A DNA stretch of 64,000 bases, from NCBI RefSeq assembly GCF_023078375.1, contig NZ_CP095554.1, positions 744,001-808,000 of the forward strand, in the 5' to 3' direction. The DNA comes from Roseomonas gilardii subsp. gilardii. Its GTDB lineage: Bacteria; Pseudomonadota; Alphaproteobacteria; Acetobacterales; Acetobacteraceae. Below the pieces are notes generated by a model. It did no database searches. It was not told the origin of the DNA and saw nothing but the letters and a program-made list of their open reading frames with translations. This document shows positions 1 to 64,000 of the stretch, in pieces. The first letter of the stretch is position 1; every line of letters begins with the position of its first letter. The position numbers and the translations under genes were made by a program.

Positions 1-299
1 GGCTCCAGCAGGGGGCCTTCGCCCTCGGCGAAGCGCAGGGGCTGGCCCAGCGCCCAGGGCACCATCAGGATGTCGCTGAACAGGATGGCGGCATCGAAGC
101 CGTAGCGCCGGAGCGGCTGGAGAGTCACCTCGGTCGCCAGTTCCGGGTTGGTGCAGAGACTCACGAAATCCCCGGCCAGCGCCCGGACCTCCCGGTACTC
201 GGGCAGATAGCGGCCGGCCTGGCGCATCAGCCAGAGCGGCGGCGGCCAGACGGCCTCGCCGGCCAGGGCTCGAAGGAAGGGCTTGTCCGGCATGTCCAT
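1..299 (-). CDS. hemE: Uroporphyrinogen decarboxylase, N-terminal part (cut by window edge)
   Basis: HemE decarboxylates the four acetate side chains of uroporphyrinogen III to give coproporphyrinogen III in cytoplasmic haem synthesis. Only the first ~99 residues lie in the window. They start [15 protein letters not shown] and carry the family signature [16 protein letters not shown], whose arginines contact substrate carboxylates, followed by [11 protein letters not shown]. The ATG at 299 is chosen; a second in-frame ATG lies two codons later. The gene diverges from the PPSR gene across a 315 bp gap with origin-like features, the same neighbourhood as Caulobacter and Rickettsia origins. Identification is secure; the C-terminal part is outside the window. 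Confidence 0.95.
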
Positions 300-356
300 G
301 GTCCCTTCTCACTCGAAAATAAGAGTCAGAGAAGAGATGAGGTGGTCTGTAGGGCC

Positions 357-365
357 TGTGGATAA
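357..365 (-). promoter_or_regulatory. DnaA box (exact consensus)
   Basis: TGTGGATAA is the exact reverse complement of the consensus DnaA box TTATCCACA. It lies 58 bp upstream of the hemE start, inside the candidate origin. Confidence 0.75.
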
Positions 366-400
366 AGGGGACGCAGGGCATCCACAGACTCATGCCGGAG

Positions 401-409
401 TTTTCCACA
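401..409 (+). promoter_or_regulatory. DnaA box (relaxed consensus)
   Basis: TTTTCCACA fits the relaxed DnaA-box consensus TTWTNCACA. It faces the exact box at 357-365 and abuts the dense GANTC array that begins at 416. Confidence 0.65.
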
Positions 410-614
410 GAGCCTGAGTCGGGGTGACTCGGCGAGTCAGGGCGAGTCGCTGACTCAGTCCCTGAGTCACACCGGGCCTGTGACTCAGCCATCCCGAGTG
501 GGACGGGATGTGACTCGTCATCCCCGACTCTCCCCGCCTATGAGTCAGGGAGGGGAGTTTTCCCCCGGATGCACCATCTTCCCCGCTTTCCTCCACCGTT
601 TCACAGTGGGGCCC

Positions 615-1511
615 ATGTCCACCCGCGCCATCAACCTCCACCTGATTTCCGACAGCACCGGCGAGACGCTGGCCTCCATGGCCCGCGCCACCCTGGCGCG
701 GTTCGAGGACCCCCATTGCATCCAGCACCGCTGGTTCCTGGTCCGGTCCCGCTTCCAGCTCGAACAGGTGCTGGAAGGCATCCAGGCCGAGCCCGGGCCG
801 GTGCTCTTCACCATCGCCGACCGCTCCATCCGGCACAGCCTGGAGGAGTTCTGCGGCCGGCTGGGGGTGCGCAGCCTTTCCGTGCTGGACCAGACGCTGG
901 AGCTCCTCCAGACCGAGATCGGTGAGCATGCGCGGGAGAAGCGGGCCGCCCAGCATGTGCTGGATGCCGACTATTTCCGCCGCATCGACGCCATGCACTA
1001 CGTGCTGGCGCATGATGACGGGCAGGGCACGGCCGGTATCCACGAGGCCGATGTCTGCCTCGTGGGCGTTTCCCGCTCCTCCAAGACCCCGACCTGCTTC
1101 TACCTCGCCAACCGGGGCATCAAGGCCGCCAACGTCCCCATCGTCCCCGGCGCCCCCCTGCCGGAGGAGCTGAACGATCCGCCCTGCCCGGTGATCGGCC
1201 TGACCATCGACGTGCATTCGCTGATCGAGATCCGCCGCCACCGCCTCAAGCTGATCGGCGGGGCCGGGGTGCGGCAGGACAGCACGGATTACGTGGACCA
1301 GGAGGCGGTGAAGGCCGAGATCCTGGCGGCACGCCGGCTCTGCACCTCCCGCGGCTGGCCGGTGATCGACGTCACCCGCCGCTCCATCGAGGAAACCGCG
1401 GCCACGGTGGTGCAGCTCATCGAGGCCTGGCACCTCCGCCGGGCCCGCGCCGCGGCGCCCTACAAGCCACAGGACCCGGCGGCGGAGGTCATGGGCCGGC
1501 CGGCCGGCTGA
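615..1511 (+). CDS. Pyruvate, phosphate dikinase regulatory protein (PPSR, DUF299 family)
   Basis: Proteins of this family are bifunctional ADP-dependent kinase / Pi-dependent pyrophosphorylases that switch pyruvate phosphate dikinase or PEP synthetase off and on by threonine phosphorylation. The 298-residue product begins [18 protein letters not shown], the typical family opening, and carries the P-loop-like stretch [18 protein letters not shown] near residue 155. The ATG at 615 is preferred. The reading frame stays open to 480, but the upstream part translates the GANTC repeats and has no family similarity. It diverges from hemE across the candidate origin, as expected for alphaproteobacteria. 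In relatives maf follows directly; here metX, yeeE and a Na/Pi transporter gene intervene. Confidence 0.93.
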
Positions 1512-1536
1512 TCGGGTTTCGGGTCACGCTGTCCTT

Positions 1537-1848
1537 GGGGGCAAGGCTCCGCCTCGCCCCCAAACCCCCACTCCGCCAGGACCCTGCGGGCCCTGGACCC
1601 CATTCGTTGGCATTTGCTGTGGCCGGATCGCGCCGGAGAGCCATGCTCTCCGGCGACTGCCAGTGCCGCCAGTGCGGACACGGTGTTGTTTTTCTTTTCG
1701 GGCGCCCCGCCGGTCCACCTGCTCTCAGGGATCAGGCGTCAGGCTGACAGCAGCCACCAGCGCCAGCGAAAGCCCGGGGTCCGGGGACCGGCTTCGGTCC
1801 CCGGCGGAGTGGGGGTCTCGGGGGCGAGGCAGCGCCTTGCCCCCGGGC
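1537..1848 (+). repeat. Dispersed intergenic repeat, family 1, copy A
   Basis: This ~310 bp element fills the gap between the convergent PPSR and metX genes. It has four modules in order: a GC-rich end hairpin, a perfect 11 bp inverted repeat CGCCGGAGAGC with a 3 nt loop (1631-1655), a T-tract reading TTTTTCTTTT about 45 bp later, and a second half ending in a long G/C hairpin built on CGGGGGCGAGGC. Near-identical sequence recurs at 26913-27230 in the same orientation and at 3138-3472 and 17539-17860 inverted. It has no plausible coding capacity and lies entirely between genes. The T-tract suggests a terminator role. Confidence 0.85.
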
Positions 1849-1898
1849 AGGTGGCCATGAAAGCGACATCGAAGTCCGGGCCGCGAAGGCCCTTCGTG

Positions 1899-3053
1899 TC
1901 AGACGCCGAGCTGTTCCGCCGCGCCGCGCAGGAAGCCGCGCAGGGTGTGCCGGAATTCCGGCTCGTCCAGCAGGAAGGCGTCGTGTCCCTTGTCGGAGGC
2001 GATCTCCAGAAAGGAGACATTGGCCGCCGCCTTGTTCAGTGCCCGCACGATCTCGCGCGATTCCTCGGTCGGGAAAAGCCAGTCGGAGGAGAAGGAGGTG
2101 AGGAGGAAGCGCGTCCGCGTGCCCTGGAAGGCCAGGGACAGGTCCCCGCCATGTTCCGCCGAGAGGTCGAAGTAGTCCATCGCCCGGGTGATGGTCAGGT
2201 AGGAATTGGCGTCGAAGCGGCGCACGAAGGTCGAGCCCTGGTGCCGCAGATAGCTTTCCACCTGGAACACGTCCTCCAGGAAGGTCAGCGCCTTGGCGCC
2301 CTGGAGGCGGCGGCCGAACTTCCGGGCCAGCGCGGCCTCGGACAGATAGGTGATGTGGGCCACCATGCGCGCCACGCTCAGGCCGCGCGCCGGGATCCGG
2401 CCATCCTCCCAGTAGCGGCCGCCCTTCCAGTCCGGATCGGAATGGATGGCGGCGCGGCCCACCTCGTCGAAGGCGATGTTCTGCGCCGAATGATGCGCGG
2501 CGGTGGCGATGGCCACGCAGGCGAAGACGCGGTCCGGGAAGGTCGCCGCCCATTCCAGCGCCTGCATCCCACCCATGGAGCCGCCGACCACGGCCAGCAG
2601 GCGCGTGATCCCCAGATGCTCGACCAGCCTGGCCTGCGCCCGCACCATGTCGCGGATGGTGATGACGGGGAAATCCGTGCCCCAGGGCCGGCCGAGCCCG
2701 CGCCCCTCGGCATCCGTCATCTCCTCCCGCGGGCCGGTGGAGCCCATGCAGCCGCCCAGCACATTGGCGCAGATGACGAAGAAGCGGTCCGTGTCGATCG
2801 CATCGCCCGGCCCGACCACGCCCTTCCACCAGCCGTCGCGGCCGGTCACCGGATGCGGCTCGGCCACATACTGGTCGCCAGTCAGGGCATGGCAGATCAG
2901 GATCGCGTTGGAGGCATCGGCGTTCAGCCGGCCATAGGTGCGATAGGCCACCGCCATGGGCGCGATGGTCATGCCGCAATCCAGGGCCAGCCCGTCCGCG
3001 AAGACGGCGCGCTGGTGTTCCACGCTCGGGAGAGGTGCCAGGGTATCGCTCAC
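1899..3053 (-). CDS. metX: Homoserine O-acyltransferase (MetX family)
   Basis: MetX acylates L-homoserine using acetyl- or succinyl-CoA, the first committed step of methionine synthesis. The 384-residue protein is an alpha/beta hydrolase fold enzyme of usual length. The nucleophile serine lies in [13 protein letters not shown] near residue 158, the catalytic aspartate in [10 protein letters not shown] and the histidine in KGHDAFLL near the C-terminus. Sequence inspection cannot decide acetyl versus succinyl specificity; alphaproteobacterial enzymes of both kinds exist. The chosen start is a GTG at 3053 with no clear Shine-Dalgarno sequence, so the first residues are uncertain. Its usual partner metW is not adjacent but lies 4.7 kb away on the other strand. 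Repeat copies A and B flank the gene. Confidence 0.93.
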
Positions 3054-3137
3054 GGCCGATGGATTAGACCAGATCGAGGGATCACGAAATGGAGGCCGGT
3101 GCCCATCGCGGAAATGGGCGGTGTGACGCTTCGTGGC

Positions 3138-3472
3138 CGGCCCCGGGGGAGAGGCGCCGCCTCTCCCGCCGGACTCCCACTCCGCCCATGACCATGATCA
3201 GGACCGGAGCCGGTCCCCGGACCCCGGGCTTTCGCTGGCTCCGGTGGTGGGCGCTGTTTCCCGGCCCGGTCCCTGGGCGCAGGTGGACCGGCGGGGCGCC
3301 CGAAAAGAAAAACAACACCGTGTCCGCACTGGCGGCACTGGCAGTCGCCGGAGAGCCAAGCTCTCCGGCGCGATCCGGCCACAGCAAATGCCAACGAATG
3401 GGGTCCAGGGCGCGCAGCGTCCTGGCGGAAAAGGGGGTCCGGGGGAAAAGGCGGAGCCTTGTCCCCCGGGGC
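3138..3472 (-). repeat. Dispersed intergenic repeat, family 1, copy B (inverted relative to A)
   Basis: This ~335 bp copy lies between the metX start and the yeeE stop. It is the reverse complement of copies A and D: the A-tract AAAAGAAAAAC comes before the hairpin at 3346-3370, and the G/C-rich end GGGGGAAAAGGCGGAGCC lies at the right. Because it sits just past the yeeE stop codon it could terminate yeeE transcription, with the tract read as T on the minus strand. Confidence 0.85.
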
Positions 3473-3493
3473 CAGCCAGGAAGCGCCTGCCTT

Positions 3494-4714
3494 TCAGCAC
3501 CCGGTGAGACGTGGTGTCCGCTCGACCTCCAGCCCGAAGAGGGGCCGCAGGCGGGTGCCGAGGATGTTTCCGGCGAAGGCGGCCGCGAGCCAGACCCAGC
3601 CATGGAGGCTGCCGGAGGCGATGCCGGAGAAATAGGCGCCGATGTTGCAGCCATAGGCGAGGCGCGCGCCATAGCCGAGCAGCAGCCCGCCCAGGATCGC
3701 CGCCAGGGCGGAGCGCAGCGGCACGCGCCAGACGGGGGCGAAGCGGCCGGCCAGGGCGGCCGCGAGCAGGGCGCCCAGGATGATGCCGAAATCCATCACC
3801 GAGGTGACATCGGCCAGCACGCTGCCGTGCAACTGCGCCTGGGCGGCGGGCGTGGACCAGAAGGGCCAGGCATCGACATCGAAGCCCAGGGCGAGCGCCG
3901 CCTTGGAGCCCCAGAGCGCGAAGGCCGAGGTGATGCCCCAGGGCCGCCCGGCCAGGGCCAGCGTGGCGAAGTTCAGCAGGGCCAGGGCCACCGCCCCCGC
4001 CAGCAGGGGCCAGGGGCCGCGGGTGAAGCGGGCCAGTCCCTGGCGCGGCGAGGCCGGACGGGCGGCCAGGACGCCGTGGCGCCGCCGCTCCAGCACCACG
4101 GTCACGGCGGCGATGACGGCGAAGGCCGCGAGCTGCACCGCCATGGCGGCCCAGGGGCCCCAGAGCTGGACGATGGAGAGGCGCGGCAGGCTGGGCAGCG
4201 CCGCCCACCAGTGGAGATGCGCCGCGCCGATCGCGGAGCCGGCGATGAAGGCCGCCAGGGTGATCAGCATGCGCGTGGAGCCGCCGCCCACCGTGTAGAG
4301 CGTGCCGGAGGCGCAGCCGCCCCCCATCTGCATGCCGATGCCGAAGAGGAAGGCGCCCACCACCACCGAGGTGCCGGCTGGCGAGACGAGCCCGGTGACC
4401 GGCTGGCCGAACAGGCTGCCGGAGGCCAGGACGGGGAAGAACAGCACCGTCGCCAGGGCCAGCATGACCATCTGGGCACGCAGCCCCTCGCCACGCCGGT
4501 CGGCGATGAAGACCCGCCAGGCGGAGGTGAAGCCGAAGGCGGCATGGTAGAGCACCAGCCCCATCGCGGCGCCCAGCAGGTAGAGCAGGGCCTGGTAGGG
4601 GCTGACGGCCTGTCCGATCACCAGGGCACCGAGGATCAGCGCGGCGCCGGCGAGGAGGGCGGCCGGCCTCTGGATGCCAAGGGCGGCGGGGGAGGCCAGG
4701 GTCGTGGCGGACAT
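3494..4714 (-). CDS. YeeE/YedE (TsuA-type) thiosulfate/sulfur-compound membrane transporter
   Basis: Members of this family import thiosulfate or related sulfur compounds across the inner membrane. The 406-residue protein has many hydrophobic segments and the two hallmark cysteine loops, GGGCASGTLYTVGGGS near residue 136 and GYGARLAYGCNIGAYFSG near residue 355, corresponding to the conserved cysteines that relay thiosulfate in TsuA. Length fits the full two-repeat form rather than the split half-size form. The ATG at 4714 is used. It lies near metX (methionine synthesis), so a sulfur-supply role is a reasonable inference, but a repeat copy separates the two and no operon is evident. Confidence 0.9.
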   Translation of the reverse strand: MSATTLASPAALGIQRPAALLAGAALILGALVIGQAVSPYQALLYLLGAAMGLVLYHAAFGFTSAWRVFIADRRGEGLRAQMVMLALATVLFFPVLASGSLFGQPVTGLVSPAGTSVVVGAFLFGIGMQMGGGCASGTLYTVGGGSTRMLITLAAFIAGSAIGAAHLHWWAALPSLPRLSIVQLWGPWAAMAVQLAAFAVIAAVTVVLERRRHGVLAARPASPRQGLARFTRGPWPLLAGAVALALLNFATLALAGRPWGITSAFALWGSKAALALGFDVDAWPFWSTPAAQAQLHGSVLADVTSVMDFGIILGALLAAALAGRFAPVWRVPLRSALAAILGGLLLGYGARLAYGCNIGAYFSGIASGSLHGWVWLAAAFAGNILGTRLRPLFGLEVERTPRLTGC

Positions 4715-4876
4715 TCGGGAGTTCCGCGAAATGGGGGCGTCGAACCACCCAAGAACGTGCCTGAATGGTACTTTCCGCCATATAAGCGAAGCAAAAGCGT
4801 GGTTCCACGCCGTTCCGGCCCGCGCGGGACATGAGAGATGCGCGGAGCACGCGACGCGGCCGGTCCGGCCGCGCGC

Positions 4877-6520
4877 CTATTCCGCCACCACCGGCGGGGC
4901 GCGGAGCCGGGTGGAACGCAGCTCGCCCTGACGTTCCAGCAGCGGATAGGCGATGCCGGCCAGATGCGCGCCGATGCGCTTGAGGTCGCGCGTCACGTCC
5001 AGCACCAGGCTCGCCGCGGCGGAACCCGTGGGGCTGGTTTCCACGAGATGGTCCGTCGCCTCCCGCTCCGCCGAGCGCCAGGCCTCCTTCTCCCGCACCA
5101 GTTGGCGCGCCGCTTCCGTATCCTCCAGCATGAAGACCGCGACGGCGAGGCGGAGCTGCGCCAGCAGGCGGTCGTTCTGCTGTTCCAGCACCTGCAGGTC
5201 CTCCGGCGAGAGCGGGATGCCACGGCGGGCCCGGCGGGCGGCGTGCTTGGACAGGTTGCGCGAGACGGCGTCGCCCGCATGTTCCAGCGAGATGGCGAAG
5301 GCCCGGATCTCGGCGAGGCGCCGGGCCTCCGTCTCCGGCAGGTCCTCCTGCGGCAGGCGGCTCAGATAGGCGTGGATGGCGCCGTGCAGCCGGTCCAGCA
5401 CATCGTCCAGCCGCCCCACCGCCCGGGCCTCGTCCCGGTCGGCGCGGCGCAGCGCCTCGCCGGAATCGCGCAGCATGGTTTCCAGCGTGTCGGCCATGCG
5501 CAGCACCTCCCGCGACGCATTGGCCAGGGCGACGGACGGCGTGGCGAGCGCCCCTTCGTCGAGGTAGCGCGGCGCGCTGGGGTTGCGCTCCGGCGGCAGG
5601 TCCGGGAGCAGCCGGCGCAGCAGCTTCGACAGCGGGTCCAGCAGCGGCAGGAACAGCACCGCCATCACGAGGTTGAAGCCGAGATGCGCATCCGCCACCA
5701 GCCGGCCCGGCGCGGCGGAGAGCAGGGCGGTGACCTGTGGCAGCAGCGCCAGCACCAGGGCCGCCCCGGCGAGGCGGTTCAGCAGGTTGCCCACCGGCAG
5801 GCGCAGGCCGGCGGGGTCCGTCCCGCCGCCCCGCGCGCCATGGCGCGCGGCCAGGAGCGGCGGCACCGCCCCGCCCAGATTGGCGCCGGCGACCATGGCC
5901 ACCGCCGTTCCGGCCCCGATGACGCCGGTGGAGGCGAGCGAGCCCACCAGCAGCACGGCGGCCAGCGAGGAATGCGTCGCCCAGGCCAGGAGCGCGGCCA
6001 GCAGGGCGGCGGCGGGCGGGGCGCCCTCCAGCAGGTGCAGGAGCTGGCGCAGGCCTACCGAATGTTCCACCGGCTGCATGGAGGAGAGCAGCAGGAACAG
6101 GGCGCAGAGCATCAGGCCGAGCCCGATCGCGGCCCGGCCGAGATCGCGGGTGCGCGCCTTCTTGCCGCGCCTGAATGCCATCCAGCCGAGCAGGATGACC
6201 AGTGGGAAGACAGGGCGGAGATCGAAGGACAGAACCTGCGCGATCAGCGCCGTGCCGACATTGGCCCCCAGCATGGCGCCCAGCGCCGGCACCAGCCCCA
6301 GCGCCCCGGCGGCGTGCAGCCCGCCCACCATCAGCCCCGCGGCGGTGGAGGATTGCAGTGCGGTGGTGGCGAGCAGCCCGGCGGCGAAGGCCCGCCAGCG
6401 GTCTCCCAGGGCGCGGCCCAGTCCTTCGCGGAGCTGGGCACCATAGGCGCGATCGATCCCCCGCTGCACGAGGCTCAGCCCATAGAGCAGGAGGGCCGCC
6501 TCGCCGGCGAGCTGGATCAT
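4877..6520 (-). CDS. Na/Pi cotransporter family protein with C-terminal PhoU-like domain
   Basis: This is a predicted sodium-dependent phosphate transporter of the NptA/YjbB type. The membrane part (about residues 1-320) has the two family repeats, the first marked by ALQSSTAAG and the second by WATHSSLAAVLL. A helical, charged PhoU-like domain follows (about residues 350-545). Homologues begin a few residues before a GLALLLWG-like segment, which fits the ATG at 6520 (547 residues). A TTG six codons upstream at 6538 is possible but gains no family similarity. The gene stands alone: the yeeE start is 163 bp downstream of its stop and maf is upstream. Confidence 0.9.
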   Translation of the reverse strand: MIQLAGEAALLLYGLSLVQRGIDRAYGAQLREGLGRALGDRWRAFAAGLLATTALQSSTAAGLMVGGLHAAGALGLVPALGAMLGANVGTALIAQVLSFDLRPVFPLVILLGWMAFRRGKKARTRDLGRAAIGLGLMLCALFLLLSSMQPVEHSVGLRQLLHLLEGAPPAAALLAALLAWATHSSLAAVLLVGSLASTGVIGAGTAVAMVAGANLGGAVPPLLAARHGARGGGTDPAGLRLPVGNLLNRLAGAALVLALLPQVTALLSAAPGRLVADAHLGFNLVMAVLFLPLLDPLSKLLRRLLPDLPPERNPSAPRYLDEGALATPSVALANASREVLRMADTLETMLRDSGEALRRADRDEARAVGRLDDVLDRLHGAIHAYLSRLPQEDLPETEARRLAEIRAFAISLEHAGDAVSRNLSKHAARRARRGIPLSPEDLQVLEQQNDRLLAQLRLAVAVFMLEDTEAARQLVREKEAWRSAEREATDHLVETSPTGSAAASLVLDVTRDLKRIGAHLAGIAYPLLERQGELRSTRLRAPPVVAE

Positions 6521-6667
6521 CAGGCTCAGTCCGTACAATCCCTGTCTTTCACCTCCCTGGCTCTCGGGGCCGGGGGACGCATCGTCTCACGGCGCAAGAT
6601 GACAGAACGATGACAGGAGGGGGCCGGGTTTCCAACCCGGGCCGCAGGACCGTCCCGGGAGGGTGCT

Positions 6668-7306
6668 TTAGCGCCCCAGCACGCCGTGCTGCCGGAGGAA
6701 GTCGAGCAGGGGCAGGAGCGGCAGGCCGAGGATGGCGCTGTGCTCGCCCTCCACCTTGCGGAAGAGCTGGATGCCCGGCCCTTCGAGCCGGTAGGCGCCG
6801 ACCGAGGCCATGGCCTGTGCCCCTTCCTCCGCCACATAGGCATCGAGGAAGGCGTCCGAGAAATCCCGCATGGTCAGGCGCGGCACGGCCAGGTGCTGCC
6901 AGATCCGGACCCCGTTGCGCCAGCACAGCACCGCCGTGTGCAGCCGGTGCTCGCGGTTCCGCAGCGTTTCCAGATGGGTGCGGACCTCGCCCAGGCCGCG
7001 CGGCTTGTCGAACCAGCGCTCCCCTTCCTCCGTCCGGCAGGTGAGGAGCTGGTCGCCGCCGATCACCAGCACGTCCGGCGCACCCTGCCGCGCCAGCCTC
7101 TCGGCGACGCGGCGGGCCTTGGCCTCGGCCAGCAGCATCGCCGCCTCGCCGGGCGGGATGCCCTCGGCTTGGCAGCTCAGCTTGATGCTTTCCTCGTCCA
7201 CGGCGGCGGCCACCGCCTCGAAGCGCAGCCCGGCCGCCCGCAGCAGGGCGGTGCGGGAGGCCGAGGCGCTGGCCAGGACGATGGCGGGGTTCTCGGTCTG
7301 GATCAA
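6668..7306 (-). CDS. maf: Maf family nucleoside triphosphate pyrophosphatase
   Basis: Maf proteins hydrolyse non-canonical or pyrimidine nucleoside triphosphates to monophosphates and are linked to septum inhibition. The 212-residue product opens with IVLASASASRTALLRAAGL, the family's substrate-binding signature, and carries the conserved VIGGDQLLTC stretch (usually GADT or GGDQ) with its catalytic aspartate. No ATG fits the start. A TTG at 7306 is chosen because it overlaps the stop of the upstream Pro-rich ORF as TTGA and is followed by IQTENPAIVL. Maf usually lies next to the PPSR gene by the origin; here it is 5 kb away. Confidence 0.9.
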   Translation of the reverse strand: MIQTENPAIVLASASASRTALLRAAGLRFEAVAAAVDEESIKLSCQAEGIPPGEAAMLLAEAKARRVAERLARQGAPDVLVIGGDQLLTCRTEEGERWFDKPRGLGEVRTHLETLRNREHRLHTAVLCWRNGVRIWQHLAVPRLTMRDFSDAFLDAYVAEEGAQAMASVGAYRLEGPGIQLFRKVEGEHSAILGLPLLPLLDFLRQHGVLGR

Positions 7307-7569
7307 AGGCGTGCCGTGGGGTTGACGCTGGGAGGGATAGGCGATGGCGAGGGCGGCGTCACCTCCGGCGGTGCGCCCGGGGCGATCTCGGGCGCGGTGT
7401 CCGGCGTGATCTCCGGCACACCCGGTCCCGGTCCTGGTCCCGGCCCCGGCGTTGGCGGCGCCGAGGGCGGCGTGGCGGGGGGCTGCGGCACCTCCGGCGT
7501 GGCGGGCGGGGCGGACGGGTTGTCCGGAGTGGCCGGGCTCGGCTGGTTCGGCGTGATCGGGTCGGACAT
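7303..7569 (-). CDS. Small proline-rich protein coupled to maf
   Basis: An 88-residue ORF begins MSDPITPNQPSPATPDNPSAP and is dominated by Pro, Ala, Gly and Thr, including a (GP)n run near the middle. It has no recognisable domain, no signal peptide and no membrane segment, so it is probably disordered. Its TGA overlaps the TTG start of maf by four bases (TTGA), which suggests translational coupling and supports both gene calls. I do not recognise its function. Low-complexity composition means a spurious ORF cannot be excluded, although the coupling argues against it. Confidence 0.55.
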   Translation of the reverse strand: MSDPITPNQPSPATPDNPSAPPATPEVPQPPATPPSAPPTPGPGPGPGPGVPEITPDTAPEIAPGAPPEVTPPSPSPIPPSVNPTARL

Positions 7570-7784
7570 CGGCCGTTTCCTTTCGCTGTCGGGTCCGCGC
7601 CCGCCTCGGCATGGCGCGTCCCGGAAAGAACGGCGCGGATGGGCAAAAGCTCCAGGCGCGCCGAGCTTCCCCGATGCCGGGCCGGGGGCCGGGACCCGTG
7701 TTCCGGCATGTGACTCCGGCCCCGATCTGCCCTACATCCGGTCCCGATCCGTCTTCCGCGATCTGGTTTCTGGGATGGGACGCC

Positions 7785-8441
7785 TTGCCCGATAACGTGC
7801 CGCCGGTCCGCTTCGTCGCCAAGAACATGCGCCTCGACCTGCGCCTGATCGCGGAGATGATCCCGGAGGGTGCCAGGGTCCTCGATATCGGCTGCGGCGA
7901 CGGCGCGCTGCTCGACCATCTGACGCGCGAGAAGCGGGCGGATGCGCGCGGCATCGAGATCGACATGGCCGAGGTGGCGCGGGCGGTGGGGCAGGGCCTC
8001 GCCGTGATCCATGGCGACGCGGATACCGACCTCGCCTTCTATCCCGACCGGGCCTTCGACTATGTGGTGCTGTCCCGCACCTTCCAGGCGGTGGAACGGC
8101 CGCGCGAGGTGCTGGCGCAGATGCTGCGCATCGGCAGCCGCGCCGTGGTCTCCTTCCCCAATTTCGGGCACTGGCTGCTGCGCTGGAAGCTGCTGGTCAC
8201 CGGCCGGATGCCGGATACCGAGACCTGGAACCGGCCCTGGTACGAGACGCCGAACATCCACCCCTGCACCATGCTGGACTTCATCGCCCTTTGCGAGATG
8301 GAGGGCTATATCGTGGAGCAGTGGCTGGCGGTGGACGAGCACGGGCTCCAGGCACCCTGGCGGCGCAGCCTGCGGCTGGCGAACCTGTTCGGCGAGCAGG
8401 CGCTCTTCGTGCTGCGCCGGGCGGACACGCCGCCCCGGTAA
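7785..8441 (+). CDS. metW: Methionine biosynthesis protein MetW (class I methyltransferase fold)
   Basis: MetW is a small methyltransferase-like protein normally paired with MetX. It is required with MetX for homoserine acylation in several proteobacteria. The SAM-binding motif VLDIGCGDGALLDHL lies near residue 32. Family marks include RGIEIDMAEV, DYVVLSRTFQAVERP and SFPNFGHWLLR. The chosen TTG start at 7785 follows a GGGATGGGA ribosome-binding site; a GTG at 7797 is an alternative. Longer starts back to 7611 would add unrelated residues. The gene is divergent from the Pro-rich/maf pair and separated from metX by 4.7 kb, whereas most alphaproteobacteria have metX-metW side by side. Confidence 0.92.
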   Translation: MPDNVPPVRFVAKNMRLDLRLIAEMIPEGARVLDIGCGDGALLDHLTREKRADARGIEIDMAEVARAVGQGLAVIHGDADTDLAFYPDRAFDYVVLSRTFQAVERPREVLAQMLRIGSRAVVSFPNFGHWLLRWKLLVTGRMPDTETWNRPWYETPNIHPCTMLDFIALCEMEGYIVEQWLAVDEHGLQAPWRRSLRLANLFGEQALFVLRRADTPPR

Positions 8442-8506
8442 CTCCACTTCCGGTTGATCTTCCCTCCCTGCTCCTGTCCTCTCCGGAGGGTGTGGGAGGG
8501 GATGCC

Positions 8507-9766
8507 ATGAGGACCGTGATGACCCGGTTCCGCCGGGGCCTGCTGCTCGCCGGCTGGCTGGGCCTGCTCGCGGCTGTGCCGGCCCTGGTGCCGGCGCGGG
8601 CCGAGGGTCTCGATGGCCGCATGATCGTCGGCTACCAGGGCTGGTTCGCCTGTCCGGGGGAGGCTCCGGGGGGAGGGTGGTTCCACTGGTTCGCGCCCCG
8701 TCGCGGCGGCGGGCTGGAGCCGAGTTTCGACCTCTGGCCCGATGTGTCCGGCATGCCCGCCGAGGCGCTCTGCGACACGCCGCTGCGCGACGCCACGGGA
8801 GCGCCGATGCGGGTCTATTCGGCGCAGCGGCGCGCGACGCTGGAGACGCATTTCCGCTGGATGCGGCAGCACGGGCTGCACAGCATGCTGCTCGCCCGCT
8901 TCGCCAACGCGCTGGGCACGCCCTTGCAGGGCATGGCCGACCGCACCCTGGACCTGGCGCTGGAGGCCGCCGCCTCGCAGGACGGGCAGGTCTTCATCGT
9001 CTATGACCTCACCGGCTTTCCGCAGGAGCGCTATCGCGAGGTGGTGGAGGATCTCCGCCGGATGCGCGCCGCCGGGATGCTCGACCGGCCGTCCTGGCAG
9101 CACCATCGGGGCCGCCCCGTGGTCAGCCTCTTCGGCCTGGGCACGGTGGGGATCGGCTTCGACGCGGCGCATGCGAAGGCGCTGATGGAAGGGCTGCACG
9201 CCACAGGGCCGCTGACGCTGATGGGGGGCGTGGCGGTGGACTGGCGGACGCTGACCGGTGCCTCCCGGCGGGAGCCGGAATGGGCGGCGGTCTATCGCAG
9301 CTTCGACATCATCAGCCCCTGGCCGGTCGGCGCCTATGGGGACGAGGCCGGGGCGGACGAGTTCCTGCGCAGCCATGTCCTGCCCGACCTCGCGGAAACG
9401 CGGCGCCTGGGCATCGGCTACCTGCCCGTGGCCTGGCCCGGCTTCTCCGCCACCAACCTGAAGCGGCATGACGGGCGTTCCGGCCCGCTGAACCAGATCC
9501 CGCGCCGCTGCGGCCGGTTCTACTGGCATCAGGCGCGGAACCTGATCGGCGCGGGGGTGCGGATGATGCAGACGGCCAATCTCGACGAGTTCGACGAGGG
9601 GACGGCCATCCTGCCCTATCTGCGGGACGTGCCGCACCCGCCGGGGGCGGCAGCTTTCCTGTCGCGCGACGCCGATGGCTGCGACCTGCCGGCGGACGGC
9701 TATCTGCGGCTGGCGGGGCAGGTGGCGCGGGGGCTGCAGGCGGGGCTGTTGCCGCCCTCGCCATGA
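8507..9766 (+). CDS. Secreted glycoside hydrolase family 71/99-like protein
   Basis: The 419-residue product has an N-terminal signal peptide (MRTVMTRFRRGLLLAGWLGL, then a run ending in ARA before EGLDGR). The mature part opens with MIVGYQGWFACPGE and WFHWFAPRRGG, followed by FDLWPDVSGMP, RVYSAQRRATLETHFRWM and LLARFANAL. These are typical of bacterial proteins annotated as xylosidase/arabinosidase or GH71/GH99-like. The fold is a predicted TIM barrel acting on glycans in the periplasm or outside; substrate is unknown. The ATG at 8507 has a purine-rich GGGAGGGG site upstream. It follows metW by 65 bp on the same strand, with no obvious functional link. Confidence 0.8.
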   Translation: MRTVMTRFRRGLLLAGWLGLLAAVPALVPARAEGLDGRMIVGYQGWFACPGEAPGGGWFHWFAPRRGGGLEPSFDLWPDVSGMPAEALCDTPLRDATGAPMRVYSAQRRATLETHFRWMRQHGLHSMLLARFANALGTPLQGMADRTLDLALEAAASQDGQVFIVYDLTGFPQERYREVVEDLRRMRAAGMLDRPSWQHHRGRPVVSLFGLGTVGIGFDAAHAKALMEGLHATGPLTLMGGVAVDWRTLTGASRREPEWAAVYRSFDIISPWPVGAYGDEAGADEFLRSHVLPDLAETRRLGIGYLPVAWPGFSATNLKRHDGRSGPLNQIPRRCGRFYWHQARNLIGAGVRMMQTANLDEFDEGTAILPYLRDVPHPPGAAAFLSRDADGCDLPADGYLRLAGQVARGLQAGLLPPSP

Positions 9767-9811
9767 AAGAGTGCGGCGCAGCGACTCGTGGAGGCCCTCC
9801 CGACAGAGGAA

Positions 9812-10000
9812 TCAGGCGGCGAGGCGGCGTTCGGTGGTCTCGCGGCGCAGGGCCTCCATGGCCTCGGCGAGATGCCCGGCCGCTTCCTCGGCACCCAGTT
9901 CGAGGCAGCGGCGCTCCAGCACCTCCAGCATGCGCAGCACGGTGTCGGGCTCGCGCTTCGCGTGGTCGGGCCAGAGGAGGGCGACGACGGGCATGTTCAT
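9812..10000 (-). CDS. Small hypothetical protein
   Basis: A 62-residue ORF starting MNMPVVALLWPDHAKREPDT continues as an amphipathic, Glu/Arg/Leu-rich segment (LRMLEVLERRCLELGAEE) predicted to be helical. It has no membrane segment or known motif. The composition looks like a real small soluble protein rather than a shadow frame, and it occupies an otherwise empty 518 bp gap between the GH gene and phaB. A GGAG sequence lies 11 nt upstream of the ATG. Function is unknown. Confidence 0.5.
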   Translation of the reverse strand: MNMPVVALLWPDHAKREPDTVLRMLEVLERRCLELGAEEAAGHLAEAMEALRRETTERRLAA

Positions 10001-10284
10001 GATCAAAAGAGCTCCAGGGCAAGGCGGTCTGCGGCGCGGCGCTTAGCACCGGCGCCAGCGGCCCTGCCACGCTCTTCTCGCGTGGCTCGCCCCCGTTCCG
10101 CACAGGCCCACCCGTGGCCCGGGCCGGGAGGGGCAGGCCTGTCCCCGGGCTTCCATTCCGGGTGGTATCAAAAGGAATGCTGAACCTTGGCTTTGCGTAA
10201 CTTCGTTTCTTGCTTACGCTTGTTCAGACGGGCCGGAGCGGCGAGGATCGCGACGGCCCGTTCTGTCAGGAGGAGCGCCAAAGC

Positions 10285-11007
10285 ATGGCACGCGTCGCAC
10301 TTGTCACCGGTGGTCAGCGCGGCATCGGGGCTACCATCAGCGAGAGACTGAAGGATCAGGGCCGCACCGTCGTGGCCTCCTATGCCGGGAATGAGGAGGC
10401 CGCCCGGGCCTTCACGGAACGCACCGGCATCCCCTGCATCCGCTTCGATGTCAGTGATTTCGAGCAATGCAAGGCCGCCGTCGCCGAGATCAAGGAGAAG
10501 CACGGCCCGATCGAGATCCTCGTGAACAATGCCGGCATCACGCGGGACGGCACCATGAAGCGCATGGACCGCAAGATGTGGGATGACGTGATCGACACGA
10601 ATCTCGGCTCCTGCTTCAACCTCTGCAAGCTGGTCTGGGAGGACATGTCGTCCAGGAAGTTCGGCCGCATCGTCAATATCGGCTCGATCAACGGGCAGGC
10701 CGGCCAGTACGGGCAGGTGAACTACGCCGCCGCCAAGTCGGGTATCCACGGCTTCACCAAGGCGCTGGCGCAGGAAGGCGCGCGCTTCAACATCACCGTC
10801 AACGCCATCGCCCCAGGCTATGTGGACACGGAGATGGTGCGCGCGGTGCCGCCCGACGTGCTGGAGAAGATCATCGCCCGCATCCCGGTCGGACGCCTGG
10901 GCCGGGCGGACGACATCGCACGCGGCGTCTGCTTCCTGACCGCGGACGATGCCGAGTTCATCACCGGCTCGACCATCTCCATCAACGGCGGCCAGCACAT
11001 GTACTGA
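10285..11007 (+). CDS. phaB: Acetoacetyl-CoA reductase (NADPH)
   Basis: PhaB reduces acetoacetyl-CoA to (R)-3-hydroxybutyryl-CoA, the monomer for PHA. The 240-residue SDR has the nucleotide-binding motif VTGGQRGIG at the N-terminus, NNAG near residue 87, the catalytic serine in GSINGQAGQYGQ and the YAAAKSG catalytic Tyr/Lys pair. The opening MARVALVTGGQRGIG, KMWDDVIDTNL and the C-terminus TISINGGQHMY are typical of PhaB rather than FabG. The ATG at 10285 has a strong AGGAGG-type site. It is not next to phaA (15346-16520), but both lie in a 13 kb region rich in PHA genes. The 278 bp upstream contains an A/T-richer stretch (10160-10230) likely to hold its promoter. Confidence 0.94.
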   Translation: MARVALVTGGQRGIGATISERLKDQGRTVVASYAGNEEAARAFTERTGIPCIRFDVSDFEQCKAAVAEIKEKHGPIEILVNNAGITRDGTMKRMDRKMWDDVIDTNLGSCFNLCKLVWEDMSSRKFGRIVNIGSINGQAGQYGQVNYAAAKSGIHGFTKALAQEGARFNITVNAIAPGYVDTEMVRAVPPDVLEKIIARIPVGRLGRADDIARGVCFLTADDAEFITGSTISINGGQHMY

Positions 11008-11159
11008 CCCGGCCGGAGAGCGCCGGCCCGGTTCCGCCGGGCCGGCGTCGCGGAGCTGGGCGCCGCGGGACCGCCCGGGATGGTTGACGGCCCGGGCCGT
11101 CTCGTCCTTCCTCCCCTCCTCCGGACGGGAGTTGCCGGGAACAGCGGAGGAGGAACCCG

Positions 11160-11471
11160 ATGCCCTTCATGGTGCTCGCCTATGACGGCAAGGATGCGGA
11201 GGCCCCGGCCCGCCGGAAGGCCGCCCGCCCGGCCCATCTGGCCCGCGTGGCGCAGGAGGCCGAGTCCGGCCGCCTGTTGATCGGCGGGCCGCTGACCGAT
11301 GCGGATGGCCGGATGATCGGCTCCATGATGGTGCTGGACCTGCCGGACGAGACCGCCGTGCATGCCTGGCTGGCGGAGGACCCCTATGTGCGGCAGGATG
11401 TCTGGAAGGACATCAGCATCCTGCCCTTCCAGATCGCGCCCCTGAAATACCGGCCCCTGCCGGGTGGCTGA
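11160..11471 (+). CDS. YciI family protein
   Basis: This 103-residue protein matches the YciI ferredoxin-like fold family: start MPFMVLAYDGKDAE, then the histidine-containing ARPAHLARV, the GRLLIGGPLTDADG turn and the HAWLAEDPYV motif. YciI-like proteins resemble muconolactone isomerase and some are dehalogenase-like, but most lack a defined reaction. It is 152 bp downstream of phaB on the same strand, so co-transcription is possible. Confidence 0.85.
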   Translation: MPFMVLAYDGKDAEAPARRKAARPAHLARVAQEAESGRLLIGGPLTDADGRMIGSMMVLDLPDETAVHAWLAEDPYVRQDVWKDISILPFQIAPLKYRPLPGG

Positions 11472-11492
11472 GACCGCGATCCCCGCTGGCCG

Positions 11493-11834
11493 TCAGAGCC
11501 GGTCGCGGACGAGGCTGCTGGCGAACCAGGACACGATCGCGACGATGATGGCGCCCCAGAAGGCGGACCAGAAGCCGTCGATGCTGACCGGCGAGAAGAG
11601 GCTGGTCAGGCCGAACATCGCCGCGTTGATCACCAGCGAGAACAGGCCGAGGGTGAGGATGGTCAGCGGCAGCGACAGCAGCGCGACCACCGGGCGGATC
11701 ACGGCATTGATCAGGCCGAAGACCACCGCGGCGAAGAGCGTGCCCACCAGGCCCGGCAGGTGGATGCCGGACACGATCTGCGAGGCGACCCAGAAGGCGA
11801 TGGCGGTGATGACGGTCCGGAGCAGGAAGCCCAT
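11493..11834 (-). CDS. Phage-holin-family (DUF360) small membrane protein
   Basis: A 113-residue protein with four predicted membrane helices begins MGFLLRTVITAIAFWVASQI, followed by the family hallmarks VFGLINAVIRPVVALLSLPLTIL and FSLVINAAMFGL. It belongs to the family named 'phage holin family 4' in databases, but these are ordinary chromosomal inner-membrane proteins of unknown role, not a sign of prophage. The ATG at 11834 is chosen because upstream residues do not match the family. It converges with the yciI-like gene (22 bp apart) and diverges from the DMT transporter. Confidence 0.88.
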   Translation of the reverse strand: MGFLLRTVITAIAFWVASQIVSGIHLPGLVGTLFAAVVFGLINAVIRPVVALLSLPLTILTLGLFSLVINAAMFGLTSLFSPVSIDGFWSAFWGAIIVAIVSWFASSLVRDRL

Positions 11835-11923
11835 CTGCCCGATTCCTTGTCCTGTGGCGGGCGCAGTGTAGAGCAGTTCCGGCCTGATTCCCGCCTGCCG
11901 ACCCCTGTGACCGGACCTTCCCC

Positions 11924-12814
11924 ATGAACACGCCCCGCGCCACGCCGGCCCCGGCATCCCGGCCCGCTCCCCGCCTGAATGGCGCGACCTGGGCGGGCTG
12001 TGGCGCGCTGGTCCTCTGGGCGGCACTGGGCCTGCTGTCGCGCCTGGCGGCGGGGCTGCCGCCACTTCAGCTCACGGCCATGGCCTTCGCCGTGGGCGGC
12101 GGCCTGTCGTTGCTGCTGGTGGCGGCGCGCGGAAGGCTGGGCGCACTGCGGCAGCGGCCCCTGGCATGGATGCATGGCGTCGGCGGGCTCTTCGGCTATC
12201 ACGCGCTGTATTTCGCCGCGCTCGCCCTGGCGCCACCGGTCGAGGCGAACCTGCTGAACTATCTCTGGCCGCTGCTGATCGTGCTGCTCGCCGCGCCGGT
12301 CCTGGGCCTGCCGCTGGGGCGGCAGCGGCTGCTGGGCGTGGCGCTCGGCTTCGCGGGCTGCGTGGTGCTGGTGGGGGCAGGGGCCTCCTTCCCGCCCGGC
12401 GCCGTGCCGGGCTTCCTGCTTGCCCTGGCCGCCGCCCTGACCTGGGCCAGCTATTCCGTCACCTCCCGCCGCTTCTCGCAGGTCCCGACCGAGGCGGTGT
12501 CGGGCTTCTGCCTCGGCGCCGCGCTGCTGGCCGGCCTGGCGCATGCGGCCTTCGAGACCACCATCCTCCCCGATGCCCGCCAGGGCCTCGCCGCGCTGCT
12601 GCTCGGCCTGGGCCCTGTGGGCGCGGCCTTCTTCCTCTGGGATGCGGGCATGAAGCGGGGCGACCCGCGCCTGCTCGGCACCCTCGCCTATGCGGTGCCG
12701 GTCGTCTCCACCCTCCTGCTCCTCCTCGCCGGGGAAGGTCAGCCGGACTGGCGTGTCGCCGCCTCCGCCCTCCTCGTCACCCTCGGCGGCTGGATCGCCG
12801 CCCGTGCCCGGTGA
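11924..12814 (+). CDS. DMT superfamily (EamA) transporter
   Basis: The 296-residue integral membrane protein has about ten hydrophobic segments arranged as two EamA repeats, the second beginning near the LLALAAALTWASYSVTSRRF segment. Features such as FGYHALYFAALALAPPVEANLL and LNYLWPLLIVLLAAP are typical of YddG-like exporters of aromatic or other amino acids. The substrate cannot be read from sequence. The ATG at 11924 starts MNTPRATPAPASRPA, a short cytoplasmic tail. It is followed by a family 2 repeat. Confidence 0.88.
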   Translation: MNTPRATPAPASRPAPRLNGATWAGCGALVLWAALGLLSRLAAGLPPLQLTAMAFAVGGGLSLLLVAARGRLGALRQRPLAWMHGVGGLFGYHALYFAALALAPPVEANLLNYLWPLLIVLLAAPVLGLPLGRQRLLGVALGFAGCVVLVGAGASFPPGAVPGFLLALAAALTWASYSVTSRRFSQVPTEAVSGFCLGAALLAGLAHAAFETTILPDARQGLAALLLGLGPVGAAFFLWDAGMKRGDPRLLGTLAYAVPVVSTLLLLLAGEGQPDWRVAASALLVTLGGWIAARAR

Positions 12815-12821
12815 GCCCTGG

Positions 12822-13075
12822 GTGGTCGGGCCTTTGGACCGGGAAGCTCTGCCTCCCGGACCCTTTGCTGAGGGAGGGGCCGCTCAGGGGCATAATATGC
12901 CCCCGAGACCCCGCCATGAGCGCTCCGCGAGGAGGGGGATCGGGAAACCGGTTGATCCTGGCGCAACGGCGGTCAGTCCCCTCCTCGCGGAGCGCTCATA
13001 GGGTTCCCAGGGACTAACGTCCCTGGGCGGGGTGTCCAGAGGGGCAGGGCCCCTCTGGCCCCGGTCCGAACCACC
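12822..13075 (+). repeat. Dispersed intergenic repeat, family 2, copy 1
   Basis: This ~250 bp element lies between the DMT transporter gene and the frameshifted cupin gene. At its centre are inverted arms ATGAGCGCTCCGCGAGGAGG (from 12916) and their complement (12978-12999) around a ~40 bp spacer. Outer hairpins flank it: CTCAGGGGCATAATATGCCCCC on one side, and CCCAGGGACTAACGTCCCTGGG plus CCAGAGGGGCAGGGCCCCTCTGG on the other. The same arrangement, inverted, recurs at 42100-42318. It has no coding potential. Confidence 0.85.
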
Positions 13076-13086
13076 AGGACCACCGC

Positions 13087-13553
13087 TCAGGACCGGCGGG
13101 GTGACCAGCCGGAGGGGGCCAGTTCGAAGCCGGCGAAGGAGAAGGCCGGGCAGACGGTGCAGGTCACGAGGCTCCAGCCCTGGCCGGCCGCCGGGGGCAG
13201 GGGGCGGCGGCCTGCCACCAGCGGCGGGGCACCACGGCGGACAGGCGCTGCCCGGCGGAAAGATGGGGGCCGAGCACGACCTCCAGGGGGTCCGACCCCT
13301 CCCAGCAGAGGCTGAGCTGGAGCGGCGCCCCGGCATGCCAGTGCCAGCCCTCGGCGGCATCCACCCTGTGCCAGTGGCTCCTCTCCTTCGCCGAAAGCAG
13401 GAAGAGGATCGAGGTCCCGGCCCCGCGTGTGCCGTCGCCGGGATCATCGCGCCAGGTTTCGCGGTAGCGGCCGCCCTCGGGATGTGGCTTCAGCTCCAGT
13501 GCCTCCGCCACCGCATCGGCGGTAAGCCGGGTGTCGCGCAGGTCGATGTTCAT
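13087..13553 (-). pseudogene. Cupin-5 (DUF985) family protein, interrupted by a one-base frameshift
   Basis: From the ATG at 13553 the frame reads MNIDLRDTRLTADAVAEAL and then typical DUF985 sequence (LKPHPEGGRYRETWRDD, SAKERSHWHRVDAAEGWHWH, SAGQRLSAVVPRRWWQAAAP). It then runs to a premature stop near 13164. Adding one C to the C5 run (G5 on the plus strand, about 13199-13205) restores GWSLVTCTVCPAFSFAGFEL and a natural stop at 13087, giving ~155 residues. These cupins are small beta-barrel proteins of unclear function. The break may be a true mutation or a homopolymer sequencing error; five other genes in the window show the same pattern. gloB lies just upstream (20 bp) in the same orientation. 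Confidence 0.8.
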
Positions 13554-13572
13554 GAGGGGCCTCCCTGATGGA

Positions 13573-14352
13573 TCACCGGAACTCGTCCTTGGCCTTCCGC
13601 AGCTTCGCCAGGGTTGCCACATCCGGGGCACGCAGGAAGGGATTGGCCGCCATTTCCTCCTCCAGCCGGGTGGGAACGGTCGGCTCGCCCCGGCCGCGCT
13701 GTTCGCGCGCCTGCTGCGCCCGGGCCTGGAGAGCCTTGTTGTCCGGCTCCACAGTCAGGGCGAAGCGGGCGTTGGACAGCGTGTATTCATGGCCGCAGCA
13801 GACCAGGGTTTCCGGCGGCAGGATGCGGAGGCGTTGCAGCGAGGTGAACATCTCCTCCGCCGTGCCTTCCAGCAGGCGCCCGCAGCCGAGCGAGAAGAGG
13901 GTGTCGCCACAGAGCAGGATATCCTGCCCCGGCTTTTGCCCCGGTTTCTGTCCAGCTTTCTGCCCTGGGCCCTGGGGGCGGGGGCTCTGTAGATGAAAGG
14001 CGATATGCCCGCGCGTGTGGCCGGGCGTGTCGATCACCACGGCACGCGCCGATCCGATGGCGATGCCGTCCCCCGGCGACAGGGCATGGTCCAGCGGTGG
14101 CAGGCGATAGGCATCGGCCCTGGCGCCGACCACCTTCGCGCCGGTGGCGGCGACGAGTTCCGCCACGCCGCCGATATGGTCCTGGTGATGATGGGTGAGC
14201 AGGATGAAGTCGCACCGCCCCTCCGGCAGATCGGCCAGGACGGGCCGTGCCTCGCCCGGGTCGCAGATGGCGACGGTGCCGGTCGCCGCATCCGTCACCG
14301 CCCAAGCATAATTGTCCGACAGGCAGGGAATCGCCCGAACCGTCAGGGCCAT
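13573..14352 (-). CDS. gloB: Hydroxyacylglutathione hydrolase (glyoxalase II)
   Basis: GloB hydrolyses S-lactoylglutathione to lactate and glutathione, completing methylglyoxal detoxification in the cytoplasm. The 259-residue metallo-beta-lactamase-fold protein starts MALTVRAIPCLSDNYAWAV, has the metal site THHHQDHIGG near residue 53, then DTPGHTRGHIAFH and CGDTLFSLGCGRLLEGT, and the C-terminal PTVPTRLEEEMAANPFLR substrate motif. An unusual insert GPGQKAGQKPGQKPGQ (about residues 127-142) of repeated GQK units interrupts the loop before the CGDT motif. It diverges from a methyltransferase gene 40 bp away, a pairing frequent in alphaproteobacteria. Confidence 0.94.
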   Translation of the reverse strand: MALTVRAIPCLSDNYAWAVTDAATGTVAICDPGEARPVLADLPEGRCDFILLTHHHQDHIGGVAELVAATGAKVVGARADAYRLPPLDHALSPGDGIAIGSARAVVIDTPGHTRGHIAFHLQSPRPQGPGQKAGQKPGQKPGQDILLCGDTLFSLGCGRLLEGTAEEMFTSLQRLRILPPETLVCCGHEYTLSNARFALTVEPDNKALQARAQQAREQRGRGEPTVPTRLEEEMAANPFLRAPDVATLAKLRKAKDEFR

Positions 14353-14392
14353 TGGCAGTGTCTCCCTTCGATGACCGCCCTATATTCGTCCC

Positions 14393-15217
14393 ATGAGCGC
14401 CGAGGTCCATGGACTCGACCAATTCTACGCATCGCCCACCGGGATCGTTGCCAAGCGATTGCTACGGGCCAGGCTGCGTGCCGTCTGGCCTGAACTCGCG
14501 GGGAGCGATGTGCTGGGCGTCGGCTATGCCGGCCCCTATCTGCGCCTCTGGCGCCGCCGCGCCGCGCGGCTGATCTCGGTCGCGCCCCTACAGGGGCCGC
14601 CGCCGGGCCGGCTGTCGCCCTGGCCGGCGGATGGCCCCTGCGCCCTGGCCCTGGCCGAGGAGGAGAACCTGCCTTTCCCGGATCTCAGCTTCGACAATGT
14701 GCTGATGATCCACGGGCTGGAACATGCCGACCATACGAGGCGCCTGTTGCGGGAGGTCTGGCGCGTCTTGCGGGATGAGGGGCGGCTCCTGGTCGTGGTG
14801 CCGAACCGGCGCAGCATCTGGGCGCATCTGGACCATACGCCGCTGGGCCATGGGCAGCCCTATACCCCGGCCCAGCTCGCGAAGCTGCTGGAACGCGGCA
14901 TGTTCCACGTGGAACGTCGCGATGGCGCGCTGTTCGTGCCACCTTTCCGGTCCAGGCTGCTGCTGCGGACGGCGCGGCTCTGGGAAGGTGCCGGCCGCGC
15001 CCTTTCACCGAAACTGTCGGGCGTGACGATCATGGAGGCCCGCAAGGAGGTCTTCGGTGCGCTGCCGCTGAGGAGCCAGCCGAGCGGCCGGCGAGTGACC
15101 GTGCCCGCCTGGGTCGGCCGTGGCCTGGCGCCGGCGGCCCGGGAACAGGGCCATGCCTCGCCGTCGGATGAGGTTCTGGCGCGCGAGGGCGATCTGGGGA
15201 CCGAAGCGCCGCGTTGA
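14393..15217 (+). CDS. Class I SAM-dependent methyltransferase
   Basis: The 274-residue protein has a Rossmann-type methyltransferase core: VLGVGYAGPYLRLW (motif I) near residue 40, FPDLSFDNVLMIHGLEHAD near residue 100, then LREVWRVLRDEGRLLVVVPNR. It resembles the methyltransferase that sits opposite gloB in many alphaproteobacteria; substrate unknown. The ATG at 14393 gives MSAEVHGLDQFYASP, consistent with family starts. The stretch encoding RGMFHVERRD contains a parS-like palindrome (14901-14916), so this part of the gene may be under a second, non-coding constraint. Confidence 0.88.
   Translation: MSAEVHGLDQFYASPTGIVAKRLLRARLRAVWPELAGSDVLGVGYAGPYLRLWRRRAARLISVAPLQGPPPGRLSPWPADGPCALALAEEENLPFPDLSFDNVLMIHGLEHADHTRRLLREVWRVLRDEGRLLVVVPNRRSIWAHLDHTPLGHGQPYTPAQLAKLLERGMFHVERRDGALFVPPFRSRLLLRTARLWEGAGRALSPKLSGVTIMEARKEVFGALPLRSQPSGRRVTVPAWVGRGLAPAAREQGHASPSDEVLAREGDLGTEAPR
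14901..14916. promoter_or_regulatory. parS: parS-like ParB binding site inside a methyltransferase gene
   Basis: TGTTCCACGTGGAACG contains the perfect 14 bp palindrome GTTCCACGTGGAAC, the core of known chromosomal parS sites (for example TGTTTCACGTGAAACA and its C/G variants). It lies 15 kb from the candidate oriC and 20 kb from parAB, within the distance expected for parS clusters. Confidence 0.8.
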
Positions 15218-15255
15218 GATTCGGCGAACCGGGGCCAAGCCCCGTACTGACGGAA

Positions 15256-15291
15256 GGGGCCGGGGGAAAAGGTGAACCTTTAACCCCCGGG
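15256..15291. terminator. G/C-rich hairpin, solo end module of repeat family 1
   Basis: GGGGCCGGGGGAAAAGGTG pairs with CACCTTTAACCCCCGG to form a strong stem. It lies in the 128 bp gap between the convergent methyltransferase and thiolase genes, matching the end module of the family 1 repeat. It could terminate transcription in both directions. Confidence 0.6.
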
Positions 15292-15345
15292 AAGCGAAAC
15301 ACCCGGCCGGCGATCACCGGGATCGCCGGCCGTATCGGCTCCCTG

Positions 15346-16520
15346 TCAGGGAGCCTCGACGCACATGGCGACACCCATGCCGCCGCCGATGCAGAGGGTG
15401 GCGAGGCCCTTCTTCGCCCCGCGCCGCTTCATCTCGTGCAGCAGCGTGGTCAGCACCCGGGCGCCCGAGGCGCCGATCGGATGGCCGATGGCGATGGCAC
15501 CGCCATTGACGTTCACCTTGTCCGGGTCCCAGCCCAGGTCCTTGTTCACCGCGCAGGCCTGGGCGGCGAAGGCTTCGTTCGCCTCGATCAGGTCGAGGTC
15601 CTGGATGTTCCAGCCCGCCTTCTGCAGGGCGCGGCGGGAGGCCGGGATCGGCCCGGTGCCCATGATGGTCGGGTCCACCCCCGCCGTGGCCCAGGAGGCG
15701 ATGCGCGCCAGCGGCGTCAGCCCGCGCTTCGCCGCCTCTGACCCCTTCATCACCACGATGGCGGCCGCGCCGTCATTGATGCCGGAGGCATTGCCCGCCG
15801 TGACCGTACCGTCCTTGGAGAAGGCCGGGCGCAGCTTGGCCAGGATCTCCATCGTCGTCTCGGGCTTAGGGTACTCGTCCTTCTCCACCACCGTGTCGCC
15901 CTTGCGGCCCTTCACGGTGACGGGGGCGATCTCATCGGTGAAGCGGCCGGCCTTCTGCGCCTCGCCCGCCTTGCGCTGGCTGTTGTAGGCGAGCTCATCC
16001 TGCTGCTCACGCGTGATCTGGAACTTCTGCGCCACGTTCTCCGCCGTGGTGCCCATGTGATAGCCGTTGAAGGCTTCCCACAGCCCGTCGCGGATCATCG
16101 TGTCCACCAGCGCCAGGTCGCCCATCTTCTGGCCGGCGCGCAGGTTGGCGCAGTGCGGCGACTGGGTCATGCTTTCCTGGCCGCCCGCGACCACGATGCC
16201 GGCATCGCCCGTCGCGATCTGCTGTGCCGCCAGCGCCACGCTGCGCAGGCCGGAGCCGCAGACCTGGTTGATCCCGAAGGCGGTGCGCTCCACGGGGATA
16301 CCGGCATGCACGGCCGCTTGCCGCGGGGGTTCTGCCCGGCGCCGGCGGTGAGCACCTGGCCCAGGATCACCTCGTCCACATCCTCCGGACGGATGCCGGC
16401 CCGTTCCAGCGCTGCCTTGATGGCGATGGCGCCCAGCGTATGGGCCGGGAGGCTGGCGAAGGCGCCGTTGAACGCCCCGACAGGCGTGCGCATGGCGGAG
16501 GCGATGACGATATCGTCCAT
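15346..16520 (-). pseudogene. phaA: Acetyl-CoA acetyltransferase (thiolase), interrupted by a one-base frameshift
   Basis: This thiolase condenses two acetyl-CoA to acetoacetyl-CoA, feeding PhaB. From the ATG at 16520 the frame reads [20 protein letters not shown] to [10 protein letters not shown]. The rest is in the next frame: [21 protein letters not shown] (active-site Cys), [19 protein letters not shown] (His) and [13 protein letters not shown] (second Cys). Adding one C to the C5 run near 16321-16329 joins both parts through [14 protein letters not shown] to a normal ~391-residue protein. All catalytic residues remain, so a homopolymer sequencing error is more likely than a dead gene. 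The SDR gene lies upstream on the same strand. Confidence 0.88.
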
Positions 16521-16668
16521 GGTAGCGGTCCTTCCCCAAGGTTTACGGCTGATCTTGGTCCGCCCCCGGGAGGGCGGCAAGGCACCCCCGCCATGACAGA
16601 GGGGTGATTTGTTCGGAAGCCGAGAAGAAATCCTCCGGCCCCTATCCAGGCGTGGGGCCGGCGCGGGC

Positions 16669-17448
16669 TCAGAAGCTGCCCGGGAACTGGCCGCCATCGG
16701 CGAGCAGGCTCTGTCCGGTGATGAAGCCCGCCTGGGCCGAGCAGAGGAAGGCCACGGCCGCCGCGATCTCCTCCGCCGTGCCGTAGCGCTTCGCCGGGTT
16801 GGCGGCGGCGCGCTCGGCCCAGATCGCCTCATAGGGCCGGCCGGTCATGGCGGCGAGGCCGCGCACATGCGCCTCCTGCGCCTCCGTCGCCACGATGCCG
16901 GGCAGGACGTTGTTGATGGTGACGCCCCGCGCCACGGTCTGCCGCGACAGCCCGGCGCAGAAATTCACCAGGCCGGCCCGCGCGCCGTTGGACAGGCCCA
17001 GCTCCGCATGCGGCGACTTCACGCTGCGGGAGGCGAGGTTCACGATGCGCCCGAAGCCGCGCGCCATCATGCCGTCCACCACGCCACGGATCATCTGGAT
17101 CGGCGAGAGCATCATCATGTCCAGCGCCCGAACCCAGGTGTCGCGGTCCCAGTCGCGGAAATCGCCGGGCGGCATGCCATCGCCGTTGTTCACCAGGACG
17201 TCCGGCTCCGGACAGGCCGCCAGCACGGCGGCGCGTCCCTCCCCGGTGGTCAGGTCTGCCGCGACGGGGGTGACGCGGGCACCGGTTTCCGCCGCGATGG
17301 AGGCGGCGGCGGCCTGGATGGTATCCGGCGTGCGGGCGGCGATGGTCAGCACCATGCCTTCCCGCGCCAGGGTCAGGGCGATGGCCCGCCCCATGCCGCG
17401 GCTCGCACCGCACACGATCGCCCGCTTGTCCTTGAGCCCGAGATCCAC
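16669..17448 (-). CDS. SDR family oxidoreductase lacking the canonical Tyr-x-x-x-Lys
   Basis: The 259-residue protein begins MDLGLKDKRAIVCGASRGMGRAIA, with the Rossmann glycine motif, and has VLVNNGDG in place of the usual NNAG and a C-terminal FITGQSLLADGG. At the catalytic position it reads SRSVKSPHAELGLSNGARAGL, so the usual Tyr and Lys (YxxxK) are replaced by Gly and Arg. A known FabG-like SDR subgroup shares the LGLSNxxR sequence. It probably binds NAD(P)H but may work by another mechanism or be non-catalytic. The downstream thiolase is on the same strand with a 148 bp gap, so a shared acyl-CoA or beta-oxidation role is only a guess. Confidence 0.85.
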   Translation of the reverse strand: MDLGLKDKRAIVCGASRGMGRAIALTLAREGMVLTIAARTPDTIQAAAASIAAETGARVTPVAADLTTGEGRAAVLAACPEPDVLVNNGDGMPPGDFRDWDRDTWVRALDMMMLSPIQMIRGVVDGMMARGFGRIVNLASRSVKSPHAELGLSNGARAGLVNFCAGLSRQTVARGVTINNVLPGIVATEAQEAHVRGLAAMTGRPYEAIWAERAAANPAKRYGTAEEIAAAVAFLCSAQAGFITGQSLLADGGQFPGSF

Positions 17449-17538
17449 GCCCGCCCACCTTGCAGCTCTGCCGAAGGCCGGCAGGTTAGCGCGCGATCAC
17501 AGGCGCGGGGAAATCCCCCTGGCGGTTTTCGTCGGGCG

Positions 17539-17860
17539 TCCCGGGGGAGAGGCTTTGCCTCTCGCCCCGGACCCCCTCTCCACCAGGACGCCCAAGAGTC
17601 CCATGGGGCGCCCTGGACCCGATGGGTTGGTTCCGGGTGGTGGCTCTTGGCTCCCTGGTCTGATCCGTCAGCGCGGTGGGCAGGTGAAGCTCCAAAGGAA
17701 ACGGAGACCATCTCCGTGCTGGCGGCACCCGCAGTCGCCGGAGAGCGATGCTCTCCGGCGCGATCCGGCGTCAGCGAGCGCCCACGAACCGGGTCCAGGG
17801 CCCGCAGGGTCCTGGCGGATAGGGGGTAACGGGGGCGAAGGCGGAGCCTTCCCCCGGGCC
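17539..17860 (-). repeat. Dispersed intergenic repeat, family 1, copy C (inverted, most diverged)
   Basis: This copy fills most of the 430 bp between the AKR stop and the SDR start. The hairpin (17736-17760) is intact, as are the flanking CCAGGGCCCGCAGGGTCCTGG segment and the G/C end hairpin. The A-tract region is diverged (AAGCTCCAAAGGAAACGGAG in place of AAAAGAAAAAC). It is probably an older copy. Confidence 0.8.
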
Positions 17861-17878
17861 ACCGGGCGCAACGGGCTC

Positions 17879-18868
17879 CTATCCCCCCGGCACCGGCGCC
17901 GCCTCGGGGAGGATTCCGTCCTGCTTCAGGGCCCGCCAGAAATCGGCCGGGATGGGTTGGCGCATCAGTTCCACATTCTCCCGCACCCGCTGTGGGTTCT
18001 TGGTGCCGGGGATCACCGAGCACACCACCTCCGGCGCGGCGCAGAATTGCAGGGCGGCGGCGCGCAGGTCCACGCCATGCCGCTTCGCGATGGCGGCGAG
18101 GCGGTCGCGCGCGGCGACCTTCTCGGCGGAAGCCTCCTGGTATTCGAAGTTCCGCCCGCCGGCGATCAGGCCGGAATTGTACGGGCCGCCCACCACCACA
18201 TGCGCGCCCCGCTCGGCGCAGCGGGGGAAAAGCTCCTCCAGCGCCGGCTGGTTCAGCAGGCTGTAGCGCCCGGCGAGCAGGAAGACATCCGGATCGGCCT
18301 GCTCCAGCGCCAGGACACAGGGCTCGACCCGGTTCACCCCCAGGCCCCAGGCGCGGATCACGCCTTCCTCCCGCAGCTTCGTCAGCGCCACGGCGGCGCC
18401 CTTCATCGCCGTGTCGAAGACCTCGCGCCAGCGTGGCCCATGCGCATCCTCGGCGCAGTCATGGATATAGGCCACGTCGATGCGGGCCAGGCCCAGGCGT
18501 TGCAGGCTGTCCTCGATCGAACGGCGGGCGCCGTCGGCCGTGTAGTCATAGTCCACCCGGAAGGGCAGGCCGGCGACGAAGGGCCCGTGCTGCCCGCCCT
18601 TGCTGGCATCCGCCCGCAGCAGCCGTCCGACCTTGGTGGAGAGCACGAACGCGTCGCGCGGCTGGTTGCGCAGGAACGCCCCGAAGCGGTGCTCGGAAAT
18701 GCCGGGCCCGTATTCCGGCGCGGTGTCGAAGTAGCGGATGCCGCAGTCCCAGGCGGCCTGGAGCGTGGCCGCGGCATCGGCGTCGGAAACACGTTCGAAC
18801 ATGTTGCCCAGGGGCGCGCCGCCGAAGCCGAGGGGACCGGGCGGGGCGTAATGCTGGCTGGCGGACAA
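17879..18868 (-). CDS. Aldo/keto reductase (aldose / pyridoxal 4-dehydrogenase-like)
   Basis: The 329-residue protein is an NAD(P)-dependent TIM-barrel aldo/keto reductase. It shows GIRYFDTAPEYGPGISEHRFG with the catalytic Tyr and preceding Asp, LSTKVGRLLR with the Lys, and YIHDCAEDAHG in place of the usual HxD motif region. The pattern matches the D-threo-aldose 1-dehydrogenase / L-fucose dehydrogenase / pyridoxal 4-dehydrogenase subgroup. No ATG is suitable. The TTG at 18868 follows GAAGGAGGTATCCCA, an excellent ribosome-binding site six bases away, and fits the family N-terminus SASQHYAPPGPLGFGG. No pathway partner is adjacent. Confidence 0.88.
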   Translation of the reverse strand: MSASQHYAPPGPLGFGGAPLGNMFERVSDADAAATLQAAWDCGIRYFDTAPEYGPGISEHRFGAFLRNQPRDAFVLSTKVGRLLRADASKGGQHGPFVAGLPFRVDYDYTADGARRSIEDSLQRLGLARIDVAYIHDCAEDAHGPRWREVFDTAMKGAAVALTKLREEGVIRAWGLGVNRVEPCVLALEQADPDVFLLAGRYSLLNQPALEELFPRCAERGAHVVVGGPYNSGLIAGGRNFEYQEASAEKVAARDRLAAIAKRHGVDLRAAALQFCAAPEVVCSVIPGTKNPQRVRENVELMRQPIPADFWRALKQDGILPEAAPVPGG

Positions 18869-19026
18869 TGGGATACCTCCTTCGCTTCGGCGGATCGCAC
18901 CGGGAGCAGGACGCCGCAGCGGCCATGGAGTTGCCCTGGAAGCCATGCTGGAAACAGGCATCGGTCTGCACGGCCATCCATCCCTGTTGTAGGAGACGCC
19001 CGACGCGCAGCGGATCACGGAATGGG

Positions 19027-19305
19027 ATGACGGAGCTTCTGGAGCGATTGACCCTGGTGGATCTGGTGGGCTCCATCGGGACGCTGATAGTGGTGACGGC
19101 CTACTTCCTGACCCAGGCCCGCCTCCTGGCCGCAACCGGCCTGGCCTTCCCGCTCATCAATCTCTGCGGCTCGGGGCTGATCGCCTTGTCCCTGTCGCGG
19201 AATTTCAACCTCGCCTCCGCGCTGATGGAGTTCTTCTGGATCGCCATCAGCCTGCTCGGCATCGTCCAGGCTTTGAGGGAAAGGGGCCGGCGCGGCGGCT
19301 GCTGA
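19027..19305 (+). CDS. Small membrane protein, CBU_0592-like
   Basis: A 92-residue protein, MTELLERLTLVDLVGSIGTL onward, has three hydrophobic segments and the pattern FPLINLCGSGLIALSLSRNFNLASALMEFFW, split over helices two and three. This is typical of the CBU_0592-type inner-membrane domain found alone in many alphaproteobacteria. Function is unknown. It diverges from the AKR gene and converges with the PhaC-like gene. Confidence 0.8.
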   Translation: MTELLERLTLVDLVGSIGTLIVVTAYFLTQARLLAATGLAFPLINLCGSGLIALSLSRNFNLASALMEFFWIAISLLGIVQALRERGRRGGC

Positions 19306-19340
19306 ATCTCCGCGAAGGCGGCCGTACGACGCTGCCCCGA

Positions 19341-20513
19341 TCACCCCAGCCCGCGCGCCCAGTCCAGCAACGGCCGCCACAGCACCGTCTCTCCCGTCCG
19401 CCCGGCGACCATGCCGATATGCCCCGCCGCCGCATCGTGCCGCAGGGCGCCCGGCAGGGCCTCGGCCAGGGCGCGGGCGCTGTCGGGCGGCACGATGCGG
19501 TCGCGGTGCGGGATGGCGACGAAGGCCGGGCCGCGCCAGCGCGCCGGATCGACGGCCTCCCCCGCCACGCGCCATTGCAGGCGGGCCGGGGTGTTCTGGC
19601 CGTACCAGCCGCCCAGGCATTCCCGCGCCACCGGGGCGGGCAGGGGCACGCCGTCGTTCAGCCAGTCCTCCAGCGCCACGAAATGCGCCGCCCGCTCGGA
19701 ACCCGGCTTCAGCCGGGCGAAGGCGCGGAACTTGCGCGCCACGCCGAACGGATCGAGCTGGGCGAAGAGGGTCTGGATGGCCTCGACCGGCAGGGTGCCG
19801 GTGGCGGCGAGGGCCGGTTCCAGCAGCGGCAGCAGGCCGGCGAGGCTGCGCGCGCGCGGTGCCTGATCCCCGGCATGGAAGTCCCAGGGCGTGGCGAGCA
19901 GGGCCAGGGCGCGCACCCGGTCCGGCCGCCGCATCGCCGCCGCCAGGGCCAGCAGCCCCCCCATGCAATAGCCGACCAGCACCACAGGCCCCGGCACCGC
20001 CGCCAGGGCGCGTTCCAGCCGCCCGGCGACGAAGCCGGTCAGGTCCATCCCCCGCTCCACATCGCCGGGATAGCCCCAGTCCAGCAGCAGGGGGCGCGCG
20101 CCCTGTCCCGCCAGCCAGGCCAGGATCGAATGCCCCGGCATCAGGTCCAGCACCCAGGCCCGGTTCACCAGGGAGGGCACGAAGAACAGGGTGGGACCGG
20201 AGGCCTCGCCCCGGCCGGGCGGCCCATGGTCCAGCAGCCGGCTGGCGCCTTCCTGCCAGAGGACCGGATGCACCGGACGTTCCGGGAGGGGTTCGTACCG
20301 GCGATAGGCCGCGAGTCCGCCGATCAGCCCCGAGTCGAGGTCGAAGAGGCGCCGCGCCACCGCGGCGCGCAGCTCATCGGCGTTTGACCCGGACGCGTCG
20401 AGGGCGCGCAGCAGGCGCAGCGCCTCCCGCCGGGTCCGGGCCGAGATCGGCCAGGCGCCGCTCCAGCTCTGCCACGCGTCGCAGGAGGACTTCGACGAGC
20501 GCGGCGGAACCAT
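19341..20513 (-). CDS. PhaC-like alpha/beta hydrolase (PHA synthase related)
   Basis: The protein has the lipase-like box VGYCMGGLLALAAAM with Cys as nucleophile, as in PHA synthases, the upstream segment FVPSLVNRAWVLDLMPGHS, LLLDWGYPGDVERG and the C-terminal AAGHIGMVAGR histidine region. These place it in the PhaC/PhaC-like family that polymerises (R)-3-hydroxyacyl-CoA. It is shorter than class I PhaC, closer to class III or PhaC-related proteins. The start is uncertain. The frame is open to 20648 and an ATG at 20513 is used, which still overlaps the PhaE-like gene by 140 nt; the GPRPLPLHLLLAGW segment just upstream of it looks PhaC-like, so the true start may be earlier. Codon third positions in the overlap favour this frame. 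Confidence 0.78.
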   Translation of the reverse strand: MVPPRSSKSSCDAWQSWSGAWPISARTRREALRLLRALDASGSNADELRAAVARRLFDLDSGLIGGLAAYRRYEPLPERPVHPVLWQEGASRLLDHGPPGRGEASGPTLFFVPSLVNRAWVLDLMPGHSILAWLAGQGARPLLLDWGYPGDVERGMDLTGFVAGRLERALAAVPGPVVLVGYCMGGLLALAAAMRRPDRVRALALLATPWDFHAGDQAPRARSLAGLLPLLEPALAATGTLPVEAIQTLFAQLDPFGVARKFRAFARLKPGSERAAHFVALEDWLNDGVPLPAPVARECLGGWYGQNTPARLQWRVAGEAVDPARWRGPAFVAIPHRDRIVPPDSARALAEALPGALRHDAAAGHIGMVAGRTGETVLWRPLLDWARGLG

Positions 20514-20892
20514 CGCCAGCGCCAGTTGCGCCCGCCACCCCGCCAGCAGGAGGTGGAGGGGCAGGGGACGCGGCCCCCGGCGGAAAGCCCCAGGAGGGTC
20601 CGTGTGGGGATTGGGCGCGGAAGAAGGCGGCGAAGGGGCCGAACTCATGCGGCGGTGCCATTCCGGCGGTGGGCCAACCCGCGGGCCATCCCATGGGTCC
20701 GCCGGGCGCCCCGCCGGGGGCGCCGCCCCAGCCTGCCGCGCCCTGCGACATCCAGGCGGCCAGCATCCGCGCCAGCTCCGGGTCGGTCATCCATCCGGCG
20801 ATTTCCGTCTGCCACAGGGTGATCCAGTCCTCGGCCAGCTGTTCCAGCGTCCGCGCTTCATGCTCCCGATCCCCCTCATCGGGGTGCGACAT
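20374..20892 (-). CDS. PhaE-like accessory protein
   Basis: The 172-residue product starts MSHPDEGDREHEARTLEQL after an AGGAGG site four bases upstream. It has a helical region with WITLWQTEIAGWMTDPELARM, a Gly/Pro/Met-rich middle, and a C-terminal coiled-coil-like stretch AALVEVLLRRVAELERRLAD ending in a basic tail. This layout resembles PhaE-type partners of class III PHA synthases. Its last ~140 nt overlap the PhaC-like gene downstream in another frame. It diverges from phaR, 80 bp away, consistent with control by PhaR. The assignment is by architecture and context only. Confidence 0.65.
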   Translation of the reverse strand: MSHPDEGDREHEARTLEQLAEDWITLWQTEIAGWMTDPELARMLAAWMSQGAAGWGGAPGGAPGGPMGWPAGWPTAGMAPPHEFGPFAAFFRAQSPHGPSWGFPPGAASPAPPPPAGGVAGATGAGDGSAALVEVLLRRVAELERRLADLGPDPAGGAAPAARPRRVRVKRR

Positions 20893-20972
20893 CCATCCTC
20901 CTGCGCACAACCCTTTCGCGCCGCCGCATAGTGGGGCTAGCATGAAGCCCAAGGAACAGGGAGGGTGCCCAC

Positions 20973-21617
20973 ATGGTCGAACCCACGAGGCTCCGCGAAA
21001 TGCCGGACGACGACACCGCCGGATCCAGCCAGGCGACCGGCCAGGGGCCGTCCCAGCCGGCGAAGCCGCCGGTGGTGGTGAAGAAATACGCCAATCGCCG
21101 CCTCTATAACACCGAGAGCAGTTCCTACGTCACCCTCGAGGACCTCGCCCAGATGGTCCGCGCCGGGCGCGACTTCGTCGTCTACGACGCCAAGTCGGGC
21201 GACGACATCACCCGCTCGGTGCTGACGCAGATCATCGTCGAGGAGGAATCGAAGGGCAGCGCCATGCTGCCGACCTCCTTCCTGCGCCAGTTGATCGGCC
21301 TCTATGGCGGCAACATGCAGACCGTGGTGCCGCGCTATCTGGAAACGGTGATGGCCGGATTCGCCCAGCAGCAGGAGCAGATCCGCCGCTCCATGGAGGC
21401 GATGGGCGGCCTGACCTCCTTCCCCACGCCCTTCGCCGGGTTCGAGGAGCTGAGCAAGCAGAACATGGCGATGATGGAACGCGCCATGACCCTCTTCAGC
21501 CCCTTCAGCGCCACGCGCCGCGAAGGCGCGGCCCCGCCGAGCGAGGTCGATCTGCTGCGCGAGGAACTGGCGGCGGTGAAGGAGGAACTGGCCAGGGCCA
21601 AGGCGGGGAAAGGCTGA
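20973..21617 (+). CDS. phaR: Polyhydroxyalkanoate synthesis repressor PhaR
   Basis: PhaR binds DNA and nascent PHA granules and represses phasin and PHA genes until polymer forms. The 214-residue protein has the N-terminal DNA-binding domain signature KKYANRRLYNTESSSYVTLEDL (read across residues 37-58), DFVVYDAKSGDDITRSVL, and the PHB-accumulation domain LPTSFLRQLIGLYGG, with a coiled coil at the C-terminus. The first ~35 residues are a low-complexity extension. The ATG at 20973 follows GGGAGGGT. It diverges from the PhaE-like/PhaC-like pair. Confidence 0.95.
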   Translation: MVEPTRLREMPDDDTAGSSQATGQGPSQPAKPPVVVKKYANRRLYNTESSSYVTLEDLAQMVRAGRDFVVYDAKSGDDITRSVLTQIIVEEESKGSAMLPTSFLRQLIGLYGGNMQTVVPRYLETVMAGFAQQQEQIRRSMEAMGGLTSFPTPFAGFEELSKQNMAMMERAMTLFSPFSATRREGAAPPSEVDLLREELAAVKEELARAKAGKG

Positions 21618-21678
21618 GACGCTCTTTCAGCCGGCCGCGGGCTGGCCGTTCCGCCTGACCTGCGGCAACCTCCGTGCC

Positions 21679-23313
21679 ATGCTGGCACGTCCTTTCCTGT
21701 TCCTGGCACCGGTCCTGATGGCCGGTGCCATCCTCGCGCCCCATCCCGCGCGGGCCCAGCCCGCCGAGGCGCCGCTCCTTCGCATCGGCCTGGCCGCGGA
21801 GCCGAGTGCCGCCGACCCGCACCATTACGCCCTGACGCCCAACAGCACCCTGCGGGCCCATCTCTTCGATGCCCTGACGGATGTGGACGCGGCGCTGAAG
21901 GTGGTGCCGGGCCTCGCCACCCGCTGGGAGCGGACGGATGACCGGAGCTGGGTCTTCCACCTCCGGCCCGGCGTGACGTTCTCCAATGGCGAGTCCTTCG
22001 GCGCGCCCGATGTCGTCTTCTCCTTCTGCCGCATCCTGAACAACAAGGATGAACTGGTCTCCTCCTTCTCGCAGATCGTGCGGCGCCTCGAATCGGTGGA
22101 GGCGAAGGGCGAGGACACGCTGCTGATCCGGACCCGGGTGCCGGAACCGCTCCTGCTCTCCGATCTTTCCGCCCTGGCCGTCATCCCGCGCTCGCTGGGG
22201 CGCAAGGAAGGCGTCCGCTTCGATGGCGGGACCGCCTGTGGCGGGGAGGCGCAGGGCCCCTGGCCGACGCAGGCCGCCTTCAACAGTGGCAGCGCCGCGA
22301 TCGGCACAGGCCCCTATCGCCTGGCCACCTATGCGCGGGGCGAAGCCATCGTGCTGCGGCGGAACGAGCACTACTGGGGGCCGAAGCCGCACTGGGCCGA
22401 GATCCGGATGACCCCCATCACCCAGGCCGGGCCGCGCATGGCGGCGCTGCTGGCGGGGGACCAGGACCTGATCGAGTCGCCCGCCACCGCCGACCTGCCG
22501 CGCCTGCGCCGGGAGGCCCGGTTCGCCATCGCCGCCGCGCCCACCACGCGGCTGATCTTCCTGCAACTCGACACGGCCCGCGATCCGTCGCCCTTCGTGG
22601 AGGGGAGGAACGCGCTGCGCGATCCGCGCGTGCGGCAGGCGCTCTCCCTGGCCATCGACCGCAAGGCGCTGCAGGAGCGGATCATGGATGGCGGCGCCAC
22701 CCCGGCCACCCAGTTCCTGCCGGACGGCATGCTCGGCACCATCCCCGGCCTGCCGGTGCTGCCCTACGATCCCGCGAAGGCGAAGGCGCTGCTCGCGGAG
22801 GCCGGCTATCCGGACGGCGTCTCGCTGACGCTGCACGCCACCAACAACCGCTACATCAACGACGCGCGCCTGGCGCAGGCCATCGTGCAGCAGTGGCAGC
22901 GCATCGGCGTGAAGGCGGAGCTCGACGCCATCCCCGCCGTCAGCTTCTTCGCCCGCCGCGGCAAGCGGGACTTCTCCGTCGCGATGGGCGGATGGAGCAC
23001 GGATGCGGGCGAGACGCTGAACTTCTTCCGCTCCTGGCTCATCAGCACCGATGCCGCCAAGGGGCTCGGCACCAGCAATTACGGCGGCTGGTCGGACCCC
23101 GCCTTCGACCATGACGTCGGTGCCGCGCTGCTGGAGATGGATGAGGGCCGGCGCGCCACCCTGTTGCAGCAGGCCGGCCGCCGCGCCCTGGCGGAGATGC
23201 CCGTCATCCCCCTGCATTTCGAGAGCGCGGTCTGGGCGATGCGCAAGGGCCTGCGCTATCCCGGCCGCGTCGATCAGACGACCCTTGCGACGGAAGTGGA
23301 AGAGACACGATGA
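21679..23313 (+). CDS. ABC transporter solute-binding protein, peptide/nickel/opine type (family 5)
   Basis: The 544-residue periplasmic protein has a signal peptide (MLARPFLFLAPVLMAGAIL to ARAQP) and the SBP_bac_5 pattern: PHHYALTPNSTLRAHLFDALT, FHLRPGVTFSNGESFGAPDV, GTGPYRLATYARGEAIVLRRN and VRQALSLAIDRKAL. Such proteins bind oligopeptides, dipeptides or related solutes. No permease or ATPase gene is adjacent. The gene ends ATGA-overlapped with the next hydrolase gene, so the two are probably translationally coupled. Confidence 0.92.
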   Translation: MLARPFLFLAPVLMAGAILAPHPARAQPAEAPLLRIGLAAEPSAADPHHYALTPNSTLRAHLFDALTDVDAALKVVPGLATRWERTDDRSWVFHLRPGVTFSNGESFGAPDVVFSFCRILNNKDELVSSFSQIVRRLESVEAKGEDTLLIRTRVPEPLLLSDLSALAVIPRSLGRKEGVRFDGGTACGGEAQGPWPTQAAFNSGSAAIGTGPYRLATYARGEAIVLRRNEHYWGPKPHWAEIRMTPITQAGPRMAALLAGDQDLIESPATADLPRLRREARFAIAAAPTTRLIFLQLDTARDPSPFVEGRNALRDPRVRQALSLAIDRKALQERIMDGGATPATQFLPDGMLGTIPGLPVLPYDPAKAKALLAEAGYPDGVSLTLHATNNRYINDARLAQAIVQQWQRIGVKAELDAIPAVSFFARRGKRDFSVAMGGWSTDAGETLNFFRSWLISTDAAKGLGTSNYGGWSDPAFDHDVGAALLEMDEGRRATLLQQAGRRALAEMPVIPLHFESAVWAMRKGLRYPGRVDQTTLATEVEETR

Positions 23314-24190
23314 CCCCCGGGAACTGCGCGCGGCCCTTTCCGCCCCTGGCCGGGCCTCCATCCCCTATACCGATCCCTTCAGCCCCGACCGGCCGCTGGT
23401 GCTCGAATGCTACCGCCCGGCCGCCCACCGGCCGGACAGCCCGGTGGTGCTGGTGCAGCACGGCATGGGCCGCAATGGCGACGAATACTGCGAGGCCTGG
23501 GTCCCCGCCGCCGACCGGCACGGGCTGCTGATCGTGGCGACAAGTTTTCCGGCGGCCTCCTGGCCCGGCTCGCGGCCCTACAACGACGGCCATGTGCTGG
23601 AAGAGGATGGCAGCCTGCGGCCGAGGGAGAACTGGTCCCAGGCCATTCCCGGCCGTGTCTTCGCCCTGTTGCGCGAGGCCGGGCTGACCACGCGGGACAA
23701 GGCCCATCTCTGGGGGCATTCGGCCGGCGGCCAGTTCGTGCACCGGCTGATGGCGACGCAGCCGCACGACATCTTCGAGGCGGTGGGCCCGGCCAATGCC
23801 GGCTGGTACACGCTGCCCACGCTCGACCTGCCCTATCCGCAGGGCCTGGCCGGCATCGGCCTGTCGCGCGAGGACGTGGTGCGGCTGCTCGCCTATCCCA
23901 TGGTCCTCTTCGCCGGGGACCAGGACATCGAGACCCAGGCGGACAACCTGCCGAAGCACGAGGCGGCGCTGGCGCAGGGGCCGCACCGCTTCGCCCGCGC
24001 GCATCACTACCTGGCCCGTGGGCAGGCGGAGGCGGCGCGCCTGGGCGTCCCCTGCAACTGGCGGCTCGTGGTGGTGCCGGGCATCGGCCATGAGGGCATG
24101 CGCATGTCCGCCGTGGCGGCGGACTACTGGTTCGATGGCCGGATGCCCGAGGCGCCTGTGGCACCGCGCGCCGTGACGACGGAGCTCTGA
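23310..24190 (+). pseudogene. Alpha/beta hydrolase (PHB-depolymerase/esterase-like), frameshifted near its start
   Basis: The body reads VVLVQHGMGRNGDEYCEAW, LWGHSAGGQFVHRLM (nucleophile Ser in GHSAGG), MVLFAGDQDIETQADNLP (Asp) and VPGIGHEGMRMSA (His): a complete catalytic triad of an esterase or depolymerase-like enzyme of ~293 residues. The natural start is the ATG at 23310, overlapping the stop of the binding-protein gene as ATGA, but it is out of frame with the body. Adding one C to the C5 run at 23314-23318 gives MTPRELRAALSAPGRASIPY and restores the gene. No ATG, GTG or TTG fits the body frame nearby. A homopolymer error is the simplest explanation. Confidence 0.78.
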
Positions 24191-24251
24191 CGCCCCTCAG
24201 GACCGGACCCGCCCCCGGAGGCAGCGTGCCGCCGGGGGCGGGAGGCCGGCC

Positions 24252-25859
24252 TCAGCCGAGGCGCTGATAGGCCACCCGCTTCGCCCGCCCGCCATGGACC
24301 TCCAGCTCCCTGGGCGCCCCGGCCGCGTCGCGCAGCAGCCGCACGTCCAGCCAGCCATTCATCAGCGTGCCGGGCACATGCACGCGCACCACGTCGCCCT
24401 CCACCGGCTCCACCCGCCAGGGGCCGGCCGAGACCACCGGGCCGCGCAGCCGCACCGCCATGCCTCCGCCTTCCTCCGGCGCGATGGTCCAGACCGCGTC
24501 CATCTCCTCGCTGCGCCAGGTGCCGGCGAGGCCGGGCGGCAGGGCGGCGCCGGGGGCCACGCGGTGCCAGCGCGAGACATGCCCGGCATCCTGTTCCACC
24601 TCGATCAGCTCCCGCCCCAGTGGCCGGATGAACAGCGCGGTGCTGCTGGCGGGCGACATCAGCCGCCCGTCCGGCGCCGCCACGGCCTTCACGGCGAGGC
24701 CGTTCAGCGACAGCGTGGCCCCGCCATCCTCCGTCGCCGTGATGTCCAGCGTGGTGGTGCTGTCCGGGTCCAGGTAGCAGCCCGCCAGCGCCTCCAGCTC
24801 GCCACGCGGAGGCAGGGCCCGCGCCGGGCGGATGCCCGGCCGCTCCTCCAGGATCACGTCCAGCACCCGCTTCGCCAGCGCGCCGGGATCGGCGGTGCTG
24901 TCATTGGTGATGGCGATCACCGTCACCTCATGGCCGGGCACGCGCAGGAATTCGGTGCGGTAGCCGGGCCAGAGGCCGGAATGGCCGACCGTCCGCACGC
25001 CGCGATAGCTGCGCACGATCATGCCGCGCGCGTAGAAATTCTCCCGCCCGTTGTTGAAGGGCGTCTGTTCCGAGAGCGCGTCCAGCCAGTCCGCGCCCAG
25101 GCGCCGGGTGGTGAAGTTGCGGTCCCAGAGCGCCAGATCCTCGACGCCGGACACCAGCCCGCCCTCCCCGCCGATGCGGAAGCCGTGCGGCGCGCGCGCC
25201 CAGCCGCCGCCTTCCTGCGGGCGATAGCCGGTGGCCAGCCGAGGCACCGCCTCATAGGGGTCCTCCACCATCCGCGTGTCGCTCATGCCCAGCGGCGCGA
25301 AGATCCGCCGTTCCAGGAAGCCGGGCAGGGGCTCGCCGGACAGGTGCTCGGCGATGCGGCCGAGCAGCAGGAAGTTGCTGTTGCTGTAGAGGAAGCGGCC
25401 GCCGGGCGCGAAGTTCAGCCGGCGCTGGCGGCGGATGCCCTCCAGCAGCATGGCCTGGTCCACCGCCGTGCCGAGATCGGCGCCGCCCTGGCGCTGGATC
25501 TCCAGCATGTCGCGGATGCCGGAGGTGTTGTGCATCAGATGCGCGACGGTGATGCCGGGGTCGAGATCGGGCAGTTCCGGCAGGTGCCGCCGCGCTGGAT
25601 CGTCCAGCGAGAGCTTCCCTTCCTCCCGCAGCATCAGGATCGCGGCGCAGGTGAACTGCTTGCTGACCGAGGCGATGCGGAAGCGGGTGCCCGGCCCGAT
25701 CGGCACGCCGTGCTCGATGCTGGCGAGCCCCGCGCCCCGGTGCAGCACCAGCTCGCCCTTCCGCACCACGCCCAGCGCCACGCCGGGCCCCGCGCGGTCC
25801 CTCCAGGGGGCGAGCAGCGCGTCCACCCGGCGTTGCAGCAGCAGCGAATCCAGTTCCAT
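24252..25859 (-). CDS. Serine hydrolase, class C beta-lactamase / D-aminopeptidase-like
   Basis: The 535-residue protein has an N-terminal penicillin-binding-like domain (about residues 1-340): nucleophile SVSK in RIASVSKQFTCAAI near residue 62, the YSNSNF motif and VGHSGLWPGYRTEF as third motif. The C-terminal ~190 residues (ELEALAGCYLDPDSTTTLD onward) look like the beta-barrel extensions of D-aminopeptidase (DAP). It likely acts on D-amino-acid peptides or related esters, although the class contains many esterases. No signal peptide is evident. A second SxxK hydrolase gene lies 11 bp upstream in the same direction, so the two form an operon. Confidence 0.88.
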   Translation of the reverse strand: MELDSLLLQRRVDALLAPWRDRAGPGVALGVVRKGELVLHRGAGLASIEHGVPIGPGTRFRIASVSKQFTCAAILMLREEGKLSLDDPARRHLPELPDLDPGITVAHLMHNTSGIRDMLEIQRQGGADLGTAVDQAMLLEGIRRQRRLNFAPGGRFLYSNSNFLLLGRIAEHLSGEPLPGFLERRIFAPLGMSDTRMVEDPYEAVPRLATGYRPQEGGGWARAPHGFRIGGEGGLVSGVEDLALWDRNFTTRRLGADWLDALSEQTPFNNGRENFYARGMIVRSYRGVRTVGHSGLWPGYRTEFLRVPGHEVTVIAITNDSTADPGALAKRVLDVILEERPGIRPARALPPRGELEALAGCYLDPDSTTTLDITATEDGGATLSLNGLAVKAVAAPDGRLMSPASSTALFIRPLGRELIEVEQDAGHVSRWHRVAPGAALPPGLAGTWRSEEMDAVWTIAPEEGGGMAVRLRGPVVSAGPWRVEPVEGDVVRVHVPGTLMNGWLDVRLLRDAAGAPRELEVHGGRAKRVAYQRLG

Positions 25860-25870
25860 GGGGCGTTTCC

Positions 25871-26851
25871 TCAGACCAGGGAGTCGAGCAGCGCGGCGAT
25901 GAGGAGCCCCATCGCCGGCTTGCTGACGGTGCGGAAGGGCTCGGTTTCCGTCTGCGCGCGATGGACCACGACCAGGGCGAGGCCGGGCACCACCAGCAGG
26001 AGATGCCCGCCCCAGCCGCGCGCCGAATAGGCGTCGCGCGGCAGGATCACCCCGGGCAGGTGGATGCCGTCGCGGCAGAGCCACCACATGTAGCCATAGG
26101 CGCCGTCATCGCCCGCATCGGAGAGGGGCCGCAGGGAGGCGCGCACCCAGTCGGCGGGCACGAGCTGTTCCTCCCCCCATCGCCCCTCCTGCAGCCAGAG
26201 CTGGCCGAAGCGGGCGAGGTCGCGGGCCGAAAGGCGGATCGGATAGGCCGGGTGGAGGCTTTCGGGCGATGCCACATGAAAGGCGTCGCCGGCTGTGAAA
26301 TCCTGCATCCCCAGCGGCCCGGCGAGGCGGGTGGCGAAGGCTTCCGGAATGCCCTGGCCGGTCATGCGCTCGTAGACCGTGCCGAGGGCGTTGAAGTCCC
26401 AGTTGTTGTAGGTCCAGCGCGTGCCGGGCGGATGGGCATGGCGCGGCGGCTTGATCCGCTTCATCCAGTCGCTCTCGTAGCCGGCCGGATGCATGATGCC
26501 GGAGCGCGCGGTCAGCAGGTCATGGACCGTGGCGCCGCGCTCCACGGGCGAGAGCCTTTCGCGGTCGTCGATGCCCAGGGATTCCAGCGTCGCCGACAGG
26601 TCCATCCGCCCCTCCGCCACCGCCATGCCGATCAGGGCGCAGAGGATGGACTTCCGGATCGACCGGATGTTCGCCTTCCAGGCCGGGTCGCCCATGGCGC
26701 CGACGGTGCGCCCTTCGCGCAGCACCAGCAGCCCCTCGCAGCCCAGGGACTGCGCGCGGTTCAGCACACGGGCGAAGCGGGTGGGATCGAAGCCGGCGGC
26801 GGCGGGGCTGGGCCAGGGCGTGCCGAAGGCGGGGCGGTTCATGGCCGCCAT
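25871..26851 (-). CDS. Serine hydrolase, class C beta-lactamase-like
   Basis: The 326-residue protein shows SIRK in NIRSIRKSILCALIG (SxxK nucleophile, near residue 67), TYNNWDFNALG (YxN motif) and a C-terminal GWGGHLLLVVPGLALVV in place of the usual KTG/HSG motif. It lacks an obvious signal peptide. It differs from its 535-residue neighbour in lacking a C-terminal beta-barrel. The pair likely arose for related substrates. The start is the first ATG at 26851; another ATG lies three codons later. Confidence 0.87.
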   Translation of the reverse strand: MAAMNRPAFGTPWPSPAAAGFDPTRFARVLNRAQSLGCEGLLVLREGRTVGAMGDPAWKANIRSIRKSILCALIGMAVAEGRMDLSATLESLGIDDRERLSPVERGATVHDLLTARSGIMHPAGYESDWMKRIKPPRHAHPPGTRWTYNNWDFNALGTVYERMTGQGIPEAFATRLAGPLGMQDFTAGDAFHVASPESLHPAYPIRLSARDLARFGQLWLQEGRWGEEQLVPADWVRASLRPLSDAGDDGAYGYMWWLCRDGIHLPGVILPRDAYSARGWGGHLLLVVPGLALVVVHRAQTETEPFRTVSKPAMGLLIAALLDSLV

Positions 26852-26912
26852 GGTGCCCCGGATCGCCGGAAAGGCGAGCCCTTGCCGGATGGGTTGTTCC
26901 GGCCTTGCCCTG

Positions 26913-27230
26913 TCCCGGGGGCAAGGCGCTGCCTTTCCCCCGGACCCCCTATCCGCCAGGACCCTGCGGGCCCTGGACCCGGTTCGTTGGCGCTGGCTGC
27001 CGGCCGAAGCACGCCGGAGAGCATGGCTCTCCGGCGACTGTGGGCGCCATAAGCGCGGACAGAGTGTTGTTTTTCTTTTCGGGAGCCCCGCCGGTCCACC
27101 TGTTCTTGGGGATCAATCTGCAGGCTGACGGTTGCCACCAGCGCCAGCGAAAGCCCGGGGTCCGGGGACCGGCTTCGGTCCCCGGCGGAGTGGGGGTCCC
27201 GGGGGCGAGGCGGAGCCTTGCCCCCGGGGG
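26913..27230 (+). repeat. Dispersed intergenic repeat, family 1, copy D
   Basis: This ~318 bp copy has the same orientation and organisation as copy A: end hairpin, CCAGGACCCTGCGGGCCCTGG, the 11 bp-arm hairpin at 27012-27036, the TTTTTCTTTT tract, and the second-half hairpin GGGGACCGGCTTCGGTCCCC with the G/C end. It lies in the 418 bp between the divergently ended PAS-GGDEF-EAL gene (stop at 27270) and the second serine hydrolase gene (start at 26851). Confidence 0.85.
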
Positions 27231-27269
27231 CAGCCACCGGCCGCGACGCCCAGGCCGGGAAGGCGCGGA

Positions 27270-29123
27270 TCATGCTGGCAGGGCCAGGAAGTGCTCCACC
27301 GGCATGGCGCGCCCCCAGAGCCAGCCCTGGACCTCGTGGCAGCCGACCTGCCGGACCATGGCGAGTTCCGCCTCCGTCTCCACCCCTTCGGCCACCAGAT
27401 GCAGGCCGAGCGCCCGGCCCATGGCGGCGATGGCCTGCAGGAAATCCGCCCCGCGCGGGCCGGTGGCGGCGGCCCGGACGAAGGATCGGTCGATCTTCAG
27501 CTCGTCGATCGGCAGGTCGCGCAGCCGCGACAGGGAGGAATAGCCCGTGCCGAAATCGTCGATGGCGATGCGGCAGCCGATCTGGCGCAGCGCCAGCAGA
27601 TTGCGCTCCAGCGGCGCGGGCTCCCCGGACAGCGCGCCCTCCGTCACCTCGATCACCAGCCGGTCGCCGGAGGTCCGGCACCGCGCCAGCCGTTCCGCCA
27701 GCCCTGCCGCGAAATGCCCGTTGGCGAGGCAGACGGGCGGCAGGTTGATGCCGATCCGCCGCCCGGGGGCGAGGCGCGGCAGCAGGGGCACCACCCGTTC
27801 CAGCAGCCGGTCGGTCAGGCCGCGGATCATCCCGGTTTCCTCGGCCACCGGGATGAACTCGGCGGGCGGGACGAGGCGGCCATCCGCGCGGCGCCAGCGC
27901 AGCAGGGCCTCGCCGCCGGTCAGCGCCTTGCCGGCGGCGGTGTAGCGGGGCTGGATCTCGACGAAGAGGCCGCTTTCCGGCCCGGCATCGAGCATCCGGT
28001 GCAGGTCCTGGAACAGGGCGAAGCGGTGCCGGGTCGCCGCGCGCATCGGCGCGGCGAAGCGCCGGACCTGGCCGGAGGTCCCCTGCGGCGTCTGGGGGCG
28101 GGCCTCCAGCAGCGCCACCGTGGCGGCCTCCAGCAGCGCCTCGGCCGAAGGCCCGTCCTCCGGCGCCCTGGCCAGGCCGATGGCGAGGGCGGGCAGGGGC
28201 GTGCCGCCCGGCGCCAGGGCCATGCCCTCCATCGCCTCGCCGATCCGCGCCGCCAGGGCCTCGGCCCGGGCCTGGGCGGCGGGATCGGTCAGCAGGATGT
28301 CGAAGCCTTCCTCGCCCGAGCGGGCCAGCAGGGCATCGCCGGGCAGCAGGGGCGCGATCCGCCCCGCCACGGCACGCACGGCCTCCTGGCCCGTCTGCCG
28401 GCCGGTGGCGGCGACGATCTTGTCCAGCCCTTCCATCCGCAGCCGCAGCAGCGTGGCACTGGCGCCCGGCTGGTCGAGATGCGCGGCCAGCACCTCCCGC
28501 AACCGGCCATGGTTGGGCAGGCCCGTCAGCTCGTCCACATAGGCGAGGCGTTCGATGCGGGCGGCGGCGGCGTGCAGGGCCGTGTTGTCGCGGATCACCG
28601 CGACGAAATGCTGGCCCCCGTCCATCTCCAGCTCGGACAGGCTCAGATGGATCGGCACCGGCCGGCCGTCGCGGTGCCGCGCGATGGTTTCCCGCCCGAC
28701 GCCGACGACGCGCGGCACCCTGCTTTCGTGGTAGCGCGCCATGTAGCCGTGGTGCTGGCCCGCCTCCTGGGAATTCACCAGGATCGCGACGTTGCGGCCC
28801 AGCAGCTCCTCCGGCGCCCAGCCCAGGATGTCGAGCATCTTGCGGTTGGCGTAGGTGATCCGGCCGGCCGCATCCGCCACCACGATGCCTTCCGCGACAT
28901 GGTCCACCACGGCCCGGAAGCGATGGGTGGCGGCCTGGTCCTCGCCCGGATGCGGCATGGGGGGCGGTGCGGGGGACGGGGTGGCGGGTGGGGATGCTGC
29001 CATGGCCTCCGCCATGCCGTGCGGGCCGGTTCCGGCGGCCCGGGCCTCCCGGGAGCGGCCGGCCGCCTCATCCGCCATGCCGGTGCGTACCGGCTGGCTC
29101 CGGCACGCCGTGACAGAGGTCAT
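27270..29123 (-). CDS. PAS - degenerate GGDEF - EAL signalling protein
   Basis: The 617-residue protein should be a cyclic-di-GMP phosphodiesterase. A low-complexity N-terminus is followed by a PAS domain (about 68-185; [20 protein letters not shown]), a GGDEF-like domain (about 190-345) whose signature is [10 protein letters not shown] in place of GGDEF, and an EAL domain (about 370-615). The EAL domain has [55 protein letters not shown] and EVQGWLW, so it has the metal-binding and catalytic residues. The cyclase half is probably inactive and regulatory. No membrane segment was seen, so it is likely cytosolic. It diverges from leuS across 240 bp that include the palindrome CATCCTACAGGATG (29164-29177). 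Confidence 0.92.
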
Positions 29124-29363
29124 TCAGGTTCCACAACTGAGGCGTGTTTCGATTTTCTTCTCCCATCCTACAGGATGCAATCCGAAAGGTTAACTCTGCA
29201 TCCCGATCCGTACCCTTCCCACCGCCATCCAGGCGGCTTAATCCTGGCGCGACTTTCGGCCGGATGCCGGGCTCTTCCAGTGGTTCCCCAGGGCTTCGCG
29301 GCCCGGCGGCGTCTGGAAAGGCCGGCCACCCCGGCCGCGCCTCTGCCAGACAGCCGGAACGAG

Positions 29364-31957
29364 ATGACCGACGCCGCCACGCCCGCCCGCTATGACTTCG
29401 CCGCTGCCGAACCGCGCTGGCAGGCGGAATGGGAGGCACGTGGCTGCTTCGCCGTTCCCGACGTGCCCGATGGCAGCAAGCCCAAGGCCTATGTGCTGGA
29501 GATGTTTCCCTACCCCTCGGGCAAGATCCATATGGGGCATGTGCGGAACTACACGCTGGGCGACGTGATCGCGCGGCACAAGCGCGCCACCGGCCATGCC
29601 GTGCTGCATCCGATGGGCTGGGATGCCTTCGGCCTGCCGGCGGAGAACGCGGCGCGCGACCGTGGCGTGCATCCGGCGAAGTGGACCTATGCCAACATCG
29701 CCAACATGCGCGCCGAGCTGAAGCGCATGGGGCTGAGCCTGGACTGGAGCCGGGAATTCGCCACCTGCGACCCGGAATACTATGGCCAGCAGCAGGCGCT
29801 GTTCCTGGAATTCTGGAAGGCCGGGCTGGTCGAGCGCAAGGAGAGCTGGGTCAACTGGGACCCGGTCGACCACACCGTGCTGGCCAATGAGCAGGTGATC
29901 GACGGGCGCGGCTGGCGTTCCGGCGCCATGGTCGAGAAGAAGTCGCTGAGCCAGTGGTTCCTCTCGATCACGAAGTTCGCGCCCGAGCTGCTGGAAGCGC
30001 TGGACGGGCTGGACCGCTGGCCCGAGCGCGTGCGGACGATGCAGGCGAACTGGATCGGCCGCAGCGAGGGCGCGCGGGTGCGCTTCGCGCTGGCGGAGCC
30101 GGTGGATGGCATCCCGGAGGTGGAGGTCTTCACCACCCGCCCGGACACGCTCTTCGGCATGAGCTTCCTGGCGGTCGCCGCCGAGCATCCGCTGGCCGCC
30201 GCGGCCGCGGCGCGCGATCCGGGGGCCGCTGCCTTCATCGCCGAATGCCGTTCCGCCGGCACCTCCGAGGCGGCGATCGAGCAGGCGGAGAAGCGCGGCT
30301 TCGACACCGGCTTCCGGGTCCGGCATCCCTTCATCGAGGGCGCCACCTTCCCCGTCTGGATCGCGAATTTCGTGCTGATGGAATACGGCACCGGCTCGCT
30401 CTTCGGCTGCCCGGCGCATGACCAGCGCGACCTCGACTTCGCGCGGAAATACGGGCTGGGTGTCATCCCGGTGGTGCTGCCGAAGGGCGGGGACGCCGCC
30501 TCCTTCACGGTGGGCGATACCGCCTTCACCGAGGACGGCGTGATGATCAACTCCGGCTTCCTCGACGGCAAGGACACCACCGCCGCCAAGCGCGCCGCGA
30601 TCGACGCGCTGGAGGAGAAGGGCATCGGCCGCGGCGTGGTGAACTGGCGCCTGCGCGACTGGGGCGTTTCCCGCCAGCGCTACTGGGGCTGCCCGATCCC
30701 GGCCATCCATTGCGAGGCCTGCGGCGTCGTGCCGGTGCCGGCGGAACAGCTGCCGGTGCTGCTGCCGGAGGATGTGGACTTCTCGAAGCCCGGCAACCCG
30801 CTGGACCACCATCCGGGCTGGAAGCACGTGGACTGCCCGCGCTGCGGCGCGAAGGCCCGGCGCGAGACGGACACCTTCGACACCTTCGTGGACAGCTCCT
30901 GGTACTTCGCCCGCTTCACCGCGCCGCGCGCGGCGACGCCGCTGGTGGCGGAGGCGGTGAACCACTGGATGCCGGTGGACCAGTATATCGGCGGCATCGA
31001 GCACGCGATCCTGCACCTGCTCTATTCGCGCTTCTTCACCCGCGCGCTGCACAGCATGGGCAAGCTGGCCACGCCCGAGCCCTTCGCCGGGCTATTCACC
31101 CAGGGCATGGTGACGCACGCCTCCTACCGCGCCGCGGATGGCCGCTGGCTCTATCCGGAGGAGGTGGAGATCGCCCCCGACGGCAGCGCCACGGCGAAGG
31201 CGAATGGCGAGGCGGTGACGATCGGCCGTGGCGAGAAGATGTCGAAGTCGAAGAACAACACGGTCGATCCGGGTGCGATCATCGACCGCTTCGGCGCCGA
31301 CACGGCCCGCTGGTTCATCCTCTCCGACAACCCGCCCGACCGTGACATGGAATGGTCGGAAGGCGGCGTCACCGGCGCGCACCGCTTCGTGCAGCGCCTG
31401 TGGCGGCTGGTGCACAACGCCGTGGGCGAGCTGCCCGCGCCGGGCACCGAGCCGGGCGATGCGGGGCGGGCGCTGCGCCAGGCGACCCACCGCACCATCG
31501 CGGCGGTGAGCGAGGCGTGGCGGAGCTTCGCCTTCAATGTCGGCGTGGCGCGCATCCACGAATTCGCCAACACGCTGGAGGCGGCGAAGGATGCCGATGG
31601 CGCGGCGCGGCGGGAGGGGCTGGAGGCGATGGCCCGCCTGATCGCCCCGGCCATGCCGCATCTGGCGGAGGAGCTGTGGTCCATGCTGCGTCCCCGGGGT
31701 GCCCTGGCGGGGAGAGGCTGGTGGCGGAGCTGGACTGGCCCGAGCCCGACCCGGCGCTGCTGGTGGCGGACAGCATGACGATCGCCGTGCAGGTGCTGGG
31801 CAAGCTGCGCGCCACCATCCAGGTGCCGGTCGATGCCGGGGAGGATGCGGTGCTGGCCGCCGCCGAGGCCGAGGAGAACGTGCGGCGCGCCATCGGCGGC
31901 AAGCCGGTGCGCAAGCGCATCTACGTGCCCGGCCGCATCGTCAACTTCGTCGTTTGA
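29364..31957 (+). pseudogene. leuS: Leucyl-tRNA synthetase with an apparent frameshift near the C-terminus
   Basis: LeuS charges tRNA-Leu and is essential. From the ATG at 29364 ([20 protein letters not shown]) the class I signature [15 protein letters not shown], the editing-domain TTRPDTLFG and the KMSKSKNN loop are all present. The frame shifts near 31690-31710 (CCCCGGGG region): the original frame runs to 31778, while the true C-terminal domain continues in the next frame as [34 protein letters not shown] and ends IYVPGRIVNFVV at 31957. One missing base in a G/C run explains it. Because cells need LeuS and no second copy is visible, a sequencing indel is most likely. lptE and holA follow as an operon. 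Confidence 0.92.
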
Positions 31958-31968
31958 GGGGGAAAGAC

Positions 31969-32529
31969 TTGCGCGATCGCTGGAGCAGGCGGGCCCTTCT
32001 GGGCGTGACGGCGGGTGGCGTGGCGGGGCTGCTGGGCGGTTGCGGCTTCCGTCCGCTCTATGCGCCGGGTGGCCAGGCGGGTGACCGGTCGGCCGCCGCC
32101 GGCGCCACGCGGGAGGAACTGGCCTCCGTGCAGGTCGCCCTGATCCCCGAGCGCAGCGGGCAGCTCCTGCGCCGGACGCTGGAGCACCGGCTCGGCACCG
32201 GCTATGGCGTGGCGCCACGCTACGACCTGCGGGCCTCCTTGCAGATCGGCGTGGAGCAGGAAGGCTTCCGCAAGGACGGTGCGGCCACCCGCTCCCGCTT
32301 CGTCGTCACCGCCCCCTGGCAGCTCTACACGGCCGCGGTGCCGCCGGTGCTGATCGCGAGCGGCGCCGAGACGAGCGCCGATGCCTGGAACCTGCCGGAC
32401 AACCAGTTCTTCGCGGCCGATGTCGCCTCCGAGGCGGCGCAGCGCCGGCTGATCGACCTGCTTTCCGCCGATATCGTGGAGAAGGTCGCCATCGCCCTCT
32501 CGGCGCATGCGGCGGGCCGGAGCACCTGA
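31969..32529 (+). CDS. lptE: LPS-assembly lipoprotein LptE
   Basis: LptE plugs the LptD barrel in the outer membrane and helps place lipopolysaccharide. The 186-residue product begins LRDRWSRRALLGVTAGG, a signal peptide with lipobox LLGGCGFRPLY (lipidated Cys), and the GFRPLY sequence directly after the Cys is the alphaproteobacterial LptE hallmark. The TTG start at 31969 follows a GAGGGGGA site. It lies 11 bp after leuS and 38 bp before holA, the leuS-lptE-holA order common in this class. Confidence 0.9.
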   Translation: MRDRWSRRALLGVTAGGVAGLLGGCGFRPLYAPGGQAGDRSAAAGATREELASVQVALIPERSGQLLRRTLEHRLGTGYGVAPRYDLRASLQIGVEQEGFRKDGAATRSRFVVTAPWQLYTAAVPPVLIASGAETSADAWNLPDNQFFAADVASEAAQRRLIDLLSADIVEKVAIALSAHAAGRST

Positions 32530-32567
32530 TCCGGCCTTCCACCGGGCGGAGCTGAAGGAGCGGCGAC

Positions 32568-33602
32568 ATGCCCAAGATCGAGGCCCGCCGCGTCGCCGCC
32601 TTCCTGCGCGATCCCGGCGCGGCGCGGCTCGTGCTGCTCTACGGTGACGATCCCGGCCTGGTGCGGGAGCGTTCCGACGCGCTGCTGAAGGCCGTGGTCG
32701 GCGGCGACGATCCCTTCCGCGTGGCGGAGCTGGCGCGCGATCAGGCGCAGCGGGGCGGGGCCCTGGCCGGGGAGGCGGCGGCGCTGGCCATGACCGGCGG
32801 GCGCCGCTTCGTGCGCGTGCGCGATGCCACCGATGCCCTGGCCCCCGCGGCGCGCGAGGTGCTGGCCGGGCGCGGCGAGGCGCTGGTGGTGCTGGAGGCG
32901 GGGGAGTTGCCGCGTTCCTCCCGCCTGCGCGCCCTGGCCGAAGGGCCGGGCGAGGCCGTGGCGGTGGAATGCTGGCGCGAACGCGGCGAGGCGCTGACCG
33001 CCAGCATCGGCGAGATCCTGCGCGAGGAAGGGGTGAAGGTGGAGCCTTCCGCCCTGGACTGGCTGAGCGAGCGGCTGGGCGAGGACCGTCGCCTGATGCG
33101 GCGCAGCCTGGAGAAGCTCGCCCTCTATGTCGGCCCCGGTGGCACGGTGGGGGAGGAGGATGTCCTCGCCTGCCTGGACGAAGGCATCAGCGCCGAGATC
33201 GGCGAGGCCCTGCTGAGCGCCACGGCGGGCGACGTGCCCCGCACCGATGCCCTGCTGGAAGGCGCCTTTTCCGAAGGGCTCAACCCGGTGGCGGCGATCC
33301 GCGCCGCCTTGCGCCATGTGCAGCGGCTGCATCTGGCCGCCCTGGCCGTGGCGGCGGGGCAGCCCCCCGGCACGGCCATGCAGGCCCTGCGCCCCCCCGT
33401 CTTCTTCCGCGACAAGCCGGGCTTCGAGCGCGCGCTGCGGATCTGGCGGCCCCACGCCCTGGCGGAGATGGGCGCGATGCTGCTGCGGGCCGAGGCGCGG
33501 GTGAAATCCGGCGGCACGGGAAAGCCGGTGCCCGACCGTGCCGTGGCGCGGGAGGCGGTGATGGCCATGGCCCGCCGGGCGGCGGCGCTGGCGCGGCGAT
33601 AG
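32568..33602 (+). CDS. holA: DNA polymerase III subunit delta
   Basis: HolA is the clamp-loader subunit that opens the beta clamp. The 344-residue protein begins MPKIEARRVAAFLRDPG, then LVLLYGDDPGLVRERSDAL, EAAALAMTGGRRFVRVRDA, and has the HolA-type helical C-terminus (NPVAAIRAALRHVQRLHLAA). It follows lptE in the same operon with an AAGGAG site before the ATG. Length and family signature are normal. Confidence 0.93.
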   Translation: MPKIEARRVAAFLRDPGAARLVLLYGDDPGLVRERSDALLKAVVGGDDPFRVAELARDQAQRGGALAGEAAALAMTGGRRFVRVRDATDALAPAAREVLAGRGEALVVLEAGELPRSSRLRALAEGPGEAVAVECWRERGEALTASIGEILREEGVKVEPSALDWLSERLGEDRRLMRRSLEKLALYVGPGGTVGEEDVLACLDEGISAEIGEALLSATAGDVPRTDALLEGAFSEGLNPVAAIRAALRHVQRLHLAALAVAAGQPPGTAMQALRPPVFFRDKPGFERALRIWRPHALAEMGAMLLRAEARVKSGGTGKPVPDRAVAREAVMAMARRAAALARR

Positions 33603-33729
33603 GGACAACCATCCGGGGAAAACTGCGGGGGTCTGCTCCTCCTGTGCGATTCGGCACAGCCAGATCCGGCGGGTGGCTGCATCCTCTCCGGCACGTTCGG
33701 CCATCCTCGCCGGACCCCGGGAGCCAGAC

Positions 33730-34053
33730 ATGCGCGAAGCCCTGCCGCATTCTCAGCCGAACCTCCTTGAGCCGGACGCAGCGGCCCCGGTCTCCGCGGA
33801 GGCGAAGGAAGCCCAACTGATCCGGGACTGGCTGGTGGTCGAGGGAATCCAGCGGCTGCTGGCGGGGCTGCAACCCGACATGCTGGATCTGTTCGGGCAG
33901 GCGCTGGAACAGGTGGCCCGCGATCTGCGCGCCCACTCCACCGGGTTGCACATGGCGGGGCCCGTGGCGGTGCGGAAGCCGGAAGCCGCGACCGCCCTGG
34001 GCAGGGCCCGGACAGCGAGGCTTCCGCCCCGCCACCGTTCCCCGCTGATCTGA
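33730..34053 (+). CDS. Hypothetical protein
   Basis: A 107-residue ORF starts MREALPHSQPNLLEPDAAAP and has a leucine-rich helical core (LIRDWLVVEGIQRLLAGLQ, then DMLDLFGQALEQVARDLRAH). It has no known motif, signal or membrane segment. It lies after holA on the same strand and converges with parB, 44 bp away. It looks real by composition, but I do not recognise the family. Confidence 0.55.
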   Translation: MREALPHSQPNLLEPDAAAPVSAEAKEAQLIRDWLVVEGIQRLLAGLQPDMLDLFGQALEQVARDLRAHSTGLHMAGPVAVRKPEAATALGRARTARLPPRHRSPLI

Positions 34054-34097
34054 CCCGGTACCTCCCGGCGCGTCACGCTTTCGGGGGGGGCGCCCCG

Positions 34098-34979
34098 TCA
34101 GGCATCGCCCGGATGCGGCGCCGCGCCGGGCTTCAGCAGGCGCAGGACGGCTTCGAGCTGATCGAGGTCGCGCCAGGACAGCACCAGCTTGCCGCCCTTG
34201 CCGGACCGCTTGATGGCCACGCCCAGGCCCAGGCGCTCGCCCAGGTCCTTCTCCAGCGCCCGGGTTTCCGGGTCCGACACCGTGCGCGCGGCGCTCGGCC
34301 GGGCGGGGGAGGCAGCGGCCAGCGCCTCGGTCTGGCGGACGTTCAGCCCCCGGGTCACCACCTGCTCGGCCAGCGCCACCGGGTCGTCGGCGGTCAGCAG
34401 GGCACGGGCATGGCCGGCGGTGAGCGAGCCGGAGGAAAGCAGGGCGCGCACCTTCTCCGGCAGGTTCAGCAGGCGCAGCGTATTGGCGACATGGCTGCGG
34501 CTCTTGCCCACCGCCTGGCCCAGCGTCTCCTGCTTCAGGCCGAAATCGTCGAGCAGGCGCTGGTAGCCGATCGCCTCCTCCAGCGGGTTCAGGTCCTCGC
34601 GCTGCAGGTTCTCCACGAGGCCGGCCGCCATGGCGGTGCGGTCGTCGAAGTCGCGGACGACGACGGGGACCTCGTGCTGCTTCGCGAGCTGGGCCGCGCG
34701 CCACCGGCGCTCGCCGCCGATGATCTGCCAGAGGCCGCTATGGCCGGGCTTCGGCCGCACCAGGATCGGCTGGAGGATGCCATGCTCCCGGATGGATTCC
34801 GCCAGTTCCTGGAGGGCCTCCGGCTCCATCGGGCCGCGCGGCTGGAAGGGGCCGGGCTCCAGCGCCTCGATCGGCAGCATGCGCTGGTGGTCATGGGGGG
34901 CGGCGGTGCTGGCGACGGCGACGGGGGCATCACCCAGCAGGGCCGACAGGCCCATGCCGAGACGGGCAGGCTTCTTCAC
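34098..34979 (-). CDS. parB: Chromosome-partitioning protein ParB
   Basis: ParB is a CTPase that binds parS, spreads along DNA and is moved by ParA. The 293-residue protein has the typical N-terminus KKPARLGMGLSALLGD, the ParB/Srx domain with IIGGERRWRAAQLA (GERRxR CTP-binding motif), LVENLQREDLNPLEEAIGY, a helix-turn-helix region GQAVGKSRSHVANTLRLLNL and a C-terminal dimerisation domain. Two parS-like sites lie in the window (14901-14916 and 36418-36431). It overlaps parA by four bases. Confidence 0.96.
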   Translation of the reverse strand: MKKPARLGMGLSALLGDAPVAVASTAAPHDHQRMLPIEALEPGPFQPRGPMEPEALQELAESIREHGILQPILVRPKPGHSGLWQIIGGERRWRAAQLAKQHEVPVVVRDFDDRTAMAAGLVENLQREDLNPLEEAIGYQRLLDDFGLKQETLGQAVGKSRSHVANTLRLLNLPEKVRALLSSGSLTAGHARALLTADDPVALAEQVVTRGLNVRQTEALAAASPARPSAARTVSDPETRALEKDLGERLGLGVAIKRSGKGGKLVLSWRDLDQLEAVLRLLKPGAAPHPGDA

Positions 34980-35860
34980 GGGGTCTCCTTCTCGGCGGCC
35001 GTTTCCGCCTCGGGAGCGGGGCCTGCCGTGCGCTTGCGGGCGCGTTCGCGCTTCAGCAGCTCGGCGGCGAGGCGGATATAGGCCTGCGCGCCCGCCGAGC
35101 GGGAATCATAGAGGATCACCGGTAGCCCGTGGGAGGGCGCCTCGCTGACCCGGACATTGCGGGGGATGGTGGTCTCGAAGACCTTGTCCTTGAAGAAGGA
35201 GCGCACATCGGCCCCGACCAGCTCGGACAGGTTGTTGCGCCGGTCCACCATGGTCAGGACGATGCCCTCCAGCTCCAGCGCCGGGTTCAGGCCGCGCCGC
35301 ACGCGGTCCAGCGTCCGGGCGATCTGGGACACGCCTTCCAGCGCGAAGAACTCGGCCTGCAACGGCACCAGCACGGAATGCGCGGCGACGAGCGCGTTCA
35401 GCGTGACCAGCCCCAGCGAGGGCGGGCAGTCGAAGATGATGCGGTCGTAGTCCTTGAGCACATCGCCCCCGGCATCGAGCGCCTCGGCGAGGCGGCGCTC
35501 GCGCTTCTCCTCGTTCACCAGCTCCACCTCCGCGGCCGCGAGATCGGCATCGGCGGGGAGGAGGGAGAGGTTGGGGATCTGCGTCGGGGCGATCACCTCG
35601 GCCAGGGTCTTCTGGCCGGTGAGCAGCGCATAGGTTCCGGCGCCGCGCTGGGCGCGCGGGCTGCCGAGGCCGGTGGAGGCATTGCCCTGCGGATCGAGGT
35701 CGATCAGCAGCACGCGCTCGGTGGAGGCCAGGGCGGTGGCGAGGTTCACCGCCGTCGTGGTCTTGCCCACGCCACCCTTCTGGTTGGCGAGGGCAAGGCG
35801 GTGGGCCGGTCGGGAGGACCCGGGGCCACGCCGCCGGGGAGAGGTATCAGAGGCCGGCAC
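34976..35860 (-). CDS. parA: Chromosome-partitioning ATPase ParA
   Basis: ParA is the ATPase that pulls ParB-parS complexes apart. The 294-residue product has the deviant Walker A motif ANQKGGVGKTTTAVNLATAL near residue 26, IDLDPQGNASTGLG, and Walker B-like IIFDCPPSLGLVTLNAL. A ~20-residue basic, disordered N-terminus ([20 protein letters not shown]) precedes it. It overlaps rsmG by 14 bases and parB by 4, giving a tight mnmG-rsmG-parA-parB operon. Confidence 0.96.
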   Translation of the reverse strand: MPASDTSPRRRGPGSSRPAHRLALANQKGGVGKTTTAVNLATALASTERVLLIDLDPQGNASTGLGSPRAQRGAGTYALLTGQKTLAEVIAPTQIPNLSLLPADADLAAAEVELVNEEKRERRLAEALDAGGDVLKDYDRIIFDCPPSLGLVTLNALVAAHSVLVPLQAEFFALEGVSQIARTLDRVRRGLNPALELEGIVLTMVDRRNNLSELVGADVRSFFKDKVFETTIPRNVRVSEAPSHGLPVILYDSRSAGAQAYIRLAAELLKRERARKRTAGPAPEAETAAEKETP

Positions 35861-36440
35861 GTCGTATCCCGGAGATGCGGAGAAGAGTGGCGGAAGGGTC
35901 GGTCCCGCTGGGGAACCGCTCCACCGCCATGGACCATGAGGGGGTGGCCTCGGTCAACTCGGCCTCGGCGGTTTTGCCCTTCGGGAACAAGGCAATGCCC
36001 TCCGGCGCCAGGAAACGGGCGGCATAGGGCAGCAGCAGTTTGAGCGGCGCCAGGGCGCGGGCGGTCAGCACGCCCAGCGGGGGGAGGGTGGTGTCCTCGA
36101 TCCGGCGCGGATGCACGGTGATGTTCCGGGCGCCCAATTCCCCCGCCACGGCCTGGAGGAAGGCGGCCTTGCGCTTGTCCGCTTCCACGAGGTTCCAGAG
36201 GCGCGCGGGCTCGGCCAGGGCCAGCACCATGCCGGGCAGCCCGCCGCCCGAGCCGAGATCGGCGGCCGGCATCTGGTTGCCGGGGAGGAGGGGGAGGAGC
36301 TGGAGCAGATCCTCGATATGCCGGGTGCGGAATTCGGCGGCGTCGCGCGGGGCGATCAGGTTGATCCGCTCGTTCCAGCGCAGCAGCATCGCGGCATAGG
36401 CATCCAGCCGTTCCCGCGTTTCACGTGGAACCTTGGTCAT
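35847..36440 (-). CDS. rsmG: 16S rRNA (guanine-N7) methyltransferase RsmG
   Basis: RsmG (GidB) methylates G527 of 16S rRNA. The 197-residue protein carries [19 protein letters not shown], the SAM motif [17 protein letters not shown] and [19 protein letters not shown]. Its start codon overlaps the mnmG stop as ATGA. A parS-like palindrome covers codons 4-8 (36418-36431). In Caulobacter parS sites also lie near gidB. Confidence 0.95.
36418..36431. promoter_or_regulatory. parS: parS-like ParB binding site at the 5' end of rsmG
   Basis: GTTTCACGTGGAAC differs from the perfect palindromes GTTTCACGTGAAAC and GTTCCACGTGGAAC by one base in one arm only, and the central CACGTG core is intact. It lies 1.4 kb upstream of parB, a usual parS location. 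Confidence 0.75.
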
Positions 36441-38311
36441 GCCGCCACCCCATGCGTCCTGTCGGCCATGCGCCGCAGATGGCCCGCCAGCGCGGCGAGG
36501 CCGGCCGGGGTGATGCCGGGGATCCGCCCGGCGCTGCCCAGCGTGGCGGGGCGGGCGGCATCGAGGCGCTGGCGCATCTCGGTGGAAAGCCCGGGGACCG
36601 AGGCGAAATCCAGCCCTTCGGGGATGCGGAGGCGCTCCTCGCGCTCCAGCAGCCGCATCTCGGCCTCCTGCCGCCGCAGATAGGGGGCATAGAGCGCCTC
36701 GGCCTCCAACTGCGCCAGGACAGTCGGGGAGAGGTCGCGCAGCCAGGGAAAGGCCAGGCTGGCATCGATGCCGGGGAGGGAGAGCACCTCCAGCACCGTG
36801 CGCCGCTTGCCATCCTCGTTCACCGGGATACCGGCGGCATTCAGGGCGCTGGGCGTGGCGCTCTCGGTCCGGGCGCGGTGCAGCGCCGCCTCCACCGCCT
36901 GGCCGAATGCGGCGAAGCGGGCGGCACGTTCCGCCCCGATGCAGCCCCAGCGCAGACCCAGCGAGGTCAGGCGCAGCCCGGCATTGTCGGCCCGCAGCGA
37001 AAGGCGATGCTCGGCCCGCGCCGTCAGCATGCGATAGGGCTCGCTCACCCCCTGGGTGGTCAGGTCGTCCACCAGCACGCCGAGATAGGCTTCGGAGCGG
37101 AGCAGCAGGCGGTCCTCCCGGCTTCCCCCGGCGCGGGCGGCGGCATTCAGCCCCGCCAGCAGCCCCTGGGCGGCGGCTTCCTCATAGCCCGTGGTGCCAT
37201 TGACCTGTCCCGCCAGGAAGAGCCCCGGCACGGCCTTGGCCTCCAGGGTCGGGCGCAGGGCGCGCGGGTCGAAGAAGTCGTATTCCACCGCATAGCCGGG
37301 GCGCAGGATCGCCGCGCGCTCCAGCCCGGGGATGCTGGCGATCATCGCCGCCTGGATCTCCGCCGGCAGGCTGGTGGAGATGCCGTTGGGATAGACCGTC
37401 GGGTCCTCCAGCCCTTCCGGTTCCAGGAAGATCTGGTGCCGCTCCCGCTCCGCGAAGCGCACCACCTTGTCCTCGATGGAGGGGCAGTAGCGCGGGCCGC
37501 GCCCGGTGATCTGGCCGGAATGCACCGGCGCCTCGTGCAGGTTGGCGCGAATCAGCGCGTGCGTCTCCGGCGTGGTGGCGGTGATGCCGCATTCCACCTG
37601 CCGGTTGGCGATCCGCTCCGTCATCCAGGACAGCGGCTCCGGCACCGCGTCGCCCGGCTGCATCTCCAGCGCGGCCCAGTCGATCGTCCGCCCGTCCAGC
37701 CGCGGCGGCGTGCCGGTCTTCAGCCGCGCGGTCGGCAGGCCCAGCGCCGCCAGCGCCAGGGCCAGCCCGACCGAGGGCGCATCGCCGACACGCCCGGCGG
37801 CCTCGCGCTTCCGCCCGACATGGATCTCCCCGCGCAGGAAGGTGCCGGCCGTCACCACCAGTGCGCCACAGCGCAGCCTTTCGCCATCCGCCAGCAGCAC
37901 GGCGGAAACGGCGCCGGACGCATCGCGCTCCAGCCCCTCCGCCGCGCCTTCGCGCAGGGTCAGGCCGGGCACCTGCCGCAGCAGGGCCTGCACCGCCGCG
38001 CGGTACAGCGCCCGGTCGGCCTGGGCCCGCGGCCCGCGCACCGCCGGCCCCTTGCTGGCGTTCAGCAGCTTGAAATGGATCCCCGCCGCATCGGCGGCGC
38101 GGCCCATGAGGCCGTCCAGCGCATCGATCTCGCGCACCAGATGCCCCTTGCCGACCCCGCCGATCGCGGGGTTGCAGGACATCTCGCCCAGCCGGTCCAG
38201 CCGGTGGGTCAGCAGCAGCGTGCGGGCCCCACAGCGCGCGGCGGCGGCGGCGGCCTCGGTGCCGGCATGGCCGCCACCCACCACCACCACATCCCAGAAG
38301 GTCTCGGTCAT
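36437..38311 (-). CDS. mnmG: tRNA uridine-5-carboxymethylaminomethyl synthesis protein MnmG (GidA)
   Basis: MnmG with MnmE adds the cmnm5 group at wobble U34. The 624-residue flavoprotein starts [21 protein letters not shown] (FAD-binding GGGHAG) and has [46 protein letters not shown] and the C-terminal helical domain. The ATG at 38311 is chosen; upstream frame extension has no similarity. mnmE is not adjacent. It is the first gene of the rsmG-parA-parB operon. Confidence 0.95.
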
Positions 38312-38381
38312 GCGCGCCCGTATAGCGCCGGGGGCGGGCCGGTGCATCCTCCTTGGCGGGTGGCGTCGCGCTTCGGGGCTG

Positions 38382-38421
38382 GCCCCCGGGGGAAAAGGCG
38401 GAGCCTTGTCCCCCCGGGGAG
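38382..38421. terminator. G/C-rich hairpin, solo end module of repeat family 1
   Basis: CCCCCGGGGGAAAAGGCGGA is followed by GCCTTGTCCCCCCGGGG, forming a strong stem like those at the ends of the family 1 repeats. It lies between the TIGR02186 gene stop (38431) and the mnmG start (38311), so it probably terminates the former. Confidence 0.6.
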
Positions 38422-38430
38422 GGGGCAAGG

Positions 38431-39278
38431 TCAGCGCCGGAACAGGATGCTGCCGACCCAGCCCGCGAAGGCGGCGAGGGCGATGCAGGCCAGGCCGTAG
38501 AGAAGGGGCTGTTCGTGGGAGACGGTGGTGATCTCGGCCGCGGTGCCGACGCGCCGCACCTCGAAGGGGAGTTCCTGCCGCGCCACAACGCGTCCTTCGC
38601 GCACCAGCAGCACCTGCACGAAATAGTCCCCGGGCGGCACGATGGAGGGCAGCGACAGCCGGGCGTGGAAGAGCCGGCCGCCGGACACCTCGACCGGCGC
38701 CTTGTCCTCCTGCCAGAGATCGGCGGCCACCTTGCGGTCCACCAGCGCCTGCCGGAAATCCGGGTCGCTGCTGCCCTGGGCGCGGCGGGCCAGGGCATTC
38801 AGGCCGAGTTGCAGGGCGCGGCGCTCATCCTGTCCCAGCAGGCTCCGGAGCGGCTGCGTGCCAGCGAGCGCGTACCAGGAGGGTACGTCGTCGAAGCGGG
38901 CGGAGCTGCCATTGACCCAGGCGCCGAGCACGCGGGTCCGGCGGCGGACGACCTGCGACTGCGCCGGGCCCTGTCCCACCACGATGACATTGTCGCCCGC
39001 GGGGCCGATGGGACGTTCCGTGGCCCCGAAGACCAGCACGTCGGTGCCGGAGAAGGCGGTGGTGACCTCCACGCTGGGCTGGCCGAGCTGGGTGACGAGG
39101 GCCGGCGCGCCCTGGAGGGAGGGGGCGCCGGCGGCGGCGGGGGCAGGGGCGGCGCCGGCTGGGCGGGCAGCCGGCCCGGCAGGAGGGCGAGCAGCAGCAA
39201 GGCCGCCGGAGCGAAGCCCCTGGCCAGCCAGCCCGGGCGCCCAGGCTGCCTGTTCCGATCCGGGCCGGGCAACCTCAC
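38431..39278 (-). pseudogene. TIGR02186 family membrane-anchored protein, frameshifted after the signal peptide
   Basis: The main part reads VEVTTAFSGTDVLVFGATE, IVVGQGPAQSQVVRRRTRV and ends in a C-terminal membrane helix ([20 protein letters not shown]), typical of TIGR02186 proteins of unknown function. The N-terminal signal peptide (LARGFAPAALLLLALLPGRL) lies in the next frame from a GTG at 39278. A missing C in the run near 39121-39125 would join them via PSLQGAPALVTQLGQPSVEV. The gene pairs with the TSUP transporter 58 bp upstream, an arrangement common in alphaproteobacteria. The start is uncertain. Confidence 0.78.
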
Positions 39279-39336
39279 GGCGCGCGCGCCGCCGGCGGAC
39301 CCGGCCTCCGGGCCATCCTTCCCCGTCCGCCGGGTC

Positions 39337-40248
39337 TCATCGCACGGGACCGATGGCGTAAAGGCTGTCAGGGGTCCGCAGCAGTTCCCACAGCAGGCTG
39401 AGCGCCACCGTCAGCACCAGCGAGCCCAGCAGGGCCCGCATCTCCTCCCCCCGCAGCCGGTTGCCCCAGGCGGCGCCGAACTGCGCCCCGGCCACGCCGC
39501 CCAGCAGCAGCAGCAGCGTCAGCACGATATCCACCGAACCCGTCTGCAACGCCTGCAGCAGCGTCACGCTGGCGGTGACGAAGGTGACCTGGAAGAGCGA
39601 GGTGCCGATGGTGACGGAGGTCGGGATGCCGAGCAGGTAGATCATCGCCGGCACCAGCATGAAGCCGCCGCCCACGCCCATGATGGCCGAGAGCAGGCCG
39701 ATGCCCATCCCCACGGCGAAGGGCGGGATGGCGGACATGTAGAGGCGCGACTTGCGGAAGCGGATCTTGAGCGGCAGCCCATGCGCCCAGGAATGCTGGT
39801 GCAGCCGCTTCGGCGCGATGCCGGCGCGGCGGCGCAGGATGGCGCGCACGCTCTCGCGCACCATCAGCGCGCCGACCGAGCCCAGCACGACGATGTAGAA
39901 GAGCGACACGACCAGATCGGCCTGGCCCATCCGGCGCAGCAGCACGAAGAGCTGCGTGCCGAGCGTCGAGCCGGTGAGGCCGCCCGCCAGCAGCACCAGC
40001 CCCATGCGGATATCGACATTGCCGCGCCGCCATTGCGCGATCAGCCCGGAAACGGAGGCGCCGAGCGTCTGGTTGGCGCCGGAGGCGACGGCGACGGAGG
40101 AAGGGATGCCGATCAGGATCAGGATCGGCGTCAGCAGGAATCCGCCGCCGACGCCGAACAGCCCCGACAGGAAGCCGACGCCGCCGCCGATCCCCAGCAA
40201 CAGAAGCGCATCCACCGACATCTCGGCGATCGGCAGATAGACCTGCAT
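39337..40248 (-). CDS. TSUP (TauE/SafE) family sulfite/sulfonate-type exporter
   Basis: The 303-residue protein begins MQVYLPIAEMSVDALLLLGI and has eight or so membrane helices with the two internal repeats marked by GLFGVGGGFLLTPILI and AIMGVGGGFMLVPAMIYL. TSUP proteins move sulfite, sulfoacetate or other anions. Its partner TIGR02186 gene follows directly. The ATG at 40248 is chosen because upstream sequence is not family-like. Confidence 0.9.
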   Translation of the reverse strand: MQVYLPIAEMSVDALLLLGIGGGVGFLSGLFGVGGGFLLTPILILIGIPSSVAVASGANQTLGASVSGLIAQWRRGNVDIRMGLVLLAGGLTGSTLGTQLFVLLRRMGQADLVVSLFYIVVLGSVGALMVRESVRAILRRRAGIAPKRLHQHSWAHGLPLKIRFRKSRLYMSAIPPFAVGMGIGLLSAIMGVGGGFMLVPAMIYLLGIPTSVTIGTSLFQVTFVTASVTLLQALQTGSVDIVLTLLLLLGGVAGAQFGAAWGNRLRGEEMRALLGSLVLTVALSLLWELLRTPDSLYAIGPVR

Positions 40249-40459
40249 CCGATTCCCCGTGCCCCCCGCACCATATTCCCGCCCGGGGCCTCGCCCCGAA
40301 CCCATAGCCCATAAGCGCGGTCTGGTTGACACGCGGCAACGGGGGCCGGATCGAATCCTGTCCCCTGTGGCTTGCTGATCCAAGCTTCGAATCGTGGCGG
40401 GTTTTCGGCTAAGGATCGGCAAATCAGCCGCGGTGGCTCGCGGCCTGGAGGCTTCCCCG

Positions 40460-42086
40460 GTGCCCGACACCTTCTCCCTGTCCCGACGCCGCCTGCTCGG
40501 CGCCTCGCTGGTCCTGCCCGCCCTGACCCTGCCCATGCTGGCTCTTCCGGCCATCCGGCGCGCGCAGGCGGAGCCCACCGGGCGCGTCTCCATCGTGCAC
40601 TTCAACGACTTCCATTCGCACCACGACCCGATCGTGGCGGGCGGCGCCGCCTGCCGGGAGGGCAAGACATGCTTTGGCGGCGCCGCGCGCCTGGCCACCG
40701 CGATCCGCGAGGCCCGGGCCGCCGCCACGGCCGATGGCTACGCGCCGCTGACGCTCGATGCGGGGGACGAGTTCACCGGCACGCTGTTCTACACCCTCCA
40801 CCGCGGCGCGGCCGAGGCGGCGGTGCAGGTGGCCAACGGCGTCCAGGCCATGACCCTGGGCAACCACGAATTCGACAACGGCCCGGCCAATCTCGCGCGC
40901 TATCTGGAGCGGCTGCCCTTTCCCATCGTCTCGGCCAATCTCGACCTCGCCGACGAACCCGCGCTGCGCGACCGCGTGATCCCCTGGACCATGCTGGAAG
41001 CCGGCGGGCGCAAGGTGGCTGTGGTCGGCCTCACCACACAGGAAACGGCGATCACCTCCTCCGCCGGCCCCACGGTCCGCTTCGGCGACCCGGCGGCGGC
41101 GATGGAGCGCGTGCTGTCGCAGCTCCGTGCCCAGGGGGAGTGAGGGCGCCGCCACGGTGCTGGTGCTGTCGCATCTGGGCCTGGAGGCCGACCGCAAGCT
41201 GGCGCGCGAGGTGGCGGGCATCGACCTGATCGTCGGCGGCCATTCGCACACGCTGCTGGCCAATGGGCTGGAAGGGGCGGAGGGGCCGGACCCGGTGATG
41301 GAGCAGGGCCCCTCGGGCCTCGTCCGCATCGTGCAGGCGGGGTGCTACAGCCGCTATCTCGGTCGGCTGGACCTCGACCTCTCGCCCGAGGGCCGGGTGC
41401 TGTCGCATCGCGGGCTGATGCGGGAGCTGACCATGGACGTCGCCCCCGATCCGGCGGTCGCCGCCATCGTCGCCACCTATGCCCGGCCGCTGGAGGAGCT
41501 GCGCCGCAAGCCGGTCACGACGATGCCGGTGACGCTGAGCAACGAGAGCTGCCGCACCAGCGAATGCGCCCTGGGCAATCTGATGGCCGAGGCCATGCTG
41601 GCCGCCGTGCCGAAGGCCGATGCCGCCATCACCAATGGCGGCGGCATGCGCACCGGGCTGGTGGAAGGCATGGTGACCATGGGCGACATCCTGGCCATGC
41701 TGCCCTTCAACAACACGCTCGCCACCGCCACGCTGAAGGGGGCGGACATCAAGGCGGCGCTGGAGAACGGCCTCTCCCGCGCCCCGGAAAGCATCGGCCG
41801 CTTCCCGCAGGTGGCCGGGATGCGCGTGGTCTGGAACATCCAGCGCCCGCCCGGCGACCGCATCGTGAGCCTGGAGATCGGCGGCAAGCCCTACGACCCC
41901 GAGAAGGTCTACCGCATCGTCACCAACAACTTCATGCGCCAGGGCGGCGACGGCTACGACAGCTTCCGCGACAAGGCGCTCGACCACTACGACAACGGCG
42001 CGCCGCTGGAGGATTCCCTGATCGACTACCTCTCCGCCGGCAAACCCCTCCCCGGCATCGACGGCCGCCTCGCCCGCGGGACCTGA
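40460..42086 (+). pseudogene. Secreted bifunctional 5'-nucleotidase / 2',3'-cyclic phosphodiesterase, frameshifted
   Basis: The first part has a Tat-type signal (SRRRLLGASLVLPALTL) and the metallophosphatase motifs VHFNDFHSHHD, LDAGDEFTGTLF and TLGNHEFDNG, ending at a stop near 41143. The next frame continues ATVLVLSHLGLEADRK, IVGGHSHTLL, then the 5'-nucleotidase C-terminal domain ITNGGGMRTGL and MLPFNNTLATA to 42086. Removing one G from the G5 run at about 41135-41139 joins them as RAQGSEGAATVLV. All motifs are intact. The GTG at 40460 is preferred (VPDTFSLSRRRLLG, GGAG upstream); a GTG at 40394 is an alternative. Confidence 0.86.
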
Positions 42087-42099
42087 AGAGGATCGGGCC

Positions 42100-42318
42100 G
42101 GGGCCAGAGGGGCTCTGCCCCTCTGGACACCCCGCCAAGGGACGTTAGTCCCTTGGAACCCTATGAGCGCTCCGCGAGGAAGGGGCTTCGACCGCCGTTG
42201 CGCCATCTGGCGACCGGTGTCCTGTTCCCCCTCCTCGCGGAGCGCTCATGGCGGGGTCTCGGGGGATACTATCCCCCTGAGCGGAGGGTCCGGGAGGCAG
42301 AGCCTCCCGGAGCGCCAC
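42100..42318 (-). repeat. Dispersed intergenic repeat, family 2, copy 2 (inverted relative to copy 1)
   Basis: This copy lies between the 5'-nucleotidase gene and ssuD (convergent). Inverted arms ATGAGCGCTCCGCGAGGA (42163-42180) and their complement (42231-42249) enclose a ~50 bp spacer containing GACCGCCGTTGC, the reverse complement of the spacer motif in copy 1. Outer hairpins (CCAGAGGGGCTCTGCCCCTC; CAAGGGACGTTAGTCCCTTG; GGGGGATACTATCCCCC) match copy 1 in reverse order, though the loops differ. Confidence 0.85.
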
Positions 42319-42329
42319 GCTTGAACTTC

Positions 42330-43487
42330 TCAGGACGCCGCGACGCGGGCGTGTTCGGCGGCCTCGGCGGTGGCGAATTCGCTGCTGACGGAGGCGTGCG
42401 CCCGGCGCTGGCGGTGGTTTTGGATGCCCAGGGCGGGGAAGAGGAGTTCGGCGACGCGGTAGGCTTCTTCCAGGTGCGGGTAGCCGGAGCCGATCACCGT
42501 CTCGATGCCGATCTCCTGGTATTCGCGCAGGCGCTGGGCGACCTGGGCGGGGGTGCCGACCAGAGCGGTGCCGGCGCCGCCGCGGATCAGGCCGACGCCG
42601 GCCCAGAGGTTGGGGGCGACCACGAGGCGGTCGCGGCGGCCGCCATGGAGCTCGGCCATGCGGCGCTGGCCGACGCTGTCCATTTCCTTCAGGAAGCGCT
42701 GCTGCGCCACCTCGATGGCCTTGTCAGACACGCGGGAGATCAGCTTCTCCGCCGCCTTCCACGCCTCCTCCTCGGTCTCGCGCACGATGAAGTGCAGGCG
42801 GATGCCGAAGCGGAGCTTGCGGCCGCGCAGCGCGGCGCGGCGGCGCACGGCCTCCACCTTCTCCGCCACCTGGGCCACCGGCTCGCCCCAGGTGAGATAG
42901 GTCTCGACCTGCTCGGCCGCGAGCTCCTGCCCGGCCTCGGAGGAGCCGCCGAACCAGAGCGGCGGATGCGGCTCCTGCAACGCCGTCAGGTCGAGATGCC
43001 CGTCCTCCATGCGGAAGTACCGGCTGTCATGGTTCACCCGCTCGCCGGAGAGCAGCCCGCGCCAGATGCGCAGGAACTCGGCGGCCTGGGCATAGCGCTC
43101 GTCATGCGGCAGGAAGACGCCATCCGCCGCCAGTTCGCGCGGATTGCCGCCCACCACGACGTTGAGCAGCAGGCGCCCGTCGGTCAGCCGGTCCAGCGCC
43201 GCGGTCTGGCGCGCGGCGAAGGCCGGGGTGGTGACGCCCGGGCGCAGCGCGACGAGGAACTTCAGCCGCTCCGTGGCAGGGGCGAGGCCGGCGGCGGTGA
43301 TCCAGCTATCCTCGCAGTTCTGGCCGGTGGGCAGCAGCACGCCTTCATAGCCCAGCCGGTCCACGGCCTGGGCGACCTCGCGGAAATAGCGGAATTCGGG
43401 CGGCCGCTGCTGGGCCTCGGAGCCCAGATAGCTCCCGTCGCCATGGGTGGGGATGAACCAGAAGAAGCGGATCGGCGTGTCGGTCAT
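42330..43487 (-). CDS. ssuD: FMNH2-dependent alkanesulfonate monooxygenase
   Basis: SsuD releases sulfite from alkanesulfonates for use as sulfur source. The 385-residue protein is a luciferase-like TIM barrel: [75 protein letters not shown], and a C-terminal [17 protein letters not shown]. It follows ssuA by 39 bp. The usual ssuB (ATPase), ssuC (permease) and ssuE (flavin reductase) genes are not nearby. Confidence 0.93.
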
Positions 43488-43526
43488 GCGTGGGATTCTT
43501 CGGAAAGGGCTGGCCGGGAGGCGGGA

Positions 43527-44489
43527 TCAGGCGCGGGGCGGCGTCCAGACCGCGTCGCGGATCTGGATCGGGCGGCGGATCAGGCCGAGCCGGAGGAAGC
43601 GGTCGGCGGTGGCCTGCTGCTTCGCCACGATCTCGTCGCTCAGCGGCAGGATGCCGAAATCGGTGCGCTCGGCGGCCACGGTCTGGGCCTTGATCTCGAC
43701 GCCGGTGATCTCGGCGAGGGCGGCGGCCACCTGGCCCCGGTTGGCCTCGGCCCAGGCGGCGGCCTGCTTCAGCCCTTCCAGCGCCTGCACGATCACCTGC
43801 GGGTATGCCTCGGCGAAGGCGCGGCGGGCCAGCAGGAAGGAATGGGCCGGCGCCACATCCGCCGCGCTGGCGAGGATGCGGACAGGCTCGCGCGCCTGGG
43901 CCAGGGCCAGGAAGGGGTCCCAGATCGTCCAGGCATCGATGTCGCCGCGCCCGAAGGCGGCCGCCGCATCCGCCGGCGGCAGCAGCACCGGGGTGATGTC
44001 GCCATAGGCGAGACCGGCCTTCTCCAGCGCCGCGACGGTGAGGTTGTGCGAGCTGGAACCGCGCGTGAAGCCGACGCGCCGGCCCTTCAGCTCCGCCAGC
44101 GAGCGGATCGGCGAGGATTCGCGCACAATGATGGCCTCGCCCAGCCGGGTGGGCGGGGTGGCGGCGACATAGACCAGCTCGGCCCCGGCGGATTGCGCGA
44201 AGATCGGCGGCGCGTCGCCGGTATAGCCGAAATCGATGCTGCCGGCGTTCAGCGCCTCCAGCAGCGGCGGCCCGGCGGCGAATTCGGACCAGGTAACGGG
44301 AATCCTCGGCTCGGCCAGCCGCTGCTCGATCAGGTGCTGTTGCCGCGCGACGACGAGGAGGCCGATCTTCTGGTAGCCGATATGGAATCCGGCGGGCGGC
44401 GCGGCCTGGGCATGGCGTGGCAGGGCGGCCAGGCCCGCGCAGCCGAGCGCGGCCAGGGAAAGAAGCGTATGGCGGCGTGTCGGCTGCAT
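43527..44489 (-). CDS. ssuA: Aliphatic sulfonate ABC transporter solute-binding protein
   Basis: The 320-residue protein has a signal peptide (MQPTRRHTLLSLAALGCAGL) and NMT1/SsuA-family motifs: FHIGYQKIGLLVVARQQHL, FGYTGDAPPIFAQSAGAELV, GRRVGFTRGSSSHNL and IDAWTIWDPFLALAQ. It binds sulfonates in the periplasm. The ATG at 44489 is used. ssuD is directly downstream, so these form an ssuAD unit without permease or ATPase genes. Confidence 0.9.
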   Translation of the reverse strand: MQPTRRHTLLSLAALGCAGLAALPRHAQAAPPAGFHIGYQKIGLLVVARQQHLIEQRLAEPRIPVTWSEFAAGPPLLEALNAGSIDFGYTGDAPPIFAQSAGAELVYVAATPPTRLGEAIIVRESSPIRSLAELKGRRVGFTRGSSSHNLTVAALEKAGLAYGDITPVLLPPADAAAAFGRGDIDAWTIWDPFLALAQAREPVRILASAADVAPAHSFLLARRAFAEAYPQVIVQALEGLKQAAAWAEANRGQVAAALAEITGVEIKAQTVAAERTDFGILPLSDEIVAKQQATADRFLRLGLIRRPIQIRDAVWTPPRA

Positions 44490-44577
44490 GGCGGAACCCT
44501 TGTCGGAACGCCGGGGTGGCCTGTCAGGCCGCGCCCGTTTCTGCCGCCGATGAAGCACGCGGTCGGAACGTTGGTCA

Positions 44578-44605
44578 ATTTTATGCACGTAGTCAATTCG
44601 TGCAA
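44578..44605 (-). promoter_or_regulatory. Probable sigma-70-type promoter for ssuAD
   Basis: On the minus strand TTGCAC (44605-44600) and TAAAAT (44583-44578) are separated by 16 bp, in an A/T-richer patch with two GTCAATT direct repeats. The patch lies ~90 bp upstream of ssuA, in the 238 bp between ssuA and the divergent binding-protein gene. Confidence 0.5.
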
Positions 44606-44727
44606 TCTTTCGCCGGCTGGGAGAATAAACATCTCCATCTTTCGCAACGGATGACGCCGCGGTCATGGACAGCGGGGCGGGCGGGTGATGCACTCGCACC
44701 GCTGGACGAACCGCCTGGACCCCGCCG

Positions 44728-46326
44728 ATGACCCTTTCCCGCCGTGCCGCCGCCCTGCTGGCCGCAGCGCCCCTGGCCCTTTCCCTGGCCTTTCCCGCCG
44801 ATGCCCAAACCGGGGGAGCCCAGGGCGCGTCCGACAAGGTGCTGCGCGTGGCGCCGCATGCCGACCTGCGCACGCTGGACCCGGTGGTGGCCTCGATCCT
44901 CATCACCCGCATCCACGGGACGATGATCTACGAGACCCTCTTCTCCTGGGATTCGCAGCTCCAGCCGAAGCCGCAGATGGTGGACCGGTTCGAGACCTCG
45001 GCGGACAACCTGACCTGGAGCTTCCATCTCCGCGACGGGCTGAAGTTCCATGATGGGCAGCCGGTGACCTCGCGCGACGTGGTGGCCTCGCTGAACCGCT
45101 GGATGACGCGCGACACGGCCGGCGCCAAGCTGCGCGAGTACACCGCCTCGCTGGAGGTGGTGGACGACCGCAGCTTCACGCTGAAGCTGAACAAGCCGAC
45201 CGGCAGCGTGCCCTTCATGCTGGGCTCCGCGGTCGGGCAGATCCCCGCGATCATGCGGGAGGCGGATGCGAAGACCGACCCCACCACGCCGGTCACCACC
45301 GCCATCGGCTCCGGCCCCTTCCGCTTCAACAAGGAGGCGTGGCGGCCCGGCGCGCTGGTCGTCTACGACCGCAATCCGGACTATGTGCCGCGCGCCGAGC
45401 CGCCGGACGGGCTGGCCGGCGGAAGGGTGGTGAAGGTGGACCGCGTCGAGTGGCACATCATGCCCGACCCGGCCACGGCGGCCTCGGCCCTGCAGACGGG
45501 CGAGATCGATGTCTGGGAGCAGCCGGCGCAGGACCTGCTGCCGATGCTGCAGGGCGCCCGGGGGATCGTGGTGGACAAGTACACCACCAACCAGGCGATG
45601 CTGCGGCCGAATCACCTCTTCCCGCCCTTCAACGATCCGCGGGCGCGGCTGGCCATGGCCTATCTGGTGAACCAGGAGGACGCGCTGGCCGCCGGGGTGG
45701 GCGACGAGAAGTGGTGGAAGACCTGTGGCAGCTATTTCGTCTGCGGCAGCCCGAACGGCACGGAGGCCGGTTCCGAGGGCTATGCCAGGCCGAACGTCGC
45801 GCGGGCGAAGCAGCTCCTGGCCGAGGCCGGCTACAAGGGGGAGAAGGTGGTGCTGATCACCACCAACGACATCCCCGCCATCGGCCGCATGGCCGAGGTC
45901 GCCGCCGCCAACCTCAAGGAAGGCGGGATGAACGTGGATGTCCAGTTCCAGGACTGGGGCACCGTGACCTCCCGCCAGCCGAAGAAGGATCCGCCGGACC
46001 AGGGTGGCTGGAACCTCTTCGTGACCTTCGCCTCCGCCGCCACCATGCAGTCGCCGATCACCAATATCGGCACCAACATGGCCTGCGACCGCGCCTGGGC
46101 CGGCTGGCCCTGCGACGCGGAGGCCGAGCGCCTGCGCAACGCCTATGTCGAGGCGATCGGGCCGGAGGCGCAGCAGAAGGCGGTCGTCGCCCTGCACAAG
46201 CGGCTGACGGAGGTGCAGCCCTACCGGCTGCTCGGCCAGTTCGACCAGCCCTATGCCCGCCGCAGCAATGTCACCGGCTTCGTGCCGGGGCCGGTGCTGA
46301 CCTTCTGGAACGTCGAGAAGAAATAA
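44728..46326 (+). CDS. ABC transporter solute-binding protein, peptide type (family 5)
   Basis: The 532-residue protein has a signal peptide (MTLSRRAAALLAAAPLALSL to ADAQT) and SBP_bac_5 motifs: RTLDPVVASILITRIHGTMI, HLRDGLKFHDGQPVTSRDVV, GSGPFRFNKEAWRPGALVVY and PNVARAKQLLAEAGY. Ligand unknown; peptides, glutathione or opines are typical. No permease or ATPase gene follows. It is the second orphan family 5 binding protein in the window. Confidence 0.91.
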   Translation: MTLSRRAAALLAAAPLALSLAFPADAQTGGAQGASDKVLRVAPHADLRTLDPVVASILITRIHGTMIYETLFSWDSQLQPKPQMVDRFETSADNLTWSFHLRDGLKFHDGQPVTSRDVVASLNRWMTRDTAGAKLREYTASLEVVDDRSFTLKLNKPTGSVPFMLGSAVGQIPAIMREADAKTDPTTPVTTAIGSGPFRFNKEAWRPGALVVYDRNPDYVPRAEPPDGLAGGRVVKVDRVEWHIMPDPATAASALQTGEIDVWEQPAQDLLPMLQGARGIVVDKYTTNQAMLRPNHLFPPFNDPRARLAMAYLVNQEDALAAGVGDEKWWKTCGSYFVCGSPNGTEAGSEGYARPNVARAKQLLAEAGYKGEKVVLITTNDIPAIGRMAEVAAANLKEGGMNVDVQFQDWGTVTSRQPKKDPPDQGGWNLFVTFASAATMQSPITNIGTNMACDRAWAGWPCDAEAERLRNAYVEAIGPEAQQKAVVALHKRLTEVQPYRLLGQFDQPYARRSNVTGFVPGPVLTFWNVEKK

Positions 46327-46335
46327 GGCCGGCCG

Positions 46336-47625
46336 TCACCGGGAATCCGGGTCCGCCGCCTCCGCCGGGGCGGCCCGGAGCGGGGCGAGCAGGGCCTCCA
46401 CCCGCCGCGTTTCCGGAGCGAGGTCGTGGCGCTCCAGCGGGGTGCGGTGCCGCAGCACCGGGCTGGCCGCGGCCACGGCCTCCCAGGCCCGGCCGAAATC
46501 CGGCTGCGCCAGCAGGGCCGCCAGGGCAGGGCCTTCCAGCCCGAATCCGTCGGCCTCCACCGCGGCGTCCTCCACCGGGGCGCGGAACAACCGCCGCGCC
46601 AGTGCCCGCAGCCGGTAGCGCCGGGCGGCGTCCAGGGCCGGTTCCAGCCGCCCCTCGATCGGGGCGTCGGTGGCGCCGATCAGGAAGCGCATCGTATCCG
46701 CCATGCCCCCCTGGGCACGGCCATGGAGGCGGCAGGACACCTCCACCACCACCTCCGGCGCGTGGCGCAGGCGCGCATCGATCCGCCGCAGCGCGTCGCA
46801 GAAGGCCCGGTCCTCGCCCAGCGCCTGGGAGGGCAGGCCGCCGGCGCGGCGATAGGCGGCCAGGGTCACCGCCATGCTGGCCCCCGATTCGCAGTCGTGC
46901 CGGGGCCAGGGATCGGCCGGGTCGGGGTCCAGCCGCGCTGCCAGCTCCACCAGCAGGGCGTCGTAGCGCTCCTCCTCCGCGCTGCGCTGCCGCAGGGCGG
47001 CGGGGAGGGCGCGCTCATGCTCCTCCGGGTCCACGGTGATCAGGCCCAGCACCGCATCGGCCCCGGCCTCCAGCGCCAGGAGGTTGCGCGCCACCCAGTC
47101 CCGCGCCGGGCGGCCATCGGCATCCGTGGTCAGCAGCACGGCACCCGGCACGGCATCCCGTTCCAGCCAGAGGGCGGCCGCTTCCATGGCACGGCGCCGT
47201 GCCTCGCCCGCATGGGCCAGTTCGGGCGGCAGGCTTTCCTCCAGCACTAGCAGCGGGAAGGGCAGGCGCCCCGCCATGTCCCGCGCCAGGGCGGCGGTGC
47301 CGTCGCTGGTGTTGTTGACCAGCAGCACCACGCCGAAGCGCCCCGGGGCCAGCGGGGAGCCGCCGGGCACAGACTGGGCGGCCAGGGCGGCGAGACAGAG
47401 GGGGACGGCCTCGGCCTCGTCGCGGGCCGGGATGGCGACCAGGGCGGCAGGGGGCGGACCGGGCGGCAGGCGAAGCCGCAGGCTCTCGCGGAAGGCAGGC
47501 AAGGGTTGGTCCCCGACAGTGGCGGGCGCGGAACGCCCGGGTTTTCCGCTGCGTTTCATGACCGATGCGACAGGCGCCGGAAAGCGCCTTTCCGCCGTTG
47601 CGGAAGGGGGCCCGGGTGCGGTCAT
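46336..47625 (-). CDS. Glycosyltransferase family 2-like protein
   Basis: The product (429 residues from 47625, 407 from a second ATG at 47559) has a GT-A fold start AALVAIPARDEAEAVPLCL, the segment VVLLVNNTSDGTAALA and LLTTDADGRPARDWVARN with the DxD-like metal motif, plus LPSQALGEDRAFCDALRRID. It likely transfers a sugar from a nucleotide donor; acceptor unknown. The first ~55 residues are not conserved. The stop is 10 bp from the stop of the binding-protein gene (convergent). No membrane helix was seen. Confidence 0.8.
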   Translation of the reverse strand: MTAPGPPSATAERRFPAPVASVMKRSGKPGRSAPATVGDQPLPAFRESLRLRLPPGPPPAALVAIPARDEAEAVPLCLAALAAQSVPGGSPLAPGRFGVVLLVNNTSDGTAALARDMAGRLPFPLLVLEESLPPELAHAGEARRRAMEAAALWLERDAVPGAVLLTTDADGRPARDWVARNLLALEAGADAVLGLITVDPEEHERALPAALRQRSAEEERYDALLVELAARLDPDPADPWPRHDCESGASMAVTLAAYRRAGGLPSQALGEDRAFCDALRRIDARLRHAPEVVVEVSCRLHGRAQGGMADTMRFLIGATDAPIEGRLEPALDAARRYRLRALARRLFRAPVEDAAVEADGFGLEGPALAALLAQPDFGRAWEAVAAASPVLRHRTPLERHDLAPETRRVEALLAPLRAAPAEAADPDSR

Positions 47626-47778
47626 GCCGCGGGGCGGATCGCGGTCATGGGCCAGGGTGATTGGCGCGGGCCGGACAGGGAGCCTAACCTATCCCGCAGC
47701 GCCGTTGCCCGGCCACCTGCCCCGATCGCGCGATCCCGGCCCGTCCCTGCCGGCGGTCGCCCTGCCCTGGAGTGACAT

Positions 47779-48366
47779 ATGCCCGATACGATCGACACCG
47801 CCGCGCTGGACCGGCTCTTCCGCGCCGCCCGTTCGCAGAACAAGTGGCAGGACCGCCCCGTTTCCGAGGCGCAGCTGCGCGAGATCTATGACCTGCTGAA
47901 GCTGGGGCCGACCGCCGGCAACAGCTCGCCCGCCCGCTTCGTCTTCGTCACCTCCCCGGAAGGCAAGGAGAAGCTGCGCCCCGCCCTTTCGAGCGGCAAC
48001 CTGGAGAAGACGATGAGCGCCCCGGTCGTGGCCATCGCCGCCTATGACCTGGACTTCACCGAGCAACTGCCGAAGCTGTTCCCGCACATGGATGCGCGCC
48101 CCTGGTATGCGGACCCCGAGGTGCGGCAGGTCAATGCCTTCCGCAACGGCAGCCTCCAGGCCGCCTATCTGATCATGGCGGCGCGCGCCGTCGGGCTGGA
48201 TGCAGGGCCGATGAGCGGCTTCGACAACGCCCTGGTGGACGAAGCCTTCTTCGCCGGCACGCGGATCAGGTCCAACATGCTGGTGAACCTGGGCTATGGC
48301 GACCCCGCCGGGGTGCGGGAGCGCCTGCCGCGCCTGAGCTTCGAGGAAGCCTGCCGCATCGCCTGA
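47779..48366 (+). CDS. Nitroreductase family protein, RutE/malonic semialdehyde reductase-like
   Basis: The 195-residue FMN enzyme starts [20 protein letters not shown], with [20 protein letters not shown] (FMN and substrate binding) and [20 protein letters not shown], typical of the RutE/HadB subgroup that reduces malonic semialdehyde in pyrimidine breakdown. No other rut gene is near, so a general detoxification role is equally possible. Confidence 0.88.
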
Positions 48367-48491
48367 TGCTGCGGCGGGGGAGGGGTCCGGCCCTTCCCTC
48401 GCCCGGCTCCGCCACTGGCCCCTTGGAGGCTGGCGGGCGGGGCAGGGGGCCGAGGCAGGATGGCCGGGCTTCCGGCCACCCCCACCCGGGA

Positions 48492-49208
48492 TCAGGCCGC
48501 GAGGCGCCCCGCGGCCGGGTCGAGGCGGTAGCCGCCGCCCTCGGTCAGCAGCAGGGAGGCATTGGCCGGGTCCTGCTCGATCTTCTGGCGGAGGCGGTAG
48601 ATATGGGTTTCCAGCGTGTGCGTGGTCACCGCCGCGTTGTAGCCCCAGACCTCGTTCAGCAGCACCTGCCGCGCCACCGGACGGCCGCCGGCGCGGTAGA
48701 GGAACTTCAGGATCGAGCATTCCTTCTCGGTCAGCCGGATGCGGCGGTTCTTCACCGTGTCCTGCAGCACCTTGGCGGCCGGGCGGAAGGTATAGGGGCC
48801 GACCACAAAGACCGCGTCCTCGCTGTTGTCGAAGACCCGGAGCTGGGCCCGGAGACGGGCCAGCAACTCGTTGATCCGGAAGGGCTTCGCGATGTAGTCG
48901 TTGGCCCCCGCATCCAGGCCGCGCACCACGTCGCTCTCCCCGTCCGCGCCGGTCAGCATGATGATGGGCACGCGCACCCCATCACGCCGCAGCTTGGCGC
49001 AGAGGTCGCGGCCATTGCCATCCGGCAAGCCGATATCGAGCAGCACCGCGTCATAGCGCGCGCTGGGCTCCAGCAGGGCATGCTCCGCCTGCTCGGCCGT
49101 CCCGGCCTCATGCACCGCGAACTCCCCGTCGAGGGATAATTGTTCGCTCAGGGTGGCGCGCAGCGCCGGGTCATCATCCACGATCAGGACAGGCCGGGGG
49201 CCGGACAT
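48492..49208 (-). CDS. OmpR-family response regulator (orphan)
   Basis: The 238-residue protein has a receiver domain (VLIVDDDPALR acidic pocket, phospho-acceptor Asp in AVLLDIGLPDGNG near residue 57, IIMLTGADGE, Lys in DYIAKPF) and a winged-helix output domain (RIRLTEKECSILKFLYRAGG, HTLETHIYRLRQKIEQD, LLLTEGGGYRLD). No histidine kinase gene lies beside it. It diverges from ribA across 230 bp. Target genes unknown. Confidence 0.92.
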   Translation of the reverse strand: MSGPRPVLIVDDDPALRATLSEQLSLDGEFAVHEAGTAEQAEHALLEPSARYDAVLLDIGLPDGNGRDLCAKLRRDGVRVPIIMLTGADGESDVVRGLDAGANDYIAKPFRINELLARLRAQLRVFDNSEDAVFVVGPYTFRPAAKVLQDTVKNRRIRLTEKECSILKFLYRAGGRPVARQVLLNEVWGYNAAVTTHTLETHIYRLRQKIEQDPANASLLLTEGGGYRLDPAAGRLAA

Positions 49209-49438
49209 GCCATCCTCATTGTCGCAACTGTCAAGATTCCCAAGATGCTACAACCGCAGCGTTCCTGGATTGTGCCGACCGGGAACCGGCCATGCAAGAC
49301 TTCGCCTCGCGATTTCGTGGCTATTGGAAGATTGGCAAGACCGCAAGGACCGCCATTTTGTCATCACCCGGGCACGCTGTGTCCATTCCGCATCAGGTCC
49401 TCTTTTCATTCCGGCCGAACAAGAGAAGCGACAGACCC

Positions 49439-50629
49439 ATGGATCCCTTGCCCCGGCCTGCTCCGGGACGCCCTGACGCCGCCACAGAGAGCGGGGCTGG
49501 CACGGCTCTGCACGTCCAGGCTTTGCGCGGCGTGCACCGTGCCCTGGGGGAGCTCCGGCGCGGGACGCCCGTCCTGCTGCGCGGGCCGGATGGAGACGGC
49601 CTGCTGGTCGGAGCGGCCGAAACGCTCTCGGGCCGGGGCCTGACGGAATTCGCGCCGGACCAGCGGGCAGGGGAGCGGACCGGGGGCGGGGAGCCGCCGG
49701 TCCTGTTGCTGGAGGCGACGCGCGCCGCCGCCATCCTGGCCAGCGGTTCCGGTTCCGCCCTGGCGGCCGGGCCCGTCGCCCTGCGGACCTCGCCCGCCCT
49801 GATGAATCCGGCCGCTCTCCGTCACCTCGCGGACCCGACGGCGGAGCGCCTGCTGCCCATGCCGGCCGAGCCGGTGCCGGTGCCCCCGCTGGCCAGGGCC
49901 GCGCTGGCCCTGGCCAAGCTGGGGCGGCTGCTGCCCGCCCTGCTCGCCATGCCGTGCCGGACCCTGCCGGACGGGCTGCTCGAGGTGCCGGCGGCGGATG
50001 TCGTCGCCTATCCGGAGACGGCCGCCACCACCCTGACCCCCGTGGCGGAGGCCCGCGTGCCGCTGGAGGATTCGGCCGAGACGCGGATCGTCGCCTTTCG
50101 CCCGGCGGATGGAGGGATCGAGCACCTCGCCATCCTGGTGGGGGAGCCCGAGGCCCTGGCCGCCCGCGGCGGGGCGCCGCTGACCCGGGTGCATTCGGAA
50201 TGCTTCACCGGCGACCTGCTCGGCAGCCTGCGCTGCGATTGCGGCCCACAGCTGCGCGGCGCCATCGCCCGCATGGCGGCGGAAGGCAGCGGCGTGCTGC
50301 TCTACCTCGCCCAGGAAGGGCGCGGCATCGGGCTGGTGAACAAGCTGCGCGCCTATGCGCTGCAGGATGGCGGGCTCGACACGCTCGATGCCAACCGGGC
50401 CCTGGGCTATGGCGCCGACGAGCGGAACTTCCTGGTCGCGGCGGAGATGCTGCGGGCCCTGCACATCCCCCGCGTGCGGCTGCTGACCAACAACCCGGAA
50501 AAGATCGCCGGCCTCGCCGCCTGCGGCATCGAGGTGGTGGACCGGGTGCGGCATGCCTTCGTGGCCAATGGGGTCAATGACGGCTATCTGGAAACCAAGG
50601 CGCTGCGCTTCGGCCATCTGCTGAAGTAG
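49439..50629 (+). CDS. ribA: GTP cyclohydrolase II with degenerate RibB-like N-terminal domain
   Basis: RibA converts GTP to the first riboflavin intermediate. The C-terminal half (from about residue 195) is a complete enzyme: RVHSECFTGDLLGSLRCDCG with the zinc cysteines, YLAQEGRGIGLVNKLRAYAL, ANRALGYGADERNF and VRLLTNNPEKIAGL. The N-terminal ~190 residues resemble DHBP synthase, but the RENEGD-type motif is replaced by GPDGDGLL, so that activity is probably lost. The ATG at 49439 (MDPLPRPAPGRPDAAT) is preferred over an upstream one at 49292 whose added residues look non-coding. Confidence 0.92.
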   Translation: MDPLPRPAPGRPDAATESGAGTALHVQALRGVHRALGELRRGTPVLLRGPDGDGLLVGAAETLSGRGLTEFAPDQRAGERTGGGEPPVLLLEATRAAAILASGSGSALAAGPVALRTSPALMNPAALRHLADPTAERLLPMPAEPVPVPPLARAALALAKLGRLLPALLAMPCRTLPDGLLEVPAADVVAYPETAATTLTPVAEARVPLEDSAETRIVAFRPADGGIEHLAILVGEPEALAARGGAPLTRVHSECFTGDLLGSLRCDCGPQLRGAIARMAAEGSGVLLYLAQEGRGIGLVNKLRAYALQDGGLDTLDANRALGYGADERNFLVAAEMLRALHIPRVRLLTNNPEKIAGLAACGIEVVDRVRHAFVANGVNDGYLETKALRFGHLLK

Positions 50630-50668
50630 CCGGCGCGACCAACCGATCTGAGGAATGCCCCCGACGTG

Positions 50669-51172
50669 ATGGGCCTCGTCCTGCCGGATGGCCGAACCAC
50701 CGGCCATCTGATCCTCGGCCGCGACCGCTGGCCCTGCGCCCTGGGCAAGGGCGGCATCCGCGCCGACAAGGCGGAAGGCGACGGCGCCACGCCGGCCGGC
50801 CCCCTGCCGCTGCGCCGTGTCCTCTACCGCGCCGACCGGCTGCATCCGCCGGCCTGCGCCGTGCCGGTGGAGCCGATCGCGCCGCAGGACGGCTGGTGCG
50901 ACGATCCGGGGCACGCGGACTACAACCGGCCCGTCGCCCTGCCGCATCCAGCCCGGCACGAGGAACTGTGGCGGCAGGACGGGCTTTACGACGTGGTCGG
51001 CGTGCTGGGCTGGAACGACGACCCGGTGGTGCGGGGGCGCGGCAGCGCCATCTTCCTGCATGTCGCCCGGCCGAACTTCGCGCCCACCGAGGGCTGCGTC
51101 GCCCTGCCCCTCCCCGACCTGCTTTTCGTGCTGTCGAAGGGGCTGACCGGGATCGAGGTCCGTCCCGGCTGA
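50669..51172 (+). CDS. L,D-transpeptidase (YkuD) family protein
   Basis: The 167-residue protein has the YkuD active-site pattern FLHVARPNFAPTEGCVALPL, with His and the TEGCVAL catalytic Cys, and upstream AEGDGATPAGPLPLRRVLYR and DYNRPVALP typical of the short cytosol-like YkuD proteins. Such enzymes link peptidoglycan peptides, but no signal peptide is seen here, so export and substrate are unclear. It follows ribA by 39 bp. Confidence 0.86.
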   Translation: MGLVLPDGRTTGHLILGRDRWPCALGKGGIRADKAEGDGATPAGPLPLRRVLYRADRLHPPACAVPVEPIAPQDGWCDDPGHADYNRPVALPHPARHEELWRQDGLYDVVGVLGWNDDPVVRGRGSAIFLHVARPNFAPTEGCVALPLPDLLFVLSKGLTGIEVRPG

Positions 51173-51329
51173 GCCATGCTCCTCTCGCCCGCCGCCTGAA
51201 CCCCCGGGCGGCATCACGTCCTTGCGGCGGGCGATTGCGCCGGGCCGGTTTCGGGGCCATTCAGGGTTCCGGCGGCCGCTGCGGCCCCTGTCCTTTCAAC
51301 CCTCTGTCTTTCATGGCTGGCAACTGCCC

Positions 51330-51893
51330 ATGGCCCGACGCCCCCGTGGGCTGAGCGATGCCGACCGCCGCCTGTGGCGGGCCTGGGTCGCGATCAACCA
51401 TGTCGCGGCCCTGCCCGGGCACGCGCCGCCACCGGCCGAACCCGCGTCACCGCCCGCCCCGGCCGAAACGGCCGCCGCGCCGCCTCCGGAACCCGCCGCC
51501 AGGCCGGCCGCGAAGCCCGCGCGCCCGACCATGCCGGAGCTGCAGATCGGCCAGCCCGGCCCGGGATTGGACGCGAAGCGGTGGAAGGAGCTCCGGAAGG
51601 GCCGCATCAAGCCCGAGCGGGTGCTGGACCTGCATGGGCGCCGGGTGCAGGACGCCCATGCCGCCGTGCTGTCCTTCATCCTGGCCGCGCATGCCGACGA
51701 CCTGCGCTGTGTCGCCATCGTCACCGGCAAGGGCTCGGGCGAGGGGGGCGTGCTGCGCCGGGAACTGCCGCACTGGCTGAACCTGCCGCCCCTGAGGCCG
51801 CTGCTGCTCGGCATCAGCCATGCCCATGCGGCGAATACCGGCGCCGTGCATCTCCTGCTGCGGCGGCGGGAACGGGTGAGGGGATTCAGGTAG
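51330..51893 (+). CDS. Smr domain protein
   Basis: The 187-residue product starts MARRPRGLSDADRRLWRAW, has a Pro/Ala-rich linker, and a C-terminal Smr domain with RVLDLHGRRVQDAHAAVLSF (LDLHG), VAIVTGKGSGEGGVLRREL (TGKG) and HAAN. Smr domains are small nucleases of MutS2-type proteins; the stand-alone alphaproteobacterial form has no settled role. Confidence 0.9.
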   Translation: MARRPRGLSDADRRLWRAWVAINHVAALPGHAPPPAEPASPPAPAETAAAPPPEPAARPAAKPARPTMPELQIGQPGPGLDAKRWKELRKGRIKPERVLDLHGRRVQDAHAAVLSFILAAHADDLRCVAIVTGKGSGEGGVLRRELPHWLNLPPLRPLLLGISHAHAANTGAVHLLLRRRERVRGFR

Positions 51894-51906
51894 CGCCGCT
51901 GCTGTG

Positions 51907-52080
51907 GCCAGCCCCGGGCTGAGGCTCCGCCTCCCCCGGTCCCCCTCCGCTGGGGAGATGGTATCTCCCCAGACCCCGCCTTTCGTTGGCACTGGTGGGC
52001 AAGGTCAGTCCCGGACCCGATCCCTGAGCGCAGGTGGATCGGCGGGGCTCCCAGCGGACCGAAGGACCCCAAAGAAAAAC
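51907..52080 (-). repeat. Half copy (E) of dispersed repeat family 1
   Basis: Read on the minus strand, this segment matches the second half of copies A and D: TTTTTCTTT, then GAGCCCCGCCGATCCACCTG, CAGGGATC, CACCAGTGCCAACGAAAG, a GGGGAGAT/ATCTCCCC hairpin and a final G/C end. The first half, with the 11 bp-arm hairpin, is missing, and an unrelated hairpin (52081-52104) takes its place before the T-tract. Confidence 0.75.
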
Positions 52081-52104
52081 GCCCGCCGCATTGCCGCGGC
52101 GGGC
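52071..52104 (-). terminator. Intrinsic terminator of the tetronate operon
   Basis: On the minus strand GCCCGCCGC pairs with GCGGCGGGC around a 6 nt loop (52104-52081), followed at once by GTTTTTCTTT. It lies 36 bp beyond the MFS stop codon, the last gene of the operon. The T-tract belongs to repeat copy E. Confidence 0.85.
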
Positions 52105-52139
52105 GCCTGTTTTCCGATGGGGCGGGGAAAGCCGCTGCG

Positions 52140-53444
52140 TCAGCGGTTCACCAGCTTGGCCGGAACCATCAGCACGATGGCCGCGCCGAGCACCAGGAAG
52201 CCCGCCAGCACGTACATGCCCATGGCCGAGGACTGGGTCATGTCACGCAGCGTGCCGATCAGGTAAGGGCTGGCGAAGCCCGCCAGATTGGCCACCGAGT
52301 TGATGAGGGCGATGCCCGAGGCCGCCGCCGCGCCGGACAGGAAGGCGGTGGGCAGCGACCAGAAGAGCGGCGCGCAGGCCAGCACGCCCGCCGCGGCCAT
52401 CGAGAGGAAGATGATCGCGATGGTGGTGCTGGACGCCGTCGCCGCGATGATGAAGCCTACGGCCCCCAGCAGTGCCGGGACCACCAGGTGCCAGCGGCGC
52501 TCGCGCCGCGCATCGGCGCTGCGGCTGAAGCCCACCATGGCGATGATGGCGCAGATGAAGGGGATGGCGCTGAGCAGGCCGATGTTGAAGTCGCCCGACA
52601 CGCCGGAGGCCTTCACCAGCGTCGGCATCCAGAAGGTCAGCCCGTACTGGCCCATGACGAAGCTGAAGTAGATCAGGCACATCACCCAGATGCGCGGGTC
52701 GCGCAGCACGACGAAGACGGACTGGTGCTCATCCTTGCCGCTGCCATCGGCCGCGATGTTGCGGGCGAGGATGTCCTTCTCGTCCTCGTCCAGCCACTTC
52801 GCGCTCTTCACGCCATTGTCGAGATAGGCGAGCAGGACGAGGCCCAGTACGACGGCGGGCACGGCCTCGATCAGGAACATCCACTGCCAGCCGCTCCAGC
52901 CCTTGATGCCGTCGAAGCTCTGCATGATCCAGCCGGAGAGCGGGTTGCCGAGGATGCCGGCGGCCGGGCTGCCCGCCTGGAAGATGGCGAACATCTTGGC
53001 GCGGCGGTTCGAGGGGAACCAGTAGGTGAGGTAGAGGATGACGCCCGGATAGAAGCCGGCCTCCGCCACGCCGAGCAGGAAGCGCAGCACATAGAATTGC
53101 CAGGCATTCTCCACGAACATGAAGAGCGCGGAGAGGATGCCCCAGGTGATCATGATGCGCGCCATCCAGATGCGCGCCCCCACCTTGTGCAGGATGATGT
53201 TGCTCGGCACCTCGAAGAAGAAATAGCCGAGGAAGAAGATGCCGGCGCCCAGGCCGAAGACGGTCTCGCTGAAACCCAGTTCCTGCGACATCTGCAGCTT
53301 GGCGAAGCCGACATTGACGCGGTCCAGATAGGCCACGACGTAGCAGAGCATCAGCAGAGGCATGATGCGGAAGGCGACCTTGCGGTACAGGCCGTCCTCC
53401 GTCGCCGCCGGAGCAAGGCTCGCGGCGCCGGCATGTGCGCTCAT
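52140..53444 (-). CDS. MFS transporter, anion:cation symporter type (tetronate uptake)
   Basis: The 434-residue, ~12-helix protein opens MSAHAGAASLAPAATEDGLY and has YLDRVNVGFAKLQMSQELG (motif typical of ACS symporters such as tartrate, gluconate or phthalate transporters), GLGAGIFFLGYFFFEVPSNI and GVAEAGFYPGVILYLTYWF. As the last gene of the erythronate/threonate operon it is the likely proton symporter for those acids. It lies 58 bp after otnC and is followed by an intrinsic terminator. Confidence 0.9.
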   Translation of the reverse strand: MSAHAGAASLAPAATEDGLYRKVAFRIMPLLMLCYVVAYLDRVNVGFAKLQMSQELGFSETVFGLGAGIFFLGYFFFEVPSNIILHKVGARIWMARIMITWGILSALFMFVENAWQFYVLRFLLGVAEAGFYPGVILYLTYWFPSNRRAKMFAIFQAGSPAAGILGNPLSGWIMQSFDGIKGWSGWQWMFLIEAVPAVVLGLVLLAYLDNGVKSAKWLDEDEKDILARNIAADGSGKDEHQSVFVVLRDPRIWVMCLIYFSFVMGQYGLTFWMPTLVKASGVSGDFNIGLLSAIPFICAIIAMVGFSRSADARRERRWHLVVPALLGAVGFIIAATASSTTIAIIFLSMAAAGVLACAPLFWSLPTAFLSGAAAASGIALINSVANLAGFASPYLIGTLRDMTQSSAMGMYVLAGFLVLGAAIVLMVPAKLVNR

Positions 53445-53502
53445 AGTGTTCCTCCAGATCGGCCGCGCCGGTGCAACGGGGGCGCGGCGGACCGTGTCTC
53501 TC

Positions 53503-54135
53503 TCAGTTGAAGGTGCGGAGAAGATCCTCGACCTGCTCCGTGGACAGTTCCCTGGCCCCGCGCCCCTGCAGGAGCAGCGCGAGCTTGGCCGATTCCTCCA
53601 GCTCCTCCGCGGCATAGACCGCGTCGGTCAGTGTCTTGCCGGACACCACTGGCCCGTGATTGGCGAGCAGCACCGCGCGGGCCTCGCGGGCGGCTTCGTG
53701 GATCTCCCGCTCCATCGCCGCGTCGCCGGGGCGGTAGTAGCGGATCACCGGCAGCACCCGGCCCACGCGCATGACGAAATAGGGCGTCAGCGGCGGGATC
53801 GGCGCCGTATCCTCCGGCCCGGCGAGGCAGCCGATGGCGGTGGCGTAGGTGGAGTGCAGATGCACCACCGCCCCCGCCTCCGGCCGCGCGGTCAGCACGG
53901 CGCGGTGCATGAAGACCTCCTTGGAGGGCTTGTCGCCGCCCACATGCCTCCAGTCCGGGTCGAGCTTGCTGATGCGCTCCGCCTTCAGCCGGCCGAGGCA
54001 GGAGTTGGTCGGCGTCATCAGGTAGCCGTCGGGCAGGCGCACGCTGATATTGCCGGCGCTGCCGACGGAATAGCCGCGTGCGAAGAGACTCGCGCCGAGT
54101 TCGACGAGAAGTTCACGCAGTTCGGACTCGGTCAT
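53503..54135 (-). CDS. otnC: 3-oxo-tetronate 4-phosphate decarboxylase
   Basis: OtnC decarboxylates 3-oxo-tetronate 4-phosphate to dihydroxyacetone phosphate. The 210-residue class II aldolase-fold protein has YSVGSAGNISVRLPDGYLMT, the metal site VVHLHSTYATAIGCLAG and VLLANHGPVVSGKTLTDAVY. Context with otnK and otnI decides between the many class II aldolases. It starts 31 bp after denD. Confidence 0.93.
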   Translation of the reverse strand: MTESELRELLVELGASLFARGYSVGSAGNISVRLPDGYLMTPTNSCLGRLKAERISKLDPDWRHVGGDKPSKEVFMHRAVLTARPEAGAVVHLHSTYATAIGCLAGPEDTAPIPPLTPYFVMRVGRVLPVIRYYRPGDAAMEREIHEAAREARAVLLANHGPVVSGKTLTDAVYAAEELEESAKLALLLQGRGARELSTEQVEDLLRTFN

Positions 54136-54166
54136 GTTCGCATGTCCCTGCAGCAGAGGTCGGAGG

Positions 54167-55132
54167 TCAGCGGACGAATTCGTCCTTGTATTGTTGCACC
54201 ACGGCGTCGAAATCGCCGTCGCGGGTGAAGCCGAGGGCGAGCGGGCGGCCCACCTCGAAATCGCCGGGCCAGGAACAGACGATGTCGATCACCCGCTGCT
54301 CCGGCTCCTGCGTCACCAGGGCGCGCGGGGCGGGGCCGCCGACGCGCTCCAGGCTTTCCAGCATCTGGCCGACGGTGACGCAGATGCCGGGCAGGTTCAG
54401 CACCCGCCAGCCGCCGATGCGCTCGCCCGGCACGGCCAGGGCATGGACGAGGTTGGCCACCACCACATCCGGGGAGGAGAGCCACATCCTCGTTTCCAGC
54501 GGCACCGGGCAGTTGGAGGCGATGCCGGCCAGGGGCTCGCGGATGATGCCGCTGGCGAAGGAGGAGGCGGCGGAGTTCGGCTTGCCCGGGCGCACCACGA
54601 TGGTCGGCAGGCGGCAGACGCGGCCATCGACGAAGCCCTTGCGGGAATAGTCGTTGACCAGGATCTCGCCGATCGCCTTCTGCGCGCCATAGGAGGAGGC
54701 AGGCATGGTCGCCATGGTCTCGGGCACCACCGCCGGCATCTCCCCGCCGAAGACGGCCAGCGAGCTGGCGAAGACAAAGCGTGGCGCCTTGCCGGTGGCG
54801 CGGGCGGCCTCCAGCAGGGCACGGGTGCCATCCACGTTCACCCGCATGCTGAGGTCGAAATCCTGCTCCGACTGCCCGCTCAGCACCGCCGCGAGGTGAT
54901 AGATGCCGGCCGTCTCCGCCGTGACCAGGCCGCGCACGAAACCCGGGTCGGCGATGTCGCCGGTGACGGAGGAGACGCGCGCATCCTCGACCGGGCAGGG
55001 GGCGAGATCGACCGAGACGATGCGGTCGAAGGCCGGCAGGCCCTCCTTCGTCCCGGCGCCGGCCAGGAGGGCGCGGATCACGCGGCTGCCGAGGAAGCCG
55101 GCGCCGCCGGTGACGATGATCTGCATGGGCAT
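54167..55132 (-). CDS. denD: D-erythronate dehydrogenase
   Basis: DenD oxidises D-erythronate to 2-oxo-tetronate with NAD. The 321-residue extended SDR has MQIIVTGGAGFLGSRVIRAL, the catalytic YGAQKAIGEILVNDY (YxxxK), and GFVDGRVCRLPTIVVRPG, typical of the DenD group of NAD-dependent epimerase-like proteins. The ATG at 55132 lies 4 bp after the DeoR-family gene. A second ATG (MQII) lies two codons later. Confidence 0.93.
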   Translation of the reverse strand: MPMQIIVTGGAGFLGSRVIRALLAGAGTKEGLPAFDRIVSVDLAPCPVEDARVSSVTGDIADPGFVRGLVTAETAGIYHLAAVLSGQSEQDFDLSMRVNVDGTRALLEAARATGKAPRFVFASSLAVFGGEMPAVVPETMATMPASSYGAQKAIGEILVNDYSRKGFVDGRVCRLPTIVVRPGKPNSAASSFASGIIREPLAGIASNCPVPLETRMWLSSPDVVVANLVHALAVPGERIGGWRVLNLPGICVTVGQMLESLERVGGPAPRALVTQEPEQRVIDIVCSWPGDFEVGRPLALGFTRDGDFDAVVQQYKDEFVR

Positions 55133-55136
55133 GCTC

Positions 55137-55913
55137 CTATCCCTCCGCCCCTGGCACGGCGATGTGCAGGGCGAGGCCCCGGTGGATGATCGCGTCGCGC
55201 ACATCCTCGGGCAGGTTGGAATCGGTGATGATGGCGGAAAGCGCCTCGAGCGGCAGGGCGTTGAAGGTGCCGATGCGCCCGTACTTGCTGCTGTCCGTCA
55301 CCAGGATGCTGCGGGAGGCGCTCTGCGCCACGGCCCGCTTGACCGCCACCTTGTTCTCCGACGGCGTGGAAACGCCGCGCAGGCCGAAGGAGGAGGTCGA
55401 GATGAAGGCGAGGTCGAAGTTGAAGCGGCGGATCGCCTCCGCGGCGGGGTCGCCGACGCAGGACTGGTTCTCGCGCTCCACCTGCCCGCCGGTGTGGTAG
55501 AGGCGGCACCCCGCCTCCCGCATCAGGAAGGCGGCGATGACGAAGTCGTTGGTGACGACGGCGATGTCGCTGCGCCCGGCGAGGCCCTTGGCGATCTCCA
55601 GCGTCGTGGTGCCGGCATCGAGGTAGAGGATGCCGCCGCGCGGGATGAAGTCCAGCGCCATGCGGCCGATCGCCACCTTCGCCGCATGGGCCATCACCGC
55701 CTTGCTGACATGCGACGGCTCGAAGGAGATGCGTTCCGGCAGGCGGAGGCCGCCGGCCACCGACATCACCTGGCCTTCCCGCTCCAGCTGCTGGATGTCG
55801 CGCCGCACGGTCATGTGCGAGACGTCCAGCAGCTCGGTCAGTTCGCTGATGCTCAGCACGCCGCGCTCGGCGAGGCGGGCGAGGATCAGCTTCTGACGCT
55901 CGGCGGGAATCAT
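55137..55913 (-). CDS. DeoR/GlpR-family transcriptional regulator of the tetronate operon
   Basis: The 258-residue repressor-like protein has the N-terminal helix-turn-helix ERQKLILARLAERGVLSISE and VSHMTVRRDIQQLEREGQV, and the sugar-phosphate sensing domain with LDAGTTTLEIAKGLAG. Similar regulators (YgbI) accompany otn genes. It sits inside the operon, implying autoregulation. Inverted TGTGAATTT-type sites upstream of ltnD are its likely operators. Confidence 0.9.
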   Translation of the reverse strand: MIPAERQKLILARLAERGVLSISELTELLDVSHMTVRRDIQQLEREGQVMSVAGGLRLPERISFEPSHVSKAVMAHAAKVAIGRMALDFIPRGGILYLDAGTTTLEIAKGLAGRSDIAVVTNDFVIAAFLMREAGCRLYHTGGQVERENQSCVGDPAAEAIRRFNFDLAFISTSSFGLRGVSTPSENKVAVKRAVAQSASRSILVTDSSKYGRIGTFNALPLEALSAIITDSNLPEDVRDAIIHRGLALHIAVPGAEG

Positions 55914-55920
55914 GCTGGCC

Positions 55921-56715
55921 TCAGCGGGTCCCGGAGGCAGGCGTCTTGTAGGGGGCGAACCAGCCCAGCCCGGCCTCGGTCTCGCCGCGCGGGTTGTACT
56001 CGCAGCCCACCCAGCCCTTGTAGCCGACGCGGTCGAGCACGGCGAAAAGATGCGGGTAGTTCAGCTCGCCCTCGTCCGGCTCGTGCCGCTCGGGCACGGA
56101 GGCGATCTGCACATGGGCGAACCTGCCGTCCATCTTCTCGATCAGCTTCGTCAGGTCGCCATCCATGATCTGCGCATGGTAGAGGTCGAGCTGCACGGAG
56201 ACGTTCGGCCGCCCGACGCGCTCCACCAGCGCCACCGCCTCCAGCTGATGCGCGATGAAATAGCCGGGCATGTTGCGGCTGTTGATCGGCTCCACCAGCA
56301 GGGTGATCCCTTCCGGCGCCAGCATGTCGGCGGCGTGGCGGAAATTCTCGACGAAGGCGTTCTCGCAGGCCGCGCGGTCCATGCCGGCGGTGATGCCGGA
56401 CATGCCATGCAGCGTCTTGCAGCCCAGCGCCTTGGCATAGCGCAGGGCGATGGCGACGTTGTCGCGGAATTCCTGCTCGCGGCCCGGGATGGCGGCCATG
56501 CCGCGCTCGCCATTCGCCCAGTCGCCCGGCGGCATGTTGAACAGCGCCTGGGTCAGCCCGGCGGCCTTCAGCCTCTCCGCCACAACCTCCGGCGGGTGCT
56601 CGTAGGGAAAGAGGAACTCCACCGCCTGGAACCCCGCCCTGGCGGCCGCGGCGAAGCGGTCGAGGAAAGGAACCTCGGTGAACATCATCGAGAGATTGGC
56701 AGCAAAACGCGGCAT
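55921..56715 (-). CDS. otnI: 2-oxo-tetronate isomerase
   Basis: OtnI converts 2-oxo- to 3-oxo-tetronate. The 264-residue TIM-barrel protein of the Hyi (hydroxypyruvate isomerase-like) family begins MPRFAANLSMMFTEVPFLDR and has LFNMPPGDWANGERGMAAIP, LLVEPINSRNMPGYF (metal-binding Glu) and VQLDLYHAQIMDGDL. It lies 13 bp after otnK and 7 bp before deoR. Confidence 0.94.
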   Translation of the reverse strand: MPRFAANLSMMFTEVPFLDRFAAAARAGFQAVEFLFPYEHPPEVVAERLKAAGLTQALFNMPPGDWANGERGMAAIPGREQEFRDNVAIALRYAKALGCKTLHGMSGITAGMDRAACENAFVENFRHAADMLAPEGITLLVEPINSRNMPGYFIAHQLEAVALVERVGRPNVSVQLDLYHAQIMDGDLTKLIEKMDGRFAHVQIASVPERHEPDEGELNYPHLFAVLDRVGYKGWVGCEYNPRGETEAGLGWFAPYKTPASGTR

Positions 56716-56728
56716 GTCGTCCGTCTCC

Positions 56729-58000
56729 TTAGCCCGCCAGGTCCTGCGCTTCGAAGAAGAAGCGCTCGCCTCCGAAATTCCCCGACTTCAGCGCCAGGGA
56801 GAGCGGCTTCCCGACCGCCTTCACCCAGGGCACGCCCGGCGCGATCTGCGGCCCGATATGGAAGCCGCCGATGCCCAGCGACTGGGTGACGATGCCGGAG
56901 GTCTCGCCGCCCGCGACGATGAACTGGTCGAAGCCCGCCGCCTCCAGCTTCCGCGCCAGGGCGCCGAAAACGCGCTCCACCGCCTCGCTCGCCTCGGCGG
57001 CGCCGAAGCGGGCCTGGATCTCCTTCAGCTTCGCCGGTTCGGTGGTGGCATAGACCAGCGGCGCCCATTCGCCCTTCGGCTGCGCCAGCACCCAGTCCGC
57101 CAGCTCCTGCGCATAGGCTTCGGCATCGCCCAGGCTGCGCTCGACCTCGACGAAGAGCGACGGCGCGGCGGCGCGATAGGCGGCCACCTGGGCATTGGTC
57201 ATCTGCGAGCAGGAGCCGGAGAGCACGATGGCGCGGCCCCTGGCCGGGCGGCCCTCGGCGGCGGCGCTGGCCGCGTCGCCTTCCGTCTTCCAGGCCCGCG
57301 CCATGCCGTCGGCGAGGCCGGAGCCGCCGGTGACCAGTCTCATCTCCGCCACGGCCTGGCCCATCACCACCAGATGCGCGTCGCTCAGCGCGTCCAGCAC
57401 GGCATAGCGGAAGCCCTTGGCCTTCAGCGCCGCCAGCGCCGCGCGCACGGCATCAGCGCCCTGGTCCATGACGCTGCTCGGCACGTTGCCCGTCCTGCCA
57501 CGGGACTGCGCGTCCATCAGGCGCATCAGGTTGCTGTCGGTCATCGGCGTGACGGGATGGTGCCGCATGCCGGATTCCTCCAGCGGCACGCCGTTCACGA
57601 AGAGATAGCCGTTGTAGATGGTGCGCCCGTTCACCGGCAGGACCGGGCAGATCACCGTGAAATCCTCCCCCAGCGCGTCGAGCAGCGCATCCGTCACCGG
57701 GCCGATATTGCCCCTGGGCGTGCTGTCGAAGGTGGAGCAGTACTTGAAGAAGAACTGCGGGCAGCCCCGCGCCTGCAGCCACTTCAGCGAGGCGAGGCTC
57801 TGCGACACCGCCTCCTCCACCGGGCAGGAGCGGGTCTTCAGGCTGATGACCACGGCATCGGCCTCGACCGCCAGATCCTCCGGCGGCACGCCGTTGAGCT
57901 GCACGGTACGCAGCCCGTTGGCCACCAGGAAGCCGGCGATGTCGGTCGCGCCGGTGAAGTCGTCGGCGATCACGCCCAGACGCATGGTGGCGGCCATCAC
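56729..58000 (-). CDS. otnK: 3-oxo-tetronate kinase
   Basis: OtnK phosphorylates 3-oxo-tetronate at C4. The 423-residue DUF1537-type kinase shows LGVIADDFTGATDIAGFL near the N-terminus, FFKYCSTFDSTPRGNIGPVT and IVAGGETSGIVTQSLG in the nucleotide-binding C-terminal domain. Its ATG overlaps the ltnD stop as ATGA, showing tight coupling. The order ltnD-otnK-otnI-deoR-denD-otnC-MFS is complete for the pathway. Confidence 0.94.
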   Translation of the reverse strand: MMAATMRLGVIADDFTGATDIAGFLVANGLRTVQLNGVPPEDLAVEADAVVISLKTRSCPVEEAVSQSLASLKWLQARGCPQFFFKYCSTFDSTPRGNIGPVTDALLDALGEDFTVICPVLPVNGRTIYNGYLFVNGVPLEESGMRHHPVTPMTDSNLMRLMDAQSRGRTGNVPSSVMDQGADAVRAALAALKAKGFRYAVLDALSDAHLVVMGQAVAEMRLVTGGSGLADGMARAWKTEGDAASAAAEGRPARGRAIVLSGSCSQMTNAQVAAYRAAAPSLFVEVERSLGDAEAYAQELADWVLAQPKGEWAPLVYATTEPAKLKEIQARFGAAEASEAVERVFGALARKLEAAGFDQFIVAGGETSGIVTQSLGIGGFHIGPQIAPGVPWVKAVGKPLSLALKSGNFGGERFFFEAQDLAG

Positions 58001-58914
58001 TTGGTCTTCCCTTCCACGCCCGGCAGCTCGATGCCGGCGAAGGTCTTGATCACCGCCGCATCGTCCTCGCGGCCATGGCCCGCATTGCTGGCATTGGCGA
58101 ACATCGTATAGGCGGTGCTGGCCAGCGGCAGCGGGAAGCCCAGCGACAGCGCCGTTTCCGTCACCAGCCGCAGGTCCTTCACGAAGATGTCCACCGCCGA
58201 ATGCGGCGTGTAGTCGCCATCGACCACATGCTTCATCCGGTTCTCGAACATCCAGCTGTTGCCGGCGGCGTTGGTCACCACCTCGTACATCGTGCCGAGC
58301 GGGATGCCCGCCCTGGCCGCCAGCGCCATGGCCTCGGCCCCCGCCGCGATATGCACGCCGGCGAGAAGCTGGTGGATGATCTTCACCGTGGCGCCGAGGC
58401 CGATCTCGGCGCCGATCTCATAGACCTTGCCCGCGACCGCATCGAGCACGGGGCGCAGCCGGTCGAAGGCCGGTTTCGGCCCGGCGGCCATCACCGTCAT
58501 CTGCCCGGCCGCCGCCTTGGCGGCGCCACCGGAAACCGGCGCGTCCAGCATCAGCAGGCCCATCGCTTCCAGCTCCGTGGCCAGGGCGCGGGCATCGGCG
58601 GCGGAGATGGTGGCGGAGACCATGACGCCGGTGCCTGGGCGCAGCCTCCGCGCCAGCCCGTTCTCGCCCAGCAGCACCGCACGGCACTGCGCGGCGTTCA
58701 CCACCAGCAGCAGCACGGCATCCAGCTCCCCGGCGAAGGCACCGGCATCCGGCCCCGCCGCGACCGCGCCGGCCTCGGTGAGCGCCTGGCAGGCCGCGGG
58801 GTTCAGATCGGCGCCATAGGTCGCCAGCCCAGCCGCGAGGCAGGAGCGCGCCGCGCCCATGCCCATGGAGCCGAGGCCGACCACACAGACCCGGTACCGG
58901 TTGTCGCTGCTCAT
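57997..58914 (-). CDS. ltnD: L-threonate dehydrogenase
   Basis: LtnD oxidises L-threonate to 2-oxo-tetronate with NAD. The 305-residue beta-hydroxyacid dehydrogenase has VCVVGLGSMGMGAARSCLAA (Rossmann), LDAPVSGGAAKAAAGQMTVM (substrate-binding) and ATVKIIHQLLAGVHIAA with the catalytic Lys. It is the first gene of the operon; its promoter lies in the upstream 209 bp gap. Confidence 0.93.
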   Translation of the reverse strand: MSSDNRYRVCVVGLGSMGMGAARSCLAAGLATYGADLNPAACQALTEAGAVAAGPDAGAFAGELDAVLLLVVNAAQCRAVLLGENGLARRLRPGTGVMVSATISAADARALATELEAMGLLMLDAPVSGGAAKAAAGQMTVMAAGPKPAFDRLRPVLDAVAGKVYEIGAEIGLGATVKIIHQLLAGVHIAAGAEAMALAARAGIPLGTMYEVVTNAAGNSWMFENRMKHVVDGDYTPHSAVDIFVKDLRLVTETALSLGFPLPLASTAYTMFANASNAGHGREDDAAVIKTFAGIELPGVEGKTK

Positions 58915-58925
58915 CGGTCCTCCGA

Positions 58926-59035
58926 TGTGAATTTCTGATCGCCCGCTTGCGCGTGGCCGGGGTTATAGCCCCGATCCAGGCGCCGTTAAGAGCAAAAAGC
59001 ACAAAAATTCACACGAAGGAGATAGATTTTCACAT
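58926..59035. promoter_or_regulatory. Operator sites for the DeoR-type regulator upstream of ltnD
   Basis: TGTGAATTT (58926-58934) is repeated as the inverted AAATTCACA (59005-59013) and again as TTTTCACAT (59027-59035), in an A/T-rich stretch unlike the surroundings. DeoR-family repressors often bind several such separated repeats and loop DNA. The region overlaps the likely ltnD promoter and extends toward the bicupin gene. Confidence 0.6.
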
Positions 59036-59074
59036 CAGCGCCGCTTCCCCTGGGGAAAACCGGCTGGCGCGCGG

Positions 59075-59104
59075 GCCGGGGGAGGCCTGCGGCCTTCCCC
59101 CGGC
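59075..59104. terminator. G/C-rich hairpin after the bicupin gene
   Basis: GCCGGGGGAGGCC pairs with GGCCTTCCCCCGGC around TGC. It lies 20 bp beyond the bicupin stop codon and so probably terminates that gene on the minus strand. It resembles the solo end hairpins elsewhere. Confidence 0.6.
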
Positions 59105-59123
59105 GGAAGCGGCGCCCCGCGGC

Positions 59124-60077
59124 TCAGGCCGCTTCGTAGGTGACGGTTTCCTTGCCGGAATCACCCACCACCAGGAAGAGGGTGGCGTCGCTGAAGTCGT
59201 CGTTGCGGAAGTAGTGCGGCCGGCCGGCGGGGGTCTTCACCACGTCGAGCGGGCCGAGCTTCGATTCCACGACCTGGCCGTCATCGCCGACCCAGCCGAC
59301 GGTGACGCAGCCTTCGAGCACCAGATAGGCGTCCTCGACATCGCGCACATAGGGCTTCACGCCGACGCCGCGGGGGATGCCCAGCATCTCCTTGCGGGCG
59401 GTGGTGGACTGCACGCCGCCCTCCCCGACATAGATCTTGCGGAAGAAGCCCGCCTTCTCACGGATCACCGGCTGCTGGGTGAAGCGGATGACGTGGTGGG
59501 CCATGAGCTGCTGCAACGGGTGCGTGCCCTCGGTGGACAGCATCTCCGTCTGCCCCGGCTTCGCGCCGAAGGCACGGGCGAGCGCGGCATCGGTGTCCTT
59601 CGGGTGGTAGACATAGCGCGGCGGCTCGGGCTTGCCGACATCGACGCTGATGCTCATCAGCACGGGCTTCACGCCCTCGTTGCGGAAGCCGTGCGGCACG
59701 TCGCGGGCGTTCAGGATCATGTCCTTGGGGCCGAGCTTGACCTCGACCACCTGCCCGTCCTGCTCCCAGCCCACGGTCAGCACGCCGTCGATGATGAGGA
59801 AGCTCTCCTCGATCTCATGCGCGTGGCAGGCCGCGTACTTGCCTGGCTCCTTGTGGATCAGGCTCAGCGTGAAGTTGTCGGCCTTCATGGTGGAGGTGTC
59901 GCCGACCTTGGGCGAGCCGCCGGCGCCGATATAGCGCATCTGCGCGCGGGACAGTTCCGGGAAGCCGCGGTTGGAGGGGAAGGCGTCCCAGTCGAAGGCC
60001 TTCTGCGCGTGGCGGCCGATATGGCGCTGCAGGTCCACCTCCAGCGAGACCGCGGCGGGGGGGGCGATGACGTTCAT
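59124..60077 (-). CDS. Bicupin protein of unknown substrate
   Basis: The 317-residue protein has two cupin domains: the first about residues 60-160 (KYAACHAHEIEESFLIIDGV), the second about 220-310 (YVRDVEDAYLVLEGCVTVGW, RPHYFRNDDFSDA). The first keeps the HxH and Glu metal-site pattern; the second has fewer histidines. Length and layout recall gentisate dioxygenase-type bicupins, but key residues are not clear enough to name a reaction. It diverges from an IclR regulator (84 bp), which may control it. Confidence 0.8.
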   Translation of the reverse strand: MNVIAPPAAVSLEVDLQRHIGRHAQKAFDWDAFPSNRGFPELSRAQMRYIGAGGSPKVGDTSTMKADNFTLSLIHKEPGKYAACHAHEIEESFLIIDGVLTVGWEQDGQVVEVKLGPKDMILNARDVPHGFRNEGVKPVLMSISVDVGKPEPPRYVYHPKDTDAALARAFGAKPGQTEMLSTEGTHPLQQLMAHHVIRFTQQPVIREKAGFFRKIYVGEGGVQSTTARKEMLGIPRGVGVKPYVRDVEDAYLVLEGCVTVGWVGDDGQVVESKLGPLDVVKTPAGRPHYFRNDDFSDATLFLVVGDSGKETVTYEAA

Positions 60078-60122
60078 CCGGAACTCCTTCCTTGCAGGTG
60101 CGGCCGTGCCGTCCGGAGTCCG

Positions 60123-60155
60123 GTGTAGCCAGGATTGTGTTGGCCTGCTATACAC
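60123..60155. promoter_or_regulatory. Imperfect inverted repeat, candidate IclR operator
   Basis: GTGTAGCCAGG and CCTGCTATACAC form a partly matched inverted repeat around a 10 bp centre. It lies in the 84 bp between the divergent bicupin and iclR-type genes, a typical place for an IclR-family operator. Confidence 0.45.
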
Positions 60156-60161
60156 TGTTTT

Positions 60162-61019
60162 ATGGGCAAACAAATTTCCGATGCGGACGCCTCCCGCGCG
60201 GCGGCGGGCGAGGCGGATGACCGCTACCTCGTGCCCGGCCTGGTGCGCGGGCTGCAGGCGCTGCAGGCCTTCACCCCCGAACGCCGCCGCATGACGCTGG
60301 TGGAGATCGGCGCGGCGCTGGGCATCACCCGCTCCGCCGCCTACCGGCTGGTCTATACGCTGGACCAGCTCGGCTTCCTGGTGCACGACCCGCAGACGCG
60401 CACCTACGCGCTGGGCCCGGCCGTGCTGCGGCTGGGCTATGGCTACATCGCCTCCCGCGACCTGCTGGAGGTCGCCGCGCCGCATCTGGAGGCGCTGCGC
60501 GACCGCACCCATTGGTCCGCCCATCTGGGCGTGCTGGAGGGACGGGACGTCGTCTACCTGATGCGGATGCCGACGCGGCGCGCGGTGTCCTCGGTGGTGC
60601 AGGTCGGCTCGCGCCTGCCCGCGCATGCCACCGGCATGGGCCGCGTGCTGCTGGCGGGGCTGGAGGATGCGGCGATCGAGGCGCTCTACCGCGATGCCGG
60701 GCTGGAATCCTACAGCGGCCGCACGCCGGCCACCCTGCCCGCGCTGCTGAAACAGGCGCGGCTGGACCGGGCCTCCGGCACCGTCACCAATGTCGCCGGC
60801 TATGAGGCCGGGGTGACGAGCATCGCGGCACCGGTCCGCGACGTCTCGGGCCGTGTCGTGGCGGCGATCAACATCTCCACCGTCGCGCTGCTGGTGACGG
60901 AGGCGGAACTGCGCGGCCCCCTGGCGCAGGAGGTCGCGGCCAGCGCCGCCGCGATTTCCCGGGCGCTGGGCCACGCGCCGGCAGAGACCGCATCCCAGCC
61001 CCGCAAGGCAGGCGGCTGA
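60162..61019 (+). CDS. IclR-family transcriptional regulator
   Basis: The 285-residue protein has a winged helix-turn-helix (LVPGLVRGLQALQAFTPERR, then IGAALGITRSAAYRLVYTLD) and an effector-binding GAF-like domain (VLEGRDVVYLMRMPTRRAVS, LPAHATGMGRVLLA, ISTVALLVTEAEL). The ATG at 60162 (MGKQISDADASRAAAGE) is preferred to one nine codons upstream. It diverges from the bicupin gene and is followed by a TctC-type binding protein. Confidence 0.92.
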   Translation: MGKQISDADASRAAAGEADDRYLVPGLVRGLQALQAFTPERRRMTLVEIGAALGITRSAAYRLVYTLDQLGFLVHDPQTRTYALGPAVLRLGYGYIASRDLLEVAAPHLEALRDRTHWSAHLGVLEGRDVVYLMRMPTRRAVSSVVQVGSRLPAHATGMGRVLLAGLEDAAIEALYRDAGLESYSGRTPATLPALLKQARLDRASGTVTNVAGYEAGVTSIAAPVRDVSGRVVAAINISTVALLVTEAELRGPLAQEVAASAAAISRALGHAPAETASQPRKAGG

Positions 61020-61178
61020 GGCCGCCCCGCCAACCCCCCCGCCTCCCCCCATGCCCCCCGGCCGGGAATTCCTCCGGCCGGGACCGGGAAAGCCGGAAGC
61101 GGAGCCACCCCTCCGCTTCCCAACAGGCCGAAACGCCGGCCACGCGTCCCAACAAACGATCCTGAACGGGAGTCCCTC

Positions 61179-62159
61179 ATGTTCCCCCCCATCACGGCCT
61201 ATGCCCCGCTGGGCCGCCGCGCCCTGCTCGGCGCCACCGCAGCCCTCGCCGCCGCCTCCTGGCCTTCGCGCCCGGTCACCATCGTCGCCCCCTTCACGCC
61301 CGGCGGGCCGGTGGACGTGCTGGCGCGCGTGGTGGCGCAGGGGCTGCAGACGGGCAGCGGCCAGAGCACGGTGGTGGACAACCGCGTGGGCGCGCAGGGC
61401 AATATCGGCATCGACGCGGTGCGCCGCGCGGCGCCGGACGGGCACACGCTGCTGCTGGTCCCGGCGGGCAACCTGACCATCAACCCCACGCTGATGCGCG
61501 ACCTGCCCTTCGATGTGGAGCGGGACTTCCGGCCGCTGAACCTGCTGGCCACGGCGCCGAACGTCCTCGTCTGCGACCCGCGCCTGCCGGTGCGCGACAT
61601 CCAGGAACTGCTGGCCTATGCGAAGGCGCAGAAGGATGGCGTGACCTATGCCAGCCCGGGCTTCGGCAGCCAGTTGCACCTGGCGGGCGAGCTGCTGGCG
61701 CAGAGGACCGGCATCCCCATGCTGCATGTCCCCTACAAGGGCTCCAGCCAGGCGGCGACGGATGTGATGTCGGGGCAGGTGCAGCTTCTCTTCACCAACC
61801 TGCCGGCGGTGCTGGAGGCGGTGCGCGACGGCCAGCTCCGCGCCCTGGCCCTCACCACGGCGCAGCGCACCCCGGTGATGCCGGAGATCCCGACGCTGGG
61901 CGAGCTGGGTGTGGAGGGCTTCGACATCACCTCCTGGTACGGGCTGCTGGCCCCGCGCGCCGTGCCGCCGGCCCTGGCGGAGGAGATCCACGGCACGGTC
62001 GCCCGCATCCTGCACGAGCCGCGGACGAGCGGTGCCCTCGCCGCCCAGGGCCTCAGCCTGTCCGATGAATCCATGGCGGATTTCGCCGCCTGCATCCGGT
62101 CGGAAACCGCGACCTGGGCCCAGGTGATCCGGGAGCGGAAGATCGAGCCGCAGCTCTGA
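61179..62159 (+). CDS. Tripartite tricarboxylate transporter (Bug/TctC) solute-binding protein
   Basis: The 326-residue periplasmic protein has an N-terminal export signal (RRALLGATAALAAASWPSRP) and Bug-family motifs: ITIVAPF-like VTIVAPFTPGGPVDVLARVV, VVDNRVGAQGNIGIDAV, GSQLHLAGELLAQRTG, HVPYKGSSQAATDVMSGQV. These proteins bind carboxylates or aromatic acids. TctA and TctB genes are absent, as is common for this large family. It likely supplies substrate to the IclR/bicupin module. Confidence 0.92.
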   Translation: MFPPITAYAPLGRRALLGATAALAAASWPSRPVTIVAPFTPGGPVDVLARVVAQGLQTGSGQSTVVDNRVGAQGNIGIDAVRRAAPDGHTLLLVPAGNLTINPTLMRDLPFDVERDFRPLNLLATAPNVLVCDPRLPVRDIQELLAYAKAQKDGVTYASPGFGSQLHLAGELLAQRTGIPMLHVPYKGSSQAATDVMSGQVQLLFTNLPAVLEAVRDGQLRALALTTAQRTPVMPEIPTLGELGVEGFDITSWYGLLAPRAVPPALAEEIHGTVARILHEPRTSGALAAQGLSLSDESMADFAACIRSETATWAQVIRERKIEPQL

Positions 62160-62175
62160 CCGTCCCTGCGGCGAT

Positions 62176-62260
62176 CCGGCCACCAGCGAACCGGGTCCCG
62201 GGCGCGCAGCGTCCTGGCGGATGGCCCCCGGGGAAAGTGGAACCTTCCCCGGGGACCAAG
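62176..62260 (-). repeat. End fragment (F) of dispersed repeat family 1
   Basis: The segment GGCCACCAGCGAACCGGGTC, the GCGCAGCGTCCTGGCGGAT unit and the hairpin CCCCGGGGAAAGTGGAACC with GGTTCCACTTTCCCCGGGG match the outer end of copy B. It lies between the TctC gene and the tetR stop. Confidence 0.6.
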
Positions 62261-62277
62261 CGGATCAGGGGCGCCCC

Positions 62278-62910
62278 TCAGGCCGGCAGGCTGGCCGCGA
62301 TCAGCGCATGGGCGGAGCTTTCCAGCGAGCGGGAGGCCGCCTCATTGCCCAGAGCGGGGGCGACGGCGAAGGCCCCCTCGATCAGCAGTTGCAGGGAATC
62401 GCCCAGCGTGGCGGGGGCGCCGGCCTCGGTGCAGAGGCGGCGCAGCGTCTCGCGCATCGCCTGCTTGTGGTGGTCCGCCACCTGCCGCGCCGGATGCCCG
62501 GGATCGGGGAATTCCGCGATGGCGAGGCCCAGCGGGCAGCCCCGGAAACCCGGCGTCAGCACCGTCGCCGCGGCCATGTTGACGAAGGCCAGGAGCCGTT
62601 CGCGCGGGGAGAGCGAGTCATCCCCGGTGACGCAGGCCAGCTTCTCCTGCGCCTCGCAGCGTTCCTGCAGGATCGTCTCGATCAGCGCGTCCTTGGAGGG
62701 ATAGGCGCGGTAGAGACCCATCTTCGTGGTGCCGGCGACCCGGCAGATCTCGTCCACGCCGGTGGCATGGATGCCCTGGCGATAGAACAGCTCGCGGGCC
62801 GCCTCGCGGACACGTTGCGCCACGGGGCGCTTGTCCGGCGGTCCCGCATTCCCGGCAGCATCCCTCTCGGGTTCCCCTTTCGGGGTCTGGCCGGTCCTGG
62901 CTTCGCTCAC
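62278..62910 (-). CDS. TetR/AcrR-family transcriptional regulator
   Basis: The 210-residue regulator has a helix-turn-helix (AQRVREAARELFYRQGIHAT, GVDEICRVAGTTKMGLYRAY) and a ligand domain beginning PGFRGCPLGLAIAEF, typical of the subgroup with a conserved GC motif. The GTG at 62910 follows AAGGAGGAAGCC; upstream residues are non-conserved. It diverges from the RND adaptor gene across 193 bp holding two repeats likely bound by this protein. Confidence 0.9.
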   Translation of the reverse strand: MSEARTGQTPKGEPERDAAGNAGPPDKRPVAQRVREAARELFYRQGIHATGVDEICRVAGTTKMGLYRAYPSKDALIETILQERCEAQEKLACVTGDDSLSPRERLLAFVNMAAATVLTPGFRGCPLGLAIAEFPDPGHPARQVADHHKQAMRETLRRLCTEAGAPATLGDSLQLLIEGAFAVAPALGNEAASRSLESSAHALIAASLPA

Positions 62911-63031
62911 GGCTTCCTCCTTGCCTCCTGCACCTGAACGGGCCGGGCCTGCGAGGGAAGAGAACGACCGAGCCTCGCCGCCGGGCTCCTGGATTGCGCC
63001 CCGGGCCGAGCCATCCCACGGGCCCGACCCC

Positions 63032-63083
63032 TTGCAATGAGACTGACCGGTACGTATCAATAGGTGACGAACCGGTCGGTATC
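63032..63083 (+). promoter_or_regulatory. Promoter and TetR operator repeats upstream of the efflux adaptor
   Basis: TTGCAA (63032-63037) and TATCAA (63055-63060), 17 bp apart, form a probable promoter. Two copies of ACCGGT-based sites, ACCGGTACGTATC (63046-63058) and ACCGGTCGGTATC (63071-63083), 25 bp apart, overlap the -10 element and the start region. TetR-type repressors commonly bind such sites. Confidence 0.6.
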
Positions 63084-63103
63084 ACCCGACCAGGAGATAG
63101 GTC

Positions 63104-64000
63104 ATGCACCCTCCCGAACGCAAGCCTCTGGTCGCCCTCCTCCTTCTCACCCTGGCGATGGCGGCTCCTTCCCTGCCGCATGCCACCCTGGCGCAGCAGC
63201 CGGGCACCGCACCCCCCGCCGTCACCGTCGCCCAGCCGCTGCGGCGGCAGGTCACCGAGTGGGACGAGCACCTCGCCCGGCTGGAACCCTCCGCCCGCGT
63301 CCAGCTCCGTGCCCGCGTCTCCGGACAGGTGGAGGCGGTGCATTTCCGCGACGGGCAGGTGGTGCGGCAGGGCGACCTGCTCTTCACCCTCGACCGCCGC
63401 CCCTTCGAGATCGCGGTGGACAGCGCCCAGGCCGAGCTGGCCCGCACCCAGGCCCAGCTCGTGCTGGCGCAGCAGGAGGTGGACCGCACCCTGCCGCTGG
63501 TCGGCAGCCGCATCGCCCCGGTGGCGCAGCTCGACGCCCGCCGCGCCGCCCTGGCGGAGGCCGTGGCGCAGCGCGACGCCGCCCAGGCCGCGCTCCGCAA
63601 GGCGCAGCTCGACCTGGAATGGAGCGAGATCCGCGCCCCGATCGGCGGCCGCATCTCCGATCGCCGGGTGGATGCGGGGAACCTGGTGCAGTCGGGCGAG
63701 ACGCTGCTGACCACGATCCTGCGGATCGACCCGATCTATGCCGTCTTCGACGCGCCGGAATCCGACTATCTCCGCCTCGCCCGGCTGGCGCGCAGCGGCG
63801 CGCGGCCCAGCGACCAGCCCACCCGCGCGGACCAGGGCAACCCGGTGGAGATCCGCCTCGCCGACGAGGACGGCTGGGATCACCAGGGGCGCATGGATTT
63901 CACCGACGTGGCGCTGGACCCGCGCAGCGGCACGGTGCGCGCCCGGGCGCTGCTGTCGAACCCGGACCTGTTCCTGACCCCCGGCGTCTTCGCCCGGCTG
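63104..64000 (+). CDS. RND efflux periplasmic adaptor subunit (HlyD/AcrA type), 3' end cut by window
   Basis: About 299 residues are visible. A signal peptide (MHPPERKPLVALLLLTLAMA to TLAQQ) precedes EPSARVQLRARVSGQVEAVH (lipoyl half), LLFTLDRRPFEIAVDSAQAE and a coiled-coil hairpin (ELARTQAQLVLAQQEVDRTL), the second lipoyl half IRAPIGGRISDRRVDAGN and the beta-barrel domain. It links an RND pump to an outer-membrane channel. The ATG at 63104 has an AGGAGATAGGTC site. The adjacent tetR suggests local control; the pump gene presumably follows beyond the window. Confidence 0.93.
   Translation, partial: MHPPERKPLVALLLLTLAMAAPSLPHATLAQQPGTAPPAVTVAQPLRRQVTEWDEHLARLEPSARVQLRARVSGQVEAVHFRDGQVVRQGDLLFTLDRRPFEIAVDSAQAELARTQAQLVLAQQEVDRTLPLVGSRIAPVAQLDARRAALAEAVAQRDAAQAALRKAQLDLEWSEIRAPIGGRISDRRVDAGNLVQSGETLLTTILRIDPIYAVFDAPESDYLRLARLARSGARPSDQPTRADQGNPVEIRLADEDGWDHQGRMDFTDVALDPRSGTVRARALLSNPDLFLTPGVFARL

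Follow-up and report, generated by a model that had tools for sequence, protein, structure and literature searches.

The 315-bp gap between the divergent hemE and PPSR genes at positions 300 to 614 of the window (the whole 64,000-nt stretch analyzed here) is very probably the DnaA-dependent origin of the main Roseomonas chromosome. The 12 GANTC words in this gap are probably a selected array of methylation sites for CcrM, the alphaproteobacterial methyltransferase that targets GANTC. The joint reading that we favor, with some reserve, is that of a DnaA origin carrying a selected array of CcrM sites, whose methylation would gate re-initiation. The origin location belongs to a known class and is not new; the dense CcrM-site array is the new part. 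Feature coordinates are collected in Table 1.

Table 1. Features of the hemE/PPSR gap and its surroundings (window coordinates).
Feature	Position	Strand	Basis or remark
hemE (uroporphyrinogen decarboxylase), 5' part	3–299	-	Pfam URO-D, E = 7e-39; gene runs on left of the window
Candidate chromosomal origin, hemE/COG1806 gap, 315 bp, 60% GC	300–614		Synteny, KOPS, DnaA core conservation
30-bp stretch with the lowest GC in the gap (11/30), candidate unwinding element	306–335		Holds GANTC 323–327; role inferred
Array of 12 GANTC (CcrM) sites, all GAGTC/GACTC	323–546		Word count
DnaA box TTATCCACA, exact	357–365	-	Word scan
Weak DnaA box GCATCCACA, 2 mismatches	378–386	+	Word scan; GANTC 387–391 directly abutting
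DnaA box TTTTCCACA, 1 mismatch	401–409	+	Word scan
Densest array part, six GANTC sites	416–468		Word count; 8–12 bp spacing
PPSR gene (COG1806/DUF299, kinase-pyrophosphorylase), right-hand origin neighbor	615–1511	+	Pfam Kinase-PPPase, E = 3.9e-83
parS-like site	14901–14916		3 mismatches to the assumed consensus
parB	34098–34979	-	Pfam ParB_N, HTH_ParB, ParB_C
parA	34976–35860	-	Pfam AAA_31, E = 2.3e-55
rsmG (GidB)	35847–36440	-	Pfam GidB, E = 3.3e-39
parS-like site	36417–36432		3 mismatches to the assumed consensus
mnmG (GidA), predicted start codon	36437–38428	-	Pfam GIDA, E = 5.8e-157

The window covers bases 744001 to 808000 of a 4.20-Mb contig in a genome of 4.62 Mb. Among the named matches listed, Roseomonas mucosa comes closest, with a PPSR protein 97% identical to the one encoded in the window. 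Pfam matches and coordinates confirmed the divergent flanking genes and the length of the gap given in the preliminary description, with the hemE start codon at position 299 on the minus strand. The parAB, rsmG, and mnmG genes, which it had placed 34–38 kb away, were likewise identified by Pfam and lie 33.5–37.8 kb to the right of the gap. The GC content of the gap compares with mostly 69–71% (range 63–76%) in the 20 first-sampled stretches of the same chromosome. An Rfam scan of the window gave no match at gathering thresholds. Elsewhere in the window, two pairs of inverted repeats (1557–1737 and 3264–3444, 181 nt, 92% complementary; 1754–1800 and 3201–3247, 47 nt, 94%) flank a gene of the alpha/beta-hydrolase fold at 1899–3053, and they may represent a GC-rich repeat that is dispersed among intergenic regions.

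The Caulobacter origin sits between hemE and COG1806, and the predicted origin of Rickettsia prowazekii lies at the same pair (PMC1914354), in line with the earlier statement that both origins lie beside hemE. Among 120 family genomes searched, PPSR was present in 98, and a divergent hemE adjoined it in 84 of these, where the length of the gap had a median of 310.5 bp (interquartile range 293–329). The other 14 PPSR loci were excluded: two lie at contig edges, and 12 (L095, L109–L111, and L113–L120) gave no hemE match in the approximately 1.6 kb upstream in a search that used the hemE N-terminus only as query. The origin neighborhood may be rearranged in these 12 lineages. The divergent arrangement was found in 80/80 named loci (the best 80 of 215, a set that shares species with the family set) and in 55/60 genomes of other families of the class, hand-picked at one per family among the matches listed (205/290 genomes matched); the other five were dropped for want of a hemE match. 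Because the same gene pair lies at the Caulobacter and Rickettsia origins and is widely kept, this class of origin location is already known. The Roseomonas locus has its features, namely a divergent hemE/COG1806 pair with a gap of 315 bp (approximately 300–700 bp in the class), several DnaA boxes (one exact, one with a single mismatch, and one with two), and a polarity switch with nearby par sites (KOPS, parS, and parAB), the GC skew being weak. As a separate observation, the hemE N-terminus in 11 of the 15 genus genomes (L135–L144 and L025) is just 66–69% identical to that of the window, a lower value than many other genera of the family show (up to 89%); PPSR of those 11 congeners is 82–86% identical. 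It is possible that hemE was replaced in this subclade of the genus.

The origin was mapped at chromosome scale by KOPS polarity because the GC-skew signal was too weak. The background for KOPS, parS, and GANTC clusters was 1.096 Mb sampled from the 4.62 Mb. The E. coli FtsK-orienting word GGGNAGGG (KOPS) had 490 matches in this sample. In the best two-arm split, which scored 226, the origin falls at 720–730 kb and the terminus at 2.95 Mb; splits at the gap (744.5 kb) and at dnaA (3.61 Mb) scored 218 and 122, respectively, and the highest score among 200 sign shuffles was 100. This optimum is broad, as scores of 222–226 recur between 660 and 740 kb (222 also at 660–670 kb), and the stretch directly left of the gap (724–744 kb) shows right-arm polarity (9:4), so that the origin is placed to approximately 100 kb and not to the gap itself. 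For the congener G130 (PPSR 83% identical), sampled as 20 stretches over 0.2–3.07 Mb of a 5.47-Mb contig, a split at its own PPSR scored 83 versus a best of 85 located 0.54–0.67 Mb to the left, a small margin that carries no shuffle control. The GC-skew check suggested in the preliminary description gave a weak signal on the sampled chromosome. With the arms set from the gap, the skew fell on the correct side (mean signed skew 0.011, permutation p = 0.019); when the terminus was taken as symmetric, the optimum moved to 1.175–1.25 Mb, away from the gap, which we count as evidence against.

Words resembling parS, matched with up to three mismatches to what we take to be the consensus, occurred six times in the 1.096 Mb. 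Five of them lie within 196 kb around the gap (644–840 kb), at 690.8, 709.8, 736.8, 758.9, and 780.4 kb, and the remaining 900 kb sampled hold just one, at 634.9 kb. The two located in the window are those reported earlier, with three mismatches each, and another, with two mismatches, lies approximately 7.5 kb left of the gap.

The word scan recovered all three DnaA boxes described previously, the exact, the relaxed, and the weak one. Their significance rests on conservation, as number alone is not beyond chance: the window has three boxes with up to one mismatch versus 1.63 expected, and at least three were present in 21/100 shuffles. The exact word TTATCCACA has five copies in the 4.62-Mb genome, and the reversed control word has 14. 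When the hemE–PPSR gaps were compared across the family, a check that the preliminary description had proposed, the DnaA core TCCACA was present in 82/84 homologous gaps, at least twice in 64 of them. Its density is 6.8/kb in the gaps versus 0.17/kb in the flanks, a 39-fold difference relative to flanks of mainly coding DNA. Synteny, conservation of the boxes, the KOPS switch (less sharp in the congener), and the cluster of parS and parAB support the chromosomal origin proposed at the outset. The breadth of the KOPS switch (660–740 kb) and the parS-like sites at 690.8 and 709.8 kb would also suit an origin elsewhere within approximately 100 kb, with the gap as merely conserved neighboring DNA; given the known origin gene pair, the conserved DnaA cores, and the narrow range of gap lengths, we regard this as highly improbable and continue with the gap as the origin.

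The dense GANTC array was absent from the observations of the preliminary description and was found on re-analysis. Its sites start at 323, 387, 416, 426, 434, 444, 452, 464, 482, 512, 526, and 542, which amounts to 12 in 224 bp; elsewhere in the 1.096 Mb the word occurs at approximately 1/kb, and the next densest 224 bp holds five. Dinucleotide shuffles of the gap gave 2.8 expected sites and reached 12 in 0/2000 trials, and across the 64,000-nt window GANTC is strongly under-represented (78 versus 218.7 expected from shuffles). All 15 genus genomes, including this one, have 11–14 sites in the gap, where shuffles expect 2–3; the genus shuffle and near-miss counts used 13 of the 15, excluding the near-duplicates L024 and L135, and counts within the genus lack independence, as these genomes share ancestry. 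The G130 gap has 14 sites, and the densest other 224 bp in 400 kb sampled from that genome has four.

Alignment of the genus gaps placed GANTC at 32 distinct positions, three of them invariant across the 15 rows. Conservation per site was clearly above that of other columns within the two subclades (0.888 versus 0.700 and 0.860 versus 0.738); between them, it was 0.521 versus 0.528 from subclade A to B and 0.607 versus 0.511 from B to A. With so many positions, and with A-to-B columns no more conserved than others, it is the number of sites that is kept, through turnover, and not fixed positions. Short GAGTC repeats occur in the gap, as a cluster arisen by chance or repeat expansion might show, yet the shuffles, together with the genus-wide number of sites, their irregular spacing, and their turnover, already contradict such an artefact, which we consider scarcely credible.

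Among the named loci (best 80 of 215), 17 have at least 10 GANTC sites (11 in Roseomonas and Pararoseomonas, five in Belnapia, and one in a Craurococcus MAG) and 11 have 6–9. The hemE gaps of Belnapia/Craurococcus and Pseudoroseomonas are of similar length but have fewer sites (10–11 and 4–8, respectively), and in the family sample the sites of other genera stand in a different context. The enrichment is milder there: 81 family gaps outside the genus hold 193 sites versus 108 expected, with 56/81 above expectation and a density of 7.5/kb versus 1.1/kb in mainly coding flanks. The 55 gaps of other families hold 167 versus 109.9 expected, 34/55 being above expectation, at 6.7/kb versus 1.8/kb in flanks that are again mainly coding. 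As just 0–4 sites are present in 74/84 family gaps, a hemE origin does not need a dense array. Two genomes of two other alphaproteobacterial families (L278 and L280) have 9 and 10 sites in gaps of 352 and 359 bp, and these dense arrays were possibly gained independently.

Counts of the 16 palindromic XYNyx words in the 15 genus gaps gave 190 copies of GANTC and 64 of CCNGG, the next most frequent word; the L025 gap was trimmed to 345 bp for these counts, the alignment, and the near-miss counts. The S-center sites have a preferred context, since 68% of 161 in the genus gaps read YGASTCR compared with 6% of 32 flank sites. This heptamer has 68 copies in the 1.096 Mb sampled, nine of them inside the gap, and the GANTC center base is also conserved inside the genus subclades. 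Such a pattern could mean that the gap is an origin whose array consists of YGASTCR palindromic heptamers for a dedicated dimeric protein, the overlap with GANTC methylation being secondary.

Near-miss words speak to this alternative in that a heptamer-binding protein should tolerate some core changes and a methyltransferase site should not. The 13 genus gaps contain 93 exact heptamers versus 3.3 expected. Near-misses at the Y and R on either side number 27 and 17 versus 4.8 and 4.2 expected (44 versus approximately 9 in total), and those in the core G, A, T, and C number 5, 0, 0, and 2 versus 5.4, 9.6, 8.4, and 4.4 (7 versus approximately 28), all in related gaps. Flank changes are thus tolerated, and core changes, at or below chance, are not, indicating that the exact methylatable GANTC core is held. 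In addition, GATTC/GAATC words set in another context make up 29 of the 190 genus sites, and the YGASTCR preference is missing in other genera of the family (30% in gaps versus 28% in flanks). We therefore judge the heptamer explanation unlikely and retain selection of CcrM sites as the better account. CcrM should accept any center base, while within the YGASTCR context a center changed to A/T was seen once versus 2.0 expected in the 13 gaps. This intolerance is more than CcrM by itself would account for and also fits the heptamer alternative; together with the heptamer preference, it suggests that a reader, or a preference of the enzyme, may act beyond CcrM in the genus.

A CcrM homologue (in L145) is encoded in the genome, with N6_N4_Mtase and RAMA domains and a nearly full-length match to the NCBIfam CcrM model (E = 1.7e-180); its score of 599.5 bits lies below the NCBI equivalog cut-off of 830, and its GANTC specificity is putative. 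GcrA is encoded as well. SeqA (PF03925) was absent from the same genome (G000) in a search that was positive in the E. coli control. Scans of the gap were negative for CtrA sites (TTAA-N7-TTAA, allowing two mismatches), for IHF sites (WATCAANNNNTTR, allowing one mismatch), although a degenerate one may occur, and for the W-box (TCCCCA). Comparison of CcrM presence with GANTC number across families of the class was uninformative: a RAMA match was present in 51/55 genomes, and the four without one, with 6, 3, 2, and 1 sites, were not clearly lower.

Alternatively, the role of the GANTC sites could lie in methylation-sensitive (GcrA/CcrM) transcription of the two divergent genes, hemE and PPSR, and not in replication. 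Both proteins are encoded, and the gap, lying between divergent genes, probably holds both promoters. The context YGAKTCG, presumably of GcrA type, was rejected as an explanation, as it accounts for 29% of genus versus 27% of other G-center gap sites and is thus not specifically enriched. Promoters with methylated GANTC are known targets of GcrA (PMC3667746), but 12 sites in 224 bp is far above the average of 0.4–1.5 per 500-bp promoter (PMC2877005). We view the transcriptional role as improbable, though less so than an origin outside the gap, and return to replication control.

In the mechanism that we propose from these sequence features, DnaA would assemble on the boxes at 357–409 and open the AT-richer stretch at 306–335 on the hemE side. 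One GANTC site lies inside this stretch, another abuts the weak DnaA box, and the dense block follows just to the right. Passage of the fork would leave the array hemimethylated until remethylation by CcrM, assuming methylation and a timing of CcrM in the genus that fit this scheme, and the hemimethylated array would disfavor DnaA assembly or opening in the meantime. The block could act through a reader of hemimethylated GANTC (GcrA or another protein, not SeqA), or methylation itself could ease opening. The methylation sites at the origin may in this way restrict the chromosome to one round of replication in each cell cycle. We hold it to be about evenly balanced whether the methylation state of the array does gate re-initiation.

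Work on other Alphaproteobacteria bears on this step. In Caulobacter and Agrobacterium, CcrM action comes late in the cell cycle (PMC3973325, PMC11514494), and Caulobacter over-expressing CcrM accumulates extra chromosomes (PMC3973325). Gating as a general rule is weakened because Caulobacter cells without ccrM have normal DNA content (PMC3973325) and because, in Agrobacterium, changes in CcrM altered ori2 and not the DnaA-type ori1 (PMC11514494).

The Roseomonas gap shares its flanking genes, DnaA boxes, and a composition AT-richer than the genome with Caulobacter Cori and the Rickettsia hemE/COG1806 origin (PMC1914354). Cori is also reported to carry several GANTC sites (PMC3973325); compared with that description, the Roseomonas array looks much denser. 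Unlike the CtrA- and IHF-controlled Cori, the gap has neither a CtrA site (up to two mismatches) nor an IHF consensus (up to one mismatch). In Agrobacterium, CcrM sites are also clustered at the repABC ori2, and a hemimethylation block has been proposed (PMC11514494); that origin belongs to a RepC-type secondary replicon with its sites in rep promoters, whereas the one described here is a DnaA-type primary origin between housekeeping genes. E. coli oriC has 11 GATC in 232 bp compared with the 12 GANTC in 224 bp here, in both cases mixed with DnaA boxes. Of the features of the Dam/SeqA type, dense sites of an orphan methyltransferase and a homologue of the cognate enzyme are present in Roseomonas and SeqA is absent; the methyltransferase and its word differ, and any effect on initiation here is putative. 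The preliminary description had suggested that the architecture of this origin may be undescribed, which does not apply to its location class and does apply to the unusual dense array. In the literature covered, in part and with few subscription papers, no Roseomonas origin or GANTC array of comparable density was found. A comparative study of Caulobacter origins (Shaheen 2009) is cited in this field for GANTC at origins.

Direct control of DnaA-type alphaproteobacterial origins by CcrM is unsettled, since papers in which Caulobacter is said to need a fully methylated origin for initiation (PMC2865523, PMC2217572) disagree with PMC3973325. An origin that has conserved 11–14 CcrM sites and showed no CtrA site in the scan offers a natural test system for such control. 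Our broadest proposal, tentative and held with somewhat less than even confidence, is that Roseomonas and allied Acetobacteraceae independently evolved a DnaA origin that methylation gates to one firing per cycle. This origin would work without SeqA and, apparently, without local control by CtrA, and would have a CcrM-site density equal to that of GATC in E. coli oriC and a putative sensor of GANTC state, which in the genus prefers YGASTCR. If true, such an origin would mirror Dam/SeqA control by convergence.
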